Virus record (IMG/VR): IMGVR_UViG_3300012954_004455
Location: 28,343 to 92,342 of that record
Length of the DNA: 64,000 bases
Direction: 5' to 3' (one strand)
Origin: a virus
Shown here: one piece after another, positions 1 through 64,000 of the stretch
Layout: each line of letters starts with the position of its first letter
Position numbering within the stretch: the stretch's first letter is position 1
Notes under the pieces: generated by a model
Told to the model about the DNA's origin: nothing
The model's database searches: none
What the model saw: the letters and a program-made list of their open reading frames with translations, nothing else
Program-made: the position numbers and the translations under genes

Positions 1-1014
1 AATGGACAAAGCTTGAGCTTCTTTCAGAGACCTGGGCTGGGAGATAAGACAACCTTCGACCTACGAAGAGCGGTATTGGCTATTTTGGGGGATGATCAGG
101 AACAACCTGATTTGAATTCTTATGTGAAGGTCATGATGCCAGGAGCGATATCGGTGGTGATTGAGGAAGTGGCAGATGGGGCAGTGATGGAAACTGAGAA
201 TAAGCAGATCAAGGTGATTAGAGGGGGATTTCATCCTAGATTGGGACAGATGATGAGCACTTGGACTGCTGATGGGAAGTTTCTTACGAACCAGCCTCGC
301 AAGAAACGAAGCAGTAGAAAGGTATGGGAGCTGTTACAGGTAGTCTTGAATGATCAGATTATACCTGTGAATGGGATGTTTCCAATTCATATTTCAATGA
401 AGTTTTCGGATGGTAATGAGATAACGGGGACAATTGAGATGCCTGTACAAGGGGCTTTTCCTAATGCTGGGGATTTAATACAAATCCCAGTTGGATGGGA
501 ACACTTAAACCTATCTCAGTATGGGACAAATGGGCAAGATCCAATTGAATGGACTGTGTGGCTCCAACAAGGGAGAGCCATACTATCGGAAAGAATGACC
601 TATACCCTGAGAGGTACGACCTTTTCTTCTATTGAAAGGCAATACTTATTTAGGAACCAACTAGGAGGGTGGGATACCCTCCGAACGACGGGATTGAACC
701 AGACGAAGATTGCTGTCGAAAGAAGTGAGATGCGGATTCCTGGTAGCCCTTTCGATAACTTCGGGCGAAAGGTTTTCTCAACCCTTGGACGAAGCTACCA
801 TAGAGGAGCTCAAGATACAGGAACATTGACGCAAGCAGAAAGAATCTGGTTTAGAGAGTTCATCCGCTCCGAAAATGTGTGGGCAGCGAAAGACGAAGAG
901 CAAAAAGACAACTCCCTCACTCCTATATATATAACCACCCAGAATGTGGCCATATTTGAAGATGAGAATTTTGTGGGAGAGGAGAAGTTTGAATATAAGG
1001 AGGCGTGTGTATGA
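1..1014 (+). CDS. Tail/virion structural protein, 5' end outside window (element A)
   Basis: The reading frame is open to the first base, so the gene begins upstream; a start at TTG 13 is an artefact of the cut. The visible part matches in order the protein at 38058-39227 of element B from about its residue 70 onward, for example the shared GDLIQ(I/F)P(V/I)G motif and the LGG(W/L)DT motif. No catalytic motif is visible. It lies directly upstream of, and overlaps, another tail gene, and three genes upstream of the tape measure, so a distal tail or baseplate role is inferred. Exact function is unknown. Confidence 0.75.
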   Translation, partial: NGQSLSFFQRPGLGDKTTFDLRRAVLAILGDDQEQPDLNSYVKVMMPGAISVVIEEVADGAVMETENKQIKVIRGGFHPRLGQMMSTWTADGKFLTNQPRKKRSSRKVWELLQVVLNDQIIPVNGMFPIHISMKFSDGNEITGTIEMPVQGAFPNAGDLIQIPVGWEHLNLSQYGTNGQDPIEWTVWLQQGRAILSERMTYTLRGTTFSSIERQYLFRNQLGGWDTLRTTGLNQTKIAVERSEMRIPGSPFDNFGRKVFSTLGRSYHRGAQDTGTLTQAERIWFREFIRSENVWAAKDEEQKDNSLTPIYITTQNVAIFEDENFVGEEKFEYKEACV

Positions 1015-2738
1015 TAGAGATAAAGACTGAGAGGGGCAGCTTGGGACTCTACCCAGATACGACAATTCAGTTTGAATTGATTAATCCTCTGTTCTCAGAT
1101 GTAGTGGGATACAATTCTTTTGTTTTCTCCCTCCAGATCCCGAATGATGGAAGGAATGTGGGTGTATTCGAGATGCCTGATGAACCCACGATTATACCGC
1201 GAAATGATACGTTGGCAGCGACCATCCTGTTTGATGGAGTAGAACTATTTGAGGCTACTATAAAAGTGGAAGATGCAAACGACCGAGTGATTAATATCGG
1301 GATTAGTGTCATGGAAGCGAAACTGGCTCAGGAGCTGGATAGAGAACTTACTGAGTTCAATTTAGGAGGAGAAATAAGCTTATCAAATCAATCGGGATAT
1401 AATGGGACAGAGGAGGTTATACAGGTCATGAATGAGGCGGCTAATGGTATGGGGGATTGGCCGTTTACATGCTTTCCATACAAAAATGTATCTCATTACC
1501 CTGAGTTGGTGCACCCCACTACTCCAACAAATTGGGAATATGAGATTATTAACCTATGGGATCAATCAGGAACTTTCTCTCAGGAGGAGCACGCTCATAG
1601 AAGTGGGATTAATGTGGAGAGATACACCGTATCGCCACAGTTCTTTTTATTGTACATCATAAGGGAGCTCCTGCAGGAATTAGGATATGAATTGGTTCCA
1701 TCTGCTTGGACGGAGGATCCAGAGATTCAAAGTGTGGTGGTGTGGAATAACCGAACCCTACAGGATGAACAATATTCTGACAATCTTGGGTCTATGGTGA
1801 TGATATACATGTACCATTACCGAACGGTGATAAAGGCGGCAGAGCATGTGCCTCCGATGAAGGCAAAGGAGTTCTTGAGTTCCATTTGCAAGGTATTCAA
1901 CCTATCCCTTTTCTGTGAAGGGGCTCAAATATCCATTAGAAATAGGGAGGAAGTTGTTCTGGAGGCAGAAGAATTGGATTGGAGGGATAAAGTCACACAT
2001 ATATCGGTAGTGGCAGACTCAAGCGAGAACAAAGATGGGTTTGAGTTCAAGATCGATCGCGACGAAAACGATGAATTGAGCAAACCAGAACTTGACAAAA
2101 GGCCAACCACAGTCGGAGAGGTAAACTTCCCTCATGAGCTACCATTATCTTCAACTATGGATTCTTATTTGGTGAGGGAGACTAATGAAATATATTCGTA
2201 TGGAGACCAAGGATGGGAGCCTGTTACCTGGGATCAATTCACCATGGGAGAAGGCGAGCTCAAGGTGACAACAAAGGCTTCAACGACACGAATGAAAGTG
2301 TTGCCTTGGGGAGGGGGAGACTGGAGGATTCCAGCAGTAGATATGCCTGGTAGCTCGGAAGGTATTGCGGGTATGCAACATCCGTTTGGGTTGCGACTGT
2401 TATTCTATCGAGGAATATATGCGGATATTCCTAATGGAGTGGCATACCCACACGCTGATGCATCACCAGTTAGAGGGATTTATAATTATTCTCTCCATTG
2501 GGAAGGGGAGAGAGGCTTATATAAGTCCTGGTGGGAAGGCTGGCACAACGTACAAAGTAAACAGATCATTCGAGGGAGCGTCCGAATTAATATTATGGAT
2601 ATTAAAACGCCCCCTTGGGAGAAGAAAGTTCGTATGAGAACCTCAATTGGCGAAATTGGGGTGTTTGTGAAAAGGTTGAATGTTTCTCTTTCGATGAGTG
2701 GCATACTCCCTGCCGAGGGAGAGTTTATGAGCCTGTGA
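1011..2738 (+). CDS. Large tail/baseplate-like structural protein
   Basis: A 575-residue protein, full-length homologue of 40038-41786. The N-terminus (MIEIKTERGSL against MLEIRTPKGSL) fixes the start at ATG 1011, preceded by the Shine-Dalgarno sequence AAGGAGG at 997-1003; an in-frame GTG at 1005 is not needed. It overlaps the end of the previous gene by 4 bases. The protein is rich in predicted beta structure with many aromatic residues and has no transmembrane segment or recognisable enzyme motif. Position immediately before the tape-measure cluster and conservation in both prophages support a virion tail component such as a baseplate or tail-tip protein (inference). Confidence 0.75.
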   Translation: MIEIKTERGSLGLYPDTTIQFELINPLFSDVVGYNSFVFSLQIPNDGRNVGVFEMPDEPTIIPRNDTLAATILFDGVELFEATIKVEDANDRVINIGISVMEAKLAQELDRELTEFNLGGEISLSNQSGYNGTEEVIQVMNEAANGMGDWPFTCFPYKNVSHYPELVHPTTPTNWEYEIINLWDQSGTFSQEEHAHRSGINVERYTVSPQFFLLYIIRELLQELGYELVPSAWTEDPEIQSVVVWNNRTLQDEQYSDNLGSMVMIYMYHYRTVIKAAEHVPPMKAKEFLSSICKVFNLSLFCEGAQISIRNREEVVLEAEELDWRDKVTHISVVADSSENKDGFEFKIDRDENDELSKPELDKRPTTVGEVNFPHELPLSSTMDSYLVRETNEIYSYGDQGWEPVTWDQFTMGEGELKVTTKASTTRMKVLPWGGGDWRIPAVDMPGSSEGIAGMQHPFGLRLLFYRGIYADIPNGVAYPHADASPVRGIYNYSLHWEGERGLYKSWWEGWHNVQSKQIIRGSVRINIMDIKTPPWEKKVRMRTSIGEIGVFVKRLNVSLSMSGILPAEGEFMSL

Positions 2739-2739
2739 T

Positions 2740-3288
2740 ATGGATGAAAAACTTAGAGAGGAGTTCCTAAGAGAAACTATCCTAAAATGGATTGGGCATG
2801 CTAGGAAGGAGCTCATAAAACGAGTAAAGAAAAAGGAAAAACATCTGCCAGAAGGTTTGGCTGATGATATATGGTTTGACCTATCTGTTGGGGTGGTCAC
2901 CAAAATAACCCTCTCTCTGGGAAGCAAAGGGGACGCGGCGAGGATGATAGACATCAAAAAGCTTAAATGGGAGAAAGTTCCCCATAAAGCAATCTCGCTA
3001 TGGGTCACCAAACATTATTCTAGACTCAGAAAAAGAAAGGTGCCAGGGTATAAAAATCAGCCTAAAAAATTAACAAAGGAAAAGCAAATCGAACGGATAG
3101 CAGCAGCTATCGCGTTTCGCAAAAGGTCAAGACCCGCACACTCCTCAAAAGGACGGTGGCTATACGCTAAGCGCATATATCAATTGATAAGTGTGCTTGA
3201 AGATATGCTGCGAAGAGAACAACATGATTGGCTCAAGAAAAAACTAAAGAATGAATTTGAGAACTTGCCCACAGTCGAGTTCTTCTAG
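2740..3288 (+). CDS. Small basic protein upstream of tape measure
   Basis: 182 residues, very lysine/arginine-rich, with long helical stretches and a conserved core IWFDLSVGV...GDAARMIDIKKLKW that matches INFDIQVAG...AGRFVDIKVKEW in the homologue at 41783-42307. The C-terminal helix (LEDMLRREQHDWLKKKLKNEF) also aligns. Start ATG 2740 follows the upstream stop by one base. It sits between the baseplate-like gene and the tape measure in both elements, suggesting a tail assembly or completion factor, but the fold is not recognised and function is unassigned. Confidence 0.7.
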   Translation: MDEKLREEFLRETILKWIGHARKELIKRVKKKEKHLPEGLADDIWFDLSVGVVTKITLSLGSKGDAARMIDIKKLKWEKVPHKAISLWVTKHYSRLRKRKVPGYKNQPKKLTKEKQIERIAAAIAFRKRSRPAHSSKGRWLYAKRIYQLISVLEDMLRREQHDWLKKKLKNEFENLPTVEFF

Positions 3289-3304
3289 TAGCCTAATGTC
3301 CTAT

Positions 3305-3339
3305 CCACATCAGCGAGAAATTTATCTCTTGCTGATATG
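3305..3339 (+). promoter_or_regulatory. Hairpin ending at the tape-measure start codon
   Basis: ATCAGC (3309-3314) plus GAGA (3315-3318) pair with TCTC (3325-3328) plus GCTGAT (3331-3336), with a TT bulge. The right arm ends on the base before ATG 3337. Such a stem would mask the initiation region of the tape-measure mRNA; regulatory meaning is inferred. Confidence 0.4.
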
Positions 3340-6300
3340 GCGAGAAACTCAGACATAGCTCACTTAAGTGTTTTCGTGGACGGTACTCCCGTAACGAACA
3401 CGATTAAGAGCCTAGCGAAGGACTTTCGTAAGCTTAAACGGGAGGTTGAATCAACCAGTCAATCAAACGCAGATTTCCAAGAGAAGGCCAAAGAATACGG
3501 TCGCGTCCGAAATGAGTTGGTTGGACTTAGAAAAGAACTCAAACAGATAGCCTGGGAAGTTCAAGGTATCCCTGAAGACTCCATCGAGGGACTCACGAAA
3601 AGAGCGTCTCAATTGGAAGAACAGATGGGGAAGCTCTCTACGAGTTCTCAAGAGTACAAGCAAAAACTTCTGGAATATGATGAGGTAAAAAAGACGTTGG
3701 AGAGGGTCAAAGCAGAGGCTAAGGCTCTCACTGAGGTCGTTGAATCGGTTCCAAAGGACTCGATTCAAGGCATGAAAAACAGGTTGGAGGAATTGAATGA
3801 GCAACTCATCAAGGCCAAAAGGGGGGGAGAGAAGTTTGTAGCGTTATCGGCAGCCTTTAAGACTCTGTCTCAAGAAATCAAGGAAACGGAAAAGGAGGCA
3901 AAAAAGCTGGAGGAGGCCATAGAAAGCTTTCCTAAAGGAAGTCTTAAGGCAGCGGAGTCGGAGGTGAAAGAACTACGAGAAGAACTATCCAGACTTCCAG
4001 AGGAAAGTGAGGAGTTTAATTCGAAGGTACAAGAACTCAGAAATGCCGAAAAACGTTTTGATAACGTCAAGAATAAGGTGAAAGGGGTCACTGAAGCCTT
4101 CAAGACCCAGAAGGGATCAATAAAGGATTTGGAACGGGAATTCAACAAATTGAATAACGAAATCAGATCAATTAACCCAGAAACCCAAAAATTCAATGAG
4201 AAGCTGAAGGAACTGGCAAAGACTGAAAAAAGCCTCGACAGAGCGAGACGCTCTATGAACAGATTCAAAGCCTCTCAAAAGCAAAGTATTTCCATTACTC
4301 AAAGACTAGGGAAATTTATGAAAGCCAATTGGATAGCCTTAGTGGCAGTCATTGGTATGGCTATAAAGAAAGGTCTTGAATATGCCTGGCGACTCAGCCA
4401 GGAAATGGAAGAGCTCAGGGGAAAGATCAATATCCTCACGGGAGAAGTTGGGGATAGTTTAAATAAGGTCTCGGCTAGGGTCAAAGCACTTAGCAATATC
4501 TTCGAAATTTCGATAAAAGAGATATTAGAAGCGGGACAGTCTCTAAGCACAGCTTTTGGCAAAAAAATGTATGAATCCTTAGATAGCCTTGCTAAAGGAT
4601 TAATCTTGGTAGGCGACAAAGCTGGAGAACTCTTAGATCAAATCTACGAATATAGCTCCCGACTTGAAGAAGCTGGATTCATAGCATCCCAAGCTGTTGC
4701 CCTAATAGTCAATTCGATTAACATGGGGACGTTCAATGATTCCCTTGTTGATTCAGTGAAAGAACTCGATTTGCGTTTGGAACAACTGAGTGAATCCGCA
4801 AAAAATCTACTCAACTTAAAGTTTGGCAAAGAACTGACTGAACAGATATTGGCAAATTCGGGGGATACAGTTAAAGCACTCCAACTGATATCGGGAGGAA
4901 TCGCGGAACTCCTAGAAAATGGAGAAGATGTGAATGAGTTAGTTTCTGTTCTTTTTGGAGAGCCAGGCGAAAACCTTACCGCTGGGAACATTGCAAGGAT
5001 AAAGGACATGAACCTGAACCTTGATGAACTTGTGGGAACAGGTAATACATATATACAACTCAAGCAAAGGGAACTCATACTTGAGGAAAAAGCGGCTATA
5101 GCAAGTGCCTCTTTATCCCAAGAAATAGAGGGGCTTTCGGCATGGTTTAGAAGGGCAGGGAAAAACATATCGAGGTTTTTCGTCGGAGGGCTTGCCGCCA
5201 CTCTGAAATTCTTCAATTATCTTCCTGGCCGTATTAAAATATTCGGGAGCTTAATGTCTCATGCTGCTGCAAAGTTTGCGAATGCTTGGATAAAGGTCAT
5301 CAATAGAATAAGGAAATCCTTAGGGTTCGATCCAGTAAAAGAGTTTGAGGCCAGTGGGGAGAATATCCGTAACGCACGAAAGGCTTTACAAGAAAAGATT
5401 GCTAAGGATAAAAGGGATTATGAGGCATCACAAGCCGTAGAAAACCTTAAAAACATCAAGCAATACAAAGCTGCTGAAAGACTTGAGAGGGTGAAACAGG
5501 AAGTTGCAACTCAAAAGGCAGAAAGAAAAACATACAAAGAAGAGGCCGATAAGATGTCCAAGCTCAGAGCAGAATCTCAAGCAGAGATTGAGAGGTTGCA
5601 AATAGAGCTTATGGAGGACGGACTTGAGAAAAAAATAACTCTCCTTCGGTTCGAGACTCGCAAAAAAATTGAAGCTATCAAAGGAGGTCAAGCAGAAATT
5701 GAGCAATTAACCCTCTTATACGAAAAGAGGCTTGCCAAACAGATAAAAGCATTAAGAAAAGAAGAAGAAGTAGAGAACGCAGCAGCTCGTGCGAAGGATG
5801 CAAGCGAAGCCAAAGAATCACGAGATAAAGAGTACGCCCAGAGACTGGAGAGCCTAAAAAGGAGTAGAGACGAGGAAGCCCTTATAGACACACAAACCGC
5901 TGTAGAAAAAATACGTAATGGCGAAGATAGTGTAGTTGCAGAAGAGGTACTCAACCAACAGCTTCTTGACGGCCAAATAGATTTCTTGGAAGCGAAGAAA
6001 GAGCTTCAACAGGAATTCGGGATGGATTCTCTGGAAACACAGACCCAAATCGAGCAAATGAAACTCGATGAGGCAAGAAGGAGGGCTGAAGAAGAACTCG
6101 AAATCGAAAGGGAAAAAGAGGAAAAGAAGGAACAAGCAAAGCAACAAGCCCTTACAAAGACCAGGCAACTGGGACAGGCCATGACAGCCTTTTGGAAGGC
6201 TAAGTTGGATGAAGAACTAGATCTTCTCGATCAACAAAAAGAGGCTGAACTTGAAAAAGCGGGGGACAACGAGGCTGCCAGAGCTGAAATAGAGGCAAAG

Positions 6301-6918
6301 TTCCAAGAGAAAAAGGAAGAGGCTCAGAAAAAAGCAGCAAAAAAACAGAAAGGGGTATCCATAGCCAATACCCTAATAAACACGGCAGAATCTATAGTGA
6401 AGACAGGGGCTACCTTAGGATATCCCCTAGCCATTCCGTTTCAGGTCATGGCTGGGGCGATTGGAGCTCTCCAGATCGCTACTATAAGGAAACAAAAATT
6501 TGCAGACGGGGGCTTCACAGGTGAAGCACCTTGGGGAGCCGTTCCTGATGAAACGGGAGAGATTCCAGTCGGTCTAGTCCATAGACACGAATATATTGTA
6601 CCAAGGAGAGTCGTTGAAGATCCTGCTTCAATACCTCTCATAAAGTCTCTAGAACGTATGAGAAGAGGCCAAAAATTCGCGGATGGGGGCATGGCATTGG
6701 ACTCCCCTACCCTCTCCCATTCAAATATAGACGTAAACCCGTCTGACGATTCACTTGCTGCAGTAGGGCAGAAGATGGACAAAATCCATCATACCCTACA
6801 ACGGATGAGGGACGATATTCAAAACCAACGTTTGGTCTCCATAATCGGAGAAAAAGAAGCAAATGTAATTGATAAAGCACAAAAAGAACTCTACAGGAGA
6901 AGAGGGACTGCACTATGA
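3337..6918 (+). CDS. Tail tape measure protein
   Basis: 1193 residues. Residues 20-315 are five tandem 57-60-residue coiled-coil repeats, each opening with (P)xDSI/GSI-type and ending near a proline, rich in Lys/Glu. A hydrophobic segment follows at about 327-345 (NWIALVAVIGMAIKKG). The middle (about 700-1000) is further charged coiled coil. The C-terminus has the FADGG...GEIPVGLVHRHEYIVPRRVV pattern seen in Bacteroidota tape measures and shared with 42341-45352. The family sets tail length and lies in the tail lumen before DNA ejection. The element B protein has a single N-terminal repeat unit, so A has expanded by internal duplication. Confidence 0.9.
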   Translation: MARNSDIAHLSVFVDGTPVTNTIKSLAKDFRKLKREVESTSQSNADFQEKAKEYGRVRNELVGLRKELKQIAWEVQGIPEDSIEGLTKRASQLEEQMGKLSTSSQEYKQKLLEYDEVKKTLERVKAEAKALTEVVESVPKDSIQGMKNRLEELNEQLIKAKRGGEKFVALSAAFKTLSQEIKETEKEAKKLEEAIESFPKGSLKAAESEVKELREELSRLPEESEEFNSKVQELRNAEKRFDNVKNKVKGVTEAFKTQKGSIKDLEREFNKLNNEIRSINPETQKFNEKLKELAKTEKSLDRARRSMNRFKASQKQSISITQRLGKFMKANWIALVAVIGMAIKKGLEYAWRLSQEMEELRGKINILTGEVGDSLNKVSARVKALSNIFEISIKEILEAGQSLSTAFGKKMYESLDSLAKGLILVGDKAGELLDQIYEYSSRLEEAGFIASQAVALIVNSINMGTFNDSLVDSVKELDLRLEQLSESAKNLLNLKFGKELTEQILANSGDTVKALQLISGGIAELLENGEDVNELVSVLFGEPGENLTAGNIARIKDMNLNLDELVGTGNTYIQLKQRELILEEKAAIASASLSQEIEGLSAWFRRAGKNISRFFVGGLAATLKFFNYLPGRIKIFGSLMSHAAAKFANAWIKVINRIRKSLGFDPVKEFEASGENIRNARKALQEKIAKDKRDYEASQAVENLKNIKQYKAAERLERVKQEVATQKAERKTYKEEADKMSKLRAESQAEIERLQIELMEDGLEKKITLLRFETRKKIEAIKGGQAEIEQLTLLYEKRLAKQIKALRKEEEVENAAARAKDASEAKESRDKEYAQRLESLKRSRDEEALIDTQTAVEKIRNGEDSVVAEEVLNQQLLDGQIDFLEAKKELQQEFGMDSLETQTQIEQMKLDEARRRAEEELEIEREKEEKKEQAKQQALTKTRQLGQAMTAFWKAKLDEELDLLDQQKEAELEKAGDNEAARAEIEAKFQEKKEEAQKKAAKKQKGVSIANTLINTAESIVKTGATLGYPLAIPFQVMAGAIGALQIATIRKQKFADGGFTGEAPWGAVPDETGEIPVGLVHRHEYIVPRRVVEDPASIPLIKSLERMRRGQKFADGGMALDSPTLSHSNIDVNPSDDSLAAVGQKMDKIHHTLQRMRDDIQNQRLVSIIGEKEANVIDKAQKELYRRRGTAL

Positions 6919-7736
6919 CAATCGCTGAATGGGAACGTAATAAAACATGGGAAGCGACGGAAAACCTCATTAAAAAATATGGGAGTAAGAGGATGAGGCT
7001 CTTACTACGAGTGACCAGTAAAAAAAATCTTAGCAATCGACGGATTCTGGAGAAACATCTTCTTCAGATTAAGAAAAAACATCAAACAAACCCAAGGTCA
7101 AACCCAGGGTCAAACCCAGGGTCAAACCCAAGGTCAAACCCAGGGTCAAACCCAAGGTCAAACCCAAGGTCAAACCCAAGGTCAAACCCAAGGTCAAACC
7201 CAAGGTCAAACCCAGAGTCAAACCCGTATAGTGGGCTTTCTTTCAGGTTTCGAGTTAAATCGGGAGTACCCGATATACAAAAGATCGACCTAAGGATTGT
7301 AGAATTGGCAATAGAGAGAGATTTCTGCATCAACTGTGTAGAAATCATATATAAGAACGGGCGATATTCTGAAGAACAAATCAAGAGGAATAGAAGAGCC
7401 GTAATAATCTTGAACAGGATTAATAAAGAACTCTCGGATCTTAAATCCAGAAGAGAAATTCTAGAGAACTCGATTATGGCAGAAGAGCCGCTGGCAGATG
7501 ACCTAGTTATATCCTTCGCCAAAAGAAAATACTCAACAAAGGATATAAATGCGATGGATAAATCGGAATTAAAGGATCTTAAAGCGCGTATTTCTACACG
7601 CGCCTCTCAATATAGATCGAAAGCTAAACTGCAAGAAAGCACCACACGCCTCAATACAATTCTAAAAATCAAAACTTTAGAAGGTTATCTAGATCTAATC
7701 CAAGCGGAGGAAAGAAAAAGGAAGATTAAGAAATGA
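6915..7736 (+). CDS. Protein with NPxS minisatellite, between tape measure and terminase
   Basis: 273 residues; ATG overlaps the tape-measure stop (ATGA). Residues 59-106 are twelve tandem four-residue units NPRS or NPGS (last two NPES, NPYS) encoded by a 12-bp DNA repeat at 7089-7232. The remainder is a basic, helical protein; its C-terminal part (about 195-265) aligns with the C-terminus of 45349-46044, which lacks the repeat. The gene precedes the small terminase in both elements with overlapping stop/start codons. Function is unknown; a tail or DNA-packaging accessory role is possible from position. Confidence 0.65.
   Translation: MTIAEWERNKTWEATENLIKKYGSKRMRLLLRVTSKKNLSNRRILEKHLLQIKKKHQTNPRSNPGSNPGSNPRSNPGSNPRSNPRSNPRSNPRSNPRSNPESNPYSGLSFRFRVKSGVPDIQKIDLRIVELAIERDFCINCVEIIYKNGRYSEEQIKRNRRAVIILNRINKELSDLKSRREILENSIMAEEPLADDLVISFAKRKYSTKDINAMDKSELKDLKARISTRASQYRSKAKLQESTTRLNTILKIKTLEGYLDLIQAEERKRKIKK
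7089..7232 (+). repeat. 12-bp in-frame tandem repeat (12 units)
   Basis: Twelve contiguous copies of a 12-bp unit of the form AACCCAAGGTCA, varying mainly at one A/G position that switches Arg (AGG) and Gly (GGG) codons. Unit length is a multiple of three, so slippage would change protein length by four residues without a frameshift. Confidence 0.95.
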
Positions 7737-8191
7737 AGAACGGGATCATAAAAAAAATAATAAGTCATTATCAAAAAGGAACAGTATTATCACCTCCTGA
7801 AGAAGGCTATAGAAACACCTTACTCAAGGTGGTGGAGCTCCACAGAAAAGGATGCTCCAAAACGGAAATAATTAAACAAATAAAAGAGGACGGGGGGCTA
7901 CCTCAATGGAAGGTATACCAAGCGTATGAACATGCTTGGAAACTCTTTGCTATAATATTCGACATATCTGACGAGGCGAAGAGAGCTATGGTTGGCCAAT
8001 TCTATTTGGATTTGGCCGAGCGAGCGAAAGCTAAAAAGAATCTCGCCATAGAAAAAGGGGCAATTGATTCCTATGCAAAACTTCATGGCTTGTTTAAAAA
8101 CAAGTCGAAAGAGGAAGACAAAACAGTAATAAGACGCCCCAAAAGGCGATATAGTACAGATCCCTCTGTACTTGATATAAGAAAGGAATAG
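7733..8191 (+). CDS. terS: Putative terminase small subunit
   Basis: 152 residues, overlapping the preceding stop by 4 bases and ending 2 bases before the large terminase. An N-terminal region resembling a helix-turn-helix (CSKTEIIKQIKEDGGLPQWKVYQAYEHAW, about residues 42-70) is followed by a helical domain and a C-terminal KLHGLFKNK segment, which is typical of small terminases that end near KL.GLY. The homologue at 46029-46487 keeps KLTGLYEN. The family recognises the phage packaging site and stimulates the large subunit. Assignment rests on position plus this layout. Confidence 0.65.
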   Translation: MKNGIIKKIISHYQKGTVLSPPEEGYRNTLLKVVELHRKGCSKTEIIKQIKEDGGLPQWKVYQAYEHAWKLFAIIFDISDEAKRAMVGQFYLDLAERAKAKKNLAIEKGAIDSYAKLHGLFKNKSKEEDKTVIRRPKRRYSTDPSVLDIRKE

Positions 8192-8193
8192 GA

Positions 8194-9705
8194 ATGCAAG
8201 AGTTAGTATATGTACATGCCAAACAGAAACTCTTCTTGGAAGCAATCTTTTCCGCTTTATACAAGATATTCGTTCTGATAGCGGGACGAGGATCTGGAAA
8301 GTCAAGCGTAGGAGGTATATACCTAGAGGAATGTGTCCATGCGATGCCTGGCAGCTCGGGCTTCATCGGCTCCCACACAGCCGAAACAATAAGTAACAGG
8401 ATTATTCCATCTATGAAAATCGTTTGGGAGGAGATGGGATACATAGAGGGAGTTCATTACAAGGTCGGAGGAACTCCGCCTTCCAATTTCGAAAAGCCAA
8501 AAGCGGTTCCAGACGATTATAGGAATGTGATATCATGGTATAATGGTACGGTTATCTATATGATTTCATTCTTCAATGACAAAGGAGGAAGGGGGGCTAA
8601 TTTCCAGTTTGGATTGGTTGATGAAGCGACCCTAGTAAAAGAGAGTAACTTCGCCCCTAATATCATCCCTGCATTACGAGGTATGGGTCATGTAACAACT
8701 TTGAATCCGATAGATCATAGAGAACCTAGATGGGGGAAACTGGTGGAGATAGACGATGAGTTCTATGAGGAACTCAAATGGGAAGAATGCCCCCTTTGGG
8801 GAACCCTGATGCTAATGGGGTCAAGAGCTTGGCATGAAATCGGGAAATGGGTTGAAGCTTATCAAGAAAAAGAAGAAATAAAAATTGCAGACGAGGTTTA
8901 CAGAACTTTCTATATGGAGATGACTGCATTGGACAATCCCCTCACTGGGGAGAAGTATGTAGCCTTAATGCGTTATCACCTAGAAGAGGCTGTATTCGCC
9001 TTGGAGATAATGAATAAGAAACTCAACGTTGAAGATAGACTCAAATTCTATCCTTCATGGCAGGATAAGATTCATACGATATTCCACAACCCCTACAAGA
9101 AAGATAAAGGTCTCATAATATCTTGGGACTTCGGTAGTTATACCAAGGCTACTGTGTGGCAGGAGCAAGAGGATTATCTATATGGTATAATGGAGTTCGA
9201 GTCCGACAAGGGTTTGGTCTCCGACGTATGTAACCAAATCATTGAGTTCTTCAAGGATCACGGGGACAAGCATATAGAACTCCAAGGAGATGTGAACGGG
9301 ATGTATACTCCATACTCCAAAAACAGCAATAAGAGTATACATGAGGTGATTATTGAACGCTTATCCAAACAGTTTAGTATCACCCCGATACAGAACACCC
9401 ACAACCCTCCTCACACCAGCAAATATGAAATGCTAAATGATGTGTTTGCTGAAACATTTCCTTCTCTCCCCAAAATTCGAATATATGCACCCCAGATGCA
9501 AAAGACGTGCATAAGCATCAAGCTAACCAAAAGACTAGACGATGGCTCAGGCAGGAAAGATAAAAGAAGCGAGCATCCACTAGAAAAGACTCCTCAAAAG
9601 CACGCCACACACGGAAGCGATACCGTTGATTATGTAATCTACAACAAATACAAAAGTAGATGGATTGGCGGAGGGACTGGGAAGGGTTATGCTAGCGTGA
9701 ATTAG
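8194..9705 (+). CDS. terL: Terminase large subunit
   Basis: 503 residues. N-terminal ATPase: Walker A GRGSGKS at about residues 31-37 and Walker B LVDEA at about 143-147. C-terminal RNase H-like nuclease: ISWDFG at about 309-314 gives a first acidic ligand, and GDVNGMY at about 366-372 a second. These are the hallmarks of phage DNA-packaging motors that pump and cut DNA at the portal. Residues near 400-415 (NPPHTSK) are shared with the element B protein at 46477-47982 (NPPHATK). Length is normal for the family. A conserved non-coding element follows the stop. Confidence 0.9.
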   Translation: MQELVYVHAKQKLFLEAIFSALYKIFVLIAGRGSGKSSVGGIYLEECVHAMPGSSGFIGSHTAETISNRIIPSMKIVWEEMGYIEGVHYKVGGTPPSNFEKPKAVPDDYRNVISWYNGTVIYMISFFNDKGGRGANFQFGLVDEATLVKESNFAPNIIPALRGMGHVTTLNPIDHREPRWGKLVEIDDEFYEELKWEECPLWGTLMLMGSRAWHEIGKWVEAYQEKEEIKIADEVYRTFYMEMTALDNPLTGEKYVALMRYHLEEAVFALEIMNKKLNVEDRLKFYPSWQDKIHTIFHNPYKKDKGLIISWDFGSYTKATVWQEQEDYLYGIMEFESDKGLVSDVCNQIIEFFKDHGDKHIELQGDVNGMYTPYSKNSNKSIHEVIIERLSKQFSITPIQNTHNPPHTSKYEMLNDVFAETFPSLPKIRIYAPQMQKTCISIKLTKRLDDGSGRKDKRSEHPLEKTPQKHATHGSDTVDYVIYNKYKSRWIGGGTGKGYASVN

Positions 9706-9707
9706 CA

Positions 9708-9766
9708 TATATCACCAAAATGAAGAAATTTCTTCATTTTTCGCTAATGGGCGCACCCCGCGCTTT
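9708..9766. promoter_or_regulatory. Conserved post-terminase bipartite element with palindrome (candidate packaging site)
   Basis: TATATCAC at 9708-9715 and GGGCGCACCCCGC at 9749-9761. The same two blocks occur after the element B large terminase (48017-48024 and 48059-48071) with nearly the same spacing (41 against 42 bases between block starts). In element A a perfect 24-bp palindrome centred on GAAATTTC (9717-9740) lies between them and can act as a terminator. A cos/pac function is inferred from position only. Confidence 0.45.
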
Positions 9767-9967
9767 AAGCATATCTATTTTCAGATTTATTTTTTTTCGG
9801 TTTTGTAAAAGCTTGGTAAAAAGGCATTTACGGCAAAAGTATTCCGAAAAAATTAGGGGACTCCCCTACCCTATTTTACACGGTATATACGTCTAATTAG
9901 TCATCATTTCGACTGTACAGTAGTGTTAATGTCCTATTTTACGTAAGACTTGGGCGGCATCTTGCGA

Positions 9968-10312
9968 ATGATGTCAAGAACGATACATAAAAGCCGCATC
10001 AACTACTGGCTGAATGTAGAAAAGCCAAAAGGAGGGCAACGACTGTTCTCGATGAGCATCCTCCTTCTGACAGGAGATGATCGTGGGTTTTGTCGCTTCT
10101 TCCCTTCTGTGAGGTTGTGGAAGGATGAGGATAAGGAGGAGAAGGAGAATAAAGTTCAGAAGCGAGGAGGAAGTGGATCGAAGCAGGGTAAGGGAAAGGT
10201 GAATAGAAAGCACCACGAAATGTTTACCCTATATGACACTATAGAGGAGAAAGTATTTAGAGTACACTTGAGCCAAATAAAAGAATTCAATGGACAAGAG
10301 GTCAGGCACTAA
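9968..10312 (+). CDS. Conserved small basic protein upstream of portal
   Basis: 114 residues from ATG 9968 (ATG 9971 is equally possible; a TTG at 9950 gives a longer form). The second half is strongly basic (KVQKRGGSGSKQGKGKVNRK) and ends with the conserved FNG(Q/M)EV motif shared with 48159-48500, whose layout is the same. No known domain is recognised. It overlaps the portal start by 23 bases, and both elements keep it exactly between the large terminase and the portal, so a head or packaging accessory role is likely. Confidence 0.65.
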   Translation: MMSRTIHKSRINYWLNVEKPKGGQRLFSMSILLLTGDDRGFCRFFPSVRLWKDEDKEEKENKVQKRGGSGSKQGKGKVNRKHHEMFTLYDTIEEKVFRVHLSQIKEFNGQEVRH

Positions 10313-11654
10313 CGCATTCATTAAAGTGGTTCCTATCAATGTGAGGGAAAGCAGCTTGCAGACGAAAAAAACGAGCAATCCAGCGGAGGCATTGAGCGAG
10401 GATATGACGTTCGTGAGGAAGAACTTCTGCAGGGATGATATTATTCCCTGGTTTGATAAGAAGAATAATCACCCTGAGAGGATGATGACGTTGGTGACGA
10501 GTACTCCGAGCTTTTTGCCATTGATGCTGACGCTTGTGAAGATTACGAATGCAGGGGGATTGACGCTGTTTGGGAGGGATGAGAAGGGGAAGATTGTGCC
10601 GCTACAGCAGCATAATTGGCCGCCACAGATCAAGGACTTCTATGTCTATAACGACCTCTATATGTGGGCGTACAACTTGATTAGCGACATGATTTTTCTG
10701 GCAAATGCGTTTCCGTTGGTGACTTTTTCTCAGGGGGCAAAGGGAAAAAATGTGACGGTGAAACGGCGGATTGTGGAGCTGGGACGGCGGCGGCCAATGT
10801 ATACGCGGAAACTGAAAAAAGCTAAGAAGGAAGACCCCCAAAAGTATATTCATGTGCCTGAGTGGACGCAGGAAGGGATAGAGAAGGAGGCTGTGATTTA
10901 TATGCATATGACGCAGAAGGCTTTCTTTGATGAGAATTATGCTTTTGTGGCGGGTGGCAATACTTTTCAGCATGACCAAGGGCTGTTTCATCTGAAAGAG
11001 GATATACCAGGCTTCTCTGATTATGCGATTCCTCGGTATTATGGAGGGTTGAAGTCTGCGCAACTACAGAAGTTCATTATTGATTGGCAGACGTCGAATC
11101 TGCGGGATTCTATGGTACTGCGGGCGCATGTGCAGATTAGTGACCGATATTTTGCGGCTAAGCTGCAAGATATCAACCCCGAGACAAAACAAAAATATAC
11201 TAGGAAAGAGATATCCGAGGAGGTTGGAGAGATGGTTGATAGGTTGTTTCATGATCCTGAGAAGGCGTTTAAGACGCTTCTAAGTGGGGTATTTTTCTCG
11301 CCTAAGGGTGAGGCTGTGCCTGATATCAGGATTGAAGCGATTAAGATTGATTTCAAAGACGAAGCATTCGTCGAGTTGGAGAAGAATATACGGTCTTTGG
11401 CTACTTCTGCGGTGGGATTGTTACCGAGTTTGGCGGGGTTTATTACGGAGAAGGGAATGAGCTCTGGGTCGGAGATGACCCAAAGTTTAAACTTGCAGGG
11501 ATTCCTGGGGTGGCATTTACGACAGATGATAGTCAATTTGATGGAGTGTATACACAGGTACAATGGGTGGGATGAGGAATATACATGGGGCTTCCCTATG
11601 CCTGCCTTGGTTACTAAGGATATTGATAAAGGAGGGATTACGGATGCTACTTAA
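10290..11654 (+). CDS. Putative portal protein
   Basis: 454 residues, homologue of 48551-49876. Conserved points include MLTLVKITNAGGLTLF, (L/V)RAHVQISDRYF, INPETKQKY, and the C-terminal SAVGLLPSLAG...GSGSEM region. The LPSL.G...SSGSEM pattern with a helical stem is found in divergent portals of Bacteroidota phages. The portal forms the dodecameric ring for DNA entry and docks the terminase, consistent with its place just after the large terminase. No canonical short motif proves this, so the name rests on size, context and resemblance. Confidence 0.65.
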   Translation: MDKRSGTNAFIKVVPINVRESSLQTKKTSNPAEALSEDMTFVRKNFCRDDIIPWFDKKNNHPERMMTLVTSTPSFLPLMLTLVKITNAGGLTLFGRDEKGKIVPLQQHNWPPQIKDFYVYNDLYMWAYNLISDMIFLANAFPLVTFSQGAKGKNVTVKRRIVELGRRRPMYTRKLKKAKKEDPQKYIHVPEWTQEGIEKEAVIYMHMTQKAFFDENYAFVAGGNTFQHDQGLFHLKEDIPGFSDYAIPRYYGGLKSAQLQKFIIDWQTSNLRDSMVLRAHVQISDRYFAAKLQDINPETKQKYTRKEISEEVGEMVDRLFHDPEKAFKTLLSGVFFSPKGEAVPDIRIEAIKIDFKDEAFVELEKNIRSLATSAVGLLPSLAGFITEKGMSSGSEMTQSLNLQGFLGWHLRQMIVNLMECIHRYNGWDEEYTWGFPMPALVTKDIDKGGITDAT

Positions 11655-12654
11655 GTATGTATATGATGCGACGGCAAAGGATACCCCAGAGGATCAGAGG
11701 TTTTCTATTTGCCGATACGTTCCTGAGATCGATCGGGATTTGAAGTGGGGAAAGATATATCCTCATATAGAGACTGCTGAGTGGGAATATCTTGTGCCGA
11801 ATTTGGGAGAGGAGCTCCTGGAGGGGCTTGAGGGGGAGGTAGAAAATGAGCCTCAAGAAGGATATCTGGAGGTGAGGGAGAAGCTGAAGGGGCATGTATT
11901 GGCGGCATTGGCGAACTTTACAGCTCTGGTGTATAGTCGGAGCGCATCTGTGAAGCTGGGAGCGATGGGAACTGTGGTGAACAACTCTGCGGATGGTACG
12001 GTGATGCAGGCGGGGAAGTGGATGAAGATCGATAGTAGAAAGTCTTTCTTTATGAGGGGGATGAGTGCGATGGACAGAGCTCTAGGAGTACTAGCGAAGG
12101 GGGCAAGTTTTTTTCCTGAATGGAAGGATGGGGGAAAGAGAGTGATTCCTACTCCTACGGTACTGGCGGAGCATATGTCTATACTGAAGGGACGACATGT
12201 GGTTTTTCATATGATGAAGCCATGGATGAAGGATGCGGAGAAACGCCTGGTATCTGTGATGGGAAAGCTCACACTCTTACGAATGATTGAGGGGGCTACA
12301 GAGCAGGCAAGGGAGCTGAGAGAGATGTCGAGAGAGGTCGTAAGTAAGGCTCTTTATATAGTGGCGGTGCCTTTCTTAATGGTTCGGGTGACGCAAGAGG
12401 GGGTAGTAGAGATGGACTATACTGAGGATGGAGAGCCGCAGAAACAGCTCCGATCTGATATGGTGGATAAGCTAGCACAGAAGGCAGAAAATGCGATAAC
12501 AATCAAGCTGAAGGAAATAGAGAGCTATCTTAATGCTAATGCGGATAGCTTTCCTGAATATAAGGAGAGTGGGCTATACACTCCTGTGGGGGAAGGTGAT
12601 CCTTTCCATAAAAAATTTAACTACGAAAACGGACGGAATGTAATTTTAATGTGA
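11644..12654 (+). CDS. Conserved head-tail connector-like protein
   Basis: 336 residues from ATG 11644, preceded by AAGGAGGG at 11632-11639 and overlapping the portal stop by 11 bases; the longer frame start at 11563 is rejected because of the ribosome binding site and the homologue 49877-50908, which also begins right at the portal end. Shared features: an N-terminal RYVPEIDRDLKWG (HVPAVDKQLRWED in B), a central SFFPEWK / SFPEWK, and a C-terminal (S/K)FPEYKE...YTP with a DPF. These proteins are confined to such phages; a neck or adaptor function is inferred from the portal neighbourhood. Confidence 0.65.
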   Translation: MLLKYVYDATAKDTPEDQRFSICRYVPEIDRDLKWGKIYPHIETAEWEYLVPNLGEELLEGLEGEVENEPQEGYLEVREKLKGHVLAALANFTALVYSRSASVKLGAMGTVVNNSADGTVMQAGKWMKIDSRKSFFMRGMSAMDRALGVLAKGASFFPEWKDGGKRVIPTPTVLAEHMSILKGRHVVFHMMKPWMKDAEKRLVSVMGKLTLLRMIEGATEQARELREMSREVVSKALYIVAVPFLMVRVTQEGVVEMDYTEDGEPQKQLRSDMVDKLAQKAENAITIKLKEIESYLNANADSFPEYKESGLYTPVGEGDPFHKKFNYENGRNVILM

Positions 12655-12655
12655 T

Positions 12656-13165
12656 ATGAGAAGAAGTTTATCTGGAATTATACTTGTGGTAGCGGCGGTG
12701 CTGCTGACTGTGGTGACAATTTTCCAGGGGGTTTACATAGGTCAAATTATTGACCAACAAGAACACCTAACGAAAAGATTTAGAATCAGCGAGGAAGAGT
12801 GCCTCGTAGGGGAATGGGAGGTGGAACAACTGTCTCCCAAAGGCTCCAGACGAATAAAGGAGATTGATTTTGGGCTATTGGGGTTAGTGAGGATTATAGA
12901 GATGAAGCAGGGATATTCTACAAGTAGTATCTACTACGCAGATAGAGCAGGTGGGCGATTCTTACTGGAGAACATCTGCGAAGGATATACACATGAGTTT
13001 AAAATAGATGAGCGAGATGCTGAATGCCAGGAGATGAAGGGGAGGCTTATTTTGCAGCCTTTCGATGAAAGGGAGCAGAAGGTAATCAAGCTAAAGCTAA
13101 GTAGACCAAGTAGGATTAATTTGACTCATTTACAGGCAGAATCTACAGCAGCTGAGGAAATGTAA
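12656..13165 (+). CDS. Single-pass membrane protein of unknown function
   Basis: 169 residues. An N-terminal transmembrane segment (residues 7-30, ILVVAAVLLTVVTIFQGVYI) is followed by a soluble domain of about 135 residues with four cysteines (ECLVGEW, ICEG, ECQEM). The start is one base after the previous stop. Element B has a different, 78-residue two-helix membrane protein at this place (50918-51154), so the slot carries membrane proteins in both. Holin-like or superinfection-exclusion roles are possible, but nothing in the sequence decides. The gene is followed by a terminator at 13224-13255. Confidence 0.55.
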   Translation: MRRSLSGIILVVAAVLLTVVTIFQGVYIGQIIDQQEHLTKRFRISEEECLVGEWEVEQLSPKGSRRIKEIDFGLLGLVRIIEMKQGYSTSSIYYADRAGGRFLLENICEGYTHEFKIDERDAECQEMKGRLILQPFDEREQKVIKLKLSRPSRINLTHLQAESTAAEEM

Positions 13166-13223
13166 ACAACAAGTAGATAGACATAAGTCGAAAGTCTCGG
13201 AAAACCATGATTGTTTTAAGATG

Positions 13224-13256
13224 TGCCGTGAAAGTATCCCTTTCACGGCTTTTTCT
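13224..13256 (+). terminator. Rho-independent terminator
   Basis: GCCGTGAAAG (13224-13233) pairs perfectly with CTTTCACGGC (13239-13248), loop TATCC, then TTTTTCTGTTTT. It closes the portal operon and lies between it and the reverse-strand gene at 13272-13787. Confidence 0.85.
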
Positions 13257-13271
13257 GTTTTGATGGCTTGG

Positions 13272-13787
13272 TTACCGCTGAGCGGCTTGTACTAGCTTGA
13301 GCTGCTTCTGGAGCTTTGGGGCTCGGGCGGAAGGTACTTTACTTTCGCAGTAGCCATCATTCGTGTATAGTCTGATTTTTACCAATTTTCGGGTCATGAG
13401 CTGTGTGTATTGGACTGGGGAAAGGACAAAGGAGAGCTGGACACCGTACATTTCTGAGCCTGACAGCCCTTTCGCTCCGCAACCTCTACAGGATACTTCG
13501 CTGCTTATGGGATTGAGGGTAATAACTTCTCCATTATCTAGCTTGAGCATGAGGTCATGGTCTTCTCTTACAGTGCAGATCCCTGTTTGGCACTTGATTT
13601 CTAAGAAGCGAGTGTCATCAATTTGGGAGACGCGGGAGAAGAAGTTATACTTTAGTATGGCTATCATATCCCAGGACGTTTCGATGACGGTTTTTCCTGT
13701 GAACTCATCTGTCTCGTTCGTTTTGATTTTCTGGCTAGAGGCTAGAAGAGGGATGAGAAGAAGGATTGTTAGTAGTAATCGTTTCAT
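13272..13787 (-). CDS. Secreted moron protein, reverse strand
   Basis: 171 residues from ATG 13787 (a start at 13823 would put 12 extra residues before the signal). N-terminus MKRLLLTILLLIPLLASSQ is a clear signal peptide with cleavage near ASS-Q. The mature part (KIKTNETDEFTGKTVIETSW...) is a beta-rich domain with cysteines at SCRGCGA and near the C-terminus. This type of small exported protein is common in Bacteroidota chromosomes. It is transcribed against the structural operon, has no counterpart at the equivalent place in element B, and is bounded by a terminator; a lysogenic-conversion gene is the likely role (inference). Confidence 0.6.
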   Translation of the reverse strand: MKRLLLTILLLIPLLASSQKIKTNETDEFTGKTVIETSWDMIAILKYNFFSRVSQIDDTRFLEIKCQTGICTVREDHDLMLKLDNGEVITLNPISSEVSCRGCGAKGLSGSEMYGVQLSFVLSPVQYTQLMTRKLVKIRLYTNDGYCESKVPSARAPKLQKQLKLVQAAQR

Positions 13788-14350
13788 TTTTAATGTGTTT
13801 AATATTCTGGTGTAATATAACAAAATTTTTTAGGGCTGGTCAAGTGGCTTGTTTTATATACATGACAAAAATATTTTCTGGTGTAAAGTAAAAAATAGAC
13901 AAAAAACACTGAGCGGAAGCGGAAATATGAAAACCCCTCTATATCTATTTGAAAAAACCACTATTTTACAAATAGAGGGTCTTAAGATGTTGATAGTCAT
14001 AGAGTTAGGCCATTTGCTTTTTTTTTCAAAACCACTATTTTTTACAAATAAATGGAGGCAAAAAACAAATTTGCTTTTTGATTTGTGTTTTTTTGTAAAA
14101 AATAGTGGTTTCTAGAAAAAAAACAAATGGGTTAAAGCACTACTAATCAAACTGTTATATGCCTCTATTTGTAAAATAGTGGTTTTTTCAAATAGAGGTA
14201 CCTATACATATGTATTTTTATTTCCGCTCAGAACGGTTTTGTGAGATGGGGTTTTGGTGGTGTAGATGGGTGGGGAAATAAGGTAGATGTAAGCCTTTAT
14301 ACGATAAGGGGTGATATTATTTGGGTGTAATTTTGTATCATTGGGGTAAT
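13788..14350. other. Gene-free interval with concentric inverted repeats
   Basis: No convincing gene is present. The interval contains the 323-bp palindrome described separately, an AT-rich flank on each side, and about 120 bp between the palindrome and the next start codon that should carry the promoter of the 14351 gene. Both flanking genes point away from it. Confidence 0.7.
13909..14231. repeat. 323-bp concentric interrupted palindrome
   Basis: Three nested inverted-repeat pairs share a centre at 14070: CTGAGCGGAA 13909-13918 with TTCCGCTCAG 14222-14231; a perfect 34-bp pair 13945-13978 with 14162-14195; and an inner pair of AACCACTATTTTTTACAAA 14029-14047 with its complement 14092-14110, extended by CCATTTG 14010-14016 and CAAATGG 14124-14130. 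The core CCACTATTTT..ACAAAT occurs four times, two in each orientation. The 34-bp arms are themselves able to fold, since CCTCTATTTG pairs with CAAATAGAGG within the right arm (14162-14198). Confidence 0.95.
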
Positions 14351-15070
14351 ATGAAGAGGATCGAAATACCTGTGACGGCCTACGTCTCAGCGTATTTGAG
14401 ACGCAGGTATTGCTCAAGCGGGGTTTTTGATGTGAGGGGGGGAAGGGATGACTTGAGCATGGCTTTAATGGGGATCAGTGATCTCCTTATGTTGAACCCA
14501 GAATCCGAATCTTCGACCTCTCCTACCCTATCTACTGTTGTTTTGATTGTTGATGACCGACTGGCCAATGTAGCCGATATGTATCGCGAGTTTTTGCGGT
14601 ATGGGGCTTTTTTTCAGTATCAGTTTTACAAGGATTTGGTGGATTATGTAAGCTCGCAAAGAGATTTGGCGAGGGAGCAACATCTATCAAGAAAAGAATG
14701 GAATGAGAGAAAAGCTGTGCAAGCTTTTAAAAAAAAGTATAACTTGCCTATTAGTGAAGAGACACTAGTGAGGCAATATACGCGAAAAGTGGGCTGGAAA
14801 CGAAGTTTTGCTTTTAAGGAGGTGAAGGGAAGGTTTGGTTTTAATGAAGGTGATGGGCAGGTGAGGGGGAAGGCTGCAAGGCTCGTTAATGGTTTGGAGA
14901 TTTATATACGTTTTTGTGCTTACTCGCGGGCAAAGGGACGGGTTGTGGAAAGGAAGTGGCGAGTGCCTTCTTTCTTGTGTAACCAACCAGGGGATGATTG
15001 GTTGGTGTGGGCAGAGGCTCGGATCGATGTGCTAAACAAATTTTTAATAAAAGGTTTTTCAATAAAATGA
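14351..15070 (+). CDS. Conserved protein of the inverted-repeat locus
   Basis: 239 residues from ATG 14351, chosen because (K/R)IEIPVTAYV aligns with KIVKVPVTAYV of the homologue at 52148-52915. Shared segments: residues near 110-140, where an L.(R/K)..WN.RKA(V/I)Q.F pattern looks like a helix-turn-helix, and a C-terminal CNQPGDDW / LNQPGAIDW. No family is recognised. It follows the large inverted-repeat region in both elements and precedes the membrane protein, so a DNA-binding role acting on these repeats is a reasonable hypothesis, not shown. Confidence 0.65.
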   Translation: MKRIEIPVTAYVSAYLRRRYCSSGVFDVRGGRDDLSMALMGISDLLMLNPESESSTSPTLSTVVLIVDDRLANVADMYREFLRYGAFFQYQFYKDLVDYVSSQRDLAREQHLSRKEWNERKAVQAFKKKYNLPISEETLVRQYTRKVGWKRSFAFKEVKGRFGFNEGDGQVRGKAARLVNGLEIYIRFCAYSRAKGRVVERKWRVPSFLCNQPGDDWLVWAEARIDVLNKFLIKGFSIK

Positions 15071-15147
15071 AAAAAATACTACTGTGGATTCTCCCTTTAT
15101 TCTATAAAGGTGCAGAGCTGGAGCACTGGAAAAAGGTGCTTCAATAA
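15067..15147 (+). CDS. Possible 26-residue peptide
   Basis: A short frame starting MKKILLWILPLFYK whose ATG overlaps the end of the 14351-15070 gene by 4 bases (ATGA). The hydrophobic N-terminal half and overlap suggest a coupled small peptide, but no homologue occurs in element B and the length makes chance likely. Confidence 0.25.
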   Translation: MKKILLWILPLFYKGAELEHWKKVLQ

Positions 15148-15171
15148 GATATGTAAACCCACCCCCCTAGG

Positions 15172-15208
15172 GGGAACCTTGACCCCTTAGGGGGTCGAGG
15201 CTTTTTGG
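15172..15208 (+). terminator. Strong GC-rich terminator
   Basis: CCTTGACCCC (15177-15186) pairs with GGGGTCGAGG (15191-15200), loop TTAG, then CTTTTTGG. A second small palindrome (CCCCCTAGGGGG) lies just upstream at 15164-15175. It separates the 14351 gene from the next one. Confidence 0.7.
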
Positions 15209-15337
15209 TGAATTTTCTCGGTTTTTTGGGGAAATTCAGGGAATTTCTGTATGAATTAGCTTATACATTTCGTATATTTACATTAACGATAATTCCTTCT
15301 TCTCTCTCCCCCCTACCCTCTTTTAAAGTGGGTTTAC

Positions 15338-16687
15338 ATGGTTAAGTTTTTAATGATTTCGTGGCTATATGCCACAGGAAAATTCAAGTCTCATTATTTT
15401 TTACAGACATTTTTCTGGGTTTTTGTGGCCTGTACGGTCAGCCTTCTTATCATGTCGGTATATCTAGCACATCTTTCATATCCATTTTGGTTTACAAATA
15501 TGGGAGGTGAGGTAAATGTGGATAGAGCGCATGCTTTGGCGGTGCTTATGACTTGTACGATTAGTATTGGTATTGGGGTGATTTTCTTTCAGGTGGTGAA
15601 TGTACTCGTGGTGATCAGGAATATGGGTGTGGTTGGGGTATTATTTACGGTTTCTTTGGTGGTATTATTGTTTTGTTTCTTGTCTGTAGAGATTCTGGCG
15701 AATCGGAATGGCGCGTCGGATATGGCGCGAGAGATGACTTTATTTCCGAGTGATAGTAGCGAGGTGGTGGCAGGGCGATACGATAAGAAAATAGAGGTGT
15801 TGGAATGCAAGATTCAAAGAGTGTATTCACGATATAGATGGTGTGGGGTGCATAAGGTCAATCATTTTAATGCTTCGGAGTGTGCGGTGGAGCCTTGCCC
15901 TCATGCTACCTTCTATTTTGCGAGTACTAAATACATATCGAAGAACCAGTTTCTTAAAGATGAGGTTGAGGTTCAGAACCTGAAAAGGAGAATTGAGAGC
16001 ACACAAGAGGTTCAGACGAAACTTGTGGGTTCTGTGTCTGATGCCTTTAAGAAAGCGGATGATCTGGCAGATTATAAATACTCTACGAGAGAGGCAACAC
16101 ATCGGAATATTGGGACTTATATATACTTGGTGTTCTTTCCGTTTTTGTTCATTGTAAATGCTTTTTACTCTTATGAGTTTGAGAAGGTTTTTGGGTATGA
16201 TAAACGTGTGAATGGTGGCTCTGGACGCAGCTCCTCCCCTACTCCTGTGGCTGAGGATTGGGAAGATGCGGACGAGGATGAGGGGGGACATGGTAGTGGT
16301 AGTGAGCCTGTGTTTAGGGGGGGAGATGCAAGCGAGAGTGATGAAAATGAGGAGATGGAACTGCCTAAGACCTTATTTGCGGATGAAAATGAGGAATTGT
16401 ATCCAGCTGAAAATCTAGTGAAAAATCCAGAAAATCTGGAAAATTCAACTAGTGCGGATGAGAGAGGAGCGGCGAAAAAAGCTCGGAAAAAGAGGGGGAA
16501 ATATAAGACCAAAACGCAGGAGAAGATAGTGAAGGCAGTCGCAGAGATGAGAGAGGAAGGGTTTAGTGATGAGGGGCTGAGCATGGCGAAGTTATCAACG
16601 AGAATTGCGGCAAGGGCTGGGGTGGATGCTTCGACGGTGAGGCGAACGTATCTAGACATCTACGGCTCTCCATTTAGTGAGGGGTGA
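15338..16687 (+). CDS. Multi-pass membrane protein with Cys/His cluster and basic C-terminal helical domain
   Basis: 449 residues, homologue of 54499-55641. Three transmembrane segments in the first 115 residues (about 20-45, 68-90, 95-115) and a fourth at about 265-285. Between them a charged coiled region carries WCxxH at residues 168-172 followed by C..C.H (ECAVEPCPH), matching WCSTH...NCPNH in B: a likely metal site. After the last membrane segment comes an acidic linker, then a lysine-rich stretch and a helical domain with (S/T)..(T/V)(V/I)R(R/K)..(L/I)D resembling a helix-turn-helix. The combination suggests a membrane-anchored nucleic-acid-binding protein. Function unknown. Confidence 0.7.
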   Translation: MVKFLMISWLYATGKFKSHYFLQTFFWVFVACTVSLLIMSVYLAHLSYPFWFTNMGGEVNVDRAHALAVLMTCTISIGIGVIFFQVVNVLVVIRNMGVVGVLFTVSLVVLLFCFLSVEILANRNGASDMAREMTLFPSDSSEVVAGRYDKKIEVLECKIQRVYSRYRWCGVHKVNHFNASECAVEPCPHATFYFASTKYISKNQFLKDEVEVQNLKRRIESTQEVQTKLVGSVSDAFKKADDLADYKYSTREATHRNIGTYIYLVFFPFLFIVNAFYSYEFEKVFGYDKRVNGGSGRSSSPTPVAEDWEDADEDEGGHGSGSEPVFRGGDASESDENEEMELPKTLFADENEELYPAENLVKNPENLENSTSADERGAAKKARKKRGKYKTKTQEKIVKAVAEMREEGFSDEGLSMAKLSTRIAARAGVDASTVRRTYLDIYGSPFSEG

Positions 16688-16722
16688 AAAAAGGCAGAGC
16701 TTGGAGGCTCTGCTTTTTTTAT
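16688..16722 (+). terminator. Rho-independent terminator
   Basis: GGCAGAGC (16692-16699) pairs with GCTCTGC (about 16705-16711), followed by seven or more T. Ends the membrane-protein transcript directly after its stop codon. Confidence 0.8.
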
Positions 16723-16769
16723 GTGTGGGTGTGAGAGTGTGTGTCCGTGTGAGGGGGAAGGGGAGTGGG

Positions 16770-16784
16770 TATATTTGATATGTG
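16770..16784 (+). promoter_or_regulatory. Promoter -7 box directly at the fibre-operon start
   Basis: TATATTTG at 16770-16777 fits the Bacteroidota TAnnTTTG box. Its predicted start site is at the GTG 16782 start codon, giving a leaderless or nearly leaderless mRNA. No good -33 element is visible at 19 bases upstream (the region is GTG-rich). Element B has the same arrangement at 55736. Confidence 0.45.
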
Positions 16785-17438
16785 AATTTGATTCCGACAT
16801 ATCAGGCTCTGCCACCAATGATTCATCCTGGGTATGATACCTGGCATCATGGGGGGGTACGTAATACGCTGCTTCTACGGAAAGAGCGTGTTTTGAATGT
16901 ACCTGATAGCAGTGCGATAGAGGCGAGTGAAATACTACTGGATGGGGTGGGCTTCTGTTCACTTTATACGGCAGAGGATAAGGGACGGCTATCGATTGGG
17001 GTCAAGAATGGGGTTTATACGGCTAAGCTAGCTGTGTTTTCTCCTACACTGAGGGTAGAACAAGAGGGATTGGGACGGTTATCGGGAGGGCATTTTGTGG
17101 CTATTGTCCAGATGTGGACAGGGCGCATGTACCTACTCGGATGGCCAAACCCACTGGTTATTCTGAATATGATGATGGATCATGGGGGGGAAAGAAAGCA
17201 TTGGCCTGGGGTCTCTTTTGAGATGCGGTCGGATAATTTTACTTACCCAATAGAGGTCGTTAATCCTGAGGTGGTGGTACCGCCTACAGGGGGTGGAGTA
17301 GGAGGTAGTGGAACAACGCCACAGCCTCAAATGAGAACGGCTGAGGGGGATGTATATATTTCTGTGGCTAAGGATAATGATTATGAGAAACGGATAACTG
17401 CCTTGGAGCGTGCAGTAACGGGGCAATATATATCTTAA
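16782..17438 (+). CDS. Virion protein preceding the fibre gene
   Basis: 218 residues, homologue of 55749-56450. The N-termini align through IHPGYD / LQPGFE and the LL(R)KE.V...P...A.E(I/L)..G..F block, supporting the GTG 16782 start. The middle is beta-rich; the C-terminal quarter is a low-complexity Gly/Thr/Pro linker (PPTGGGVGGSGTTPQP) followed by a helix. Such a linker and its place before the fibre gene suggest an adaptor or minor fibre protein of the virion. No enzyme motif. Confidence 0.6.
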   Translation: MNLIPTYQALPPMIHPGYDTWHHGGVRNTLLLRKERVLNVPDSSAIEASEILLDGVGFCSLYTAEDKGRLSIGVKNGVYTAKLAVFSPTLRVEQEGLGRLSGGHFVAIVQMWTGRMYLLGWPNPLVILNMMMDHGGERKHWPGVSFEMRSDNFTYPIEVVNPEVVVPPTGGGVGGSGTTPQPQMRTAEGDVYISVAKDNDYEKRITALERAVTGQYIS

Positions 17439-17453
17439 TAATAATAAGGATCT

Positions 17454-18503
17454 ATGGCAATTAACGTGAAAGGTATGCAGTTAATAACCAAAAGCTCGGC
17501 TCAATGGGCTTTGGATAATACTGTATATGCGGCGAGAATGATTCTGGTAGCTCAAGATGGAGACCAAGTAGCAGCTGTCAAGTGGACGGCAAGTGGTAGT
17601 ACCTTCGCTGATGCACCGAATCTTTATGATATTCCAGAGCTTACTGCAGATTTCAATGAAGCAGCTCCTGGGAAGGCGGCTAGTGCGGCACTTACTAGCC
17701 AACTGAAAACTGAGGTAGACGGCAAGGTCGCTTCTAGTAATGTGCTGAAACTGGATGGGACTACGAGTGGGTTTACTCCGACGCTGGACAATCATCCTGT
17801 TACACTGGGGTACTTGAACTCTTTGCAGTTTGGTAAGGATCGGTACCAAGGGGACTTTGATGCGAGTGGGGGACAGTATCCTGCAACTTCATATGATTCT
17901 CAAGGGAATGCACGCGCGATTCAGAAGGGTGATTTCTGGAGTATTTCTGTGGGGGGAACGCTTCCTGATGGAACTGTTGTTTCTAGTGGAGACCAAATCA
18001 GAGCAAAAGTGAATGGTGCTGATTCTGATGGGGAGTTCTATGTTCTTGAATCTGGAGACCAGGCAACAGAGATTATCCGTGGAGAGGTGAAGCTGGCGAA
18101 TACTGCTGATGCTGAAGGTGCGGTGAATGACTCGAAGGCTATGACTTCTTTGAAGACTAGCCAGCAGATTACTGCACGAATCTCTGACCAATCGAGTGCT
18201 GAGGCTGGAACGGATGGGAACGCGCTGATGACTCCTTTGCGGACGCGCCAAAGTTTCCTATCAATGGTTAGCAACGACATACAGGAAACGAGCACGAGCA
18301 AGGTACCGAGTATGGCATTATATGGCCAACTGGCTGTACCAGTGGGAGACCATGCTACGAAGTGGAATGTGATGGAGACTCAGACGCTACCTAACATCAA
18401 CCAAGAGATTCAAGATTTGAATACTATGTATACAGACCTTGAGGCACGAGTGGCGAAGAACGAGAAGGCTCTAAGCGGTGACGCTTCTATAGCTGCAGCA
18501 TAG
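17454..18503 (+). CDS. Tail fibre / receptor-binding protein candidate
   Basis: 349 residues. The central part has the fibre-type repeat GEVKLANTADAEGAVNDSKAMT...L (about residues 212-260), the pattern G.V.LA(T/N)..E...G.(N/D)..A(M/V)(T/S)P seen in many phage fibres, with a second copy ending in NALMTPLRTRQS. The C-terminus is a coiled coil (INQEIQDLNTMYTDLEARVAKNEKAL), a typical trimerisation stem. The element B homologue (56467-57486) keeps the same repeats and coiled coil. It should decide host recognition; high Ser/Thr/Asn/Ala content fits. Confidence 0.7.
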   Translation: MAINVKGMQLITKSSAQWALDNTVYAARMILVAQDGDQVAAVKWTASGSTFADAPNLYDIPELTADFNEAAPGKAASAALTSQLKTEVDGKVASSNVLKLDGTTSGFTPTLDNHPVTLGYLNSLQFGKDRYQGDFDASGGQYPATSYDSQGNARAIQKGDFWSISVGGTLPDGTVVSSGDQIRAKVNGADSDGEFYVLESGDQATEIIRGEVKLANTADAEGAVNDSKAMTSLKTSQQITARISDQSSAEAGTDGNALMTPLRTRQSFLSMVSNDIQETSTSKVPSMALYGQLAVPVGDHATKWNVMETQTLPNINQEIQDLNTMYTDLEARVAKNEKALSGDASIAAA

Positions 18504-18539
18504 TCTAGGTTTGAGTTGTATGTGAAATTGTGAAATTAA

Positions 18540-18572
18540 GGGCATCCTCTTAGGGGGATGCCTTTTTTAGTG
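18540..18572 (+). terminator. Rho-independent terminator
   Basis: GGCATCC (18541-18547) pairs with GGATGCC (18557-18563), with extra C:G pairs near the loop, followed by TTTTTT. Lies between the convergent fibre gene and the reverse-strand gene at 18567-18932. Confidence 0.8.
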
Positions 18573-18932
18573 TGCGATTATTATTATGTCTCCTTCGTAA
18601 GACCAGGTGTCTTTTAGGTAGGCGGCGGCTTGGTTGATGTGCTCTTGTAGGTCATTGGGGCGAATGACTTGGTGATAGATGCCTATGGCTATGGTGGAAA
18701 GGGTGTTTTCTGAATGGAGTGGGAACCAACCTTTGGAGCCTGACTTTTTGCGTGCTGGTGATGAGCCGAAGATTTCATCTAAGTGTTTTGGGGAGATGGA
18801 TAGGAGGGTGTCGGGGTCGGACTTTTTGAAGAAGGCTTGGTGTGTCTGAACGAGTGAGCCTGTTTCTTTTGGGATATGGACTTCGAGTGTGGTATGGGCG
18901 AGGATCTCGCTTGCTAGTGTACCTATGATCAT
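18567..18932 (-). CDS. Conserved reverse-strand small protein between fibre and protease genes
   Basis: 121 residues from ATG 18932; the start is chosen because MIIGTLASEILAHTTLEVHI aligns with MLILAIPIREVLEFDQVEVV of the protein at the same position in element B. Both end with an (A/S)YL or EKLKKAA helix followed by a strand (SYEGDIIII / GYNGEVQLV). No known domain. It is the only conserved gene apart from the integrase that runs against the structural operon. Divergent from the S49 protease gene, with which it may share a regulatory gap (18933-19021). Confidence 0.6.
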   Translation of the reverse strand: MIIGTLASEILAHTTLEVHIPKETGSLVQTHQAFFKKSDPDTLLSISPKHLDEIFGSSPARKKSGSKGWFPLHSENTLSTIAIGIYHQVIRPNDLQEHINQAAAYLKDTWSYEGDIIIIAH

Positions 18933-19021
18933 GATGTTTTTTTTGTAAAGGTAGGGAGAGGGAAGATGTGGGGGCAAGGGGTGTCCTATGATGGTGGTGG
19001 GGTGGGGAGGATATTGCGTGT

Positions 19022-19852
19022 ATGACAGATTTCCTGAATATAGACTTCTCTGGGGCGTGGGAGATTAGCCCTCAAGCTGCAGCCAATTTGGTGAGACGTT
19101 TTACGGTTATGATGAAACGGCCTGGGCTAGTTGTAGAGCGGCGGAGACGGTATGTGTATTGGCATGAGGTCGGTATTATGGAGGATGGTAAGAAGGTAGG
19201 GACAGCTGCGGTGCTACCTGTGAATGGGGAGCTGTTTATGTATGACCAGTACTGTGGTAATGTGGGGATGAAGACGCTGGGGTATGTGATAGATGAGCTA
19301 GCGGAAAATAGTGGGGTGGATATGATAGTGCTGGAGATTGATTCTCCTGGTGGGGAAGCGCGGGGAAGTAGAATGCTAGGGGAAAGTATAGCTAGGGCTG
19401 CGGAGAAGAAGCCTGTGATGGTATGGTGTACAAATATGCTGGCTAGTGCGGCGTATAAGATCTCGGTGGGGGCTACGGCTATTTATGTGGCTCATGCGCA
19501 ATGTATGGTAGGGAGTATAGGCACACGTATTTCGTATTTTGATTTTAGTGACCACTGGAAGAAGGAGGGGATTGATTTTGTGGACATTGTGTCTGCGAAA
19601 TCACCAATGAAGAACCGCCCCAATTTTATGAAACCTACGGAGGATGATAGGGGGGAGATACGAGATAAGTTTTTGGAACCTCTGACGGAGGCTTTTCATG
19701 AGTTTGTGCTGGCGCACCGAGATGTAAATGAAAAGGCAATGAATGGAGACCTCTTCTATGCAGATGAGGCGATAGAATATGGACTTATAGATGGTGTAAA
19801 ATCATCATTGGGTGAAGTAATAATTGACGCATGGCAAAAGAAACAAAACTAA
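19022..19852 (+). CDS. S49 family head maturation protease
   Basis: 276 residues. SppA-like core: IDSPGGEA (oxyanion loop, about residues 104-111), the nucleophile Ser in NMLASAAYKIS (about 142-152), MVGSIGTR, and a candidate catalytic Lys in SAKSPMKNRP. The domain size and the following small scaffold-like and capsid genes identify the S49 type of prohead protease, which trims scaffold and capsid during head maturation. Homologue at 58075-58896. The last codons overlap the next gene by 22 bases. Confidence 0.85.
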   Translation: MTDFLNIDFSGAWEISPQAAANLVRRFTVMMKRPGLVVERRRRYVYWHEVGIMEDGKKVGTAAVLPVNGELFMYDQYCGNVGMKTLGYVIDELAENSGVDMIVLEIDSPGGEARGSRMLGESIARAAEKKPVMVWCTNMLASAAYKISVGATAIYVAHAQCMVGSIGTRISYFDFSDHWKKEGIDFVDIVSAKSPMKNRPNFMKPTEDDRGEIRDKFLEPLTEAFHEFVLAHRDVNEKAMNGDLFYADEAIEYGLIDGVKSSLGEVIIDAWQKKQN

Positions 19853-20226
19853 CCTTAGGGCAACGAATCAAACGCGCCTGGAATGGGGGAGTGGATAAGC
19901 CTGGAACAGAGGAAGGGGTGAATCCAGAGCCTGAGAATAAGGGGGCTGGAGATTTTTCTGTGGTTCTGGCGGAGAAGGAGGGTGAGATTGGGAGCCTGAA
20001 GGAGAAGCTATCGGAGGTAACAGCCGAAAGAGATGCTCTGGAAAAAGAGCTATCGGAGAAGACAAAGGAGATTGAGGAAGCAACTGAGCTGATTATAGAA
20101 CTGGGTAATCGTAAGAAACCAGGAATCAAGGCAGTTGAGAATACGGGGGCAGATTTACCTGCTCGGAAAAAAGGACGAGTGCATCGATTCACTGCAAAAG
20201 CAAGAAAGGAGTTAGGACGTGGCTAG
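19831..20226 (+). CDS. Putative scaffolding protein
   Basis: 131 residues with a basic N-terminus, a Pro/Gly-rich linker and a heptad-rich coiled coil (EKEGEIGSLKEKLSEVTAERDALEKEL, about residues 49-80), then a basic C-terminal tail. Same layout as 58893-59294. Small coiled-coil proteins lying between protease and major capsid genes are typically head scaffolds consumed during maturation. It overlaps the genes on both sides (22 and 8 bases), so expression is probably coupled. Confidence 0.6.
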   Translation: MAKETKLTLGQRIKRAWNGGVDKPGTEEGVNPEPENKGAGDFSVVLAEKEGEIGSLKEKLSEVTAERDALEKELSEKTKEIEEATELIIELGNRKKPGIKAVENTGADLPARKKGRVHRFTAKARKELGRG

Positions 20227-21163
20227 AGGTAATAATGGATTTAATAAGGAGGATGTAGCTACTCTGCAAGAATTCTGGACAGAGTTTGTGGATGATTTCA
20301 AGGAAGAGATATCTCCAGAACCAGTGAAGACTGGTATGGTGACTCGATTCACTAAGGATGTGGATGAACTGCCTACGGTGACTGTATCTGGGCAAGCACA
20401 GAGTTTCCAAGTGGGTTTTCATGGTACAGCCGCTCTCAGTGTCAAGACGCGCGCACTGAAGCGGACGCCTGTGAAGCTGGACTTGCTGCTTAAGTCTGTG
20501 GATTTGAGCTATGAGAGTTATCTGGGATACCTGAAGCGAAAAAGCAACAAAGCCTCACGGTCGATAGAGTGGGAGGAATGGGCGATTAATAAGATTGCGA
20601 AGACGTTGAAGACTTCTTATGTGATCGTGATGTGGAGAGGGCGAAAGCTGGAAACGCTTGAAAATGCGCCTAATGGAGCTGCTGATACTGCGGATGGCTT
20701 TACGAAGGTTATCAGAGAGGAGGTGATGAAGGGGGCGATTCCTGTTATTATGCACGAGCCTCTTGATGAGACGAATGCGTATAAGGTGATCAATAACCTA
20801 TTCAAGGCTGTAGCGGATACACCAGAGAAGCGGCAAGAGGCGTTTGTGGGGTATTGTGGGCTTGACCTACTCGACCTTTACCAAGCAAGCTATGTGGCAC
20901 TTCGGGGAGGAACTACGCATGCGAAGGAGCATGTGGGGCTTGACCGAATAGAGGGGATGCCTAATTCTTATTTGGCTCCTGTGAATGGAATCGATGGGCA
21001 TGGTATCTTCATTACTCTGGAAGGGAATCTATTCTGTGCGGAGAATGAGGAGCCAGAGTTGAACCTATTATATATGTTCTATGCGTTGTATGTGTCATGG
21101 TTTTATGGGTGGGGTTTTCAGATCGCCACTACGTTGCACTCAGCGGTAAATCAACATTTCTAA
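20219..21163 (+). CDS. Major capsid protein
   Basis: 314 residues beginning with GTG 20219. Homologue of 59341-60321; conserved points include a core YL.(R) ...E.W.I..I.(R/K)..., a DLL(D)LY(Q) segment, the region HVGLDR(I/M)...MP(N)S, and a C-terminal NLLYMFYALY...GWGFQIAT / LEYRSYVLFASFLQGIGFQIAD strand-helix. Downstream of protease and scaffold, with size right for an HK97-type capsid subunit. The fold is inferred from context and order; no short diagnostic motif exists. Confidence 0.75.
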   Translation: MARGNNGFNKEDVATLQEFWTEFVDDFKEEISPEPVKTGMVTRFTKDVDELPTVTVSGQAQSFQVGFHGTAALSVKTRALKRTPVKLDLLLKSVDLSYESYLGYLKRKSNKASRSIEWEEWAINKIAKTLKTSYVIVMWRGRKLETLENAPNGAADTADGFTKVIREEVMKGAIPVIMHEPLDETNAYKVINNLFKAVADTPEKRQEAFVGYCGLDLLDLYQASYVALRGGTTHAKEHVGLDRIEGMPNSYLAPVNGIDGHGIFITLEGNLFCAENEEPELNLLYMFYALYVSWFYGWGFQIATTLHSAVNQHF

Positions 21164-21176
21164 GGAGGATATAGGT

Positions 21177-21566
21177 ATGGCATTTGAATTCAGAAATAAA
21201 ACAGTGGAAGTCAGAGGGACTCCTACGGTGTTTAAGCTTGTGGGGACTAAGCTTAAGCCTGTGGACACGATAGACGCGGCAGCTCTGGAGGATTATTTTC
21301 CAGAGGAGGATGAGATTGATGATTTTGTGCAGGATGAACGGGTGGATTATGCTCGGGATAGTGACGGAAATGTGCTATCTACGGACGGGCAAATTTGGGC
21401 TGATAAGTGGGACAAGGTGAAGGGAATCAAACTAGGTTATCAGACACGGAAGGTGTTTGGGGCGTTATTGGAGATTGTGCCTAGTAGTGATCCAAACACA
21501 AATGATCCTAATGATCCTGGAACGGGTGGTAATACGGGTACTGGAACTGATAATACGGGGGGCTGA
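21177..21566 (+). CDS. Small virion protein after capsid
   Basis: 129 residues with a strong ribosome binding site (AAGGAGG, 21163-21169). Acidic, with the conserved block (A)RDSDGNVLSTDGQ..A.KWDK, equivalent to AQDGDGNALDTNGN...TWDK in 60336-60641. The C-terminus is a Thr/Gly/Asn/Pro low-complexity tail (NTNDPNDPGTGGNTGTG) absent from the element B protein, so it may be surface exposed. Probably a head decoration or head-tail joining protein; unassigned. Confidence 0.6.
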   Translation: MAFEFRNKTVEVRGTPTVFKLVGTKLKPVDTIDAAALEDYFPEEDEIDDFVQDERVDYARDSDGNVLSTDGQIWADKWDKVKGIKLGYQTRKVFGALLEIVPSSDPNTNDPNDPGTGGNTGTGTDNTGG

Positions 21567-21569
21567 TAA

Positions 21570-22103
21570 ATGGAAGATTACCAATTGGATGATATAGTTT
21601 TTGATCCTCGTGCGGCTATTGCGCCAGGACATACGGCACAGCTGTTGATTATTGCTGTGGATGATGTGGAGACGGTACCCCCACTGCTGACGAGTGCGGA
21701 TGATGATTTTCGGCCTCTTACGCTGAAGGGTAATATTGATCTGAAGGCGGATAAGAAATGGACTAAAGTCGATATCGAGGTGGAGAGTGCCGACTTTATA
21801 GAAGAGGTAGTCGGGAATGGAGAAGGTACACACTTGAAAACGGAGCTGCCTTTTAAGATAGTAGGTAGCTCACGGGAGCAAAAGGCTGCTATTCATAAGC
21901 TGCATAAGCGGCGCATAATGGTGGTCATTACAGATAAGGCTCTGGAGAAAAGAGTGGTAGGGAGTAAGGAATTTCCGTGTAGAATCAAGTATAAGGCTAC
22001 CAAGGGAACTGGTGAAGGGGGATATAATGGGACGGAGATGTCTCTGGCGGTTCCTGTAATGACTGACCCATGGCCATACTATGATGGAGATTTGGTTTTG
22101 TAG
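21570..22103 (+). CDS. Conserved structural protein, possibly tail tube or head completion
   Basis: 177 residues, three bases after the previous stop. Beta-rich, ending PWPYYDGD, which matches PFPYYKGD of 60643-61194; the blocks KWTKVDIEVES and KWHQLEVLIDT also align. Last gene of the head module in both elements and followed by a terminator. Tail tube and head-completion proteins are the candidates; sequence alone does not choose. Confidence 0.6.
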   Translation: MEDYQLDDIVFDPRAAIAPGHTAQLLIIAVDDVETVPPLLTSADDDFRPLTLKGNIDLKADKKWTKVDIEVESADFIEEVVGNGEGTHLKTELPFKIVGSSREQKAAIHKLHKRRIMVVITDKALEKRVVGSKEFPCRIKYKATKGTGEGGYNGTEMSLAVPVMTDPWPYYDGDLVL

Positions 22104-22153
22104 ATTATGAACGTGAAGATATGTAAGCACGCTGGCTTCTACCCAACCGTGTG

Positions 22154-22188
22154 GACGGCTCCTTAGGGGGTCGTTTTCTTTTTTTGTC
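22154..22188 (+). terminator. Terminator after the capsid module
   Basis: ACGGCTCC (22155-22162) pairs with GGGGTCGT (22167-22174) using G:T pairs, loop TTAG, then TTTCTTTTTTT. It ends the structural operon of element A. Confidence 0.65.
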
Positions 22189-22261
22189 CTTAGTTTTTTG
22201 GGGGTAGATAGGGAGGTTTGGGTCACTATTATTTTTTCTGTTATTCATGTTTAACTAAACG

Positions 22262-22495
22262 ATGATCAATATGGTAGGGTTTATTTTATTGACGACTTTG
22301 AGTGGTGTGCCGCAAGCGGCTAAGGATCAAATAGAGGCGAAGGCTAAGGAGCATGTGGAGAATCTCCAGAAGGGAATGGAAGCTGCTGAGAGCTATGAGG
22401 CTAAGGAGCTGATGATCTTGGAGATGGGGCTGAATTTGGCGCAGTACAAGCTACGGCAGGCTCAAGAGATGATTAAGGCTGTGGCTGGAGAATAA
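22262..22495 (+). CDS. Small helical protein next to integrase
   Basis: 77 residues, starting ATG 22262 after a 158-bp gap. A short hydrophobic N-terminus (MINMVGFILLTTL) is followed by an amphipathic helical region rich in Ala, Glu, Lys (KDQIEAKAKEHVENLQKGMEAAESYEAKELMILEM). No homologue in element B, where the same slot holds the SDH protease cassette. Function unknown; it may be a short accessory gene. Start could be ATG 22271. Confidence 0.45.
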   Translation: MINMVGFILLTTLSGVPQAAKDQIEAKAKEHVENLQKGMEAAESYEAKELMILEMGLNLAQYKLRQAQEMIKAVAGE

Positions 22496-22521
22496 GATTT
22501 TTGTGTGTATGTGTGTGTGTA

Positions 22522-22557
22522 TGGTCTCCCCATCTGTGAGGTGGGGAGACCGTTTTG
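22522..22557. terminator. Terminator between convergent genes
   Basis: GGTCTCCCC (22522-22530) pairs perfectly with GGGGAGACC (22542-22550), followed by GTTTTGGG. Positioned between the 22262-22495 gene and the 3' end of the integrase. Confidence 0.75.
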
Positions 22558-22559
22558 GG

Positions 22560-23828
22560 TTAGAAGTGGGCGTAGGCTGAGGTGAGGCTGGAGTTTGCGA
22601 GGTCATTGGCGATGTGTAGGTAGACCTGTAAGGTGGAGAGGGACTTTATGCCTGCTAGTTTTTTGACGCGCTCGATGGGGACTCCACGAGCGATAGACAT
22701 GGTGATGAAGGTATGCCTGGCATCGTGCATTTTGGTGGGGCGAGTGGCGAGTTCGGGTATTAGGGTGCATATGTGCTTTATCTCTAGGTTGCATTCGCAG
22801 TTATTGGGGAGGGTGTGGAATAGGTAGGGCGATGAGCTGCGAGGGGGGATGAAGCGGGAGATCATTTTGTTTATTTGGATGCGGATGGTTATGCCTGAGG
22901 TGCGACGGGTTTTGTGGGGCTGGTAGGTGATGAGGTTGTTTTTTATGTGGGTGTATTGGATGCGCTTTAGGTCTGAGTATCTGAAGCCTGTGAAGCATGA
23001 GAAAAGGAAGGCTCGTAGGACGCGCTGAACTTTATCGACTTTCTCCTGGCATACGTAGCGTGATGCGTGCCAGGGGGTAAGACCTCGGGTGGTGGCTTTT
23101 TCTCTGAGGCGATCGAGGATGGTGGATGGTGACTCTATGAGGGATATAAGTAGGCGTACTTCTGCTTCTGTGAGGGGGGTGGGATCTGGACGAGAGGTGG
23201 GTAGTTTTTTCTTATAGAAGGCTGAGGGGGATACTTGGTGGCCTTCGTTTTGGGCGAAACGAAGGTATTTTCTGATGTTAAGGAATAGGCGCCTTCTTTC
23301 TGTGATGCCTGTGTGGCCTTTTTCTGCAAGCCATTTTGAGTGTGCTGTATCGAGGTTTTCGAGGAACTCACGGGTTATGTGATTTGGGGGAAGGTGGGAA
23401 CCTGCGAAGCGGATGAGCTTACGAAGGGAACGACGCTCGGTGGTGAGGGTTCCTTTTGTGATGTCTCCCTTTTTATGGGCTTCGGTCATTCTGGTGCGAT
23501 AGAACTGAATGAAGTTGTGCTGGGGGAGGGGAGATGAGGATCCATACCATTCTTGTTTGAAGAGGGTATTGGAGAGCGGCTTTTTCTCATGAACGTATGT
23601 AAGGACTATCTCGCTGGCTTTGGCGACGAGGGCTTTTATGTGGGCGTTTTGCTTTGCGGCGAGAGCGTTTTTGCCTTTTACGTGGCCTTTATTGGGATTC
23701 CATACTTTTTTATCTATCCGTAAGCCTGTGGTGAGGCGCATGGGGCTACCATTTATATTTACGTATAGAAGAATGGTATGAAGGCCGTGCTTGGTAGGTC
23801 GGTTTTTAAGTACTGGTTTTATGGTCAT
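22560..23828 (-). CDS. int: Tyrosine recombinase (integrase) of element A
   Basis: 422 residues. N-terminal arm-binding domain of Bacteroidota type (LHTILLYVNINGSPMRLTTGLRI, about 16-38), SAM-like core-binding domain (about 105-205), catalytic domain with Arg in FTGFRYSDL (about 290), HDARHTF giving the HxxR pair (about 370), a later His/Gly-rich helix, and nucleophile Tyr in LQVYLHIA (about 405). Complete. It defines the right end of element A; the att site should lie in 23829-24111. Confidence 0.9.
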   Translation of the reverse strand: MTIKPVLKNRPTKHGLHTILLYVNINGSPMRLTTGLRIDKKVWNPNKGHVKGKNALAAKQNAHIKALVAKASEIVLTYVHEKKPLSNTLFKQEWYGSSSPLPQHNFIQFYRTRMTEAHKKGDITKGTLTTERRSLRKLIRFAGSHLPPNHITREFLENLDTAHSKWLAEKGHTGITERRRLFLNIRKYLRFAQNEGHQVSPSAFYKKKLPTSRPDPTPLTEAEVRLLISLIESPSTILDRLREKATTRGLTPWHASRYVCQEKVDKVQRVLRAFLFSCFTGFRYSDLKRIQYTHIKNNLITYQPHKTRRTSGITIRIQINKMISRFIPPRSSSPYLFHTLPNNCECNLEIKHICTLIPELATRPTKMHDARHTFITMSIARGVPIERVKKLAGIKSLSTLQVYLHIANDLANSSLTSAYAHF

Positions 23829-24111
23829 TACACATGTATTTAATGGTGCAAATGGCCTACCAGAAATCTGTTTGTATAGATGCGAATTAAGAGGCTAACT
23901 ATCAGGAACTAACTCCTCTTAAGGTCTTTTATTCTCCATAGGGAGAGACTTCAGTGGAATATACTGTTCCACGAACCCCCCTTAAACCCTTATGAGCCTC
24001 AAGTGCTTACGGGTAGATATCTCATTTGGGTGCAAGGAGAGTGCAGAAACACTTGCATTCCTTCCATCCTATGGAAGGGATTTTCAATCCCTGCAGGTTC
24101 ATCTTAATCAG
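23829..24111. other. Junction between elements A and B: hairpin-dense intergenic
   Basis: No gene. Five short perfect inverted repeats in about 205 bp: TTAAGAGG 23887-23894 with CCTCTTAA 23915-23922; TCTCC/GGAGA at 23933-23946; GTGGAA 23954-23959 with TTCCAC 23967-23972; CTTCCAT 24061-24067 with ATGGAAG 24071-24077; GGGATT 24077-24082 with AATCCC 24086-24091. The integrase promoter and the attachment site joining the two prophages are expected here; no tRNA gene was recognised. Confidence 0.6.
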
Positions 24112-24507
24112 TTAATCCTCCTTGCGGAGTTTGGCTTCCAATCTTAAAAGCAAGTCCGCTATCTCAGGATTAATGTTTTCCCAAGGAACGGTCTCCTCTT
24201 CTGTCTTGTCCATCATCAAAAGAAACTCTAAGGCCTCTTTTGTCTGTTTTTCACTTCTGTACATCTGGAGTATTTCCCCCTCGGAAAACACAAGCTCTTT
24301 ATTGATTGGGAAAAAATCAGTAGGCGGGATATCAAACCGATTCAAGAGCAACCAAATCAGATCAGATTTGAAGTCTTTATAGCTGAACCATCTCCGTACT
24401 ACTTCAGGCCTTTTATCTATCTCTCTAGCGAAAGCGGCGGCTTTGACTCCCTTCTTCTTCAATAAGTTCTTGAGGAAGTCTCCCATATGTATTGGATTCT
24501 CTGGCAT
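24112..24507 (-). CDS. Repressor-like HTH protein 1
   Basis: 131 residues. Residues 1-60 form a Cro/CI-type helix-turn-helix (MPENPIHMGDFLKNLLKKK...AAFAREIDKRPEVVRRWF), followed by PPTDFFPINKELVFSEGEILQMYRSEKQ and the C-terminal VPWENINPEIADLLLRLEAKL common to all three neighbouring paralogues. First residues repeat closely in the next two genes. Probably a lysogeny regulator; which of the three is the main repressor is not visible. Confidence 0.65.
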   Translation of the reverse strand: MPENPIHMGDFLKNLLKKKGVKAAAFAREIDKRPEVVRRWFSYKDFKSDLIWLLLNRFDIPPTDFFPINKELVFSEGEILQMYRSEKQTKEALEFLLMMDKTEEETVPWENINPEIADLLLRLEAKLRKED

Positions 24508-24544
24508 ATAAGTGATATGTTTTTTGTAAAGCAGAATGTTTTTG

Positions 24545-24934
24545 TCATTGACGAAGTTTCCCCTCCAGTTTCAGAAGGAGAACTCCTATTTCGGGATCTA
24601 TATTTTCCCAAGGCACGGTACCAGGATTATCTTTACTAAAGGTTACCAGAAACTGGAGAGCTTCTTTTATAAGTTTTTTTTCTCGGCACATCTGTAGTAT
24701 TTCACCTTCAGAGAAAACGAGATCCTTGTTTATCGGAAACAAAGCTGTTGGAGGAACATCAAATCGTTCCATAATCATCCATACAACATCAGATTTTAAG
24801 TTTTTATATCCCAACCAGCGTCTAACGACCTCTCGTTTTCGTCCTATTCGCCTTGCGAATTCTGCTATGCTTATTTTATTTTCTTTGAGGAGACTTTTAA
24901 GATAGCCTCCGATATGTACTGGGTTTTCTGGCAT
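24545..24934 (-). CDS. Repressor-like HTH protein 2
   Basis: 129 residues, paralogue of the genes on both sides: same N-terminal MPENP(I/V)H(M/I)G, same helix-turn-helix register (SIAEFARRIGRKREVVRRWLGYKNLKSD), same C-terminal VPWENIDPEIGVLLLKLEGKLRQ, the last 12 residues being identical to repressor 3. Its start codon lies 72 bases from the 24-bp operator at 25007-25030, which probably controls it. Part of a tandem triplication. Confidence 0.7.
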   Translation of the reverse strand: MPENPVHIGGYLKSLLKENKISIAEFARRIGRKREVVRRWLGYKNLKSDVVWMIMERFDVPPTALFPINKDLVFSEGEILQMCREKKLIKEALQFLVTFSKDNPGTVPWENIDPEIGVLLLKLEGKLRQ

Positions 24935-24980
24935 AAATGATACTTTTTTGAGGTCTGGTCACTAAATAACCAGAATTTTG

Positions 24981-25072
24981 TTGTCAATAATTAAAATATT
25001 GCTATATTTGTATCCGTAAGCAGATACAAACTTTGCGCTTGCATCTTGTTTTACACAAGGCTAAAGCCTTGT
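24981..25072 (+). promoter_or_regulatory. Operator-promoter 1 with palindrome
   Basis: TTG 24981-24983, 19 bases, then TATATTTG 25003-25010 (promoter). The 24-bp operator TTTGTATC-N8-GATACAAA at 25007-25030 overlaps the -7 box. A perfect inverted repeat ACAAGGCT (25055-25062) with AGCCTTGT (25065-25072) follows. Its transcript would run toward the 3' end of repressor 3. Confidence 0.65.
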
Positions 25073-25141
25073 AACGTTCTTTCACAAGTAATCGAGATTC
25101 AGGAATTTGTAGAACCTATCTCTAATAATTAGAGGAATAAG

Positions 25142-25534
25142 TTATTGACGAAGTTTCCCTTCCAGTTTCAGAAGGAGAGCTCCAATTTCAGGATTGATAT
25201 GCTCCCAAGGCACGGTACTAGGGTCATCTTTGGAGAGGGTTATAAGAAACTGGAGAGCTTCCTTAATGAGCCTCTGGTTTTTGTATAATTCTGTGATTTG
25301 CTCTTCAGTATGAACCTTGTCTTCATTGATTGGGAAAAAGTCTGTAGGAGGTAACTCAAAGAAAGATAATATTGTCCAAATCGCATCAACAGAGAGATAT
25401 TGGTATGAAACCCAGCGGTTTACTACCCCCTCAGATCTGCCAATTTTCTTTGCAAATGCTTTTTGTGTCAGTTTTCTCGCTTTCAGGAGCCTCCTAAGCT
25501 CATTCCCCATATGTATAGGATTCTTCTCAAACAT
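25142..25534 (-). CDS. Repressor-like HTH protein 3
   Basis: 130 residues; ATG 25534 is chosen over TTG 25540 because FEKNPIHMG then matches the paralogues' NPIHMG. Helix-turn-helix at about 15-45 (LTQKAFAKKIGRSEGVVNRWVSYQ), the ELPPTDFFPINEDKVH segment, and a C-terminus IGALLLKLEGKLRQ. The most divergent of the three in the HTH but nearly identical to number 2 in the last third, suggesting duplication plus gene conversion at the C-termini. Confidence 0.7.
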   Translation of the reverse strand: MFEKNPIHMGNELRRLLKARKLTQKAFAKKIGRSEGVVNRWVSYQYLSVDAIWTILSFFELPPTDFFPINEDKVHTEEQITELYKNQRLIKEALQFLITLSKDDPSTVPWEHINPEIGALLLKLEGKLRQ

Positions 25535-25573
25535 GATCAAGTAGGTGTTTTAGCCCAAAAACATACAGATCTG

Positions 25574-25669
25574 TTGGCTTTCGGTTTTTTAAAACTATAT
25601 TTGTATCCGTAAGCAGATACAAATCTACAATTGTGTCTTTGTTATTACAAAAGTGAGACACTTTTGTAA
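25574..25669 (+). promoter_or_regulatory. Operator-promoter 2 driving the 25699 gene
   Basis: TTG 25574-25576, 19 bases, TATATTTG 25596-25603. The 24-bp operator at 25600-25623 is identical to that at 25007-25030. A second perfect palindrome, TTACAAAAGTG 25645-25655 with CACTTTTGTAA 25659-25669, sits in the leader. This is the most complete promoter/operator in the window. Confidence 0.7.
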
Positions 25670-25698
25670 CGGTAATTACAAAAGCAAAGAGGGGTTAT

Positions 25699-25998
25699 AT
25701 GGATAATTCTAGTAGTATCCTCGCAGATCAAAACCCATTAGAACAAGAATACGATCCTTTCTTCATTCTACTCGCAGAGAACCTCATAGATTTAGAAGTA
25801 GATGTAGTTTTCCCCGCTCAACGGGAATCAGATTATGAAGAAATAAGCAGAATTACAGGCTTGTGTTTATCAACTGTAAAGTCTGCAATTAAGGGGAGAA
25901 CCCACGGAGCAAAATCAAAGTACGCACGAACAGTTCAACGTCTACTGAAAGCGTTTAGAGAGGCAAGCAGAGAGTATTTTTATCAAAAGGGAAAGTAA
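25699..25998 (+). CDS. Small HTH protein, Cro-like or early activator
   Basis: 99 residues, GAGGGG upstream of ATG 25699. Residues 50-85 (YEEISRITGLCLSTVKSAIKGRTHGAKSKYARTVQRLL) resemble a helix-turn-helix; the first 45 residues are acidic. It is divergent from the repressor genes and directly under operator-promoter 2, the usual place for a Cro-type or early regulatory gene. Family is not identified beyond the HTH impression. Confidence 0.6.
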   Translation: MDNSSSILADQNPLEQEYDPFFILLAENLIDLEVDVVFPAQRESDYEEISRITGLCLSTVKSAIKGRTHGAKSKYARTVQRLLKAFREASREYFYQKGK

Positions 25999-26019
25999 GG
26001 TTCTGCATAGAGGAAAGTA

Positions 26020-26049
26020 GGGGAGAAGGCAAGGTTCTCCCCATTTTTT
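26020..26049 (+). terminator. Rho-independent terminator
   Basis: GGGGAGAA (26020-26027) pairs perfectly with TTCTCCCC (26035-26042), then ATTTTTTA. Ends the 25699 gene transcript. Confidence 0.85.
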
Positions 26050-26093
26050 AAGCATACCAATAACAATCAGATACGTAGATGTAATCATAAGGC

Positions 26094-26124
26094 AGAGCCA
26101 GTTCCCATCTGGCTCTCGTCTTTT
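26094..26124 (+). terminator. Second terminator-like hairpin
   Basis: AGAGCCAG (26094-26101) pairs perfectly with CTGGCTCT (26109-26116), then CGTCTTTTCTC. Only 45 bp after the first terminator, so it may end a separate short transcript or act as backup. Confidence 0.6.
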
Positions 26125-26231
26125 CTCTCTACCAATCTGAATTGAAAAGATACAGAGTAAACATCCTTAACTAAGCAGTTACAAAATCGCAGAACCAGCC
26201 TAATCACCTGGTTTTGCATATCTTAAGAACA

Positions 26232-26354
26232 ATGGGAATAGTAATATTCATGATTTCTTTGGTGGCTGCTGTTTACAGAGTTTTGCATTTCTGGCTCTTT
26301 TTAGACCAGTATTTTGTAAGCAGAAGGTCTCGGAAAAATCGACAAGGTAAATAG
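26232..26354 (+). CDS. Possible 40-residue membrane peptide
   Basis: Frame starting ATG 26232: a hydrophobic segment (GIVIFMISLVAAVYRVLHF) then an aromatic stretch and a basic tail (SRRSRKNRQGK). Layout is like small toxin or regulatory membrane peptides; surrounded by hairpins, two of them terminators. No homologue is known to me and no ribosome binding site is clear. Confidence 0.35.
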   Translation: MGIVIFMISLVAAVYRVLHFWLFLDQYFVSRRSRKNRQGK

Positions 26355-26424
26355 AGAACTCGGGGGCGGTGTGGTAGCCGTCTCCATTTTTAAACAAGAA
26401 TTGGGCGTTAGGTGCATATATCAA

Positions 26425-26458
26425 GGTGGGAGGGGGAAACCCCTCCCTTTATCACCAA
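26425..26458 (+). promoter_or_regulatory. GC-rich hairpin before early gene
   Basis: GGGAGGGG (26428-26435) pairs perfectly with CCCCTCCC (26440-26447) around a GAAA tetraloop, flanked by GGTG and CACC. The following T run is short, so a leader or attenuation element 38 bp ahead of ATG 26486 is more likely than a terminator. Confidence 0.5.
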
Positions 26459-26485
26459 ACGAGACGAAATACACACATTAATATT

Positions 26486-26707
26486 ATGACACTCATCCAT
26501 CACAGAACAATCCTTCTAGAAATAATAAACGGACTCCTAAAAGGAGATTTCCACAATTATCATTATGAAGGGATTACACTTGCTAGATCTGAGAGTACCA
26601 AGTCTAATTGGATATTCACAACCGGGAAAGATTGCCGAATGATAAACATGGATCATAACACCCCAATGGGGGTCGCCAACTTACTCGCAAAAAAGATAAT
26701 GGAATGA
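26486..26707 (+). CDS. Small early protein of unknown function
   Basis: 73 residues from ATG 26486; an upstream GTG at 26426 lies in the hairpin and is rejected. The sequence MTLIHHRTILLEIINGLLKGDFHNYHYEGI resembles a helix followed by strands and ends in a helix (GVANLLAKKIME). The pattern helix - (Y/F)xGhxh - strands - helix recurs weakly in 28472-28699 and at the N-terminus of 27671-28435. Overlaps the next gene by 4 bases. Confidence 0.5.
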   Translation: MTLIHHRTILLEIINGLLKGDFHNYHYEGITLARSESTKSNWIFTTGKDCRMINMDHNTPMGVANLLAKKIME

Positions 26708-27009
26708 TAGCAAGAACTGCAGGAGCCAAAGAAATCCAAAAACAACTTCAGAACCTTCTAGAAGGCTCGTCCACAGAGGAACAAATAAAGGTTTGGAGTC
26801 GGAAGGGAAAAGGAACATTTACCATAAAAATAAAAGATGGCTGGTTCAAGTTAGGTTCTGGTCGCATACTCCTTACCCGTGATACAGAAAACGGATTCTT
26901 TAAATTATTTAAGCTACAATGTTCCACACCAGAAGATACTCATCTATTTGCTAGATACATTGATCAACTTCTTGAATCTCAATTAAGAAAATCCCATGTC
27001 AAAATATAG
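26704..27009 (+). CDS. Small early protein of unknown function
   Basis: 101 residues, ATGA overlap with the preceding gene and a 14-base overlap with the following one, so translationally linked. Predicted helix, then strands (TFTIKIKDGWFKLGSGRILLTRD), then a helix (LFARYIDQLLESQL). No family recognised; it shares the helix-strand-helix layout of its neighbours. Confidence 0.5.
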   Translation: MIARTAGAKEIQKQLQNLLEGSSTEEQIKVWSRKGKGTFTIKIKDGWFKLGSGRILLTRDTENGFFKLFKLQCSTPEDTHLFARYIDQLLESQLRKSHVKI

Positions 27010-27637
27010 TTGCAAAATTGAAAAGCTTCCAGGCTCTTTACAAGGAGGAACAGACTTTATGACCCTAGCGACGATCGCAATCAATGGGATGACTTTCACA
27101 TTGGTAAGAATGAACACAGGGATGCTTGCCCAAAATCTATTCTTCATGGTGAACAAACCAAGAGACTGGGAAGAATTCTTTGGAAAGGAAGGGCGATCAA
27201 TCGCTCAGACTCAACTAGAGATTATCTGGCATGCAGCAAGCTACTTCAGAGAGGATGGTCTAAAGCTGTCCATATTGTTAAATACAATCATCTTAATTTA
27301 TAGAGGGAGCGAGAATTCTTTGTCTAGCTGGTGGGGGCATATATGGTTATGCGGAACCCCACGCAAAGACAGGGATTACAATGGAGAATTGAACTACCAG
27401 TGCATAAGAGCCTCGCTTGAAGGGGAATCCAACGAAAAAGGAGAAGGCCTAATTAGAGAAGAGACCCCAATCAATCTTGAATTTCTCAGAAGAGTAGATA
27501 AGATTTACAGAGAGAACTATGCAAATAAGAAGATCTCCAGAAAATCGTGGGACGAAATCGGAGTTCTAGCCGAAGAGATCAACGATAGTGTATTTGACGG
27601 TATGCTGGGTAGTTTCAAGGATCGCTCATATTTTTAA
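26996..27637 (+). CDS. Early protein of unknown function
   Basis: 213 residues, starting within the preceding gene. Mixed alpha/beta with tryptophans in SSWWGHIWLCGTPRKDRDY; the C-terminal third is helical (RRVDKIYRENYANKKISRKSWDEIGVLAEEI). No recognised domain, membrane segment or signal. Its place in the pre-replication early cluster suggests a host-takeover or replication accessory role, but this is only position. Confidence 0.5.
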   Translation: MSKYSCKIEKLPGSLQGGTDFMTLATIAINGMTFTLVRMNTGMLAQNLFFMVNKPRDWEEFFGKEGRSIAQTQLEIIWHAASYFREDGLKLSILLNTIILIYRGSENSLSSWWGHIWLCGTPRKDRDYNGELNYQCIRASLEGESNEKGEGLIREETPINLEFLRRVDKIYRENYANKKISRKSWDEIGVLAEEINDSVFDGMLGSFKDRSYF

Positions 27638-27670
27638 AACCTCATACAGAACACCTTAACGCAATAGAAA

Positions 27671-28435
27671 ATGATAACGAGAACCGAAATAGACACCCAT
27701 ATCCAGAAACTGATAAAACCTCATGAGAACGCAATAAAGCTGTTTTGCTCAGGTTTCTCAGGACACGAAAAAATCCACATTGCTGGATTAGATCTACTAT
27801 TTGAAAGAAAAGGCGATCAAATCCAGCTCTTAGGACGTACAGAAGGCTGCCTAGAAGGCGCGATATATGATGAGCTGCTAAATAAAGCCAAAACGATTAA
27901 GAAGGAAGTCGAAAATAGAGAAAGCGGCTTACCAAGCCATTGGACAGACTTCGAACTCTTTTACTGCCAGAATACAGGCGATTTCTCTGTTAGTCCAACC
28001 GACGAAGACTCTCAGGAAGAGAATATCCTATTCGGTCACGCCTCCGATCCTTTAGCTCCGAATATGTTAGGAGGCTTATTGGTAGAATCTGAGAACCTAG
28101 GCATTAACCGTTACGGTTATCCATTCCCTAAAAAGAAACTACGTTATACCTACGAAGGGAAAAGCATGGTTGCAGATATCTGGGAAGCTGCGAAAAGCAG
28201 AAGTGCGTTAGCCTCGGAAAAACGCTACTTTAGTGTAAGAAGATACCTAGACTTCCTAGATGCTAATTCCACTCTTTTATTCTTCGAAGGGTGGGACTTT
28301 GCGAGGAGATTCATAGAAATGGACGACACTGAAGAAGCGACTTGGCGAAAATTCGTATACCATTTTAGCCACGGCACCCATCTAAACCGACAAGATTACA
28401 CACGAGAAATAATAGACATTCTACCAGGGAAATAA
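27671..28435 (+). CDS. Early protein of unknown function
   Basis: 254 residues. Acidic/aromatic, with an N-terminal segment (IHIAGLDLLFERKGDQIQLL) resembling the small neighbours, and a C-terminal helical region (ASEKRYFSVRRYLDFLDA...ATWRKFVYHFSHGTHLNRQDY). No catalytic motif is visible. In the same transcription direction as the whole early cluster, 33 bp after the previous gene. Confidence 0.5.
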   Translation: MITRTEIDTHIQKLIKPHENAIKLFCSGFSGHEKIHIAGLDLLFERKGDQIQLLGRTEGCLEGAIYDELLNKAKTIKKEVENRESGLPSHWTDFELFYCQNTGDFSVSPTDEDSQEENILFGHASDPLAPNMLGGLLVESENLGINRYGYPFPKKKLRYTYEGKSMVADIWEAAKSRSALASEKRYFSVRRYLDFLDANSTLLFFEGWDFARRFIEMDDTEEATWRKFVYHFSHGTHLNRQDYTREIIDILPGK

Positions 28436-28471
28436 TACCCAAAACGGCAATAGGCTCCTTATACCACTATT

Positions 28472-28699
28472 ATGGCATTAACTATAGCGCAAAGAGAGGT
28501 CATAGAAATCGGCAACCGCTGGTTCGATCATGGAGAAAACGAATTCCTATTCAAAGGCTGGAAGCTCATTTTTAGCAAAGATGGCTTCTCAGTGAACATA
28601 GAAACGATAAAAGTATTCTCCTATGCGATCCCGCTCACGGATTTGAATCCCATCCTAGCTCCTACCATACTATATCTGAATCATAGGTTAATTAATTAA
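28472..28699 (+). CDS. Small early protein of unknown function
   Basis: 75 residues; layout helix (AQREVIEIGNRWF) - strands (NEFLFKGWKLIFSKDGFSVNI) - helix (LAPTILYLNHRLI), similar to 26486-26707. Last gene before the structured leader RNA of the primase gene. Function unknown. Confidence 0.45.
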   Translation: MALTIAQREVIEIGNRWFDHGENEFLFKGWKLIFSKDGFSVNIETIKVFSYAIPLTDLNPILAPTILYLNHRLIN

Positions 28700-28710
28700 A
28701 TATACTACAC

Positions 28711-28878
28711 GTCCAGTAGCTCTCGCTAGCCAAAGCACAGAGTAAGTACGATTAGATCGTACCCTGGACCTCTTTTGTCCTCAATTTGCCCCGAGCGTTT
28801 GAGGAATTTGTGGGGCAGACAAAAGGCACAAGACAAAAACAAAGACCAGTTGGAAGGGGGATCTCGGGAGATCCCCCT
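28711..28878 (+). ncRNA. Structured leader RNA with possible pseudoknot, before primase gene
   Basis: Stem I: GTCCAG 28711-28716 with CTGGAC 28764-28769, enclosing a perfect hairpin GTACGAT 28746-28752 / ATCGTAC 28756-28762. Stem II: CTTTTGTC 28772-28779 with GACAAAAG 28818-28825. Inside stem II, CCTCAA 28779-28784 pairs with TTGAGG 28798-28803, while the TGCCCC in its loop (28787-28792) can pair with GGGGCA 28812-28817: an H-type pseudoknot geometry. Stem III: AGGGGGATCT 28855-28864 with AGATCCCCCT 28869-28878, 14 bp before ATG 28893. Regulatory RNA inferred. Confidence 0.5.
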
Positions 28879-28892
28879 AAAATTTCAAAACT

Positions 28893-31800
28893 ATGCCAAG
28901 AATATCAAGACGTTCTATTGATGCCATATACTCTGCTGACAACCTCGTTAACATTATAGGGACGGTTGTAAAACTAAAAAACAGCGGAGCTACTCTGTCA
29001 GGGAAATCCCCCTTTAAAAGCGAGAGAACAGCTTCTTTCATGTTAAACCCTCGTAAAAAGGTTTGGAAATGTTTCTCGACTGGAATTGGTGGCTCAAACT
29101 CAATCCAATTTCTTATGGAGTTGGAGGGATTGAGCTATCCAGAAGCAATAAAAAAAGCTGCAGGAATTCTTGGCATAACGATCGAATACGAAGGGGGGGA
29201 TTCTGGCTCAAGCCAAAACCTAGAATACAAGCGAAAGAAAGAACTAGCCGATCGTTTAGAGCAAACAGCCATCTACTTCGGAGAAAGCCTGAAAGAAGGA
29301 TCTCCTGCATCTAAATTCCTCTTAAAAGCGTTCTCAGAGCGTCTTAATGACGAAGTAATAGAGGATTTCCAGATAGGATTCGCGAAAAAAGGATTCCTGC
29401 AGGAATTGAAAGCCGACGGAACCATCAGCGCAACGAAAGGAACAGGCATCCTTAAGGCTTTTGAGAATAGACTGATATTTCCCATACACAACAGTTGGGG
29501 GCAAGTAGTGGGGTTTGGCGCACGCATCATACCCAACGATCCAAAGCCCACACCAGGCAAATACATAAACTCTCCCGAAACCATCCTCTATAAAAAAAAG
29601 GAAAGCCTATATAACCTGAACAGGGCTAGGAGAACGATAATCAAAGAAGATAACACTTTCCTGGTCGAAGGCTATTTCGATGTTATTGCCATGCACAAAG
29701 CAGGGATACATAATGTAGCCGCTCCTTGTGGAACAGCATTAACAGAAAAGCAGATAGGGCTATTAAAACCACTCGGAAGAAGCATAACCATATGCTTCGA
29801 CGGGGATAAGGAAGGCCAAAAGGCGACAGCAAGAGCTCTACTTCTCTGCTTAGAAGCTGGCTTGATGCCTAAAGTTGTAGCCTTAGAAGGCCAAGATCCT
29901 GAAGATTTCCTCTCCGACAAGGAACAAGAAAAAAAACAGGAAGCCATCAACAACCTAACCGTTTCTTGGTTGGAATGGCTATGGGGGTTCATAAAGAAAA
30001 GTTCAAATACTTGGCAGACTCAAGATCGTATTGAGGCTGTCCAGAAAATTCAAAAGGAATATCTAGCTAAAATCGAAAACCAGCTCCTACGAGAAGAACT
30101 CCTCCTCGATCTCGAAAAAGCATCGGGAATCCCCATCGAATCGCTCCAAGGAGAAGACTTCTGGGAAAAGAGCACCTGGTTGAACTTCATCGCTCTTTGT
30201 GATCGATTGAAAATCAGCAGGGAAAACGAAGATTTCGCACCAGGGGAAGAAAACACCATTTCTATATACAGAAGGAATCTGAAAGGAAAGATTACCCATA
30301 GTAGAAAGACATCCGACCAAGTAGTCAGTTATGGGGTATACCAGCCCCAAAAGCTAAGAAAAGCCAAAACACTAGGACAAATCCTTTTCCCTGGTCAATA
30401 CAGGGAGGATTCGCTTTTTATGGTCGTAGACGAGGTGCTTGCTTACGTTCTAACCGAATTGGGAGTTCCCTCGATAGGCATATCTCACATAGCTGGCTGG
30501 AAAACGGCACCCGACGGCAAGAAACTTCATCCCTCTCTAAAGGCGGCTCTAGCAGGATACAGAGAACTTATCTTTCTAGTCCCTTCACAACTTTGGGAGA
30601 TCGCCGAAGGGGAAGAAGATAGCAGCTCTGTAATGAGTGAATCGGAAGAAGGGATCTTCGGCCTTATCACGGCACTCCAAGAAAGCGAACTTGAAGTAAA
30701 TTTGAAATTGCTGTTCCCAAGAAAACCCACAGCAAGAACACAATCGCGATTCGTAGAAAAGAAACTCCTGGAATGGTATCAAGCAGTTACAGATCCCAAG
30801 GGGCGGCTGATTCGCAACCTGGACCTCAGTAGAGATCAGAAATCCCAAGTTTTCACATTGAGAACCGTGGGCTATAACAGCCAAAAGAGTATTCGTGACT
30901 GGCTAGGGATAGATTCTCCAGACGATTGGAGAGAAATCCATCAACTGACATCCGATTTTGTGTTCCGTGGAACACAGTACAAGATATCTCCTACAACGGG
31001 GGATATCAGTATCGCGAAAACGAAAAACGAAATATCTTCTCTTTGGGAGGAAAATGGCATGTACCATATAAAGAAAGGGGCTCGTAATTCGGAATCAATA
31101 AGCAACTTCACTTTCATAGATTGGCGACTCAAAATAACGGATGGAGTCGATCAGAAAGGGATGTTTCTGTTTCGGCGTTTTGATCGTCGGGATAAGTTCA
31201 GAATACTCATATCTTCCGAAGATTGGTTAAGCCCCAAGAGCTTAATCAAAAAGTTCCAAGCATACCCAAAAGCAAACCTCTCTTTCAAAGGTAGCGGCCA
31301 AGATCTCCTAGCTGTATATCACCTCTTGACTAAGAAAAACCCAAAGGAAGCAGAGCAAGTAAATAAAGCAGGTTGGGATAGTTCGCGGAATATATGGATT
31401 TGGGGTGGCGGTGGCTATACAACCCTGGAGGGGAAGTTCCATCCTGTAGACTCGGAAGGCACAGCCGACTGGGAAGGAACCAAGTTGTTTTGGCCCGGAG
31501 TCAGCAAACTGATCCCGAAAAAGGAACGAGAGAAGTACAAAGCCATGTCGATTATGGAACATCGAGGGAAGGCAGATGTAAACTTCTCCAGTTGGGTCGA
31601 ACGGTTTAGCTCCGTATATGAAAAGGGACTAACTGGAATCATCTTTCTGCTAGGAACCATAAACGTACACATAATAGAAAAGAAGCTCCGTAAATACCCT
31701 GTCTTGCTTCTTACCGCTCCAAACAAGTTTGGGAAATCGGAATGGGTAGAAAGTCTAGGGGCAATTGCTCCCGTTATGACGCTCAACCATGGATCTGGAG

Positions 31801-32852
31801 CAACTAACGCATCTACTCGGGAGCATCTCTCTGCGTACAATAGCTGGTTTACTGTTTATAATGAGCTGACAGCTAAGAAAGCAGAGTTCATTCAGAGCTT
31901 AATAAAGGCTGCCTATGATAGGCAAGCTCCTGCCAAGATGGATGCTAAAACGAGTTTTAGCACCATCGACTACCAGAAACCAACTGGTAGCATGATTGGG
32001 ATCGCTCAAGATCGAGAACTCCTCTTCAAACGAGAAGAGGTTGGAGAGAGAGGGATACATGTCGAGCTTACCATCGCTCCAAAAGACAGATCAAGAGAAG
32101 AGAAAAGAAACTACCATTCCCTGAAAGCCCTAGAAGATAAAGGCTTAGGTCATCTAATGGGAGAACTTCTCCCTCATACCAGGAATGTGGAACCCAATTT
32201 TAGAGAAAGATTCCTGGAGGTAAAAGAGTGTTTGTTGGATTTAGCTCCAGTCGGTATTAATGAACGGATTCTCGAATCATGGGCAATGATGCTCACTCCC
32301 ACTTTTGCCATGATTGAATCTGGATTGGACTTCCCTTACACAAGCGAAGAATTATACCAATATGCGATAGCTGAAACGGCTGCGCAATCGGGAGCCATGG
32401 GTAAAGGAGGGATCGCGGAGATATTCTTCGACTGGCTATCATTGGCCACAAACCGAAGTGGCGTGAATGTCATAGGAGCCGTAGGAGCATATGTAGATAC
32501 CACTAAGTTCCCTCAATACAAAGATGGCACCCTACACATCTCCCTGAAGAATGTTTACCCCCTATTTCGGGAGTACCTAAGAAAGGTATTCCCCGAAATC
32601 CAAAATGTGAGCAAAAACGATCTCCAACGCAGGAAGCTCCGAGCGCATCCTGCGTTCCTGGAGAAAGAAAGTCGTGAAAATGGGGTCTGCATAGGCTATA
32701 AAACTGAAATTTCAACAAATGGACGAATCATCGTCAAAAATGGCCAACGAGGCCCCATGAAGGTGACTGGGAGAGCCCTAGTCTTTGATCTCTCCAAAAT
32801 CGACGCGGCGATCAATATCCAATATGCCTTCATAAACGATGACGAAGCATAA
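28893..32852 (+). CDS. Primase-helicase (TOPRIM primase fused to SF3/D5-like helicase)
   Basis: 1319 residues. Residues 1-105 match the DnaG zinc-binding domain in order (SGATLSGKSPFKSERTASF...WKCFSTGIGGSNSIQFLM) but three of the four zinc ligands are replaced. A DnaG catalytic core follows; TOPRIM motifs are EGYFD at about 258 and FDGDKEGQKA at about 302. The C-terminal half carries a P-loop (APNKFGKS, about 940-948) and a second motif VYNEL (about 987) where an acidic Walker B pair is expected, plus an Arg region, as in D5/SF3-type helicases. It should prime and unwind phage DNA. Downstream genes are closely spaced. Confidence 0.85.
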   Translation: MPRISRRSIDAIYSADNLVNIIGTVVKLKNSGATLSGKSPFKSERTASFMLNPRKKVWKCFSTGIGGSNSIQFLMELEGLSYPEAIKKAAGILGITIEYEGGDSGSSQNLEYKRKKELADRLEQTAIYFGESLKEGSPASKFLLKAFSERLNDEVIEDFQIGFAKKGFLQELKADGTISATKGTGILKAFENRLIFPIHNSWGQVVGFGARIIPNDPKPTPGKYINSPETILYKKKESLYNLNRARRTIIKEDNTFLVEGYFDVIAMHKAGIHNVAAPCGTALTEKQIGLLKPLGRSITICFDGDKEGQKATARALLLCLEAGLMPKVVALEGQDPEDFLSDKEQEKKQEAINNLTVSWLEWLWGFIKKSSNTWQTQDRIEAVQKIQKEYLAKIENQLLREELLLDLEKASGIPIESLQGEDFWEKSTWLNFIALCDRLKISRENEDFAPGEENTISIYRRNLKGKITHSRKTSDQVVSYGVYQPQKLRKAKTLGQILFPGQYREDSLFMVVDEVLAYVLTELGVPSIGISHIAGWKTAPDGKKLHPSLKAALAGYRELIFLVPSQLWEIAEGEEDSSSVMSESEEGIFGLITALQESELEVNLKLLFPRKPTARTQSRFVEKKLLEWYQAVTDPKGRLIRNLDLSRDQKSQVFTLRTVGYNSQKSIRDWLGIDSPDDWREIHQLTSDFVFRGTQYKISPTTGDISIAKTKNEISSLWEENGMYHIKKGARNSESISNFTFIDWRLKITDGVDQKGMFLFRRFDRRDKFRILISSEDWLSPKSLIKKFQAYPKANLSFKGSGQDLLAVYHLLTKKNPKEAEQVNKAGWDSSRNIWIWGGGGYTTLEGKFHPVDSEGTADWEGTKLFWPGVSKLIPKKEREKYKAMSIMEHRGKADVNFSSWVERFSSVYEKGLTGIIFLLGTINVHIIEKKLRKYPVLLLTAPNKFGKSEWVESLGAIAPVMTLNHGSGATNASTREHLSAYNSWFTVYNELTAKKAEFIQSLIKAAYDRQAPAKMDAKTSFSTIDYQKPTGSMIGIAQDRELLFKREEVGERGIHVELTIAPKDRSREEKRNYHSLKALEDKGLGHLMGELLPHTRNVEPNFRERFLEVKECLLDLAPVGINERILESWAMMLTPTFAMIESGLDFPYTSEELYQYAIAETAAQSGAMGKGGIAEIFFDWLSLATNRSGVNVIGAVGAYVDTTKFPQYKDGTLHISLKNVYPLFREYLRKVFPEIQNVSKNDLQRRKLRAHPAFLEKESRENGVCIGYKTEISTNGRIIVKNGQRGPMKVTGRALVFDLSKIDAAINIQYAFINDDEA

Positions 32853-32857
32853 CGATT

Positions 32858-33424
32858 ATGATCAATATCTTAAATAGAAAACAAGTCTTTTACATAGGGA
32901 GAGGGAAGCATTCTCCATTGGGGAACCCCTTCTCGCACCTGGCTAAAACCCCTAAAGAATTCCTATGTAAAAATAGAGAGGAATCTATCCAGAAGTACAG
33001 AGTTTGGCTTCATCAGAAAATCAAAGAAAAAAACAAAGCCATAACGACAGAGCTAAACAAGATCTACAAAGCTGCCAAACAAGGCGATGTTTACCTTGTC
33101 TGCTTCTGCTCTCCAAAACCTTGTCACGGACAAGTAATTCGGGAGCTAATCAACGAAAAATTGCCTCCCACTGAAGAAGAAAGACAATCTCAAGTAATCA
33201 GTGTAGTCGCAGAGCTAGAGAAGGGGATTCCCAAATGGAATGTGTTCGAAATAGTTACGGACGGATCTGGGATGTGGGAGAAAGATAACCTGGTCATTCA
33301 GGAAGAAGGAGAATACCCAAACAAGAGATATTGGGTTGCTTGCCGATTAAGAGACAAGAAAGAAGCAAAAGACATGATACTCGCAGCGATTAAGGAGGAT
33401 TCTTGTCTAGCTAACGAAGAATAA
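32858..33424 (+). CDS. DUF4326 domain protein
   Basis: 188 residues. Residues 9-25 YIGRGKHSPLGNPFSHL and about 76-90 YLVCFCSPKPCHGQVI are the two signatures of DUF4326 (GRG..PLGNPF and L.C.C.P..CHG), a family common in phages with unknown chemistry; the Cys/His cluster could bind metal. A C-terminal extension of about 80 residues (from 105) is not part of that domain. It starts 5 bases after the primase-helicase stop. Confidence 0.75.
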   Translation: MINILNRKQVFYIGRGKHSPLGNPFSHLAKTPKEFLCKNREESIQKYRVWLHQKIKEKNKAITTELNKIYKAAKQGDVYLVCFCSPKPCHGQVIRELINEKLPPTEEERQSQVISVVAELEKGIPKWNVFEIVTDGSGMWEKDNLVIQEEGEYPNKRYWVACRLRDKKEAKDMILAAIKEDSCLANEE

Positions 33425-33460
33425 AACCATCAACTAGAATACCATTAAAACAATCAATAC

Positions 33461-34213
33461 ATGGAATTAATCAATGTCATCTTTAAAGACTATACGCCTC
33501 TGGTAAAAGAAGCTATTAAACACGGCTTAAGGATAAAAGACTGTGTCTATTATCATGTCGGGTATGAAATCCTCACAGACAAAGAAAGATCCGAACGCTT
33601 GAAGGCATTAAAGAAAAAAAAGAAAACGGCTCAGGAGAAGAAAATCTTACTTAACGAAATAGTAAGCTTGGAAACAGCTAAAGTAATTCATGCCAACTTT
33701 CAGTATTTGGCAATACCTCCAGCATTAACCTCCCTACTAACAGAAAGAGGAGAGCATGTCATTCTCTTCAATAAGGAACACCTTTGGGCAAGAAGCACCA
33801 TTGTTCCCCTAGAACGGGATCGTATCGCAAACAAGCTGATTGAAGAGATGGAAGAACGGGGAGCAAACCTCATTAAGCTGAAAATAGGAATCACCGATTT
33901 CGGCATTCAGATAAAAGAAAGCCCCCTTGGCAAACTTTATCCATGGGATAAACATAACGCATGGATAGATCCATACAACCCACAAGAGCCTATTTGTCTA
34001 GAAAATCCGAACCTATTTAAAGTCGATCGTTACGGAAGAGTCCACGAACTGATATGTAAAGAAAGCGATATCAAGGAAGTGATAACTATTCTCCTAAAGA
34101 AGCTTCACGAATTTTACGTGCAAAAAGCCCAGCCTACCCTCGACTTAATAGCCAAACTAGGCGAACTAATTAAAAAGGAGTCTAATACAGAAAAAGATGA
34201 CACCACTGAATAA
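33461..34213 (+). CDS. Early protein of unknown function
   Basis: 250 residues. The N-terminal part includes a lysine-rich helix (RSERLKALKKKKKTAQEKKILLNEIVSLETAKVI), a middle alpha/beta region (GERGANLIKLKIGITDFGIQI) and a helical C-terminus ending in Lys/Glu repeats. Overlaps the next gene by 17 bases. No domain recognised. Confidence 0.5.
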   Translation: MELINVIFKDYTPLVKEAIKHGLRIKDCVYYHVGYEILTDKERSERLKALKKKKKTAQEKKILLNEIVSLETAKVIHANFQYLAIPPALTSLLTERGEHVILFNKEHLWARSTIVPLERDRIANKLIEEMEERGANLIKLKIGITDFGIQIKESPLGKLYPWDKHNAWIDPYNPQEPICLENPNLFKVDRYGRVHELICKESDIKEVITILLKKLHEFYVQKAQPTLDLIAKLGELIKKESNTEKDDTTE

Positions 34214-34787
34214 GACAAAATATAACTTCCGAAAGTTCCCAGTTCCCTTGGAAGGATCAATTACCACTTACACCCTCAAATACGCAACGATTACAATCGA
34301 ACAGACAGTCGATAACGAATTTCGTTTTCGTATAACTGTAAAGGGGGAGCGTCGATGCGACCTAGGCTTTCTGAGCGAGAATAAAACAACATTTCTACTG
34401 GATGTTGCCTATCAGTTGTTTGGCGGAATTGGGGAGGAAGGAACACTATCCCAATTCCTCACTTTCAAGGGGTTTTCAGTGACAGAAAAGTTTGGGATGA
34501 TCGTAGCCAAAGTATTCTTCTCAATATTCGAAGAAGATTGCTCCCATTACCCAAAAGGGCTGGACGAGGAGAAAGAAGGCTTCTTCTTCTTTCGACACGG
34601 TTGGGAAGGAGCCTCCTTTATCATTGCTCCCTACTTCGCCGACGGCAAAAGGTTCCAAATACTTTCGACTCGACAGCTTGTTTGTTATCCAAAACTCGAA
34701 CACGCATTGTTAATATCCGAAACCGATGAAATCGGAGTCGGGAGCTTTCTAAACTTGGTTTCTGCACTCGATAAAAGAAGATCATAA
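34197..34787 (+). CDS. Early protein of unknown function
   Basis: 196 residues, beta-rich N-terminus (YTLKYATITIEQTVDNEFRF) and aromatic middle (GFFFFRHGWEGASFIIAPYF). Its stop (TAATG) overlaps the ATG of the next gene, so expression is coupled to the zinc-ribbon pair. No recognised domain. Confidence 0.5.
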   Translation: MTPLNKTKYNFRKFPVPLEGSITTYTLKYATITIEQTVDNEFRFRITVKGERRCDLGFLSENKTTFLLDVAYQLFGGIGEEGTLSQFLTFKGFSVTEKFGMIVAKVFFSIFEEDCSHYPKGLDEEKEGFFFFRHGWEGASFIIAPYFADGKRFQILSTRQLVCYPKLEHALLISETDEIGVGSFLNLVSALDKRRS

Positions 34788-35005
34788 TGAAGAAGAAAAG
34801 ATATGTATGCTCGTGTGGATGGTCTGGAGATACCTTTGACCTGAGCTGGGAAGTTGGAGAAAGAGACAACGCACCCGCTCCATATTATGCTTGGGGCGTC
34901 TGCCCTGAAGATGGCTGTACTGAAGATTTAGAAGAAATGTTTATAACAGAAGAAGATCTCCAGACCATCAAAGATGCTGGATGCGATATAACCACCATTG
35001 ACTAA
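34787..35005 (+). CDS. Small zinc-ribbon-like protein, copy 1
   Basis: 72 residues. CxC at residues 8-10 (VCSCGW) and CxxxxC at 39-44 (CPEDGC) form a likely zinc ribbon. Tandem paralogue of the next gene: the first 18 nucleotides of both coding regions are identical and upstream bases match (TCATAATG). The C-terminal helix differs. Function unknown; small zinc ribbons often bind nucleic acid or protein partners. Confidence 0.6.
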   Translation: MKKKRYVCSCGWSGDTFDLSWEVGERDNAPAPYYAWGVCPEDGCTEDLEEMFITEEDLQTIKDAGCDITTID

Positions 35006-35030
35006 ACTCACCAAATAAAAGAGAATCATA

Positions 35031-35246
35031 ATGAAGAAGAAAAGATATGAATGCTCTTGCGGATGGGAAGGAAACAGTTTTCAGCTAAGCTGGCAAGTAG
35101 TAAAAGGGAAAAGATATGGTCGATACCGAGCTTGGGGGACATGCCCCCAAGCAAAATGCTCCTACGACCTAGAGAAAACCCATATAACGGAGAAAGAGGT
35201 GAATGCGCTGAGAAAAGCTAAAGCCGACATCTTTTGGCTTGAATAA
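35031..35246 (+). CDS. Small zinc-ribbon-like protein, copy 2
   Basis: 71 residues with the same metal ligands, C8/C10 and C38/C43, and the same SW(E/Q)V and (Y/R)(A)WG(V/T)CP blocks as the previous gene. The duplication is clear at both DNA and protein level. The 25-bp spacer and same strand suggest co-transcription. Confidence 0.6.
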   Translation: MKKKRYECSCGWEGNSFQLSWQVVKGKRYGRYRAWGTCPQAKCSYDLEKTHITEKEVNALRKAKADIFWLE

Positions 35247-35248
35247 TC

Positions 35249-35491
35249 ATGATTATGCATGAATCCAGACCAGAACTAGACAGAATATTGGAGGATATCA
35301 CGGAACGAATAGAAACATATCCTCGGGGTAAGTTCCCATCAACCAAAGACCTAGAAATTCTCCAAAGACCCTCGATTCACACCCCCAAAGGGATAACAAT
35401 GGTTGAAGCCATTCGGAGAATCAGAGAGCAGAAAAAGCGGACTTCAACAGGCATCCAAATAATTAACTTGAATAACTCGAATTATGACTAA
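35249..35491 (+). CDS. Small paralogue pair, copy 1
   Basis: 80 residues; core PELDRILEDITERIETYPRGKFPSTKDLEIL aligns with PAELDRIADKLVERIEIYSLGKTLSIRDIEIL of the following gene. The rest diverges. Second tandem duplication in this stretch. Overlaps the next start by 8 bases. Start may be ATG 35249 or 35255. No known family. Confidence 0.5.
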   Translation: MIMHESRPELDRILEDITERIETYPRGKFPSTKDLEILQRPSIHTPKGITMVEAIRRIREQKKRTSTGIQIINLNNSNYD

Positions 35492-35924
35492 ATACCCAGC
35501 AGAGTTAGACAGAATCGCAGATAAGCTCGTCGAACGAATAGAAATCTACTCTTTGGGGAAGACCCTATCAATCAGAGATATAGAAATTCTCGAAGTAAGG
35601 TCTATTCCCATCCCCACAGGGAGAATCTACTTCGATAAAGAAGTCAATTCCGCCCGTTATCAAGAGACAGAGATCATAGATTTTGAGCATAAAATAGAAA
35701 GATGCGGATTCATCTTCCAGATGATTTATTTACTCCTAGAACTTGATCCCAAATATTTTATCGGCTATATCAAATCTTTACAGATAAGCCAGCCAGTAGA
35801 AGATTGGTTGAATGATGAATTGAGACGCAATCCCTCTCCTGTACATTTCGTGATCTCAGCCACCATTGTTAAATACACAGAACGGGAAGAATGGATCCTC
35901 AACGGACGAAAATCAGACTCTTAA
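35484..35924 (+). CDS. Small paralogue pair, copy 2
   Basis: 146 residues; shares the first 35 residues with the gene before it, then extends by about 100 residues with a helical, aromatic region (FIFQMIYLLLELDPKYFIGYI). No family recognised. Ends 14 bp before the ASCH gene start. Confidence 0.5.
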   Translation: MTKYPAELDRIADKLVERIEIYSLGKTLSIRDIEILEVRSIPIPTGRIYFDKEVNSARYQETEIIDFEHKIERCGFIFQMIYLLLELDPKYFIGYIKSLQISQPVEDWLNDELRRNPSPVHFVISATIVKYTEREEWILNGRKSDS

Positions 35925-35938
35925 GGCTATCATGGATT

Positions 35939-36298
35939 ATGAAAGCAATATTCTCAATACATCCCGAACATTCTCGACGAATCCTGCAGGGGAGCAAGAC
36001 CGTCGAAATCAGACGCAAGCTTCCCATCAGGGAGATAGACAAAATTTTGATTTATGAAACCGCTCCAACCAAAATGATCGTCGGGGAATTCTCAATTAAG
36101 AAGATGGCATATCATCCAAAAGAATACGCTTGGGGGGAATTTGGGGGGAAAGCTGGGATTAGCCAAGACCAATACCAATCATACCTTCATAACCTGGACC
36201 TCGCTGGCATCATCGAAATAGGTGAAGTGCAAAAGTATGCGAAACCGAAACCGCTCAAAGGGACTCCGCCTCAATCCTTCAAGTATCTAAAAACATGA
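35939..36298 (+). CDS. ASCH domain protein
   Basis: 119 residues from ATG 35939, chosen because the domain begins with its usual MKAI(F/L)SI(H/K)PE motif; upstream residues of the open frame overlap the previous gene and are excluded. The order SIHPEHSRRILQGSKTVEIRRKLP, KILIYETAPTKMIVGEF, GKAGIS...Y and a final PPQSFKYL is the standard small ASCH/PUA-like fold. Such proteins bind RNA or modified nucleic acids; the phage role is not known. Overlaps the next gene by 4 bases. Confidence 0.75.
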   Translation: MKAIFSIHPEHSRRILQGSKTVEIRRKLPIREIDKILIYETAPTKMIVGEFSIKKMAYHPKEYAWGEFGGKAGISQDQYQSYLHNLDLAGIIEIGEVQKYAKPKPLKGTPPQSFKYLKT

Positions 36299-36813
36299 AA
36301 CAAAAATTCCCCCTACATAAAATCCTACCCTTAGCCAAAAAGCTCGAATCCAAGATCAGAGAAGCTTGCGTGAAATGCCAGATAGCTGGCTCAATTAGAC
36401 GGGAGAAGTCCGAAGTTTCCGACATCGAGCTTGTAGTAATTCCTCAAAGAGTCCAAACAGGGCTCTTTGGGGAATCAAGCCGATCCCCAAAGTTTACCAA
36501 CATATTCAGGAAGTGGCGACCAGAGAAAGGCGATCCCATCAAAGGGAAGTACCTACGTCTGACATGGAAGACATCCCTGGGAGAAATCCCGATAGACATA
36601 TTCATCGCAGACCAGGGTAATTTCGGGAACATACTTTGGACTCGAACGGGATCAACGAATTATACAATTGCTGCCATAAAAGCAGCGAAAGAAAAAGGGA
36701 TTTTATTCATAGACGGGAGAGTAGAAAAAGGAGATAAAATCCAAGAAATTCCAGATGAACAGGAATTCTTCTCAATTACGAATCTCCCATACGTCGCCCC
36801 GCAAAATAGATAA
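36295..36813 (+). CDS. Minimal family X polymerase-like nucleotidyltransferase
   Basis: 172 residues. Palm motif AGSIRREKSEVSDIELVV (about 31-48) has the G-S-x-R-R and D-x-E carboxylates of the Pol beta superfamily; a third acidic strand is IPIDIFIAD (about 98-106). The thumb region FGNILWTRTGSTNYTIAAIKAAKEKGILF...LPYVAPQNR matches the last part of Pol X enzymes. The 8-kDa lyase and finger domains are absent, so the protein is far shorter than a full Pol X. Possible DNA repair or end-filling enzyme; no HEPN partner is adjacent. Confidence 0.75.
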   Translation: MKQKFPLHKILPLAKKLESKIREACVKCQIAGSIRREKSEVSDIELVVIPQRVQTGLFGESSRSPKFTNIFRKWRPEKGDPIKGKYLRLTWKTSLGEIPIDIFIADQGNFGNILWTRTGSTNYTIAAIKAAKEKGILFIDGRVEKGDKIQEIPDEQEFFSITNLPYVAPQNR

Positions 36814-36815
36814 GT

Positions 36816-37619
36816 ATGAAAAGAATCAGACTCAGAATCAGACAGGGTGAAGCCCCCCCTTACTCATACAAAATAGCTATCCCCAACTGGGAGGAACTAG
36901 AGCAGAAAGACTTCATTGCAATCACTCCCATGATTTCAGCCAGGAAGACCTTAGCCAGGCAAATCGGAGTTATAGGACATTTCTCCTCTTCCAAAGCCGT
37001 TGCGGCTTTAGAGCTAATGATTAAAACAGCAGAAAAATCGGAAGATGAGGATCTTGCAATGAAGACATTAGGAGAACTAGAAGCCATTGCTAAGCTTTCC
37101 GACCATTTCTGGAAGCCCCTTCCCATTGACAAGGCACTAGTTTGCCCAATTAAAACGGTAAAAATTGGGCGGAAAAGGTTTTTCGCACCTAGAAAAGACA
37201 TGCTCGATATCAGTTTGGGAGAATGGGCAATCATGTCCCAGATCTTGGCGGATGCTCAGCCTGATTATTCTCTTTTTATTTCGATTTTCTACCGTCCAAA
37301 AGGAGATAAAAGAGCAAAGAACGAAATCCACAGACACAGAGAGGCTTTCGATCTGTCCAAATGTGAAAATCGCTCAAAAATTAAATGGCCAAAAGAAGCT
37401 CTTTTCGCTGCCTTAAAGTATATGGAGGCGGCTGGGAAACTGATCCCAATGCTTTTCCCTAAAATCTTCCAGGAAAACGGCCAAAGCACTTCTTGGAGGA
37501 AACTAGAATATACTATCACAAAGACTGCAGTATTCGGAAACGATATACAGGATGTCCGAAGAAATTCTGCCCTCTTAGACGTACTTACTTTCCTCGAAGA
37601 AGAGCAAGACAATGATTAA
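36816..37619 (+). CDS. Unknown protein at the start of the late operon
   Basis: 267 residues. Contains a helical region (ISARKTLARQIGVIGHFSSSKAVAALELMIKTAEKSED) and a segment DMLDISLGEWAIMSQILADA resembling tail assembly proteins of Bacteroidota phages that carry an (L)SLGE(Y/W)..F... motif. It overlaps 37612-38064 by 8 bases, so it probably belongs to the tail operon as an assembly factor. The counterpart in element A is outside the window. Confidence 0.5.
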   Translation: MKRIRLRIRQGEAPPYSYKIAIPNWEELEQKDFIAITPMISARKTLARQIGVIGHFSSSKAVAALELMIKTAEKSEDEDLAMKTLGELEAIAKLSDHFWKPLPIDKALVCPIKTVKIGRKRFFAPRKDMLDISLGEWAIMSQILADAQPDYSLFISIFYRPKGDKRAKNEIHRHREAFDLSKCENRSKIKWPKEALFAALKYMEAAGKLIPMLFPKIFQENGQSTSWRKLEYTITKTAVFGNDIQDVRRNSALLDVLTFLEEEQDND

Positions 37620-38064
37620 AAGCCTAGATGATATAAAAAAACTACTTCGAATACTCGCTGGAATATTCGAAGTAGCTTCATACGAATGGGAAGACTCGAA
37701 AGAGAAGATCTCCGACAATGCAACAGGTAGCTTATTTGTTCCCAGTTGGGTTGTGCAGCGGGATCAACCCAACCACCAGCGGCCAATACTTACGTATCGG
37801 GTTCAAGTTCATCTCGTTTGGGTTTGCGCTCCCGATGAAACGGAGGTGCAAACTAGACGAATTCGAAAAGCCGTGGATTCTCTCTCAGAGTTCCATCAGA
37901 TTCTAGAAGATTTTCACAGAAATACCCTACTGAGAGTTCCAACCGAAAAGAAAATGATTATCCCTATAAACGGGCCTCAAGAATTTGGGGCTCACACGGA
38001 AATAGCAATAGAATTGTGGGGGGAAGAAAATAACCGATGGGAGGAGGTCATAGCATTATGGTAG
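37612..38064 (+). CDS. Putative tail completion protein
   Basis: 150 residues, overlapping both neighbours (8 bases and 7 bases). Compact alpha/beta with RVQVHLVWVCAPDETEVQTRRIRKAVDSL and a terminal TEIAIELWGEENN strand; the size and fold impression fit small head-tail connector or tail-terminator proteins. The name is inferred from size and position only. Confidence 0.45.
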   Translation: MIKSLDDIKKLLRILAGIFEVASYEWEDSKEKISDNATGSLFVPSWVVQRDQPNHQRPILTYRVQVHLVWVCAPDETEVQTRRIRKAVDSLSEFHQILEDFHRNTLLRVPTEKKMIIPINGPQEFGAHTEIAIELWGEENNRWEEVIALW

Positions 38065-39227
38065 TCTATCAACCCGCTCCAGAACACTCCCCTAGCGGAT
38101 TGGGAATTATCTACAAGATAAGCCCAAGCCACACTCCTACAGGCGACTATTTCATTGAGGCAACCTTACAAATTGCCCCTCCCCATGCCCCCAATGGAAA
38201 CTGGAGCTACAAGACATTGGCAAAGCTCAAGGGGAGATTCCTAAACGGCTATGTATCATTTGACTTTGCTCCAATTCTTCGAGAAGAATTAGAAATCAAC
38301 GCGCCCAATACAGAGGCATTGAGGATACTAGTAGACAGTCACAAAAAATACTCAATCAGCTTCCATGAATACGAGGATGGCCAAATAATCGACATACAAC
38401 ATGTAGTGTTGAAGCAATTGCTTCTCACGACATACCCCAGAAGATTTCAAAACACCTGGTTAGACCAGTGGATTGAGGGGAGAAAGCCCCTCATAAATCC
38501 TCAGTACGATGACCAGATAGTTCTCATCGGGCGGGACTCTCCTGCCTGGTATAGTTTCTTGCTCAAGGAAAACGTAACGGTTCCTAGAAATGGGAAATTC
38601 CCATTCAAAATCGATTTTGCCTTTGATGATGGATCAGCATTTTCCAATATCGGCTATTGGGACTTAGAAACCACTTTCCCAGGAAGCGGCGATCTTATCC
38701 AGTTCCCTATAGGATTCGAAATGCTCGGATTGAAGTCATTCGAAACCAACTCAGAGGTTTCCAGGTATACGATTACATTGATTGGAGATACCATAAATCA
38801 AAATCCAATCAGCGAACCACTACACATTGTCCCTATTTGGCATCCCCAAGGAACATCCCTCGTTTTCCAGAACTGCCTAGGAGGCTTGGATACCATATAC
38901 CTGACAGGGGAAGAAAAGATAATACCTCAAGTCAAACGAACAATAAACAGACGGACAAGTATAGATACTCCTCTAGAGAAGCACATATCCGCGCAAAACA
39001 TCCAAGAGACGCTTCTAATAGAGAAGTTCACGGGGTTCCAAACGGAGGATGGCCAAATATGGCTAAGTGACCTATTAAGCTCCCCCAAAGTTTGGAGATC
39101 GGGGCATCCATTAAAGCCAGACGCTGGGCTTATCCCGATTAATATATCTACTGATAGCCTTACAATCGAACCCAATAAGCTAGTTTCCTCAAAAATCAGA
39201 TACGAAATAGATGAGAATATACGCTAA
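38058..39227 (+). CDS. Tail structural protein (homologue of 1-1014)
   Basis: 389 residues from ATG 38058 with GGAGG at 38042-38046; an upstream ATG at 38037 lies within the previous gene. Shares with the element A protein the (G)DLIQFPIG(F/W)E block, the NCLGGLDT block (NQLGGWDT in A) and an interior LL(I)E..TGFQT..(E/Q). Beta-rich virion component, likely of the tail tip. The first 70 residues show the missing N-terminus of the cut element A gene. Confidence 0.65.
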   Translation: MVVYQPAPEHSPSGLGIIYKISPSHTPTGDYFIEATLQIAPPHAPNGNWSYKTLAKLKGRFLNGYVSFDFAPILREELEINAPNTEALRILVDSHKKYSISFHEYEDGQIIDIQHVVLKQLLLTTYPRRFQNTWLDQWIEGRKPLINPQYDDQIVLIGRDSPAWYSFLLKENVTVPRNGKFPFKIDFAFDDGSAFSNIGYWDLETTFPGSGDLIQFPIGFEMLGLKSFETNSEVSRYTITLIGDTINQNPISEPLHIVPIWHPQGTSLVFQNCLGGLDTIYLTGEEKIIPQVKRTINRRTSIDTPLEKHISAQNIQETLLIEKFTGFQTEDGQIWLSDLLSSPKVWRSGHPLKPDAGLIPINISTDSLTIEPNKLVSSKIRYEIDENIR

Positions 39228-39618
39228 GTTTCCCATCGATGTGCTAACCCTTCATCTCCTCCTATTTTTCACACTTCAACCTCTAATCATTCATTGCCAG
39301 TATCACACTATCAATAATTTCCTCGGTTTCTATTTCTATGCAGGGAAAAAACGGTTTTTTATCCCAACGGTATACCTCCTTGAAAGGGAAATATATACTA
39401 TCTTCTCGCTCCTAAAGTCACAATATGGAGTAGATGTTTTGGATGAGCCCATTTCGAAGCTTGAGTCGCTTTGGCCACTTGATGACTCGAAGATAAAGGA
39501 AGCCTTAAGAATAGATGGCCGAATAACAGATGTAAACGAGCGAGGTTTTTTGGAATCTCTCCGAATCGGGATAATAGAAATATATCTCAATCCCTCGTTA
39601 TCGTATCCCTATATTTGA
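39211..39618 (+). CDS. Paralogous accessory protein 1 in tail operon
   Basis: 135 residues; overlaps the preceding stop by 17 bases. A hydrophobic segment at about 10-28 (VLTLHLLLFFTLQPLIIHC) then EPISKLESLWPLDDSKIKEALRIDGRIT. Paralogue of the next gene. Neither has a counterpart in element A, where the flanking tail genes overlap directly, so both are an insertion of accessory genes. Function unknown. Confidence 0.5.
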   Translation: MRIYAKFPIDVLTLHLLLFFTLQPLIIHCQYHTINNFLGFYFYAGKKRFFIPTVYLLEREIYTIFSLLKSQYGVDVLDEPISKLESLWPLDDSKIKEALRIDGRITDVNERGFLESLRIGIIEIYLNPSLSYPYI

Positions 39619-39655
39619 CATTAAATTTCAATATTAATATCAACCACTAAAAACT

Positions 39656-40060
39656 ATGGACATCAGCAATCGTCTCCCTAGCAGCGAATTAAACCTTCAG
39701 CTCCTCCTTTTCTATACATGGGAAACTTTAGTCTTCGATAAAGGAATTCACGTTGGTTGGTGCTTCCATGAACTCCAGTTTTTTCTACCAAACCGAGAAA
39801 TGATTGCAATCAAGATTCACATGTCTGAAGATGAAATCACCAGATTTCTTATATCTATAAAAGAAATATACGGGGAAAGAATCCTAGAGCAACCCTTTCG
39901 GAGGTTGGAAGCATTGCCACCAGATTATGACTTGACTATTAGCCAGGTCTTAAAAGTAAACGGTCAGCTCACAGAGAAAATCTTTCGAGATATGTTCACG
40001 TCACTTAGAGGAAGAATAATATTTACAGCAGCGAAACATGCTAGAAATAAGAACACCTAA
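39656..40060 (+). CDS. Paralogous accessory protein 2 in tail operon
   Basis: 134 residues. Aligns with the previous protein at NLQLLLFYTWETLV, (E)QPFRRLEALPPDYDLTISQVLKVNGQLT and the final helix. Overlaps 40038-41786 by 23 bases. The hydrophobic segment near the N-terminus suggests membrane association or a buried helix. No known family. Probably a moron duplicated after insertion. Confidence 0.5.
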   Translation: MDISNRLPSSELNLQLLLFYTWETLVFDKGIHVGWCFHELQFFLPNREMIAIKIHMSEDEITRFLISIKEIYGERILEQPFRRLEALPPDYDLTISQVLKVNGQLTEKIFRDMFTSLRGRIIFTAAKHARNKNT

Positions 40061-41786
40061 AGGAAGCCTAATCCTACCGAAAGATATTTCGGTAGGATTA
40101 GAGTTAATTAGTCCCTATTTCGCATCCGAAATAGGACGGAACAGCTGGACATATTCCACCAATATCCCTCACAAAGGCAATGGCTGGCTCCTACAGTATC
40201 CAGGCATTGCCGCAATTGCGTCTAATCCCCAAGAAATAGAAGCCTCTTTGTTCTTCTCTGGAATAGAATTATATCAAGGAAAACTAAAGATTCAAGATGC
40301 CAGTTCCCTTGGGAACACCATCTCTATCGCTCTCATTATAGATGAAAAAAACCTGAAAGACTCCCTCGAGGGGATTGAAATGAGCGATGTCGAATTCCAA
40401 GAAATCGTTGTATCAAACGCAACAAATCCAGAAAACAGACATCAGGAAGTCATCAACCATGCAACGGACACTGTCATCTCAGGAAACGAACTTTATGTGT
40501 TCGCTCCCGTCCTGAACGAAGGGAAGTGGGACGAGGATAATGCAATACTCGTTGTTGATTCCGTCCCTAATCATGAATGGACAATTATGAATTACTGGGA
40601 TGGCATAAACCAAAAATTTCACTCTATTCATGAATCCTTCATCAACAATTGGGATATACATTATCCTGGTTCATTACTAGTTCCCCTACCCTATATCCTA
40701 CCCATAATATCCTCCATTCTAGAAGCCATAGGTTACCATCTAGAAGAGTCGTCTTGGACTTCAGATGAAGAGATAAAGACATTAGTTTGTCTAACAAACA
40801 AAAGCCTCGCAGAGGAAGAAAATACATATTATGGGCTTCCTACCCATTTTAGCAGTGGCTCCATCAGACTAGGCGAGCATATCCCGAATGTCAGTCCCTT
40901 GGAACTAGTAAGCGGGATAGCAAAACTCTTCAACCTCGCTATCGAGGTGAAAGGCAAGGAGGTTACTTTTCTTCCAAAGAAGGATCTATTGGTAGCAGAA
41001 TTGGTTGATTGGACGGAGAAATGTCTATCCTATTCAATAAGATACGAAGATGCAGCAAGCTATTCTTTCGCTTCGGATAACGGGAGTGATAGCCTTTTCC
41101 ATCCTGAAATTGAAACCCGCCCAAATACTGAGACAGAAGTACAACTCCTCTCTGATTTACCACAAAGTCCAAATCAAGATGACATCGTACTGGTAAGGTT
41201 TGAGAACGCTTTCTACAAATACCAAGGGGCGCAATGGAACCTTCTTACTCACAATCAATACCCATTAAAGACGGCCAAAAAGCCTAAAACCGAGTTGAAC
41301 ATTCCCATAGGCACGACTCGGATGAAAAAGACAATCTACTACAACCTAAACAATCAGCAATACACACATCGAATCCCAAGAGTTTCCTTCAGGGTGGACG
41401 CAAAACCATTCGGGCAATTCGAAGAACCGATCGAAACGCAGCTTTTATTCTTCGACGGCTTACAATCTCCAGATCAACCCTTAGCAGGCGACTATCCTCG
41501 TCTAAGATCAGATTCCATAAACGGCCAATACAACTATAGCCTCTTTTGGGATGGTTCTCAGGGGCTGTATGCCCAATGGTGGCAAGCTTGGATACAGGCC
41601 ACCAATAGACCAATCATAAAGGTGAAACTGCTTCTAAAAGTAAGTGATTTACTAAAGCTCGATTTCAAGAAGCGAATCCAGATCCAAACCGAAACGAGTT
41701 CAGTTATCGGCCTACTCAGAAAGCTTTCAGTAACCCTAGGGAATCAAGGGGTTATTAGTGCAACTGCAGAAATCCTACTACTATGA
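40038..41786 (+). CDS. Large tail/baseplate-like structural protein (homologue of 1011-2738)
   Basis: 582 residues, beginning MLEIRTPKGSLILP. Homology with the element A protein runs end to end, including SRFI/WWQAW (KSWWEGWHN) near the C-terminus and GTTRMK(K/V). Beta-rich with many aromatic residues; no enzyme motif. Overlaps the following small gene by 4 bases. Virion tail function inferred. Confidence 0.75.
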   Translation: MLEIRTPKGSLILPKDISVGLELISPYFASEIGRNSWTYSTNIPHKGNGWLLQYPGIAAIASNPQEIEASLFFSGIELYQGKLKIQDASSLGNTISIALIIDEKNLKDSLEGIEMSDVEFQEIVVSNATNPENRHQEVINHATDTVISGNELYVFAPVLNEGKWDEDNAILVVDSVPNHEWTIMNYWDGINQKFHSIHESFINNWDIHYPGSLLVPLPYILPIISSILEAIGYHLEESSWTSDEEIKTLVCLTNKSLAEEENTYYGLPTHFSSGSIRLGEHIPNVSPLELVSGIAKLFNLAIEVKGKEVTFLPKKDLLVAELVDWTEKCLSYSIRYEDAASYSFASDNGSDSLFHPEIETRPNTETEVQLLSDLPQSPNQDDIVLVRFENAFYKYQGAQWNLLTHNQYPLKTAKKPKTELNIPIGTTRMKKTIYYNLNNQQYTHRIPRVSFRVDAKPFGQFEEPIETQLLFFDGLQSPDQPLAGDYPRLRSDSINGQYNYSLFWDGSQGLYAQWWQAWIQATNRPIIKVKLLLKVSDLLKLDFKKRIQIQTETSSVIGLLRKLSVTLGNQGVISATAEILLL

Positions 41787-42307
41787 GTCAGAAGATGAGC
41801 AGCGGAGACCAGCAAAGATTCCTGCAGGAAACAATTGCCGAATGGGTAGTTTACGCCCGTAAGGTCATAAGCAGGAATTTGGAATTAGCAGGAGATCACG
41901 CGCCCGATATCAAAGACAACATCAATTTTGATATTCAAGTGGCTGGCGATTTCGCCAACGTCCAGATATCATTTCCAGACGCAGGACGGTTTGTCGATAT
42001 AAAGGTCAAAGAATGGAGAAAAAGACCGCCTATTGCTCCTATTCAAAAATGGGTAAAAGAGCATAGGAAACGGATTAGGAAGACGCCTGGCTACGGAGAG
42101 AAAGCAAATATCCCTCGCAGCAAGAAAATAGCGAGAGTGGCATCAGCCATCCTATTCGCAAAAACCCAAAAACCCACCAAGCGCAAAAAGCGTTGGTGGA
42201 ACAAGTCGATTTTCTACCTAGTCGAAGTACTCCGAGGAATGCTTCAACGAAATCAGGCTGCTTGGATGAAGGCGCAACTCAAATCCAACCTCCAAAACAA
42301 GTCCTAA
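41783..42307 (+). CDS. Small basic tail-assembly protein (homologue of 2740-3288)
   Basis: 174 residues, ATGA overlap with the previous gene. Shares NFDIQVAGD...AGRFVDIKVKEW and the C-terminal LVEVLRGMLQRNQAAWMKAQLKSNLQ helix with its element A homologue. Strongly basic middle (KPTKRKKRWWNK). Always placed just before the tape measure. Function unassigned. Confidence 0.7.
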   Translation: MSQKMSSGDQQRFLQETIAEWVVYARKVISRNLELAGDHAPDIKDNINFDIQVAGDFANVQISFPDAGRFVDIKVKEWRKRPPIAPIQKWVKEHRKRIRKTPGYGEKANIPRSKKIARVASAILFAKTQKPTKRKKRWWNKSIFYLVEVLRGMLQRNQAAWMKAQLKSNLQNKS

Positions 42308-42340
42308 GTAAAAAAGCAGGCTCTAGATAACTATGCGTCT

Positions 42341-45300
42341 ATGAGCTTGAGAAAAGACGAGATACACTTTGATTTACATATCAATGGTGAGCAAATAACA
42401 GACACCTTTGGTGACTTAAAGAAAAAAGCCAAGCAACTACGAAGGGAGTTGAACGGCCTTAAACCAGGGACAGAAGCCTTTGTAAAGAAGGCAAAGGAGC
42501 TTGCCAAAGTAGAAGATCAAATAAAGGGGGTCAAGACCCAAATGAAATCCTTTCGTACAGGTCAGGCTAAGGCAGCGAAAGGCTTTCTGAATATCGGCAA
42601 ATTAGCTGGGGCTTTAGGCCCCATAATGCTTGCCGTTTTTTCCATACAAGCGATAACCGAATTCGCACAGCACATTGCACAAATCGCTGGAGAATTCAAC
42701 GAGCTTAGGGAAACGGTAAATGCCTTCTCAGGGGAAAGTGGAGACGCGCTCAACAAAACGACAGCCAAAGCGAAAGCGATGGCTGATACCTTTGATGTTG
42801 ATGTAAACGAAATACTCGAAGCCACCAATGCAGCCAGTGCAGAATTCGGAATAGGCTTCGATGAAGCCCTAAACCTAGTCCAAAAAGGTCTCCTAGCAAC
42901 AAAAACAAAACACGGGGATTACATCGCCCAAATTTCCGAATACTCAACTCAGTTCAAAGACATGGGTTATACGGCTGAAGAGGCTTTTGCCATCATCAGC
43001 CAAGGTCAGAATATGGGAGTCTTTTCGGATAAAGCTCCTGATGCAATCAAGGAATTCAAACTCCGTCTCAACGACCTTACAAAAGCGCAACACGATTTAA
43101 TCAAAGATAACTTTGGAGAGAAGTTCGCTGCACAAATCGCAGATGGGAGCCTCTCCAGTATTGACGCACTCAAGGGAGTATCCCAAGGGATGCGGGACAT
43201 TAAAGCAGCAGGAGGAAACCTGCAGCCAATAATAACGAACCTATTTGGAGGAGCTGGAGAAGATGCAGGAGAAAGATACCTACTCTCCCTCGCAGACATA
43301 GACACCAACCTAGACAATCTCATAGATACAGGGAACATCTTCATCCAACAAAAGCAGGAGGAGATGCAAGCCCAAGAGGATCTCAACCTCGAATATGCCA
43401 GATTAGGCGAATCTCTCCAAGGTGTAGGACACTGGTTCAAAATGCTATGGAATACCACAAAGTTGGTGTTCTTCAGAATGACCAACGCAGCAATAAGCTT
43501 CTTCAGATTTTGGCCAGAAAAGTGGGGCGTATTCAAGGAACAAGCCAAGAATTCTATGAAGAGCCTCTACAACTATCTGATAGGGCCAATAGAAGACGCG
43601 CTAAACTACTTCCGAGGGCTAACAGGTTTGGCTAAGGTAGATCTCAAAGCAGACATAGACACCAGTGGTTTAGATCAAGCAAAAGAGAATCTGAAAAGTC
43701 GGTTAGAGCAAAACCAAAAAGAAATTGAAGCGTACCAGGTACGCAAAACAATGGAGAGTGCAGGCAAGGTGGAAGAGGCTAATCGAGTCGCCACATTAAA
43801 CGAAAGAGCCAAAAGCAACAAAGAGTACAGAAAACGCTTCAAAGAAGATCAGGAGAAGCTCAAAAAGGAAGTGGTAGCAGCAGCAGCCAATATCGAACGG
43901 CTGCGTATAGCCTCTATGGAAGAGGGGAAGGAGAAAGAAATTGCTCTGCGTAAGCTTCGACACGCTGAACAAATATCCAAACTAAAAGGGAATGCTTCCC
44001 AGATAAGAGAACAGACCAGGCTATTAGAAGAGCAGAAACGAAAAGATCTGCTTGCCATACAGGATAAATACGACGAGGAAGAAGAGAAACAAGAAGAGAC
44101 GAAAAGTTTGGCCAAAAGCCATATCGCCCAAAAACGATTCGAGCGGGATATCCGACTGCTTGAGGAAAGAAGAAGGCGAAAGGTTTATGAAGCAAACCTG
44201 GATGTTCTTGAGGATGTCAAGGCGGGCAAGTCTGTTGAAGAAGTCGAAGCGAACCTAAAAGATCGACTTTTGGGGATAGAAAAAGATTACTTCGAAGACA
44301 AAAAGAGCCTCCAGCAGGGATTCCTCAAGGAACAAATTCAAAACCTCAAATCCGAAGCAGAAGAACGGAAGAATGCGATTGCCGATTCTGATAAAGATGT
44401 AGCCAATAAGAGGCTAGAGATAGAGATTGACCTACAAAACCAAATTGCTGCATTACAAGCTGACTTCACTTCGACTAAAGAAGCTATACTCAATCAAGAG
44501 ATTGACCAGGAAAAAGCCGCCGCCGATAAGAGGCTGAAAATACGCCAGGAAACGAAGGAGAAGCTCCAGAACATGGAAGCGGCAATGCTATCCTCGGTTA
44601 AGTCGGCCTTGGATGCTTGGGAAACATTCTCGCAAAATAGTGCGGATAAACGCCTAAATGCCTTAGAAGCCAGAAAAGCGAAAGAGTTGAAATTGGCAGG
44701 AGGCAATGAGGCTAGAAAGGCCAAAATCGAGAAAAAGTATAACAAAGAACGGGAAAAGATAGAGACGGCACAGAACGAAAGGTCTAAAAAGATTGCAAAA
44801 GCGCGGGCACTAGTAAATACCTACGAATCGGTAACAAAAACATATGCACAGTTCGGATTCCCTTGGGGAATTCCTGCTGCAGCTGCTGCCTTTGCGCTTG
44901 GTATCGCCAATGTGATGAAGATCGAAAAGTCAATGGCAGAAGGAGGCCCTACAGGCAAAGCCCCCTTTGGCACAATTGCCGATTCGAGCGGAGAAAAGCC
45001 AATCGGCTTGATCCGAGCTCATGAACATGAATGGATAGCCCCCCGCTGGATGGTGCAATCGCCTCAATATGGCCCTTTGATTCAAGAAATGGAGGGAATC
45101 AGAATAAGAGGCTACGCAGAAGGAGGTTTCCCAAGCTCCTCCCCTACTCCATCAGCGAGAATCGAAACGCCTCTCCCTTCTGAAAGTGCGCTTCTCAGTA
45201 TCAGGCTGCTCGAAGAAGTCAGTATGAAGCAAAGCCAAATAATCAGGCTTTTGAGCAATCCCCAATTTGTTACCATCTATGGAGAACGGGAATACCAAAT

Positions 45301-45352
45301 CATTGATGAAGGGATAACCGATTTAAATAAGAGAATAGGAGGTTCCCTATGA
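42341..45352 (+). CDS. Tail tape measure protein
   Basis: 1003 residues. One N-terminal coiled-coil unit (DTFGDLKKKAKQLRRELNGL..., about residues 16-75) corresponds to a single copy of the 60-residue repeat present five times in element A. A hydrophobic stretch IMLAVFSIQAITEF at about 85-100, long coiled coils to about 850, a second hydrophobic region at about 835-865, and the conserved C-terminal AEGG.TGKAPFG...LIRAHEHEWIAPRWMV. Predicted to set a shorter tail than element A. Confidence 0.9.
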   Translation: MSLRKDEIHFDLHINGEQITDTFGDLKKKAKQLRRELNGLKPGTEAFVKKAKELAKVEDQIKGVKTQMKSFRTGQAKAAKGFLNIGKLAGALGPIMLAVFSIQAITEFAQHIAQIAGEFNELRETVNAFSGESGDALNKTTAKAKAMADTFDVDVNEILEATNAASAEFGIGFDEALNLVQKGLLATKTKHGDYIAQISEYSTQFKDMGYTAEEAFAIISQGQNMGVFSDKAPDAIKEFKLRLNDLTKAQHDLIKDNFGEKFAAQIADGSLSSIDALKGVSQGMRDIKAAGGNLQPIITNLFGGAGEDAGERYLLSLADIDTNLDNLIDTGNIFIQQKQEEMQAQEDLNLEYARLGESLQGVGHWFKMLWNTTKLVFFRMTNAAISFFRFWPEKWGVFKEQAKNSMKSLYNYLIGPIEDALNYFRGLTGLAKVDLKADIDTSGLDQAKENLKSRLEQNQKEIEAYQVRKTMESAGKVEEANRVATLNERAKSNKEYRKRFKEDQEKLKKEVVAAAANIERLRIASMEEGKEKEIALRKLRHAEQISKLKGNASQIREQTRLLEEQKRKDLLAIQDKYDEEEEKQEETKSLAKSHIAQKRFERDIRLLEERRRRKVYEANLDVLEDVKAGKSVEEVEANLKDRLLGIEKDYFEDKKSLQQGFLKEQIQNLKSEAEERKNAIADSDKDVANKRLEIEIDLQNQIAALQADFTSTKEAILNQEIDQEKAAADKRLKIRQETKEKLQNMEAAMLSSVKSALDAWETFSQNSADKRLNALEARKAKELKLAGGNEARKAKIEKKYNKEREKIETAQNERSKKIAKARALVNTYESVTKTYAQFGFPWGIPAAAAAFALGIANVMKIEKSMAEGGPTGKAPFGTIADSSGEKPIGLIRAHEHEWIAPRWMVQSPQYGPLIQEMEGIRIRGYAEGGFPSSSPTPSARIETPLPSESALLSIRLLEEVSMKQSQIIRLLSNPQFVTIYGEREYQIIDEGITDLNKRIGGSL

Positions 45353-46044
45353 TCAGCGAACGGATAAAAGCTTGGTTACAGAACAGGGATTTTCAGGAAG
45401 GCAAGGAACTCTTCTTAGAAGTGGGGCCAACCAACCTGAAGGCAAGAATAGCGAAAGCTCCCCCTTATGATAAAACAGCCAAGGGGCTAATCGCCTATCA
45501 CCTTCAAAAGGCTCTCGAAGAACTCCCTGAAGAGGCTCCGAAGCAGGAAAGGCGGAAGAGAAAGCCCAAACTACACGAGTTAAATAAAAAGATATCGGGT
45601 TTGGCTCGTAGTAGAGGTATGCTTGCAGACACCCTCCGAATAAGCGATAAGACAGAAGATATTGAACATAATTGCCATGTATTGGATCGGCTCAAGGAAC
45701 TGCGTCAAGAGCAAGCAAAACTTGAGTTAGAACGAGAAGCCATAAAGCAAGGGGTTCAACCAGTAATTGAAACCTCTAGGCTACCCAGCATAAAATACGG
45801 GGAAAGCCACTACAGCGAGACCAAATTGGCGAACATGAGTGCAAATGAGCTCCAAAAGCTCATAGGCCAGCTCAAGAAAAAGAGGCTCAAATACCTAAAC
45901 CGAGCCTCCGAAGCCAAATCCAACGGGAAAAGCCAAACGGAAATATCCAACCTCGAAGGAGCTGCAGAAACGACAAAAGACTTGCTCCTACTCCATGAAT
46001 TATACTACCAAAAAGATCAACAAGAGCGATGCAATCGAGAGTAG
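45349..46044 (+). CDS. Helical protein between tape measure and terminase (homologue of 6915-7736)
   Basis: 231 residues; ATGA overlap with the tape measure. C-terminal region SHYSETKLANMSANELQKLIGQLKKKRLKYLNRASEA aligns with A, but it has no NPxS repeat; its linker is basic and ordinary (KQERRKRKPKLHE). Overlaps the small terminase gene by 16 bases. Function unknown. Confidence 0.6.
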   Translation: MISERIKAWLQNRDFQEGKELFLEVGPTNLKARIAKAPPYDKTAKGLIAYHLQKALEELPEEAPKQERRKRKPKLHELNKKISGLARSRGMLADTLRISDKTEDIEHNCHVLDRLKELRQEQAKLELEREAIKQGVQPVIETSRLPSIKYGESHYSETKLANMSANELQKLIGQLKKKRLKYLNRASEAKSNGKSQTEISNLEGAAETTKDLLLLHELYYQKDQQERCNRE

Positions 46045-46487
46045 ACAAAATTAAAAGCTTTTACAGCGATCAAACTCCCCTTACTCCCGAGGATGATGCC
46101 TATAGAATCTTGCTTGAGCATATAATTGCCCTCATCCAAGAAGATACAGCAGAATCGGAAATTCGAGACTCTATTATTGAATGGAAACCTGAATGGAAGA
46201 AGAAAGGCTACCTCGTTTCCAGTGCCTACAAGAACGCATTGGTGCTAGCAGCCGATGTAGAGGGGCTACAAATGGAAGCCAGGCGGTATCTTATGGAAAC
46301 CCAACTAAGAAACTTATACCACCAAGCTGTAGAAGAAGAGAAGTACGAACTGGCTGTCAAGATTCAAGACCGAATAGCTAAACTCACTGGTTTATACGAG
46401 AATCAAACCAGTATAAAGGGAGCTACAATCCCTATAATGAATATCATCTACACCGATGATACGAAGGTTTTAGAAAATGAGAATTAG
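46029..46487 (+). CDS. terS: Putative terminase small subunit
   Basis: 152 residues, same size as element A's. N-terminal helical region with a possible HTH (ESEIRDSIIEWKPEWKKKGYLVSSAYKNAL), helical core and a KLTGLYENQTS C-terminus typical of small terminases. Overlaps the large terminase by 11 bases. Confidence 0.65.
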   Translation: MQSRVDKIKSFYSDQTPLTPEDDAYRILLEHIIALIQEDTAESEIRDSIIEWKPEWKKKGYLVSSAYKNALVLAADVEGLQMEARRYLMETQLRNLYHQAVEEEKYELAVKIQDRIAKLTGLYENQTSIKGATIPIMNIIYTDDTKVLENEN

Positions 46488-47982
46488 AACCCAACAGATA
46501 TACGTAAACCCCAAACAGAAATCGGTACTCGAACAAATCCTGACAGGATTGTTCAATATCATTGTAGGAATCTGTGGGAGAGGTTTTGGGAAGACAACCC
46601 TATTGGCTATCCTGATATTCGAGTTCGTGCGCGCGCATCCACGCGGACGAGCGGCCTTGGTTGGCCCTGAAATCAAGGGGCTGAAGAATAGAATTTGGCC
46701 GGGGATACAGGGGAAACTCGAAGCAATGGGCTTACAAGAGGATATCCATTTTGTCGTAGGCAAGGCTCCTCCGAAGAATTGGGTCAAAGCTTATTCGCCC
46801 CCCAAAGACCCCAAAAGCTGTGTTTTCTTCGTCAATGGCGTTGTGCTTGATATGGTCGGTATGAAGAACAAAACCAGCGGGCGCGGGCCTTCTTATGACG
46901 CCTTATTCGGAGATGAATTCCTTCACGTAGACCAAGAAAAGTTCGAGGGGCAAGTCGTTCCTGCAGTACGAGGGAGCCACCACAGGAGGAGTAAAATCCC
47001 TTGTGAATGGCATCGTCCCAAGTGGGGTAAGGTTATAAATGAAAAAGGCAAATACTTCTGGGTATTTGCCTGGAAGGATAGCCCCTTCTTTCAGTTAATC
47101 GCCCTATTCTCCTCTATGCCTAGCTATACCAACCCATGGATTTACGAGGAGTACAAGAACGCGGAAGCCAAGGAAATCGAAGGCTATAAGTTCAGCCCCC
47201 TATACTTCGAGGGAACTTGGCGCGACAACCTCGCAGTCCTAGGCGAATACTATTACGGCCAACAGAAGATGCGTATTCGCCTCAAAAGGATGTTTGATAT
47301 CGAGATAGACAATAAACCTCCAGTAAAGCGCGGCAAGAAATTTTACTCGCGATTTAATGCGAGCAAGCATGTATTACTAACTGATCCTTACGACGAGAAA
47401 CGTATGCTCTACCTGTCTTGGGACTTTGGTAGCTTCACCTCCTTGGTGGTGCTACAATACGACAGAGAGAAGAAGATTATCTATGCCATAAGAGAGTACT
47501 TCTCTTATGAGGGCCTGGTGTCTCAATGCCTTGCTCTGTTTGAAGCGGAGTTCCAAGACCATCAAGAACGCTTAATCGTTATGAGTGGGGATGTGAACGG
47601 ACTATTCACTCGATCGCCCAAGAACAACACTACCAATCTATTCCAGGAAGCGGAGACTACCTTACGCGCGTTGAAGTGGCGTGTAATCATGACATCCAGA
47701 AGAGTCAATCCACCACATGCAACCAAGCACAGCCAGATCAATAAAGCCCTAGAAGAAAAGGAGCTTTTCCCAAAGCTCCGATTCTATGAATATGGATGTC
47801 ATCAACTGATATTCTGCCTATCTGATGTAAACCTGAAAGACAAATACCAGAAGGACAAGAGTGGAGAAGCCAACAGCCAGAACCCAGAGGAAGAGGCACA
47901 CGTAACGGACGCATACGACTACGGATTTGTAGAGATCCTCGGCTCGGGAGGCGGTGGGGGTGGCATAGGAGGAGCTGTTTAA
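46477..47982 (+). CDS. terL: Terminase large subunit
   Basis: 501 residues. Walker A GRGFGKTT at about 31-38, Walker B LFGDEF at about 147-152, and nuclease acids in LSWDFGSF at about 310 and GDVNGLF at about 366. Residues RVNPPHATKH are shared with the A protein. The packaging ATPase and nuclease. Its C-terminus is a glycine-rich tail (GSGGGGGGIGG). Confidence 0.9.
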   Translation: MRIRTQQIYVNPKQKSVLEQILTGLFNIIVGICGRGFGKTTLLAILIFEFVRAHPRGRAALVGPEIKGLKNRIWPGIQGKLEAMGLQEDIHFVVGKAPPKNWVKAYSPPKDPKSCVFFVNGVVLDMVGMKNKTSGRGPSYDALFGDEFLHVDQEKFEGQVVPAVRGSHHRRSKIPCEWHRPKWGKVINEKGKYFWVFAWKDSPFFQLIALFSSMPSYTNPWIYEEYKNAEAKEIEGYKFSPLYFEGTWRDNLAVLGEYYYGQQKMRIRLKRMFDIEIDNKPPVKRGKKFYSRFNASKHVLLTDPYDEKRMLYLSWDFGSFTSLVVLQYDREKKIIYAIREYFSYEGLVSQCLALFEAEFQDHQERLIVMSGDVNGLFTRSPKNNTTNLFQEAETTLRALKWRVIMTSRRVNPPHATKHSQINKALEEKELFPKLRFYEYGCHQLIFCLSDVNLKDKYQKDKSGEANSQNPEEEAHVTDAYDYGFVEILGSGGGGGGIGGAV

Positions 47983-48016
47983 TGCTGGTTCCAGTTCGAC
48001 ACCAGGCTACCGTGAC

Positions 48017-48071
48017 TATATCACTATTTTGGTGCTGCCAGCCCCCCTTAATGTTAAAGGGCGCACGCCGC
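48017..48071. promoter_or_regulatory. Conserved post-terminase element (counterpart of 9708-9766)
   Basis: TATATCAC at 48017-48024 and GGGCGCACGCCGC at 48059-48071, start-to-start 42 bases against 41 in element A. Between them a short hairpin (CCCTTAA with TTAAAGGG, 48046-48061). The only conserved non-coding DNA found between the genes here; candidate packaging site or late-gene control site. Confidence 0.45.
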
Positions 48072-48158
48072 TTTTCTGCCGTTAAGGAATCCTCAATTTT
48101 TTTCGCGCCGCGCCAACTCCTTGACTAACAAGAAAATCACTAAAGCGACTCAATCGAT

Positions 48159-48500
48159 ATGCAGATAGATAAACAAACGATGTTGAGCGAAATAAATCTG
48201 GAGATTATAGGGGGGAAACCTCACATATTTTCGATTGGATTTATTCGTGTTTCCCCCCTAGGAAGAGGGACATTTGCTCTCGTCAAGAAAGCGAAGATTC
48301 TGAAAAGCAGCGACAAAATCAGAGGGAAGCGAAGAGAACCAGGGCCAAAGAAAAGAGTCGAAGGCAATCGAAAATTAGGAGGAAGGCTCAAGCTATACGA
48401 TATAGAAAATGAGCAGCCTTTTGATGTGCTAATTGACACGATAAAAAGGTTCAATGGGATGGAGGTAATCCATTATCGAGGGAATATGAATAGGCGATAA
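48159..48500 (+). CDS. Conserved small basic protein upstream of portal (homologue of 9968-10312)
   Basis: 113 residues. Basic middle (DKIRGKRREPGPKKRVEGNRK) and FNGMEVIHYRG near the end, matching FNGQEVRH in A. Starts 176 bases after the large terminase, so the conserved non-coding element lies in its leader. Portal follows 50 bp later. Function unknown. Confidence 0.65.
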   Translation: MQIDKQTMLSEINLEIIGGKPHIFSIGFIRVSPLGRGTFALVKKAKILKSSDKIRGKRREPGPKKRVEGNRKLGGRLKLYDIENEQPFDVLIDTIKRFNGMEVIHYRGNMNRR

Positions 48501-48550
48501 TCCTCCTAGCTTGTCCTTCTTGTTCAGAACCATTTGAGACACCTTGCAGT

Positions 48551-49876
48551 ATGGATCAACAATTCAAGGCAATAGATTTCGGGATATCTGGCAAGAACAT
48601 CAAAGTTCTTGCTCAAGGTACAGTTGCTAGGACGGACGAGGATCTCGTGCGTCCAAAACTTCGAGGTACCAGTCTCGCAATAACGAGCATTAGACCTGTA
48701 CATTCTCGTGTTGTTCCTTGGTTCCAAGGCGCGAATAATATGCCTGAAGAGTTGATAAATCTTGCTTCAGGTAACCCAATATTGCTTGGACTATTATTAA
48801 CCAAAGCGCAAGTTCTTCATGGAAGCGGGCTATGCCTCCATACCATCGGGATGGATGGGGAAGTCGTGCAATTGCCGCGAAATAAATGGCCTGAAGAAAT
48901 ACGGGACTTCTTCGACTATAACCAACTGAATAAGACCAGTTACCTCTTACTCGTAGACTACCTATTAACGGGGAATGCTTTCATGCAAATGATCCCTACC
49001 AAGGGATCAGCGAGACACCCCAAAAAGATCATTGAGGTGACACGCATTCAACCTGGTTGCGTTAGGATCTTACGGCCTGAAAATGGGCAGGAGATTCAGG
49101 AGTATGTTGTAGCGGGAGAATGGCAAGGGACAGCGAGCGATCTAAGCAGAGTCATTCCTGCATTCAGACGAAAGGCATTTTTCCAGAAGGAGCAGAACGG
49201 GTATAAGTTCAAAGAAGGATCTGGGAGTTGGACGGAAGCCTTGCTCCATATCAAAGTTGAGACAACTGGCTATCCCTACTATGGGATACCATTCTGGAGA
49301 GGGGCGGCCGATTCTGTCAGGTTACAGAATGTAATACCTCATCTGCATTTATCGAATCTCCTCAATGGATTTGGGGCGCGTGTAAGTGCCCAAATCTCGG
49401 ATCGGTACATCAATACTAAACGAAACGAAACGAATCCAGAGACGAATAAAGCTTACTCAGATCAGGAGATTATACAACAGGTAGGCAAGATGATTCAGGA
49501 GCTCTTGACGAGACCTGAGAACGTGGGCAAAACCTTGGTCACGGGTTTCATGACAGACCATCAAGGCAAACGCATTCCTGATATCGTAATCGAGAAAATT
49601 GCCTTCGATTTTGGCGATAAGCTCTATACGAAGCTAGAGCCTTTGATAAATGAGAAGGTTTCGGCCTCTGTGGGGCTATTACCGCACCTTAGCGGGCTTT
49701 TTAAGCAAGGATCAATGTCAAGTGGTAGTGAGATTAAATACGCTTGGGAGGCGCAAAAAAGCCTCTCTAGTATTGATCGGTCGCTAATACTAGAGCCATT
49801 GAATTTTATTCTTCGATACAATGGATTTGGGGAGAAGTATTTCTGGGATTTCCCTATACCCTCAATAATAGAATAG
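48551..49876 (+). CDS. Putative portal protein
   Basis: 441 residues. Homologous to 10290-11654 through VSAQISDRYINTKR, ETNPETNKAYSDQEI, and the SASVGLLPHLSGLFKQGSMSSGSEIK block near the C-terminus, with a helical stem region. Placement after the large terminase and before the connector-like gene is the usual portal slot. Confidence 0.65.
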   Translation: MDQQFKAIDFGISGKNIKVLAQGTVARTDEDLVRPKLRGTSLAITSIRPVHSRVVPWFQGANNMPEELINLASGNPILLGLLLTKAQVLHGSGLCLHTIGMDGEVVQLPRNKWPEEIRDFFDYNQLNKTSYLLLVDYLLTGNAFMQMIPTKGSARHPKKIIEVTRIQPGCVRILRPENGQEIQEYVVAGEWQGTASDLSRVIPAFRRKAFFQKEQNGYKFKEGSGSWTEALLHIKVETTGYPYYGIPFWRGAADSVRLQNVIPHLHLSNLLNGFGARVSAQISDRYINTKRNETNPETNKAYSDQEIIQQVGKMIQELLTRPENVGKTLVTGFMTDHQGKRIPDIVIEKIAFDFGDKLYTKLEPLINEKVSASVGLLPHLSGLFKQGSMSSGSEIKYAWEAQKSLSSIDRSLILEPLNFILRYNGFGEKYFWDFPIPSIIE

Positions 49877-50908
49877 ATGCTAATACGCGCGATATATACA
49901 GAAGGGACAGCAGAAGCCTACGGCCTGAAGTACCATGTACCAGCCGTGGACAAACAGCTACGGTGGGAGGATATGAAGCCGCACGTACGCCTGGTGACCC
50001 GAAAGGAGCTCCTCCCCTATCTAGGTGAAGCATTACTCGCAAAACTGGAGACTGATTACAGCCAGGAGGAATATGATATGCCAGCCCACTTGAGCAAGAT
50101 CATAGGCTTTCTGCAAGCTAGCGTAGCAAACTTTGCGGTTTGTGAAAGTATAATCGCGAATAGTGTATTCCTCACTCCTATGGGAAGCATCCAGTATGTA
50201 GACCAGGAGAAAGCTGCAATCCCTGCAGACAAAGGCAGCTCGTATCTATTTCAACAGCAGCTGTTCTCTAACGGCAATTTCTGGCTGAATGAGGCCATGA
50301 AAGTCATGGAAGCTGAATCAGACTCATTTCCTGAATGGAAAGGCTCTAAGGCGCACCAACGCTGTGTAAACGGGATATTCGCAGGAGTAGGTGCGTTTGA
50401 ACGGTACTTCTCTATAGCCAAGGGGCTGGAGAGAGTCATTTACCAGATAATGCAGCCAACCATCATCGAGGGGGAACGCAGGTATTTGGAACCTCTCACA
50501 GGAAAGCCTCTGCTGGAAGAGCTCAGGGAAAAGCTTTTCAATGGAGAGGAGTTGATCCAAGAAGAAGAGGAACTCGTACACCATCTGAGAAAAGGCTTAG
50601 CCTCATGGGCATCACAACTGGCAGCTCCCTACCTAGGATTAGGAATCCAAGAAGGGGGATTGATAAACATAAAGTATCAAGGCTTGAGGAAGAGCAATGC
50701 GTCTCCTAACTCCCTTTGGGGAAAAGGCGCCGAAGCATTTGAACTTTTCGGAACGGATATAAAGAACTTCTTGGACAAGCATGTCGAGAAGTTCCCAGCT
50801 TACAGAGACTATGGCCCTTATACGCCCGAAGAGAAGAAAGACCCGTTCAATACTCAAGTGAATTACAAACCAGACGGGAGCTCCGCTAATGGAGTAACCA
50901 TCTTTTAA
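49877..50908 (+). CDS. Conserved head-tail connector-like protein
   Basis: 343 residues, starting immediately after the portal stop. Shares the HVPAVDKQLRWEDMKPH N-terminus, SFPEWK, and a C-terminal KFPAYRDYGPYTPEEKKDPF block with 11644-12654. Specific to these phages; neck function inferred. Confidence 0.65.
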   Translation: MLIRAIYTEGTAEAYGLKYHVPAVDKQLRWEDMKPHVRLVTRKELLPYLGEALLAKLETDYSQEEYDMPAHLSKIIGFLQASVANFAVCESIIANSVFLTPMGSIQYVDQEKAAIPADKGSSYLFQQQLFSNGNFWLNEAMKVMEAESDSFPEWKGSKAHQRCVNGIFAGVGAFERYFSIAKGLERVIYQIMQPTIIEGERRYLEPLTGKPLLEELREKLFNGEELIQEEEELVHHLRKGLASWASQLAAPYLGLGIQEGGLINIKYQGLRKSNASPNSLWGKGAEAFELFGTDIKNFLDKHVEKFPAYRDYGPYTPEEKKDPFNTQVNYKPDGSSANGVTIF

Positions 50909-50917
50909 ACGAAGACA

Positions 50918-51154
50918 ATGGAAATGAAAGGAGAATTAATATTGAGTAGTATCGGTTTGCTTATGTATTACGTGCCGATCTTATGCCAGGACATGGTAGA
51001 TGTACAATTGTTTCGGCTCATTCTGGAACATGTGGTGAACCCGTTCGGACAGTTCTTGGTGATTCTAGCGATTCTCTTAATGCTTACCCCGAAGATTATT
51101 CTCAATTGGACTAAACTCAGAAACATTTGGCAGAGCAAGAAGAACAAAAAGTAA
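50918..51154 (+). CDS. Small two-helix membrane protein
   Basis: 78 residues. Two hydrophobic segments (LILSSIGLLMYYVPIL, about 6-22; FGQFLVILAILLMLTPKIIL, about 43-62) with a short loop and a lysine-rich C-terminus (SKKNKK). Size and topology resemble a class II holin, but no lysis partner is adjacent, and element A carries a different single-pass membrane protein here. Holin is a possibility, not a call. Confidence 0.45.
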   Translation: MEMKGELILSSIGLLMYYVPILCQDMVDVQLFRLILEHVVNPFGQFLVILAILLMLTPKIILNWTKLRNIWQSKKNKK

Positions 51155-51193
51155 GTAGGTTATAGTTTGAGAACGTTTGTCATGTATGTGACC

Positions 51194-51231
51194 AGCCTGT
51201 AGATCTGAAAGGATTTGCAGGCTTTTTTTAT
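51194..51231 (+). terminator. Rho-independent terminator
   Basis: AGCCTG (51194-51199) pairs with CAGGCT (51218-51223) with additional pairs GATC/GGAT inside, followed by TTTTTTT. Closes the portal operon. Confidence 0.75.
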
Positions 51232-51373
51232 GCCCAATAGGAGCGAAAAACGGAGCTCTACCCTAGCCTACGGAATACATACGTATTTATACGTAATTAC
51301 TTCAAAACAAGTACGGATTTAGCCTCGTATATATGCGCGCATTTAGGGTTCACGCTTCGCCTATTTTTTCGAA

Positions 51374-51739
51374 AAAAAGGGGGGTGATTTTTTTTTTTGT
51401 TAATTTGTTAAGTGAGTTTATATATTATATAGTTAAGTTATTGATATATAAGTAGTTATATAAATCTCATTTTGTTAAAATATGGCCTTATTTTGTTAAA
51501 AAACGGGGTATTTTTGTTAAAAAACAGCCGATTTTGTTAAAATATAGATAGATTTGTTGTGGAAACGTCTAGTTCTTTTAGTGCACTAATAGTACGACTT
51601 TCGGGTTGTTAGCTTTTTCGAAGATGCGGCATATTTTAACAATTTGTTAAAATTCGGGGGCACTGAAAATCAACAACTTATGCTCTAACAAGCCGACTGG
51701 TATGACAAATTAACAAAAAAAAAAATCACCCCCCCTTTT
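51374..51739. repeat. 35-bp inverted repeats flanking 21-bp-phased iterons
   Basis: Left arm 51374-51408 and right arm 51705-51739 are reverse complements with a single one-base difference in a G run (A5G6TGAT11GTTAATTTGT type). Between them, TTTTGTTAAAA occurs at 51470, 51491, 51512 and 51532 (steps 21, 21, 20 bases), and a palindromic double copy ATTTTAACAATTTGTTAAAA is at 51633-51652. An inverted copy TTTTAACAAAA is at 51993-52003 outside the arms. Confidence 0.95.
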
Positions 51740-52008
51740 TGGTAAAAAAAAGGGGAAATGCGATCCTAAGACGCGAGTGGTGTTAAGACACTTATTCCTC
51801 TATATATCAGCCTTTTAGGCGGGTTTTTGCTAAAAACGCCTATTTACTTACTAAATTCGTATAATATTGAGGCAAAAACGGTTTTTTAGGCAATTTTAGG
51901 CTTAATTGACAGATAATCAGGAACTTATGGCATTATGAGCGAGGCGACTGATTAAAGACATTGATATAGTACGGTTTCTCGTAGATCTTGGATTTTAACA
52001 AAATCGCC

Positions 52009-52027
52009 AACTGTTTGCCAAACAGTT
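52009..52027. promoter_or_regulatory. Perfect 19-bp palindrome (operator candidate)
   Basis: AACTGTTTG, C, CAAACAGTT: nine-base arms without mismatch, beside the inverted TTTTAACAAAA copy. Placed 121 bases upstream of the start at 52148. Confidence 0.6.
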
Positions 52028-52099
52028 CAAACATGAGATTTCGTATTTTTGCAATAATACTACGAGTTTCGATTGATTTTTAGGCTAAAATTGGCTGAT

Positions 52100-52139
52100 T
52101 TTATTACATCGCTTCGTTTTTGCGAGGTATCGTAATAAA
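52100..52139 (+). promoter_or_regulatory. Hairpin just upstream of the 52148 start
   Basis: TTTATTAC 52100-52107 pairs with GTAATAAA 52132-52139, with TCGC 52109-52112 pairing with GCGA 52122-52125 and a six-base bulge. It ends 8 bases before the ATG, so it may control translation. Confidence 0.5.
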
Positions 52140-52147
52140 TTAGGGTA

Positions 52148-52915
52148 ATGAGCGAAAATAACTACAACTTACCCCCAACAATAACGCCCCCCAAAATCGT
52201 CAAAGTACCCGTAACGGCTTATGTATATAAGTGGTTACGATCGAAGTTTGGCCCCTTGAATAGCTACGACCTTGATTACAGAGGAAATGGAGAACTCAAG
52301 AAGGCTCTGAGAGGTTTACCCCTCAACTGGACAATCGTTACGGAAATCAACCCTCTCCCCTATTATCATGTCAATCTGGTGCTGGGTAGGAATGAAGAGC
52401 TGATATCAAACTACGAGGAGCTAAAGCCCTTCATTACGGCTGGAGCCTTGTTTCAGCATGAATTCTTTTCGGCTTTCCTAGCCTATAAGGATGGACAGGA
52501 ACAACTAGCGAAGCAGCTAGGACTAACTAAGAGTCAATGGAACACCCGTAAGGCTATACAGAGCTTTTGCCAGACGCATAATATAGGAGCTGATGAGTAT
52601 GATAGGGAGAGTTTTGAGCGTCATATGCGAAGAAAAAAACATGATATTTCTCATTTCGTGTCGCACGTCACACAGAAATGGGAGTTCCAAAACGATGGGA
52701 ACCTTCTGTATGTGCCTGCAAGGGTATACATAGGCAAAAAACCTTATATAGGATTCCAATGTTTTTCACGAAGTAGAGGAACGATGAGGCGGGTTCAAGG
52801 CTGGGTACCTAAGACTCTCCTGAACCAACCAGGCGCGATCGATTGGAAAATGTGGGCAACCCTGATGGTCGAAAGCATAAACATATTGTTAAGAAAGGGT
52901 TGCAGTATTGCATAA
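52148..52915 (+). CDS. Conserved protein of the inverted-repeat locus (homologue of 14351-15070)
   Basis: 255 residues. The KVPVTAYVYKWLR N-terminus, QLAKQLGLTKSQWNTRKAIQSFCQTHNI (possible HTH, about 120-147), and C-terminal LNQPGAIDWKMWATLMVESIN align with A. No known family. Adjacent to the 993-bp repeat region and followed in this element by three small genes before the membrane protein. Confidence 0.65.
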   Translation: MSENNYNLPPTITPPKIVKVPVTAYVYKWLRSKFGPLNSYDLDYRGNGELKKALRGLPLNWTIVTEINPLPYYHVNLVLGRNEELISNYEELKPFITAGALFQHEFFSAFLAYKDGQEQLAKQLGLTKSQWNTRKAIQSFCQTHNIGADEYDRESFERHMRRKKHDISHFVSHVTQKWEFQNDGNLLYVPARVYIGKKPYIGFQCFSRSRGTMRRVQGWVPKTLLNQPGAIDWKMWATLMVESINILLRKGCSIA

Positions 52916-52980
52916 AATTTGACAAATTGTGACTCCAATAACCAACCAACTGGTCAAAAACTTATAAGAATATTACATAC

Positions 52981-53331
52981 ATGAACGTTGGTGATGTGGT
53001 CGTATTAAAATCCACGGATCTTAAAATGAAAGGGAGCATTCCCTTTTTGGTGATTACTGCGATAAAAGAAGATAGCTTGATAGCTGTTACTTCTTCCGAA
53101 TATGGAATAAAGAGGCTAGAGACCATTGAACTCCCAATCGCATGTTTCGAAGAAGTGAACGAACTTTGGCGAACAAGAAAAGAAACATGTTTGAGAGAAT
53201 CGAAAACGACTGAAGAGGAGGGTATTGAGACTATGATCGACTTCTTTAAGTATAAAAATGGATTCGATTCAGGTTTATCTGAAGTATCCTGCCAGGAAAA
53301 GAAAGAAGTAGACACCTTTGACCAACCTTAA
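52981..53331 (+). CDS. Unknown small protein
   Basis: 116 residues. Begins MNVGDVVVLKS...IPFLVITAIKEDSLIAVTSS, a small beta-barrel-like pattern, with a charged C-terminal half. Start ATG 52981; ends 25 bases before the lipoprotein start. Not present in element A. Function unknown. Confidence 0.5.
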   Translation: MNVGDVVVLKSTDLKMKGSIPFLVITAIKEDSLIAVTSSEYGIKRLETIELPIACFEEVNELWRTRKETCLRESKTTEEEGIETMIDFFKYKNGFDSGLSEVSCQEKKEVDTFDQP

Positions 53332-53356
53332 TAAGCGAAAACAAGGCAGAAATAAG

Positions 53357-53770
53357 ATGAAATCATTAGGAAACTTTATTCTGGTAACGCTTTGCCTCCT
53401 CTTCCTGTGGGGGGCTTGTCATGATCGAGAGCCTTCTACGCCCGATCATGAACGGGCTCGATACAGGCAGACGAGCCAAACGTTGGTTTTGGGAGAGGAA
53501 ATTGGGCTTGACAGCTTTTTCTCAATGTTCAGTGTGGATGAGTCTATTACGGATTCCTTGATTGGAACGCCTGAATTGGACTCCCTCTCCCCTAACCCCC
53601 TCAACAAACAAGCATTTTCCGCAAAGGCGGTATCCACAACCACAGCAATAGAAACCAAGCATGAGCCAAGGCGGGTAGCCCCTCATGTCTTGCGAAAGGC
53701 TGAATTAGCTAGAAAACCACCGGTGCGGGTTCCTCTCACAGGTACCTCGGGAGGACTCAGTTTTAGGTAG
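53357..53770 (+). CDS. Putative lipoprotein
   Basis: 137 residues from ATG 53357 (the longer frame from 53318 puts basic residues before the signal). MKSLGNFILVTLCLLFLWGAC is a lipoprotein signal with lipobox LWGAC, acylated Cys at residue 21. The mature part is Ser/Thr/Pro-rich, then basic at the C-terminus (ELARKPPVRVPL). A moron or an outer spanin-like lysis protein are possible; element A has none at this place. A terminator follows at 53811. Confidence 0.55.
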   Translation: MKSLGNFILVTLCLLFLWGACHDREPSTPDHERARYRQTSQTLVLGEEIGLDSFFSMFSVDESITDSLIGTPELDSLSPNPLNKQAFSAKAVSTTTAIETKHEPRRVAPHVLRKAELARKPPVRVPLTGTSGGLSFR

Positions 53771-53810
53771 ATATATAGGAAGAAATTGATTGTTCATAAG
53801 TTTTTGTGTA

Positions 53811-53847
53811 GCCCCTAATCCTCAACCGATTAGGGGTCATTTTTTTG
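53811..53847 (+). terminator. Rho-independent terminator
   Basis: CCCCTAATC (53812-53820) pairs perfectly with GATTAGGGG (53828-53836), loop CTCAACC, followed by TCATTTTTTT. Ends the lipoprotein transcript. Confidence 0.85.
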
Positions 53848-53907
53848 CCAAAAAAACCGCTTTTTTTGAAACATTTGGCGTTTTTTATTCAAATTAATTG
53901 AAACATT

Positions 53908-53931
53908 TTTGTATCCGCTGTTGGATACAAA
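53908..53931. promoter_or_regulatory. Operator copy 3
   Basis: TTTGTATC-N8-GGATACAAA-type 24-bp palindrome (CGCTGTTG spacer region), sharing outer arms with operators 1, 2 and 4. Preceded by CATTTTTG, one base from the TAnnTTTG promoter box. Confidence 0.6.
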
Positions 53932-53956
53932 ATGGATTTTTGTTATGTTTGAAGAG

Positions 53957-54088
53957 TCAAAAATTTAAAGGTAGTTAGTCATAACTATCATTATCTTAAA
54001 ATATAGAACAGCAGCGGTGGTACCGTTGTAATAGCCGTGCCAAAATCCAAGACCTTTGAATTTTTGACAGCCGCTCGCTGTTTCTTTT
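53957..54088 (+). ncRNA. Candidate small regulatory RNA
   Basis: A 16-bp closing stem, TCAAAAATTTAAAGGT 53957-53972 with ACCTTTGAATTTTTGA 54052-54067 (one G:T), encloses an 79-nt region with smaller hairpins (AGTTA/TAACT 53973-53986; CGGT-GGT-ACCG near 54015). A terminator ACAGC/GCTGT (54067-54081) with TTTCTTTT follows at once. An operator-type promoter lies just upstream. No coding frame fits. Confidence 0.5.
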
Positions 54089-54104
54089 AACCTATTTAAA
54101 TGTC

Positions 54105-54437
54105 ATGAACGATTCAATTAACCTATCGGAACAAGTCGCGATTATCGAGGCCCGCCTACAGGCTCTGATCACAGAAAACGAATCTTTAACAGAGAAGGCA
54201 CATCAGAATTTCAATGATTTGGTCTGGCAGGCAGCCAGAGCAGAGTTTTACTACGCAGCTTTCACTCTCCTAGCAGGGAAAGCCACAGCAGAGAGAAGTA
54301 AGAAAGAGGAATACAATGGCGTGTTACTTCATTATAGAACTTTATGTAGAAAACAAGACGATTGTGAGCACGGGGATCTATTCATAAAAAGAATGGATTA
54401 CAGTAAAGTCCTAACGCCCGTTTACCCAAAAAGCTGA
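54105..54437 (+). CDS. Small helical protein of unknown function
   Basis: 110 residues. Coiled-coil N-terminus (LSEQVAIIEARLQALITENESLTEKAHQNF), then helix with aromatic residues and a Cys pair near the C-terminus (CRKQDDCEHGD). Starts 17 bases after the small-RNA terminator. Not in element A. Unknown. Confidence 0.5.
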   Translation: MNDSINLSEQVAIIEARLQALITENESLTEKAHQNFNDLVWQAARAEFYYAAFTLLAGKATAERSKKEEYNGVLLHYRTLCRKQDDCEHGDLFIKRMDYSKVLTPVYPKS

Positions 54438-54498
54438 TTTAGAACGAATTACAACACCCAACTGGTCGCATACACACGAATTAGAACAATCACATTAC

Positions 54499-55641
54499 AT
54501 GTTATTCAAGGTATTTTTCGCGTACATGCGAAATGAACTTTCTGACGATTTACAACGCAGAGCTCCTCAATATTTGATTTTATCTTTATTTTCGATGATC
54601 ATCGTCGCCGCTTTGGTTTTTCTTGGGCTAAGATGGTGGTTAGGATTGACAGGAGCCAGCGTCTACCCTACTCTAGGGACGTGGGTAGCGATCATTGCAT
54701 CAGGTGGCGTTGGTATTGCGGCACATGTCGCAATATCCAACGCCATTGAAGCTTGGCGAGATAAGTCAACAAAGTGGCAGTCGCAGGCATTTTTTGCGCT
54801 GCTATTGGCGGTATCTATCGCACTACTCGACATGAACGCGAACTATCACGGAAGTCCAGAGCTGGCAAGGAGCCTTACGGCTTCTGTCGATTCACTTAAA
54901 ATGGATTTCGGATCTGTGGAATCGGATAAAAAGCGTATTCTACAGGAGATACGAGCCATAGAAACGCCTTACGGATGGTGCAGTACACACAAACGCAACC
55001 GATGTAACGTAGGGAATACGGGTTCTAATTGCCCTAATCATCGTTTTATCTTCAAGGCGAAGCCGAAATATGGTATTTCGCGCAAGAAGTTTATGGATGA
55101 TGAGGCTCGAATTAAGGAGCTTAAATCTAGTCTAACAAGGCTAGACAACAGCATTGCAGACCAACGCTCCCATCTTGTGGGTATGCATAGAACATCGGTA
55201 AGCGAGTATGAACAGGAGTGGAAAGAGCGAAGCGGTAACTACCAATATCTCTCGATTTACTGTTGGCTTTTGGTCGGGCTCCTCTCCTACCAGACCTATG
55301 ACTTTGAGGCTGATTTTTCGCGCGGAAGCTCAAGAGGCTCAAATGATTCGCAGTCACCTGAAAGGGAAAAAGAGGCTTCAAAGAATCCAAATAATTCAAA
55401 TAATTCAGCTAGTAAAACGAGCCAAAGAGGGGGGTATAAAAAGGACTCGATGGGGAGGATTAAAGCAGCTGTCGAGGCAATGCGAGCAGAAGGGACAGAA
55501 GCTATTAGGAGATACGCTTCGATGTCTCCAAACAAGGTAGCTGAAGCGATATCGAAGAAATGTGGACTTAGCACCACGACAATAAGAAAGAAATGGATAG
55601 ACGAACGAGGGAACCCGTTCGTAAGATATGACGAAGTATGA
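54499..55641 (+). CDS. Multi-pass membrane protein with Cys/His cluster (homologue of 15338-16687)
   Basis: 380 residues. Transmembrane segments at about 25-48, 60-80, 95-112 and 250-268. WCSTH at 160-164 with NCPNH following gives the same metal-like cluster as element A. After the last membrane segment a linker leads to a C-terminal domain GLSTTTIRKKWIDERGNPF, which aligns with GVDASTVRRTYLDIYGSPF of A and resembles an HTH. The homologues differ greatly elsewhere, so these two features are probably functional. Function unknown. Confidence 0.7.
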   Translation: MLFKVFFAYMRNELSDDLQRRAPQYLILSLFSMIIVAALVFLGLRWWLGLTGASVYPTLGTWVAIIASGGVGIAAHVAISNAIEAWRDKSTKWQSQAFFALLLAVSIALLDMNANYHGSPELARSLTASVDSLKMDFGSVESDKKRILQEIRAIETPYGWCSTHKRNRCNVGNTGSNCPNHRFIFKAKPKYGISRKKFMDDEARIKELKSSLTRLDNSIADQRSHLVGMHRTSVSEYEQEWKERSGNYQYLSIYCWLLVGLLSYQTYDFEADFSRGSSRGSNDSQSPEREKEASKNPNNSNNSASKTSQRGGYKKDSMGRIKAAVEAMRAEGTEAIRRYASMSPNKVAEAISKKCGLSTTTIRKKWIDERGNPFVRYDEV

Positions 55642-55672
55642 CGATGAAAAGGGATAAGCTATGCTATTGTGA

Positions 55673-55708
55673 CAGCCGCTTTGCAGAGATGCAAGCGGCT
55701 TTTTTTGT
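55673..55708 (+). terminator. Rho-independent terminator
   Basis: AGCCGCTTTGC (55674-55684) pairs with GCAAGCGGCT (55691-55700), followed by TTTTTTT. Just after the membrane-protein gene. Confidence 0.85.
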
Positions 55709-55735
55709 GTCCTGATTTTAGGGAAGTCTCTGCAT

Positions 55736-55751
55736 TATCTTTGATTCAATG
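55736..55751 (+). promoter_or_regulatory. Promoter -7 box at the fibre-operon start
   Basis: TATCTTTG at 55736-55743 fits TAnnTTTG; the expected start site coincides with ATG 55749. Same arrangement as 16770 in element A. No convincing -33 box at the normal spacing. Confidence 0.5.
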
Positions 55752-56450
55752 GGAGTAATGAAGAGATATAGACCAAGGGGCCTTGCACGTCTCCAGCCTG
55801 GATTCGAACCAGGATCGATAAAGGAGGTATGGATTATCCGTAAGGAGGATGTGCAGAAAATCCCGTATTCTCCGAACCTGGATGCCGCTGCAATCGAGCT
55901 TGTTGATGGCGCATCCTTCTCCCATTATGAATTTGGTAGGGATACCGTACACCTAAAAGAAGTTCAAAAGACGAGTGAAAAAGGGACGATTTATGATATC
56001 AGTTTGGTATCAAAATACCACGGAAGAAACACCATAACTGATCAAGAAATAAACCGCTTAGGGGGCGGTTTATTCATCATATTTACCATGGATTTCTTGG
56101 GTAGAATCAAGCTTTTGGGGAGACGAGAAAGCCCAATGAAGCTCATTTCTGTGAGCATAGATTCAGGGAAAAAGACGAAAAACGGACAGGGATCGACTTG
56201 GAAATTTGTAGGGATGGGCTTGGAGATCTCTCCGAGTATTTTTGTGAGATCGGCCACAGGAACCAGTACAGGTTCAGTCAGCGGCACACCAACCAACCCT
56301 AATGACCCGAATACGGTAGTTGTTTCAACAGGACAAGGCCGTTATTCTTACGTGAATAATGAGGCGATCCAAGGATTTTATCAGGATCTCTTACAACGTG
56401 TGATAGACCTAGAGAACACGGCTAGGGGAGAAGGAGGCAATTTTATTTAA
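55749..56450 (+). CDS. Virion protein preceding the fibre gene
   Basis: 233 residues, homologue of 16782-17438. PGFEPGSIKEVWIIRKEDVQKIP, then AAIELVDGASFSHYE and LGGGLFIIFTMDFLGR align. The C-terminus is a Ser/Thr/Gly/Asn-rich linker (SATGTSTGSVSGTPTNPNDPN) followed by a helix. Probably a virion adaptor or minor fibre. ATG 55758 is an alternative start. Confidence 0.6.
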   Translation: MGVMKRYRPRGLARLQPGFEPGSIKEVWIIRKEDVQKIPYSPNLDAAAIELVDGASFSHYEFGRDTVHLKEVQKTSEKGTIYDISLVSKYHGRNTITDQEINRLGGGLFIIFTMDFLGRIKLLGRRESPMKLISVSIDSGKKTKNGQGSTWKFVGMGLEISPSIFVRSATGTSTGSVSGTPTNPNDPNTVVVSTGQGRYSYVNNEAIQGFYQDLLQRVIDLENTARGEGGNFI

Positions 56451-56466
56451 TTATATATATCGTACT

Positions 56467-57486
56467 ATGGCAATTAGTTATGATGCAACGAGACGAGTAA
56501 AGGCCATGCAAATGCGCCGATATAACTCGCTTCTCGAAGCGACGAAAGTCTTAGAAGAAGGAGAGGCTGCGATAATCAAGCAAGGAGCGGGCTGGCGAAT
56601 GAAAATTGGCCGTGATGGACTAGCTGCGAATGATCCGAATCTTCCGTTCTTTGGTGAGGCGGTTGTGATCAACAACACGCTTACATCAACTTCCTCGGAA
56701 GAGGCTGCTTCGGCCTTGATGGCTAAAACCCTGAAAGACGAAGTAGACACGAAGGCAGACAAGACGACAGTTTCCGCTCTTCAAAACGCTGTGACTGCGT
56801 TGGAGTCTCGTCGTAGTGGCTACCAGATGTTGGATGCAAGCCAAGGGACACTCCCAACGGTTAGTATCAACAGCCAAGGAGCGAACGACGGGATCAAGCG
56901 AGGAGATCAGTTCTTTGCGACAAGCGCGGGTACGGTAGGAGACCATGTACTTACTACTGGAGATGTGTTGGTTGCGGTTCAAGACAACCCAACGGAGAGT
57001 TCTCACTTCGTGAAGTTGGATACGAACCTGGACAATGCTACCAAAAGCAAGATCGGTTTGATCCGTATCGCAACAGGAACAGAAGTATCTGAAGGCACAA
57101 ACGATGTCACTGCAGTAAGCCCCTTGGAGTTGAAAAACAACTGGACGGCTAAGAAGGCAAGTGCTTCTGAGATGCAAGCGGCTACGGACGATGAGAAGTA
57201 TGCAACGCCTGTAGGAGTAGGTTCGGCTATTGACGGCCGTCTTTCTCAGGACGTGACCAGCACAAGCACAACAAGTTTTGCATCAAGTGCAGTTACCAAT
57301 TCTATCTACCAATCAATGATCGGCCATAACGGACGAATCGAGACGTTGGAGACTTGGAAGACGGCTGTTCAACCAGCAATCGACAAGGTTCCTACATTGG
57401 AAAGCAAGATTGGCACGCTTGAGGAGCAAGTTGCTCACATCCACGCAGTATTACGCGGCGAAGGAGAACCACCAGCAGCAGAGTAG
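56467..57486 (+). CDS. Tail fibre / receptor-binding protein candidate
   Basis: 339 residues. Fibre-type repeat IGLIRIATGTEVSEGTNDVTAVSPLELK (about residues 198-225) and a second copy ATDDEKYATPVGVGSAI; C-terminal coiled coil (LETWKTAVQPAIDKVPTLESKIGTLEEQVAHIH). Homologue of 17454-18503. Likely host-range determinant; its central part is the most divergent region relative to A, as expected for an adhesin. Confidence 0.7.
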   Translation: MAISYDATRRVKAMQMRRYNSLLEATKVLEEGEAAIIKQGAGWRMKIGRDGLAANDPNLPFFGEAVVINNTLTSTSSEEAASALMAKTLKDEVDTKADKTTVSALQNAVTALESRRSGYQMLDASQGTLPTVSINSQGANDGIKRGDQFFATSAGTVGDHVLTTGDVLVAVQDNPTESSHFVKLDTNLDNATKSKIGLIRIATGTEVSEGTNDVTAVSPLELKNNWTAKKASASEMQAATDDEKYATPVGVGSAIDGRLSQDVTSTSTTSFASSAVTNSIYQSMIGHNGRIETLETWKTAVQPAIDKVPTLESKIGTLEEQVAHIHAVLRGEGEPPAAE

Positions 57487-57516
57487 GGTAGGTTTCAGTG
57501 AATTTGGGCACGAAAA

Positions 57517-57552
57517 AAGGAGACTCCTTACGGGGTCTCCTTCCTTGTTTTT
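57517..57552 (+). terminator. Rho-independent terminator
   Basis: GGAGACTCC (57519-57527) pairs with GGGGTCTCC (57532-57540), loop TTAC, followed by TTCCTTGTTTTT. Separates the convergent fibre gene and the reverse-strand gene. Confidence 0.8.
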
Positions 57553-57563
57553 ATGGGTTGTGG

Positions 57564-57971
57564 CTAGAGCTTTACTAGCTGGACTTCTCCGTTGTAACCG
57601 AAGATATCTTTGGCGGCCTTCTTGAGCTTTTCTTGGTATTCTTGTATGACTTTGAAAGGAATAGCTCCTACTTGTGGGTCATCAGATCCGAAAATCGGAC
57701 ATCCCCACCAAGCCTTTGTAATCCCCTCTACAGCCGAACATTCAACTGGACAATCGGTCGGGAGCAACCATCCGAAAGTTGAATCGAAGGGACTATTGTC
57801 TATTAGCGCGGCGGTGCTTTTGGCTCCTAAAATCGAGGGGCGTTTTATGTGCTTGTAGCGAACCCGATTCTGCTTCTCATGATTCTTGACGTTTGGGTTC
57901 TGGGTATCGGATACAACCTCTACCTGGTCGAATTCTAGGACTTCCCGAATGGGTATTGCGAGTATAAGCAT
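57564..57971 (-). CDS. Conserved reverse-strand small protein (homologue of 18567-18932)
   Basis: 135 residues from ATG 57971, chosen by alignment of MLILAIPIREVLEFDQVEVV with the element A start; ATG 58031 would add 20 residues and is possible. C-terminal QEYQEKLKKAAKDIFGYNGEVQLVKL corresponds to A. No domain recognised; middle contains WWGCPIFGSDD and two further cysteines. The only other reverse-strand gene besides the repressors and the integrase in this element. Confidence 0.55.
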   Translation of the reverse strand: MLILAIPIREVLEFDQVEVVSDTQNPNVKNHEKQNRVRYKHIKRPSILGAKSTAALIDNSPFDSTFGWLLPTDCPVECSAVEGITKAWWGCPIFGSDDPQVGAIPFKVIQEYQEKLKKAAKDIFGYNGEVQLVKL

Positions 57972-58074
57972 GTCTGTTCTTTTGGTACAAAGATCGGTAG
58001 AGAGGGCTTTGGTTTCAATGGGATGCTGCATTGTGTCCTCTGTATAGAATCGGGTAGAGGGGTTCTTGCAGGTA

Positions 58075-58896
58075 ATGAATCTGAATCTATATAATACGAA
58101 TCGGCCATTTCTTATTGGGAGAACAGCAGGAGAAAGGTTAATCAGGCTATCTAATGCATTCCTGGAGAAACCAAGCCTTTACACAGAGATTGAGAAATAT
58201 GCTCATTACTCTGCACATCCTGTATATCAAGAGGAGTATGGACAACGGGAGGAGATTGGGTTCATTGGAGTGATCTCAGTGCGGGGAACTCTCTACCACC
58301 AAGAGACCTGGTGTAGTGATGGGATGATTCAAATGATGGAGACAGTTCAGGCATTGGATGAAGAAGAGAAATGCTTGGGGATAGTCCTGGACATGACAAC
58401 ACCAGGGGGGGAGGCTGCAGGGACGGAGGCTTTCGCGAACGTGGTAGCGAACGCGCAAAAGCCAGTTGTTGGGTTCATCCGTAGTTATTGCCTTTCAGCT
58501 GGGTATGCAGTCATTGCTGGAGCAGATTATATTATGGCTGATGGTGAAACGGCTGAAGCAGGTTCCATCGGAACTTGTATTGTTTATGTCGATGCCTCTG
58601 AAGCGATGAAGAAAGAGGGGTATAAAAGAGTGATGATCGTTTCGGACTTATCGCCGAATAAGAACAATCTGAATTTCGAGAACCCAAGCGAAAAGGACAA
58701 AGCACAGATTAGGGAACAAGTCTTAAACCCACTTACAAAGTGGTTCCAAGGTCATGTAAAATCACATAGATCGAAAGTAACCGAAGAGGCTCTCCTAGGG
58801 GGAGTCTCTTTGGGCAATTCTGCTATAGAACATGGGCTAGTAGATGGCCTGGGATCGTATGAGGAAGCAATAAAAAAGGTACTAGAACTATCATGA
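58075..58896 (+). CDS. S49 family head maturation protease
   Basis: 273 residues from ATG 58075 (TTG 58066 rejected). SppA-like motifs: LDMTTPGGEAAGT (oxyanion), CLSAGYAVIAGAD (nucleophile Ser), GSIGTCIVY and SPNKNN with a candidate Lys. Homologue of 19022-19852 with the same context. The last bases overlap the scaffold gene by 4. Prohead protease role inferred from neighbours. Confidence 0.85.
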   Translation: MNLNLYNTNRPFLIGRTAGERLIRLSNAFLEKPSLYTEIEKYAHYSAHPVYQEEYGQREEIGFIGVISVRGTLYHQETWCSDGMIQMMETVQALDEEEKCLGIVLDMTTPGGEAAGTEAFANVVANAQKPVVGFIRSYCLSAGYAVIAGADYIMADGETAEAGSIGTCIVYVDASEAMKKEGYKRVMIVSDLSPNKNNLNFENPSEKDKAQIREQVLNPLTKWFQGHVKSHRSKVTEEALLGGVSLGNSAIEHGLVDGLGSYEEAIKKVLELS

Positions 58897-59294
58897 AAGG
58901 AAAGGAAGGATTCTTTGAAAAGATGAAGAAGTTTGGGAGAAGCTTCGGATTCAAACGGGGGGTAAAGAAGGAGAGCAAGGAGACGATTGTTAAGGAAGAA
59001 CAAACGCCTACGGCTCCAGTAGAAACCCCACCAGAAACGCTCCCCAAAGAGGATACAGAGCTAGCACGGCTCCGAGCGGAGAATGCAGCATTGAAATCTG
59101 AAAAAGAAGCGATGGTGAGTGAGTTTACAGACCTGATGGATACTTATGAGAAGGAGCAGGAAGCGGAGTCTAAGAAGGCTGCGGCTAAGCCAATCGTTGT
59201 AAACCCTAGCCAAGAAGAACATTCCATTATTAGCCAATACACTACGCACAAATTCTCTGATAAAATGCGAGAGCGGCTCAATAAAAAACGCTAA
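58893..59294 (+). CDS. Putative scaffolding protein
   Basis: 133 residues: basic N-terminus, Pro/Thr-rich linker (PTAPVETPPETLPKED), coiled coil (LARLRAENAALKSEKEAMVSEFTDLMDTYEKEQEAESKK) and a basic C-terminus. ATGA overlap with the protease. Homologue by layout of 19831-20226. The stop lies in the first copy of a 24-bp direct repeat (59278-59301). Confidence 0.6.
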   Translation: MKGKEGFFEKMKKFGRSFGFKRGVKKESKETIVKEEQTPTAPVETPPETLPKEDTELARLRAENAALKSEKEAMVSEFTDLMDTYEKEQEAESKKAAAKPIVVNPSQEEHSIISQYTTHKFSDKMRERLNKKR

Positions 59295-59338
59295 AGGATA
59301 AGAACGATAGCGATTCAATAAAAAACGCTAAAGGATAA
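59278..59338 (+). repeat. 24-bp direct repeat around scaffold stop and capsid ribosome binding site
   Basis: Identical 24-bp copies at 59278-59301 and 59315-59338 (period 37), each ending CTAAAGGATAA. The first carries the scaffold stop codon, the second supplies AAAGGATAA immediately before ATG 59341 of the capsid gene. Confidence 0.95.
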
Positions 59339-59340
59339 CT

Positions 59341-60321
59341 ATGGGTACTATAACGGCAGGCGTTTCGGCAAACGCCATATTTAACAGCCCAAGACTAGAC
59401 GTACAAGACCTCCAAAATTTAGCTGGAATTTACACTGTTTTGAGTAACTCTTGGTACGAGCAAACGTACGAGAGTCCCAATAATGAGACATTTTTCAGTG
59501 TGACAAACCAGGATCAGATGGTCTTGCCTTCGTCTGAAAGCTCGGGAAATTGGACACCTTTTCAGGAAGGGAATCAAAGCAACCTCGCTGTCAAATTTGG
59601 TGGGCGCATGTTGCGCCAGATGGCAGTCAAAGCAGACATTAGACTAGTGCCATTGGCTCTGCAGTGGGGTTCATATATGCGTGCGGCTGAACGTGAAAAC
59701 CGTTTAACTGGACGCTTCCTCTCTTATGAAGAGTACATATTAGGCCTTCTCATGCGCCAATTGCGTCATGATATGGAGGTAAATTTGAAATGGACAGGAC
59801 GCGCGAAAGGCATGATCAAAGGGGCTCCGTCTGGATCTGGAGACGCAATTGATGGCTTCCGAACGATTCTACTGAAAGAAGCTGAAGCGAAGAAGGTTCC
59901 TACCATTGTAGGGAAGAAGCTCGATTTGGTGACAGCAGCGGATGAGGTTCGCCGCGAAATGGATATGATTGCAAATACGCCTGCTTTGGCTATGAAGGAT
60001 TACATCTTGTATACTTCTCTACAACATGCGAATTTGGTACGTAGATCATACAATCACCATCACGGGCGCGACACCCTAGCGGTCGATCATGTGGGAATGA
60101 CAAGCTTGCCCGACCACCCCAATTTTAAAATCGTGCCTCAAGCAGGATTGAAGGGTCAAGCCCGTGTATACACACCAAAAGATAACTTCGTTATCGGTGT
60201 ACAAGGGGCTCCAGAAATGACATTGGAGTATAGATCGTATGTGCTTTTTGCGTCATTCCTCCAGGGAATTGGCTTCCAAATCGCAGATATTCGTAACGTA
60301 TTCATCAACAATTATCTATAA
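59341..60321 (+). CDS. Major capsid protein
   Basis: 326 residues. Matches 20219-21163 in the DMEVNLKW..RAKG, AVDHVGMTSLPDHPN and C-terminal YRSYVLFASFLQGIGFQIADIRNVFINN regions. Preceded by AAAGGATAA and by protease and scaffold genes; followed at 60322 by AAGGAGG for the next gene. Capsid identity inferred from order, size and homology within the window. Confidence 0.75.
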   Translation: MGTITAGVSANAIFNSPRLDVQDLQNLAGIYTVLSNSWYEQTYESPNNETFFSVTNQDQMVLPSSESSGNWTPFQEGNQSNLAVKFGGRMLRQMAVKADIRLVPLALQWGSYMRAAERENRLTGRFLSYEEYILGLLMRQLRHDMEVNLKWTGRAKGMIKGAPSGSGDAIDGFRTILLKEAEAKKVPTIVGKKLDLVTAADEVRREMDMIANTPALAMKDYILYTSLQHANLVRRSYNHHHGRDTLAVDHVGMTSLPDHPNFKIVPQAGLKGQARVYTPKDNFVIGVQGAPEMTLEYRSYVLFASFLQGIGFQIADIRNVFINNYL

Positions 60322-60335
60322 GGAGGGCAACCAAG

Positions 60336-60641
60336 ATGCAGAAGAACGGAGTAAACTTAGGATTGCGAAACGGTATTTTCCTCTTCATAGATGGAAGTGG
60401 AGAGGTGACAAGCTTGAGCAAAGACGAGATCGTTGGAGTAGCGGATAATGAGGCTATGATTCTGGAGAGTGTGTCGGTAGACACGCAATCGAGAACGGTA
60501 GAACGGATCGCCTATGCACAGGATGGAGATGGCAACGCGCTGGATACCAACGGTAATGACTATACGCAGACATGGGATAAAGGCGGTGAGCTTGCTTATC
60601 AAATAGAGGTATATCATAGTAATCTGTTAAGGGAGGTATAG
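60336..60641 (+). CDS. Small virion protein after capsid
   Basis: 101 residues with AAGGAGG before ATG 60336. AQDGDGNALDTNGNDYTQTWDK aligns with ARDSDGNVLSTDGQIWADKWDK of 21177-21566. Lacks the low-complexity tail of A. Head-associated; exact role unknown. Confidence 0.6.
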   Translation: MQKNGVNLGLRNGIFLFIDGSGEVTSLSKDEIVGVADNEAMILESVSVDTQSRTVERIAYAQDGDGNALDTNGNDYTQTWDKGGELAYQIEVYHSNLLREV

Positions 60642-60642
60642 G

Positions 60643-61194
60643 ATGAGTTACAAGGCAAGATCGCTAAGACGAAAACTAGACGGGAATCGCGCACCAGGAC
60701 TAAAAACTCGACTTTGGATTCTCGATTCGAGATACATAGAGGAGTACCCAGCACGCGCGACCATTGCCCGAATCGACGATTCCATTGTATTGGTTGATTC
60801 GAATACGTACCCAGATGCCAAATGGCATCAGCTGGAAGTACTGATCGATACACCAGGAACGGAAATCAAACAGGAAGGGGAAGCTGGGGCAAAGCACTAC
60901 TCAGGAGAATTATCCATGCAGTACGATGGTACAAACGAGGAGGCTTTGGAGGCTCTAGGCAATCTTTCTGGAGGCATTGAACTGATCGTCGGTTGGGAAG
61001 GCAAAGACGGATCAATCAGAATTGCAGGAGAGCGGCACAATGGCTGCTTCATGGAATTCTCAGAGAACACTGGGAAGAAATCGGGAGATTTCATTGGGTA
61101 TGAAATCAAGGTGAAGCTTCCGACAGTAGGCAAGCCTTTCCCATACTACAAGGGAGATTTCACGCCTATCGAGGAATATACGCCTCCAACATAG
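60643..61194 (+). CDS. Conserved structural protein, possibly tail tube or head completion
   Basis: 183 residues, one base after the previous stop. Homologue of 21570-22103 (KWHQLEVLIDT, PFPYYKGDF). Beta-rich. Last gene of the structural operon; a terminator follows at 61222. Confidence 0.6.
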   Translation: MSYKARSLRRKLDGNRAPGLKTRLWILDSRYIEEYPARATIARIDDSIVLVDSNTYPDAKWHQLEVLIDTPGTEIKQEGEAGAKHYSGELSMQYDGTNEEALEALGNLSGGIELIVGWEGKDGSIRIAGERHNGCFMEFSENTGKKSGDFIGYEIKVKLPTVGKPFPYYKGDFTPIEEYTPPT

Positions 61195-61221
61195 ACAAGG
61201 GAACAGAAGGGTGATGAACGA

Positions 61222-61256
61222 GAGTGTATCCGTTTTGGATACACTCCCGTTTTTGT
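61222..61256 (+). terminator. Rho-independent terminator
   Basis: GAGTGTATCC (61222-61231) pairs perfectly with GGATACACTC (61237-61246), followed by CCGTTTTTGTTT. The stem carries TGTATCC/GGATACA, the same half-sites as the operator copies, so it may also be a protein target. Confidence 0.85.
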
Positions 61257-61280
61257 TTAGGGGGGGAGGGTTACAAACTA

Positions 61281-61372
61281 TTTGAAAGAATTCTATTTTT
61301 TTTAAATTTGTATCTGCTTACGGATACATTTGTGCTATGTAATGACACATTTTACATGTCAGACATGTAAAA
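61281..61372 (+). promoter_or_regulatory. Operator-promoter 4 of the SDH cassette
   Basis: TTTG 61281-61284, 18 bases, TAAATTTG 61303-61310. Operator TTTGTATC-N8-GATACATT at 61307-61330 is the exact reverse complement of operators 1 and 2 apart from the last two bases. A perfect palindrome TTTTACATGTC 61350-61360 with GACATGTAAAA 61362-61372 follows. Confidence 0.65.
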
Positions 61373-61429
61373 GCGTGTTTCCACTGAAAGAAAGATCAAT
61401 AGGACTATTTATCGAATATTGATAAACCA

Positions 61430-61705
61430 ATGCTCTTATTAAAGCGTTTAGAAGAATTAACACTAGATTACAAAATCATGATTATGGCTAAGAGACAAAA
61501 ACAACAACAAGACCCTGAGCATCCTACCAACAAACAGTTAATCGAAGAATATGAAGCTCTTTTTAATGTCGGGGGCGAAGATGATGTAGTAGTGAACCTG
61601 GATTGGATTGAAGAACATAGTATTTTCACCAATGATTCGGAATCAGCGATCGAATTTATCCCAGTACCGAGTCTAGGAGAAACGACACTGATTAACCCGC
61701 TTTAA
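61430..61705 (+). CDS. Small protein of the SDH cassette
   Basis: 91 residues from ATG 61430, or 73 from ATG 61484, which is preceded by GATTATG and begins the charged MAKRQKQQQDPEHP region. Acidic C-terminal half (GGEDDVVVNLDWIEEHSIF...IEFIPVP). No family known. Fifteen bases before the protease gene and sharing its operator-controlled promoter, so a partner, substrate or regulator of the protease is plausible (inference). Confidence 0.5.
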   Translation: MLLLKRLEELTLDYKIMIMAKRQKQQQDPEHPTNKQLIEEYEALFNVGGEDDVVVNLDWIEEHSIFTNDSESAIEFIPVPSLGETTLINPL

Positions 61706-61719
61706 TTATACCTTGAATT

Positions 61720-62628
61720 ATGCCCAATTGGAATGAAGTTCTATCCGAGGTTTTGGCAGAGCATAATAAACAAAACAAGAAACTGCCACCTCTTGATATT
61801 GTAAGGAAAAAATACTTAAGCAAGGTATCTGAGATAACGGGACGAAACACGATTGCTTATTACTCTGGTTGGTTGCAAAAACCATCGGCACCAGGAACAG
61901 GAATCAATGATAAGGACAAGTCTGGTTTCATGCTCACTATACATAAACTAGATCGATCCAAAGGTCTTGATCTTATCCTGCACACGCCTGGAGGAGAAGT
62001 CGCTGCGACAGAGTCATTGATTGATTATCTATATGCAATGTTTGACAAGGATATTCGTGTCATTGTGCCACAAATATCTATGTCTGGAGGAACCATGATT
62101 GCGTTAGCAGCAAAGAAGATTATAATGGGTAAGCAGTCCAATTTGGGGCCAATCGACCCGCAAATTGGTGGACGGGCTTGCCAAGCTATACTAAATGAGT
62201 TTGAAACGGCTAAAGCAGAAGTAAGTGCTAATCCTCTCTCTCTAGCACTCTGGCAAGTAATAATCAGACAATATTCTCCGACTCTTTTAGGGAAATGCCA
62301 GCAAGCAATAGAGTGGTCGGAAGCTATCGCAGAGAAGGTATTGAAAGCGAATATGTTTTCAAATGAACCTCACAAGGTAAAAGACGTTATAGAGTTGTTT
62401 GCAGATCATAGTGTTCAGAAATCCCACGCTAGACACATATCTAAACAAGAGTGTAAGGATATAGGACTTGATATAATAAATCTGGAATCGAACCAAGCAT
62501 TGCAAGACGCTGTATTAACGACGCATCATGCCTTCATGCATACGTTCAATAATACATATTGCGTGAAGATTATAGAGAACAATTTAGGCGTGGCTTATAT
62601 AGAGCAGGTAAAGGCGACCAGGCAATAG
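61720..62628 (+). CDS. SDH-type (ClpP/SppA clan) serine protease
   Basis: 302 residues. Motifs in order: HTPGGEVAATESLIDYL (oxyanion, about 88-104), QISMSGGTMIALAAKKI with nucleophile Ser (about 124-140), and NLGPIDPQIGG, which is diagnostic of the serine dehydrogenase proteinase family (PF01972, clan SK). No transmembrane segment in this copy. It differs from the prohead protease of the same phage and sits outside the structural operon beside the integrase, the usual site for accessory cargo. Role unknown; cytoplasmic. Confidence 0.8.
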   Translation: MPNWNEVLSEVLAEHNKQNKKLPPLDIVRKKYLSKVSEITGRNTIAYYSGWLQKPSAPGTGINDKDKSGFMLTIHKLDRSKGLDLILHTPGGEVAATESLIDYLYAMFDKDIRVIVPQISMSGGTMIALAAKKIIMGKQSNLGPIDPQIGGRACQAILNEFETAKAEVSANPLSLALWQVIIRQYSPTLLGKCQQAIEWSEAIAEKVLKANMFSNEPHKVKDVIELFADHSVQKSHARHISKQECKDIGLDIINLESNQALQDAVLTTHHAFMHTFNNTYCVKIIENNLGVAYIEQVKATRQ

Positions 62629-62685
62629 ATTGGAGCCTTCCGTTCCAATAGTCTCATTCTATTAAATAGTGAAAAAATTGGCTTT

Positions 62686-62723
62686 AGTTGGGTGCTGCAT
62701 CATCGCGGCACTCAACTTTCATT
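62686..62723. terminator. Bidirectional terminator
   Basis: AGTTGGGTGCTGC (62686-62698) pairs with GCGGCACTCAACT (62705-62717) with two mismatches, followed by TTCATTTT. Between the convergent SDH gene and the integrase. Confidence 0.65.
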
Positions 62724-62746
62724 TTATAGGTTCTTGTTTCAGCCTC

Positions 62747-64000
62747 TTACGTCAAAGGGACAAACAAAGTAACATCTTTATCAAGCCTGGCTTGGCTCGT
62801 AGATAAATAGGGTATCAAAGCCTGGATACTCGTAACACCTATCATTTCCTTTATATGGTGTGCAGGTATCCCTATGCTTAATCCAACGGATACGAATGTG
62901 TGTCGGCCCTGGTGTGCAGTCAGCGGATGCGCCGCCCCGAACAGCTCTCCGAGATGTTTCAAGGCTTTGTTGTACTTCTGGTTCGAAGTGAGATAAGGGA
63001 AGAAAAATCCCTTTTGGGTCTGGATATACTTACGTACGGAAGGGAGCAGCTTGAGCCTAACTTCTTTGCCTGATGTGGTTTCGGTCTTCATCGGAGTAAA
63101 GACAAGATATTCGCCGAATAGGTTGGAGTGGGAGAGCCTTAGCATGTCTGAATATCGAACTCCTGTGAAGCAGGAAAAGAGGAACCAACGGGCGGTTCTT
63201 TGTACTCTCCTCACAGCTTCAGGATTGGCATATTGAGGAACCTTTTCGGGAGTCATCTCTATTCTTTTGGCCCTCTCAAGCATACGTTCGTAGATAAGAT
63301 TTGGGTTCGCTTGGAAAGATACCAGGCTTTTCAGCTCATCAGGAGATAAGGATCGGGGTGTCGGTTTGGTCTTGGGCAACTTCACGCCATGGAAGGGCCA
63401 TTGGAATTCGTAGCCTTCATTTTTTGCGAGGTGCAGGTACTTCCTGATGTATGTAAAGGCTCTTCTCCTTGCACTATGGCCAACGTGGCCTTTTTCCTTG
63501 AGGTGGTTAGCGTGCCATCGGTCGAAGTCTTCCAAGGAGGCTCGATTGATTGACGAGAAAAGCCAAGGGAGGGTAGGAGCCCCTCTCCACTTACGAATTT
63601 TTCCCAGGACTCGAAGCTCTATCTTCTTTGTGACTTCCTTGATAAGCCCCCTTTCATAGTTTGATACGACCGATCGTTCGTAATACAAGAGGAAATCTTC
63701 TCGGAGCTTTTTCCCTGCCATCTCTTCTTTGAAGGTATCAGGCGTTAAAGGCTTGTTCCAAAGTGCATACTGGGTAATGATTTGGTTGGCCTTTGCAAGG
63801 ATATTGGTCAATAGGCTGTTCTGCCTTTTTGCCTGGTCTGAACGGCCCTTGATTCTCCTTTTGTCTGGATGCCAAGCTTTTTTCTGTATATGTATCTTGG
63901 TCGATATCCTTACAGATTGCTTAGAAACCCTCGCATAAAGGTATATGGTATGGGTTCCATCGGGACGGGCTTTGCCCTTGAGTATGAGTTGAGCTTCCAT
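62747..64000 (-). CDS. int: Tyrosine recombinase (integrase) of element B
   Basis: 417 residues visible, with ATG on the final bases, so the true start could lie beyond the edge. Arm-binding domain (HTIYLYARVSKQSVRISTKIHIQKKAW, about 17-43), core-binding domain, catalytic Arg in FTGVRYSDM (about 290), TAHQGRHTF HxxR pair (about 365) and nucleophile Tyr in ALIPYLSTS (about 400). Only distantly similar to the element A integrase, so the two prophages may use different sites. Confidence 0.9.
   Translation of the reverse strand: MEAQLILKGKARPDGTHTIYLYARVSKQSVRISTKIHIQKKAWHPDKRRIKGRSDQAKRQNSLLTNILAKANQIITQYALWNKPLTPDTFKEEMAGKKLREDFLLYYERSVVSNYERGLIKEVTKKIELRVLGKIRKWRGAPTLPWLFSSINRASLEDFDRWHANHLKEKGHVGHSARRRAFTYIRKYLHLAKNEGYEFQWPFHGVKLPKTKPTPRSLSPDELKSLVSFQANPNLIYERMLERAKRIEMTPEKVPQYANPEAVRRVQRTARWFLFSCFTGVRYSDMLRLSHSNLFGEYLVFTPMKTETTSGKEVRLKLLPSVRKYIQTQKGFFFPYLTSNQKYNKALKHLGELFGAAHPLTAHQGRHTFVSVGLSIGIPAHHIKEMIGVTSIQALIPYLSTSQARLDKDVTLFVPLT

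Follow-up and report, generated by a model that had tools for sequence, protein, structure and literature searches.

A probable PICI-like iteron origin in a complete Bacteroidota prophage, distant from its primase-helicase gene

The prophage and its intergenic array

The DNA analysed, called the window throughout, is 64 kb long and comprises bases 28343-92342 of a 92,342-base IMG/VR record (the contig). Over its initial ~12 kb the contig resembles Bacteroidota chromosome, and the fumarase encoded there shares no more than 74% identity with that of any species compared; the virus is read as integrated in a Bacteroidota bacterium. Three long paralogous host proteins are encoded in tandem (L004, 89-10595), each with an HELTHTIQQG motif near the N-terminus. 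Two prophages follow the host-like stretch in tandem, and a 115-base repeat of prophage 2 lies directly beside the integrase end of prophage 1. Within prophage 1, the open reading frame at window 6915-7736 contains 11 copies of a 12-base repeat (7097-7217) encoding SNPR/SNPG repeats. The sister contig IMGVR_UViG_3300012928_000009 extends 252 bases beyond the window end, and this extension contains a second copy of the 115 bases at window 23954-24068. Prophage 2 thus has a direct repeat at either end, as expected for att sites, which it probably represents, and the prophage start is placed near window 23954.

Prophage 2 (window ~23954-64000) is a temperate phage of ~40 kb. Its genes include repressor-like genes, a primase-helicase, a tape measure, a large terminase, a DUF6712 connector, a head protease and an integrase; portal and capsid genes are predicted from their position and from homologues in common with the relatives. 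With its own terminase, head protease and tape measure, prophage 2 does not depend on helper-supplied capsid or packaging genes as a satellite would. A row of three short, mutually similar repressor-like genes is present at its left end (24112-25540, minus strand).

The array sits in a 993-bp intergenic gap of this prophage (Table 1). A preliminary description had reported inverted arms, four copies of TTTTGTTAAAA at steps of 21, 21 and 20 and a further two copies forming a palindrome; all of these were confirmed and their coordinates recovered. The outer iterons and the single copy at 51993-52004 are additions to that description. The arms can be drawn as 35 nt with 77% complementarity (51364-51398 / 51716-51750) or as the longer pair in Table 1, of 71 nt with 80%. 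The AT-richest 40 bp of the region (51444-51483) is 87.5% AT, and nine of the ten TTTGTTAA octamers in the window fall within 51396-52002.

Table 1. Coordinates of the array, its associated genes and the array of prophage 1 (window positions)
Feature	Position	Strand	Remarks
Whole candidate origin	51338-51775	.	bounded by imperfect inverted arms, 51338-51408 / 51705-51775
Left outer iteron pair TTTGTTAATTTGTTAA	51396-51411	+	8-bp step; copies at 51396 and 51404
AT-rich spacer 1	51412-51469	.	candidate melting region, from sequence
IHF-consensus match TATCAATAACTTA	51434-51446	-	
Central row, four direct copies of TTTTGTTAAAA	51470-51480, 51491-51501, 51512-51522, 51532-51542	+	steps 21, 21, 20
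Degenerate fifth copy ATTTGTTG	51552-51559		continues the step of the central row
Inverted iteron pair (palindromic double copy) TTTTAACAATTTGTTAAAA	51634-51652	.	
IHF-consensus match AATCAACAACTTA	51668-51680	+	inverted relative to the first
Right outer iterons ACAAATTAACAAA	51705-51717	-	one full (51710) and one partial; 8-bp step
Lone extra iteron TTTTAACAAAAT	51993-52004	-	outside the arms
52148 protein gene	52148-52915	+	255 aa; family widespread in these phages
Primase-helicase gene	28893-32852	+	1319 aa; primase domain of DnaG type, with a helicase of a Cch/SaPI-Rep-like family at the C-terminus; proposed initiator
Array of prophage 1	13909-14231	.	syntenic, different word; two inverted IHF-consensus matches, 13983-13995 (-) and 14145-14157 (+)

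The array is far from chance. On both strands of the intergenic region TTTTGTTAAAA occurs five times (mean of 0.02 and largest count of 1 in 300 shuffles), and the commonest 8-mer nine times (mean 2.5, largest 5, 300 shuffles). Folding as single-stranded DNA gave z = -8.2. The sister contig is identical at the array and therefore provides no independent test of it. A DNA similarity search with the intergenic region gave no match in the phage collection, and the Rfam search returned one weak, sub-threshold match. The exact 21-bp two-copy pattern was found in IMG/VR, beyond this phage, only as isolated two-copy matches, of which two lie in DNA that is rich in repeats and probably coding.

Ahead of the array, at 51195-51229, a hairpin and T run resembling a terminator were identified by eye; the array therefore probably lies between transcription units. 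Upstream of 52148, a perfect palindrome CTGTTTGCCAAACAG (52012-52026) is located just before TATTTTTGC (52044-52052), which resembles a Bacteroides -7 box; the two are a possible operator and promoter.

Arrays of the same layout in related phages

The same layout was observed in 22 phages and prophages, including this one. It is present in prophage 1, in G166, G991, G893, G1223 and G1314, in five Porphyromonas prophages, in Flavobacterium laban6-1, 1H, FPSV-D15 and 23T, in Cellulophaga Ingeline and Bacteroides BT-TP2, and in a 'Microcystis' phage. For MT837390, MT835875 and Leef_1 the array was predicted first and then found in all three. The Porphyromonas group, and the close relatives 1H, 23T and FPSV-D15, are non-independent among the 22. 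No published description of the array or layout was found in the literature searched.

The first informative relative was G166, found through a 52148 homologue of 32% identity. Further prophages were collected with the 52148-family profile, G893 and BT-TP2 through the terminase, and the Flavobacterium, Cellulophaga, Porphyromonas and 'Microcystis' phages through helicase homologues in the phage collection. The 'Microcystis' phage, Mea-Yong924-1 (L158, MZ447863), has a replication and head module of Bacteroidota type, and its host label may be wrong. No array of the shared plan was found in L136, L143, L144, L146, L147, L149, L151 and L152; these are stretches of 12-17 kb in which no helicase of the A3 family described below was demonstrated. 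MT838395 and MT839714 were left uncalled, as each sequence stops ~250 bp or less from its helicase gene.

The shared plan runs from an outer iteron cluster (8-9-bp steps) through an AT-rich spacer, often with an IHF-like site, to a central row with 10-11 or 20-21-bp steps, and from there through an inverted pair and a second spacer, again often with an IHF-like site, to another outer cluster. The inverted boundary consists of the two outer clusters in opposite orientation. In G166, 12 copies of GTGGTGCA occupy the gap between the DUF6712 gene and the 52148 homologue, with inverted, outward-facing clusters and a core of 97.5% AT; the outer-cluster orientation of the window array is unlike that of most relatives. 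The words differ among relatives and include TGTAGGA, TGTTGGAC, GTTGAGA, GTGGTGCAA and GGGAAAC, among others. As boundaries and words were picked from a k-mer scan, the repeat counts are descriptive.

These relatives bear on the preliminary proposal of helically phased, iteron-like sites. Their arrays of the same layout support iteron-like sites, and the comparison of repeat spacing, which could have refuted that reading, did not do so, as the layout is kept under changing words. The phasing holds for the central row, in the relatives as well, where steps are near 10-11 and 20-21 bp; the 8-9-bp steps of the outer clusters confine strict two-turn phasing to that row.

The spacers are enriched in IHF-like sites. 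Among 15 arrays, nine contained 12 exact IHF-consensus sites in total (shuffles: mean 0.46, largest 3), five had one-mismatch sites only and the 'Microcystis' array had none. The density was 2.8 per kb inside the arrays and 0.12 per kb outside them in the same sequences (~24 times). Four of the 11 exact sites in the window lie inside its two arrays, two in each and inverted. The test was prompted by inspection of the spacers and is hence partly post hoc; the Leef_1 array, with two inverted IHF-consensus sites, supports it independently.

Candidate binding proteins and other readings of the array

In the primase proteins the C-terminal halves make up one family, A3, and the sole strong match of this family in the PDB is Cch, the SCCmec helicase (5dgk, E 5e-12). 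It is through this family profile that a Rep-type helicase is recognised in the element; taken alone, the helicase half of the 28893-32852 protein gave no Pfam match, is only ~22% identical to its best relatives and has a non-canonical Walker A motif (APNKFGKS). No more than ~0.5 kb separates the start of the array from the primase/helicase gene that precedes it in G991 (~0.3 kb), G893, G1223, G1314, laban6-1, 1H, FPSV-D15, 23T and BT-TP2. It lies immediately 3' of the proposed initiator gene in G893, G1223, laban6-1 and 1H, and not in this prophage (18.5 kb away) or in prophage 1 (~16 kb). The array had been described as a late-region feature, which is accurate for the location of this copy and not for its nature, given its position after the primase-helicase gene in many relatives.

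In G1314 the helicase is different, a DUF3987 protein with a weak C-terminal HTH-like match, and is directly followed by an array of the same plan; the plan may thus outlast the helicase. At L145 a DUF3987 helicase (2673-4436) has a CCTGACC array directly after it, with the helicase family swapped and the origin plan kept. Arrays are present in BT-TP2 and Leef_1, where an A3-family helicase was not demonstrated. In MT835875 and MT837390, whose words differ, the helicases are 82% identical in the AAA core and 52% in the C-terminus, a contrast that agrees with specificity in the C-terminus without proving it.

The preliminary description had named the 52148 product as the binder. Its C-terminal ~70 residues (184-254) resemble the N-terminal, arm-binding-like domain of several Bacteroidota tyrosine integrases (hhalign 97.4%), and the protein therefore probably binds DNA. 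It had no match in Pfam, PHROGs, phage tblastn or GTDB peptide patterns, its relatives came only through genome searches, and AlphaFold gave pLDDT values of 40 and 49, with an uninformative fold search. The array could accordingly be read as an operator or enhancer bound by this protein and controlling a transcription unit that starts at 52148, as a 52148-family gene adjoins the array here and in prophage 1, G166, the Porphyromonas prophages, BT-TP2, MT837390 and MT835875. The association is not general, however. In laban6-1, 1H and Ingeline the array is early, nearer the primase and ~4-10 kb from the 52148-family gene; the G893 locus has an array and no detected family member; and the G1279, G1294, G1152, G1120 and G1256 loci have a family member and no qualifying array in the 15-17 kb examined. 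The separation in three phages and the absence of a detected member at another array make the protein an unlikely general binder, and we consider the operator reading improbable. That the 52148 protein is a late-gene regulator is a reasonable guess.

Arrays of phased copies are also typical of centromeres, and a partition site, or a packaging site with arrayed protein-binding sites, was considered. No ParA/ParM-type gene was present among the window proteins scanned, the phage carries an integrase, and the recurrent location is beside a replication gene rather than the terminase, so that this reading appears very improbable. A non-coding stretch bounded by inverted arms might also be a MITE or another insertion with terminal inverted repeats. 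A mobile insert predicts likeness in sequence rather than in layout, however, and the syntenic arrays of the relatives show the reverse. Multiple conserved copies would also be expected, and the array is present as a single copy in the 92-kb contig, its own arms aside; the insertion reading was rejected as having almost no likelihood.

Interpretation as a replication origin

We consider 51338-51775 to be an iteron origin of PICI-like type that belongs to a complete phage and is displaced from the phage's own primase-helicase gene, with a probability of roughly 0.8. The evidence comprises the anatomy of the array, a layout conserved with changing words, the IHF-like enrichment, a position near the primase-helicase gene in many of the relatives and the homology of the helicase family to Cch. 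Several observations weigh against it: the 18.5 kb between array and gene in this phage, the low identity and unusual Walker A motif of its helicase, the partly post hoc nature of the IHF test, the deviating orientation of the outer clusters, and the arrays of G1314, BT-TP2 and Leef_1, of which the first goes with a DUF3987 helicase and the other two with no demonstrated A3 member. The GC-skew minimum lay no further from the array than ~8% of the genome length in five of nine phages, and 20% away in this one; as support for an origin it is weak overall and nil for this phage.

Binding, bending, melting and replication at the array are what we infer from these features. The C-terminal domain of the primase-helicase would bind the iterons, and an IHF/HU-type host protein would bend both AT-rich spacers at the paired IHF-like sites, joining the outer clusters and the central row. 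The helicase would then load where the AT-rich DNA has melted, and synthesis would be primed by the DnaG-type domain fused to it.

Several known systems have parts of this organisation. In satellite phage P4 (ori/crr, compared by description) primase and helicase are fused in the alpha protein, which likewise binds short iterons surrounding AT-rich DNA; P4 differs in having two separate sites and in being a satellite. Iteron plasmid and lambda O-type origins share phased direct repeats and an AT-rich melting region, with IHF sites in some plasmid origins. The array described here differs from these in being intergenic with inverted outer clusters, and no plasmid Rep or O-type initiator was found among the proteins scanned.

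The closest parallels are the PICI/SaPI origins (pri-rep-ori), in which short iterons in opposite-facing sets surround AT-rich DNA and the genes encode a primase and a Rep-type helicase, fused here, with the A3 family matching Cch, a relative of SaPIbov1 Rep (PMC6092414, PMC7581432). The C-terminal domain of SaPI Rep recognises iterons downstream of its gene (PMC7581432). In contrast to PICIs, to which a 2018 paper considered such an organisation unique, the replicon here is a complete phage with terminase and predicted portal and capsid genes, and the array, at a distance of 18.5 kb from the helicase gene, has a separate central row and paired IHF-like sites in its two AT-rich spacers. At the putative SCCmec cch2-ccrC origin, too, direct repeats lie immediately after a helicase gene and are bound by the C-terminal domain of its product (PMC7581432); Cch2, however, belongs to another helicase family, there are only three 5-nt iterons, and outer clusters are not described.

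Replication origins of Bacteroidota phages are apparently undescribed in the literature searched. These phages are common in the gut, mouth and sea. It is an even question whether temperate Bacteroidota phages of several families have one origin plan, in which an iteron origin with two spacers is bent at a pair of inverted IHF/HU-type sites and is opened by a fusion of primase and Cch/SaPI-Rep-like helicase. Under this proposal the word would change so readily that adjoining prophages in one chromosome differ, and the origin would thus act as a replication-specificity code, able to move from the helicase gene. Neighbouring prophages with different words would offer a natural test of origin specificity, and the layout provides a simple sequence rule for locating such origins. 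If many ordinary temperate phages carry this layout, the replication modules of satellites and phages would be connected, with consequences for the question of where the PICI replicon originated.
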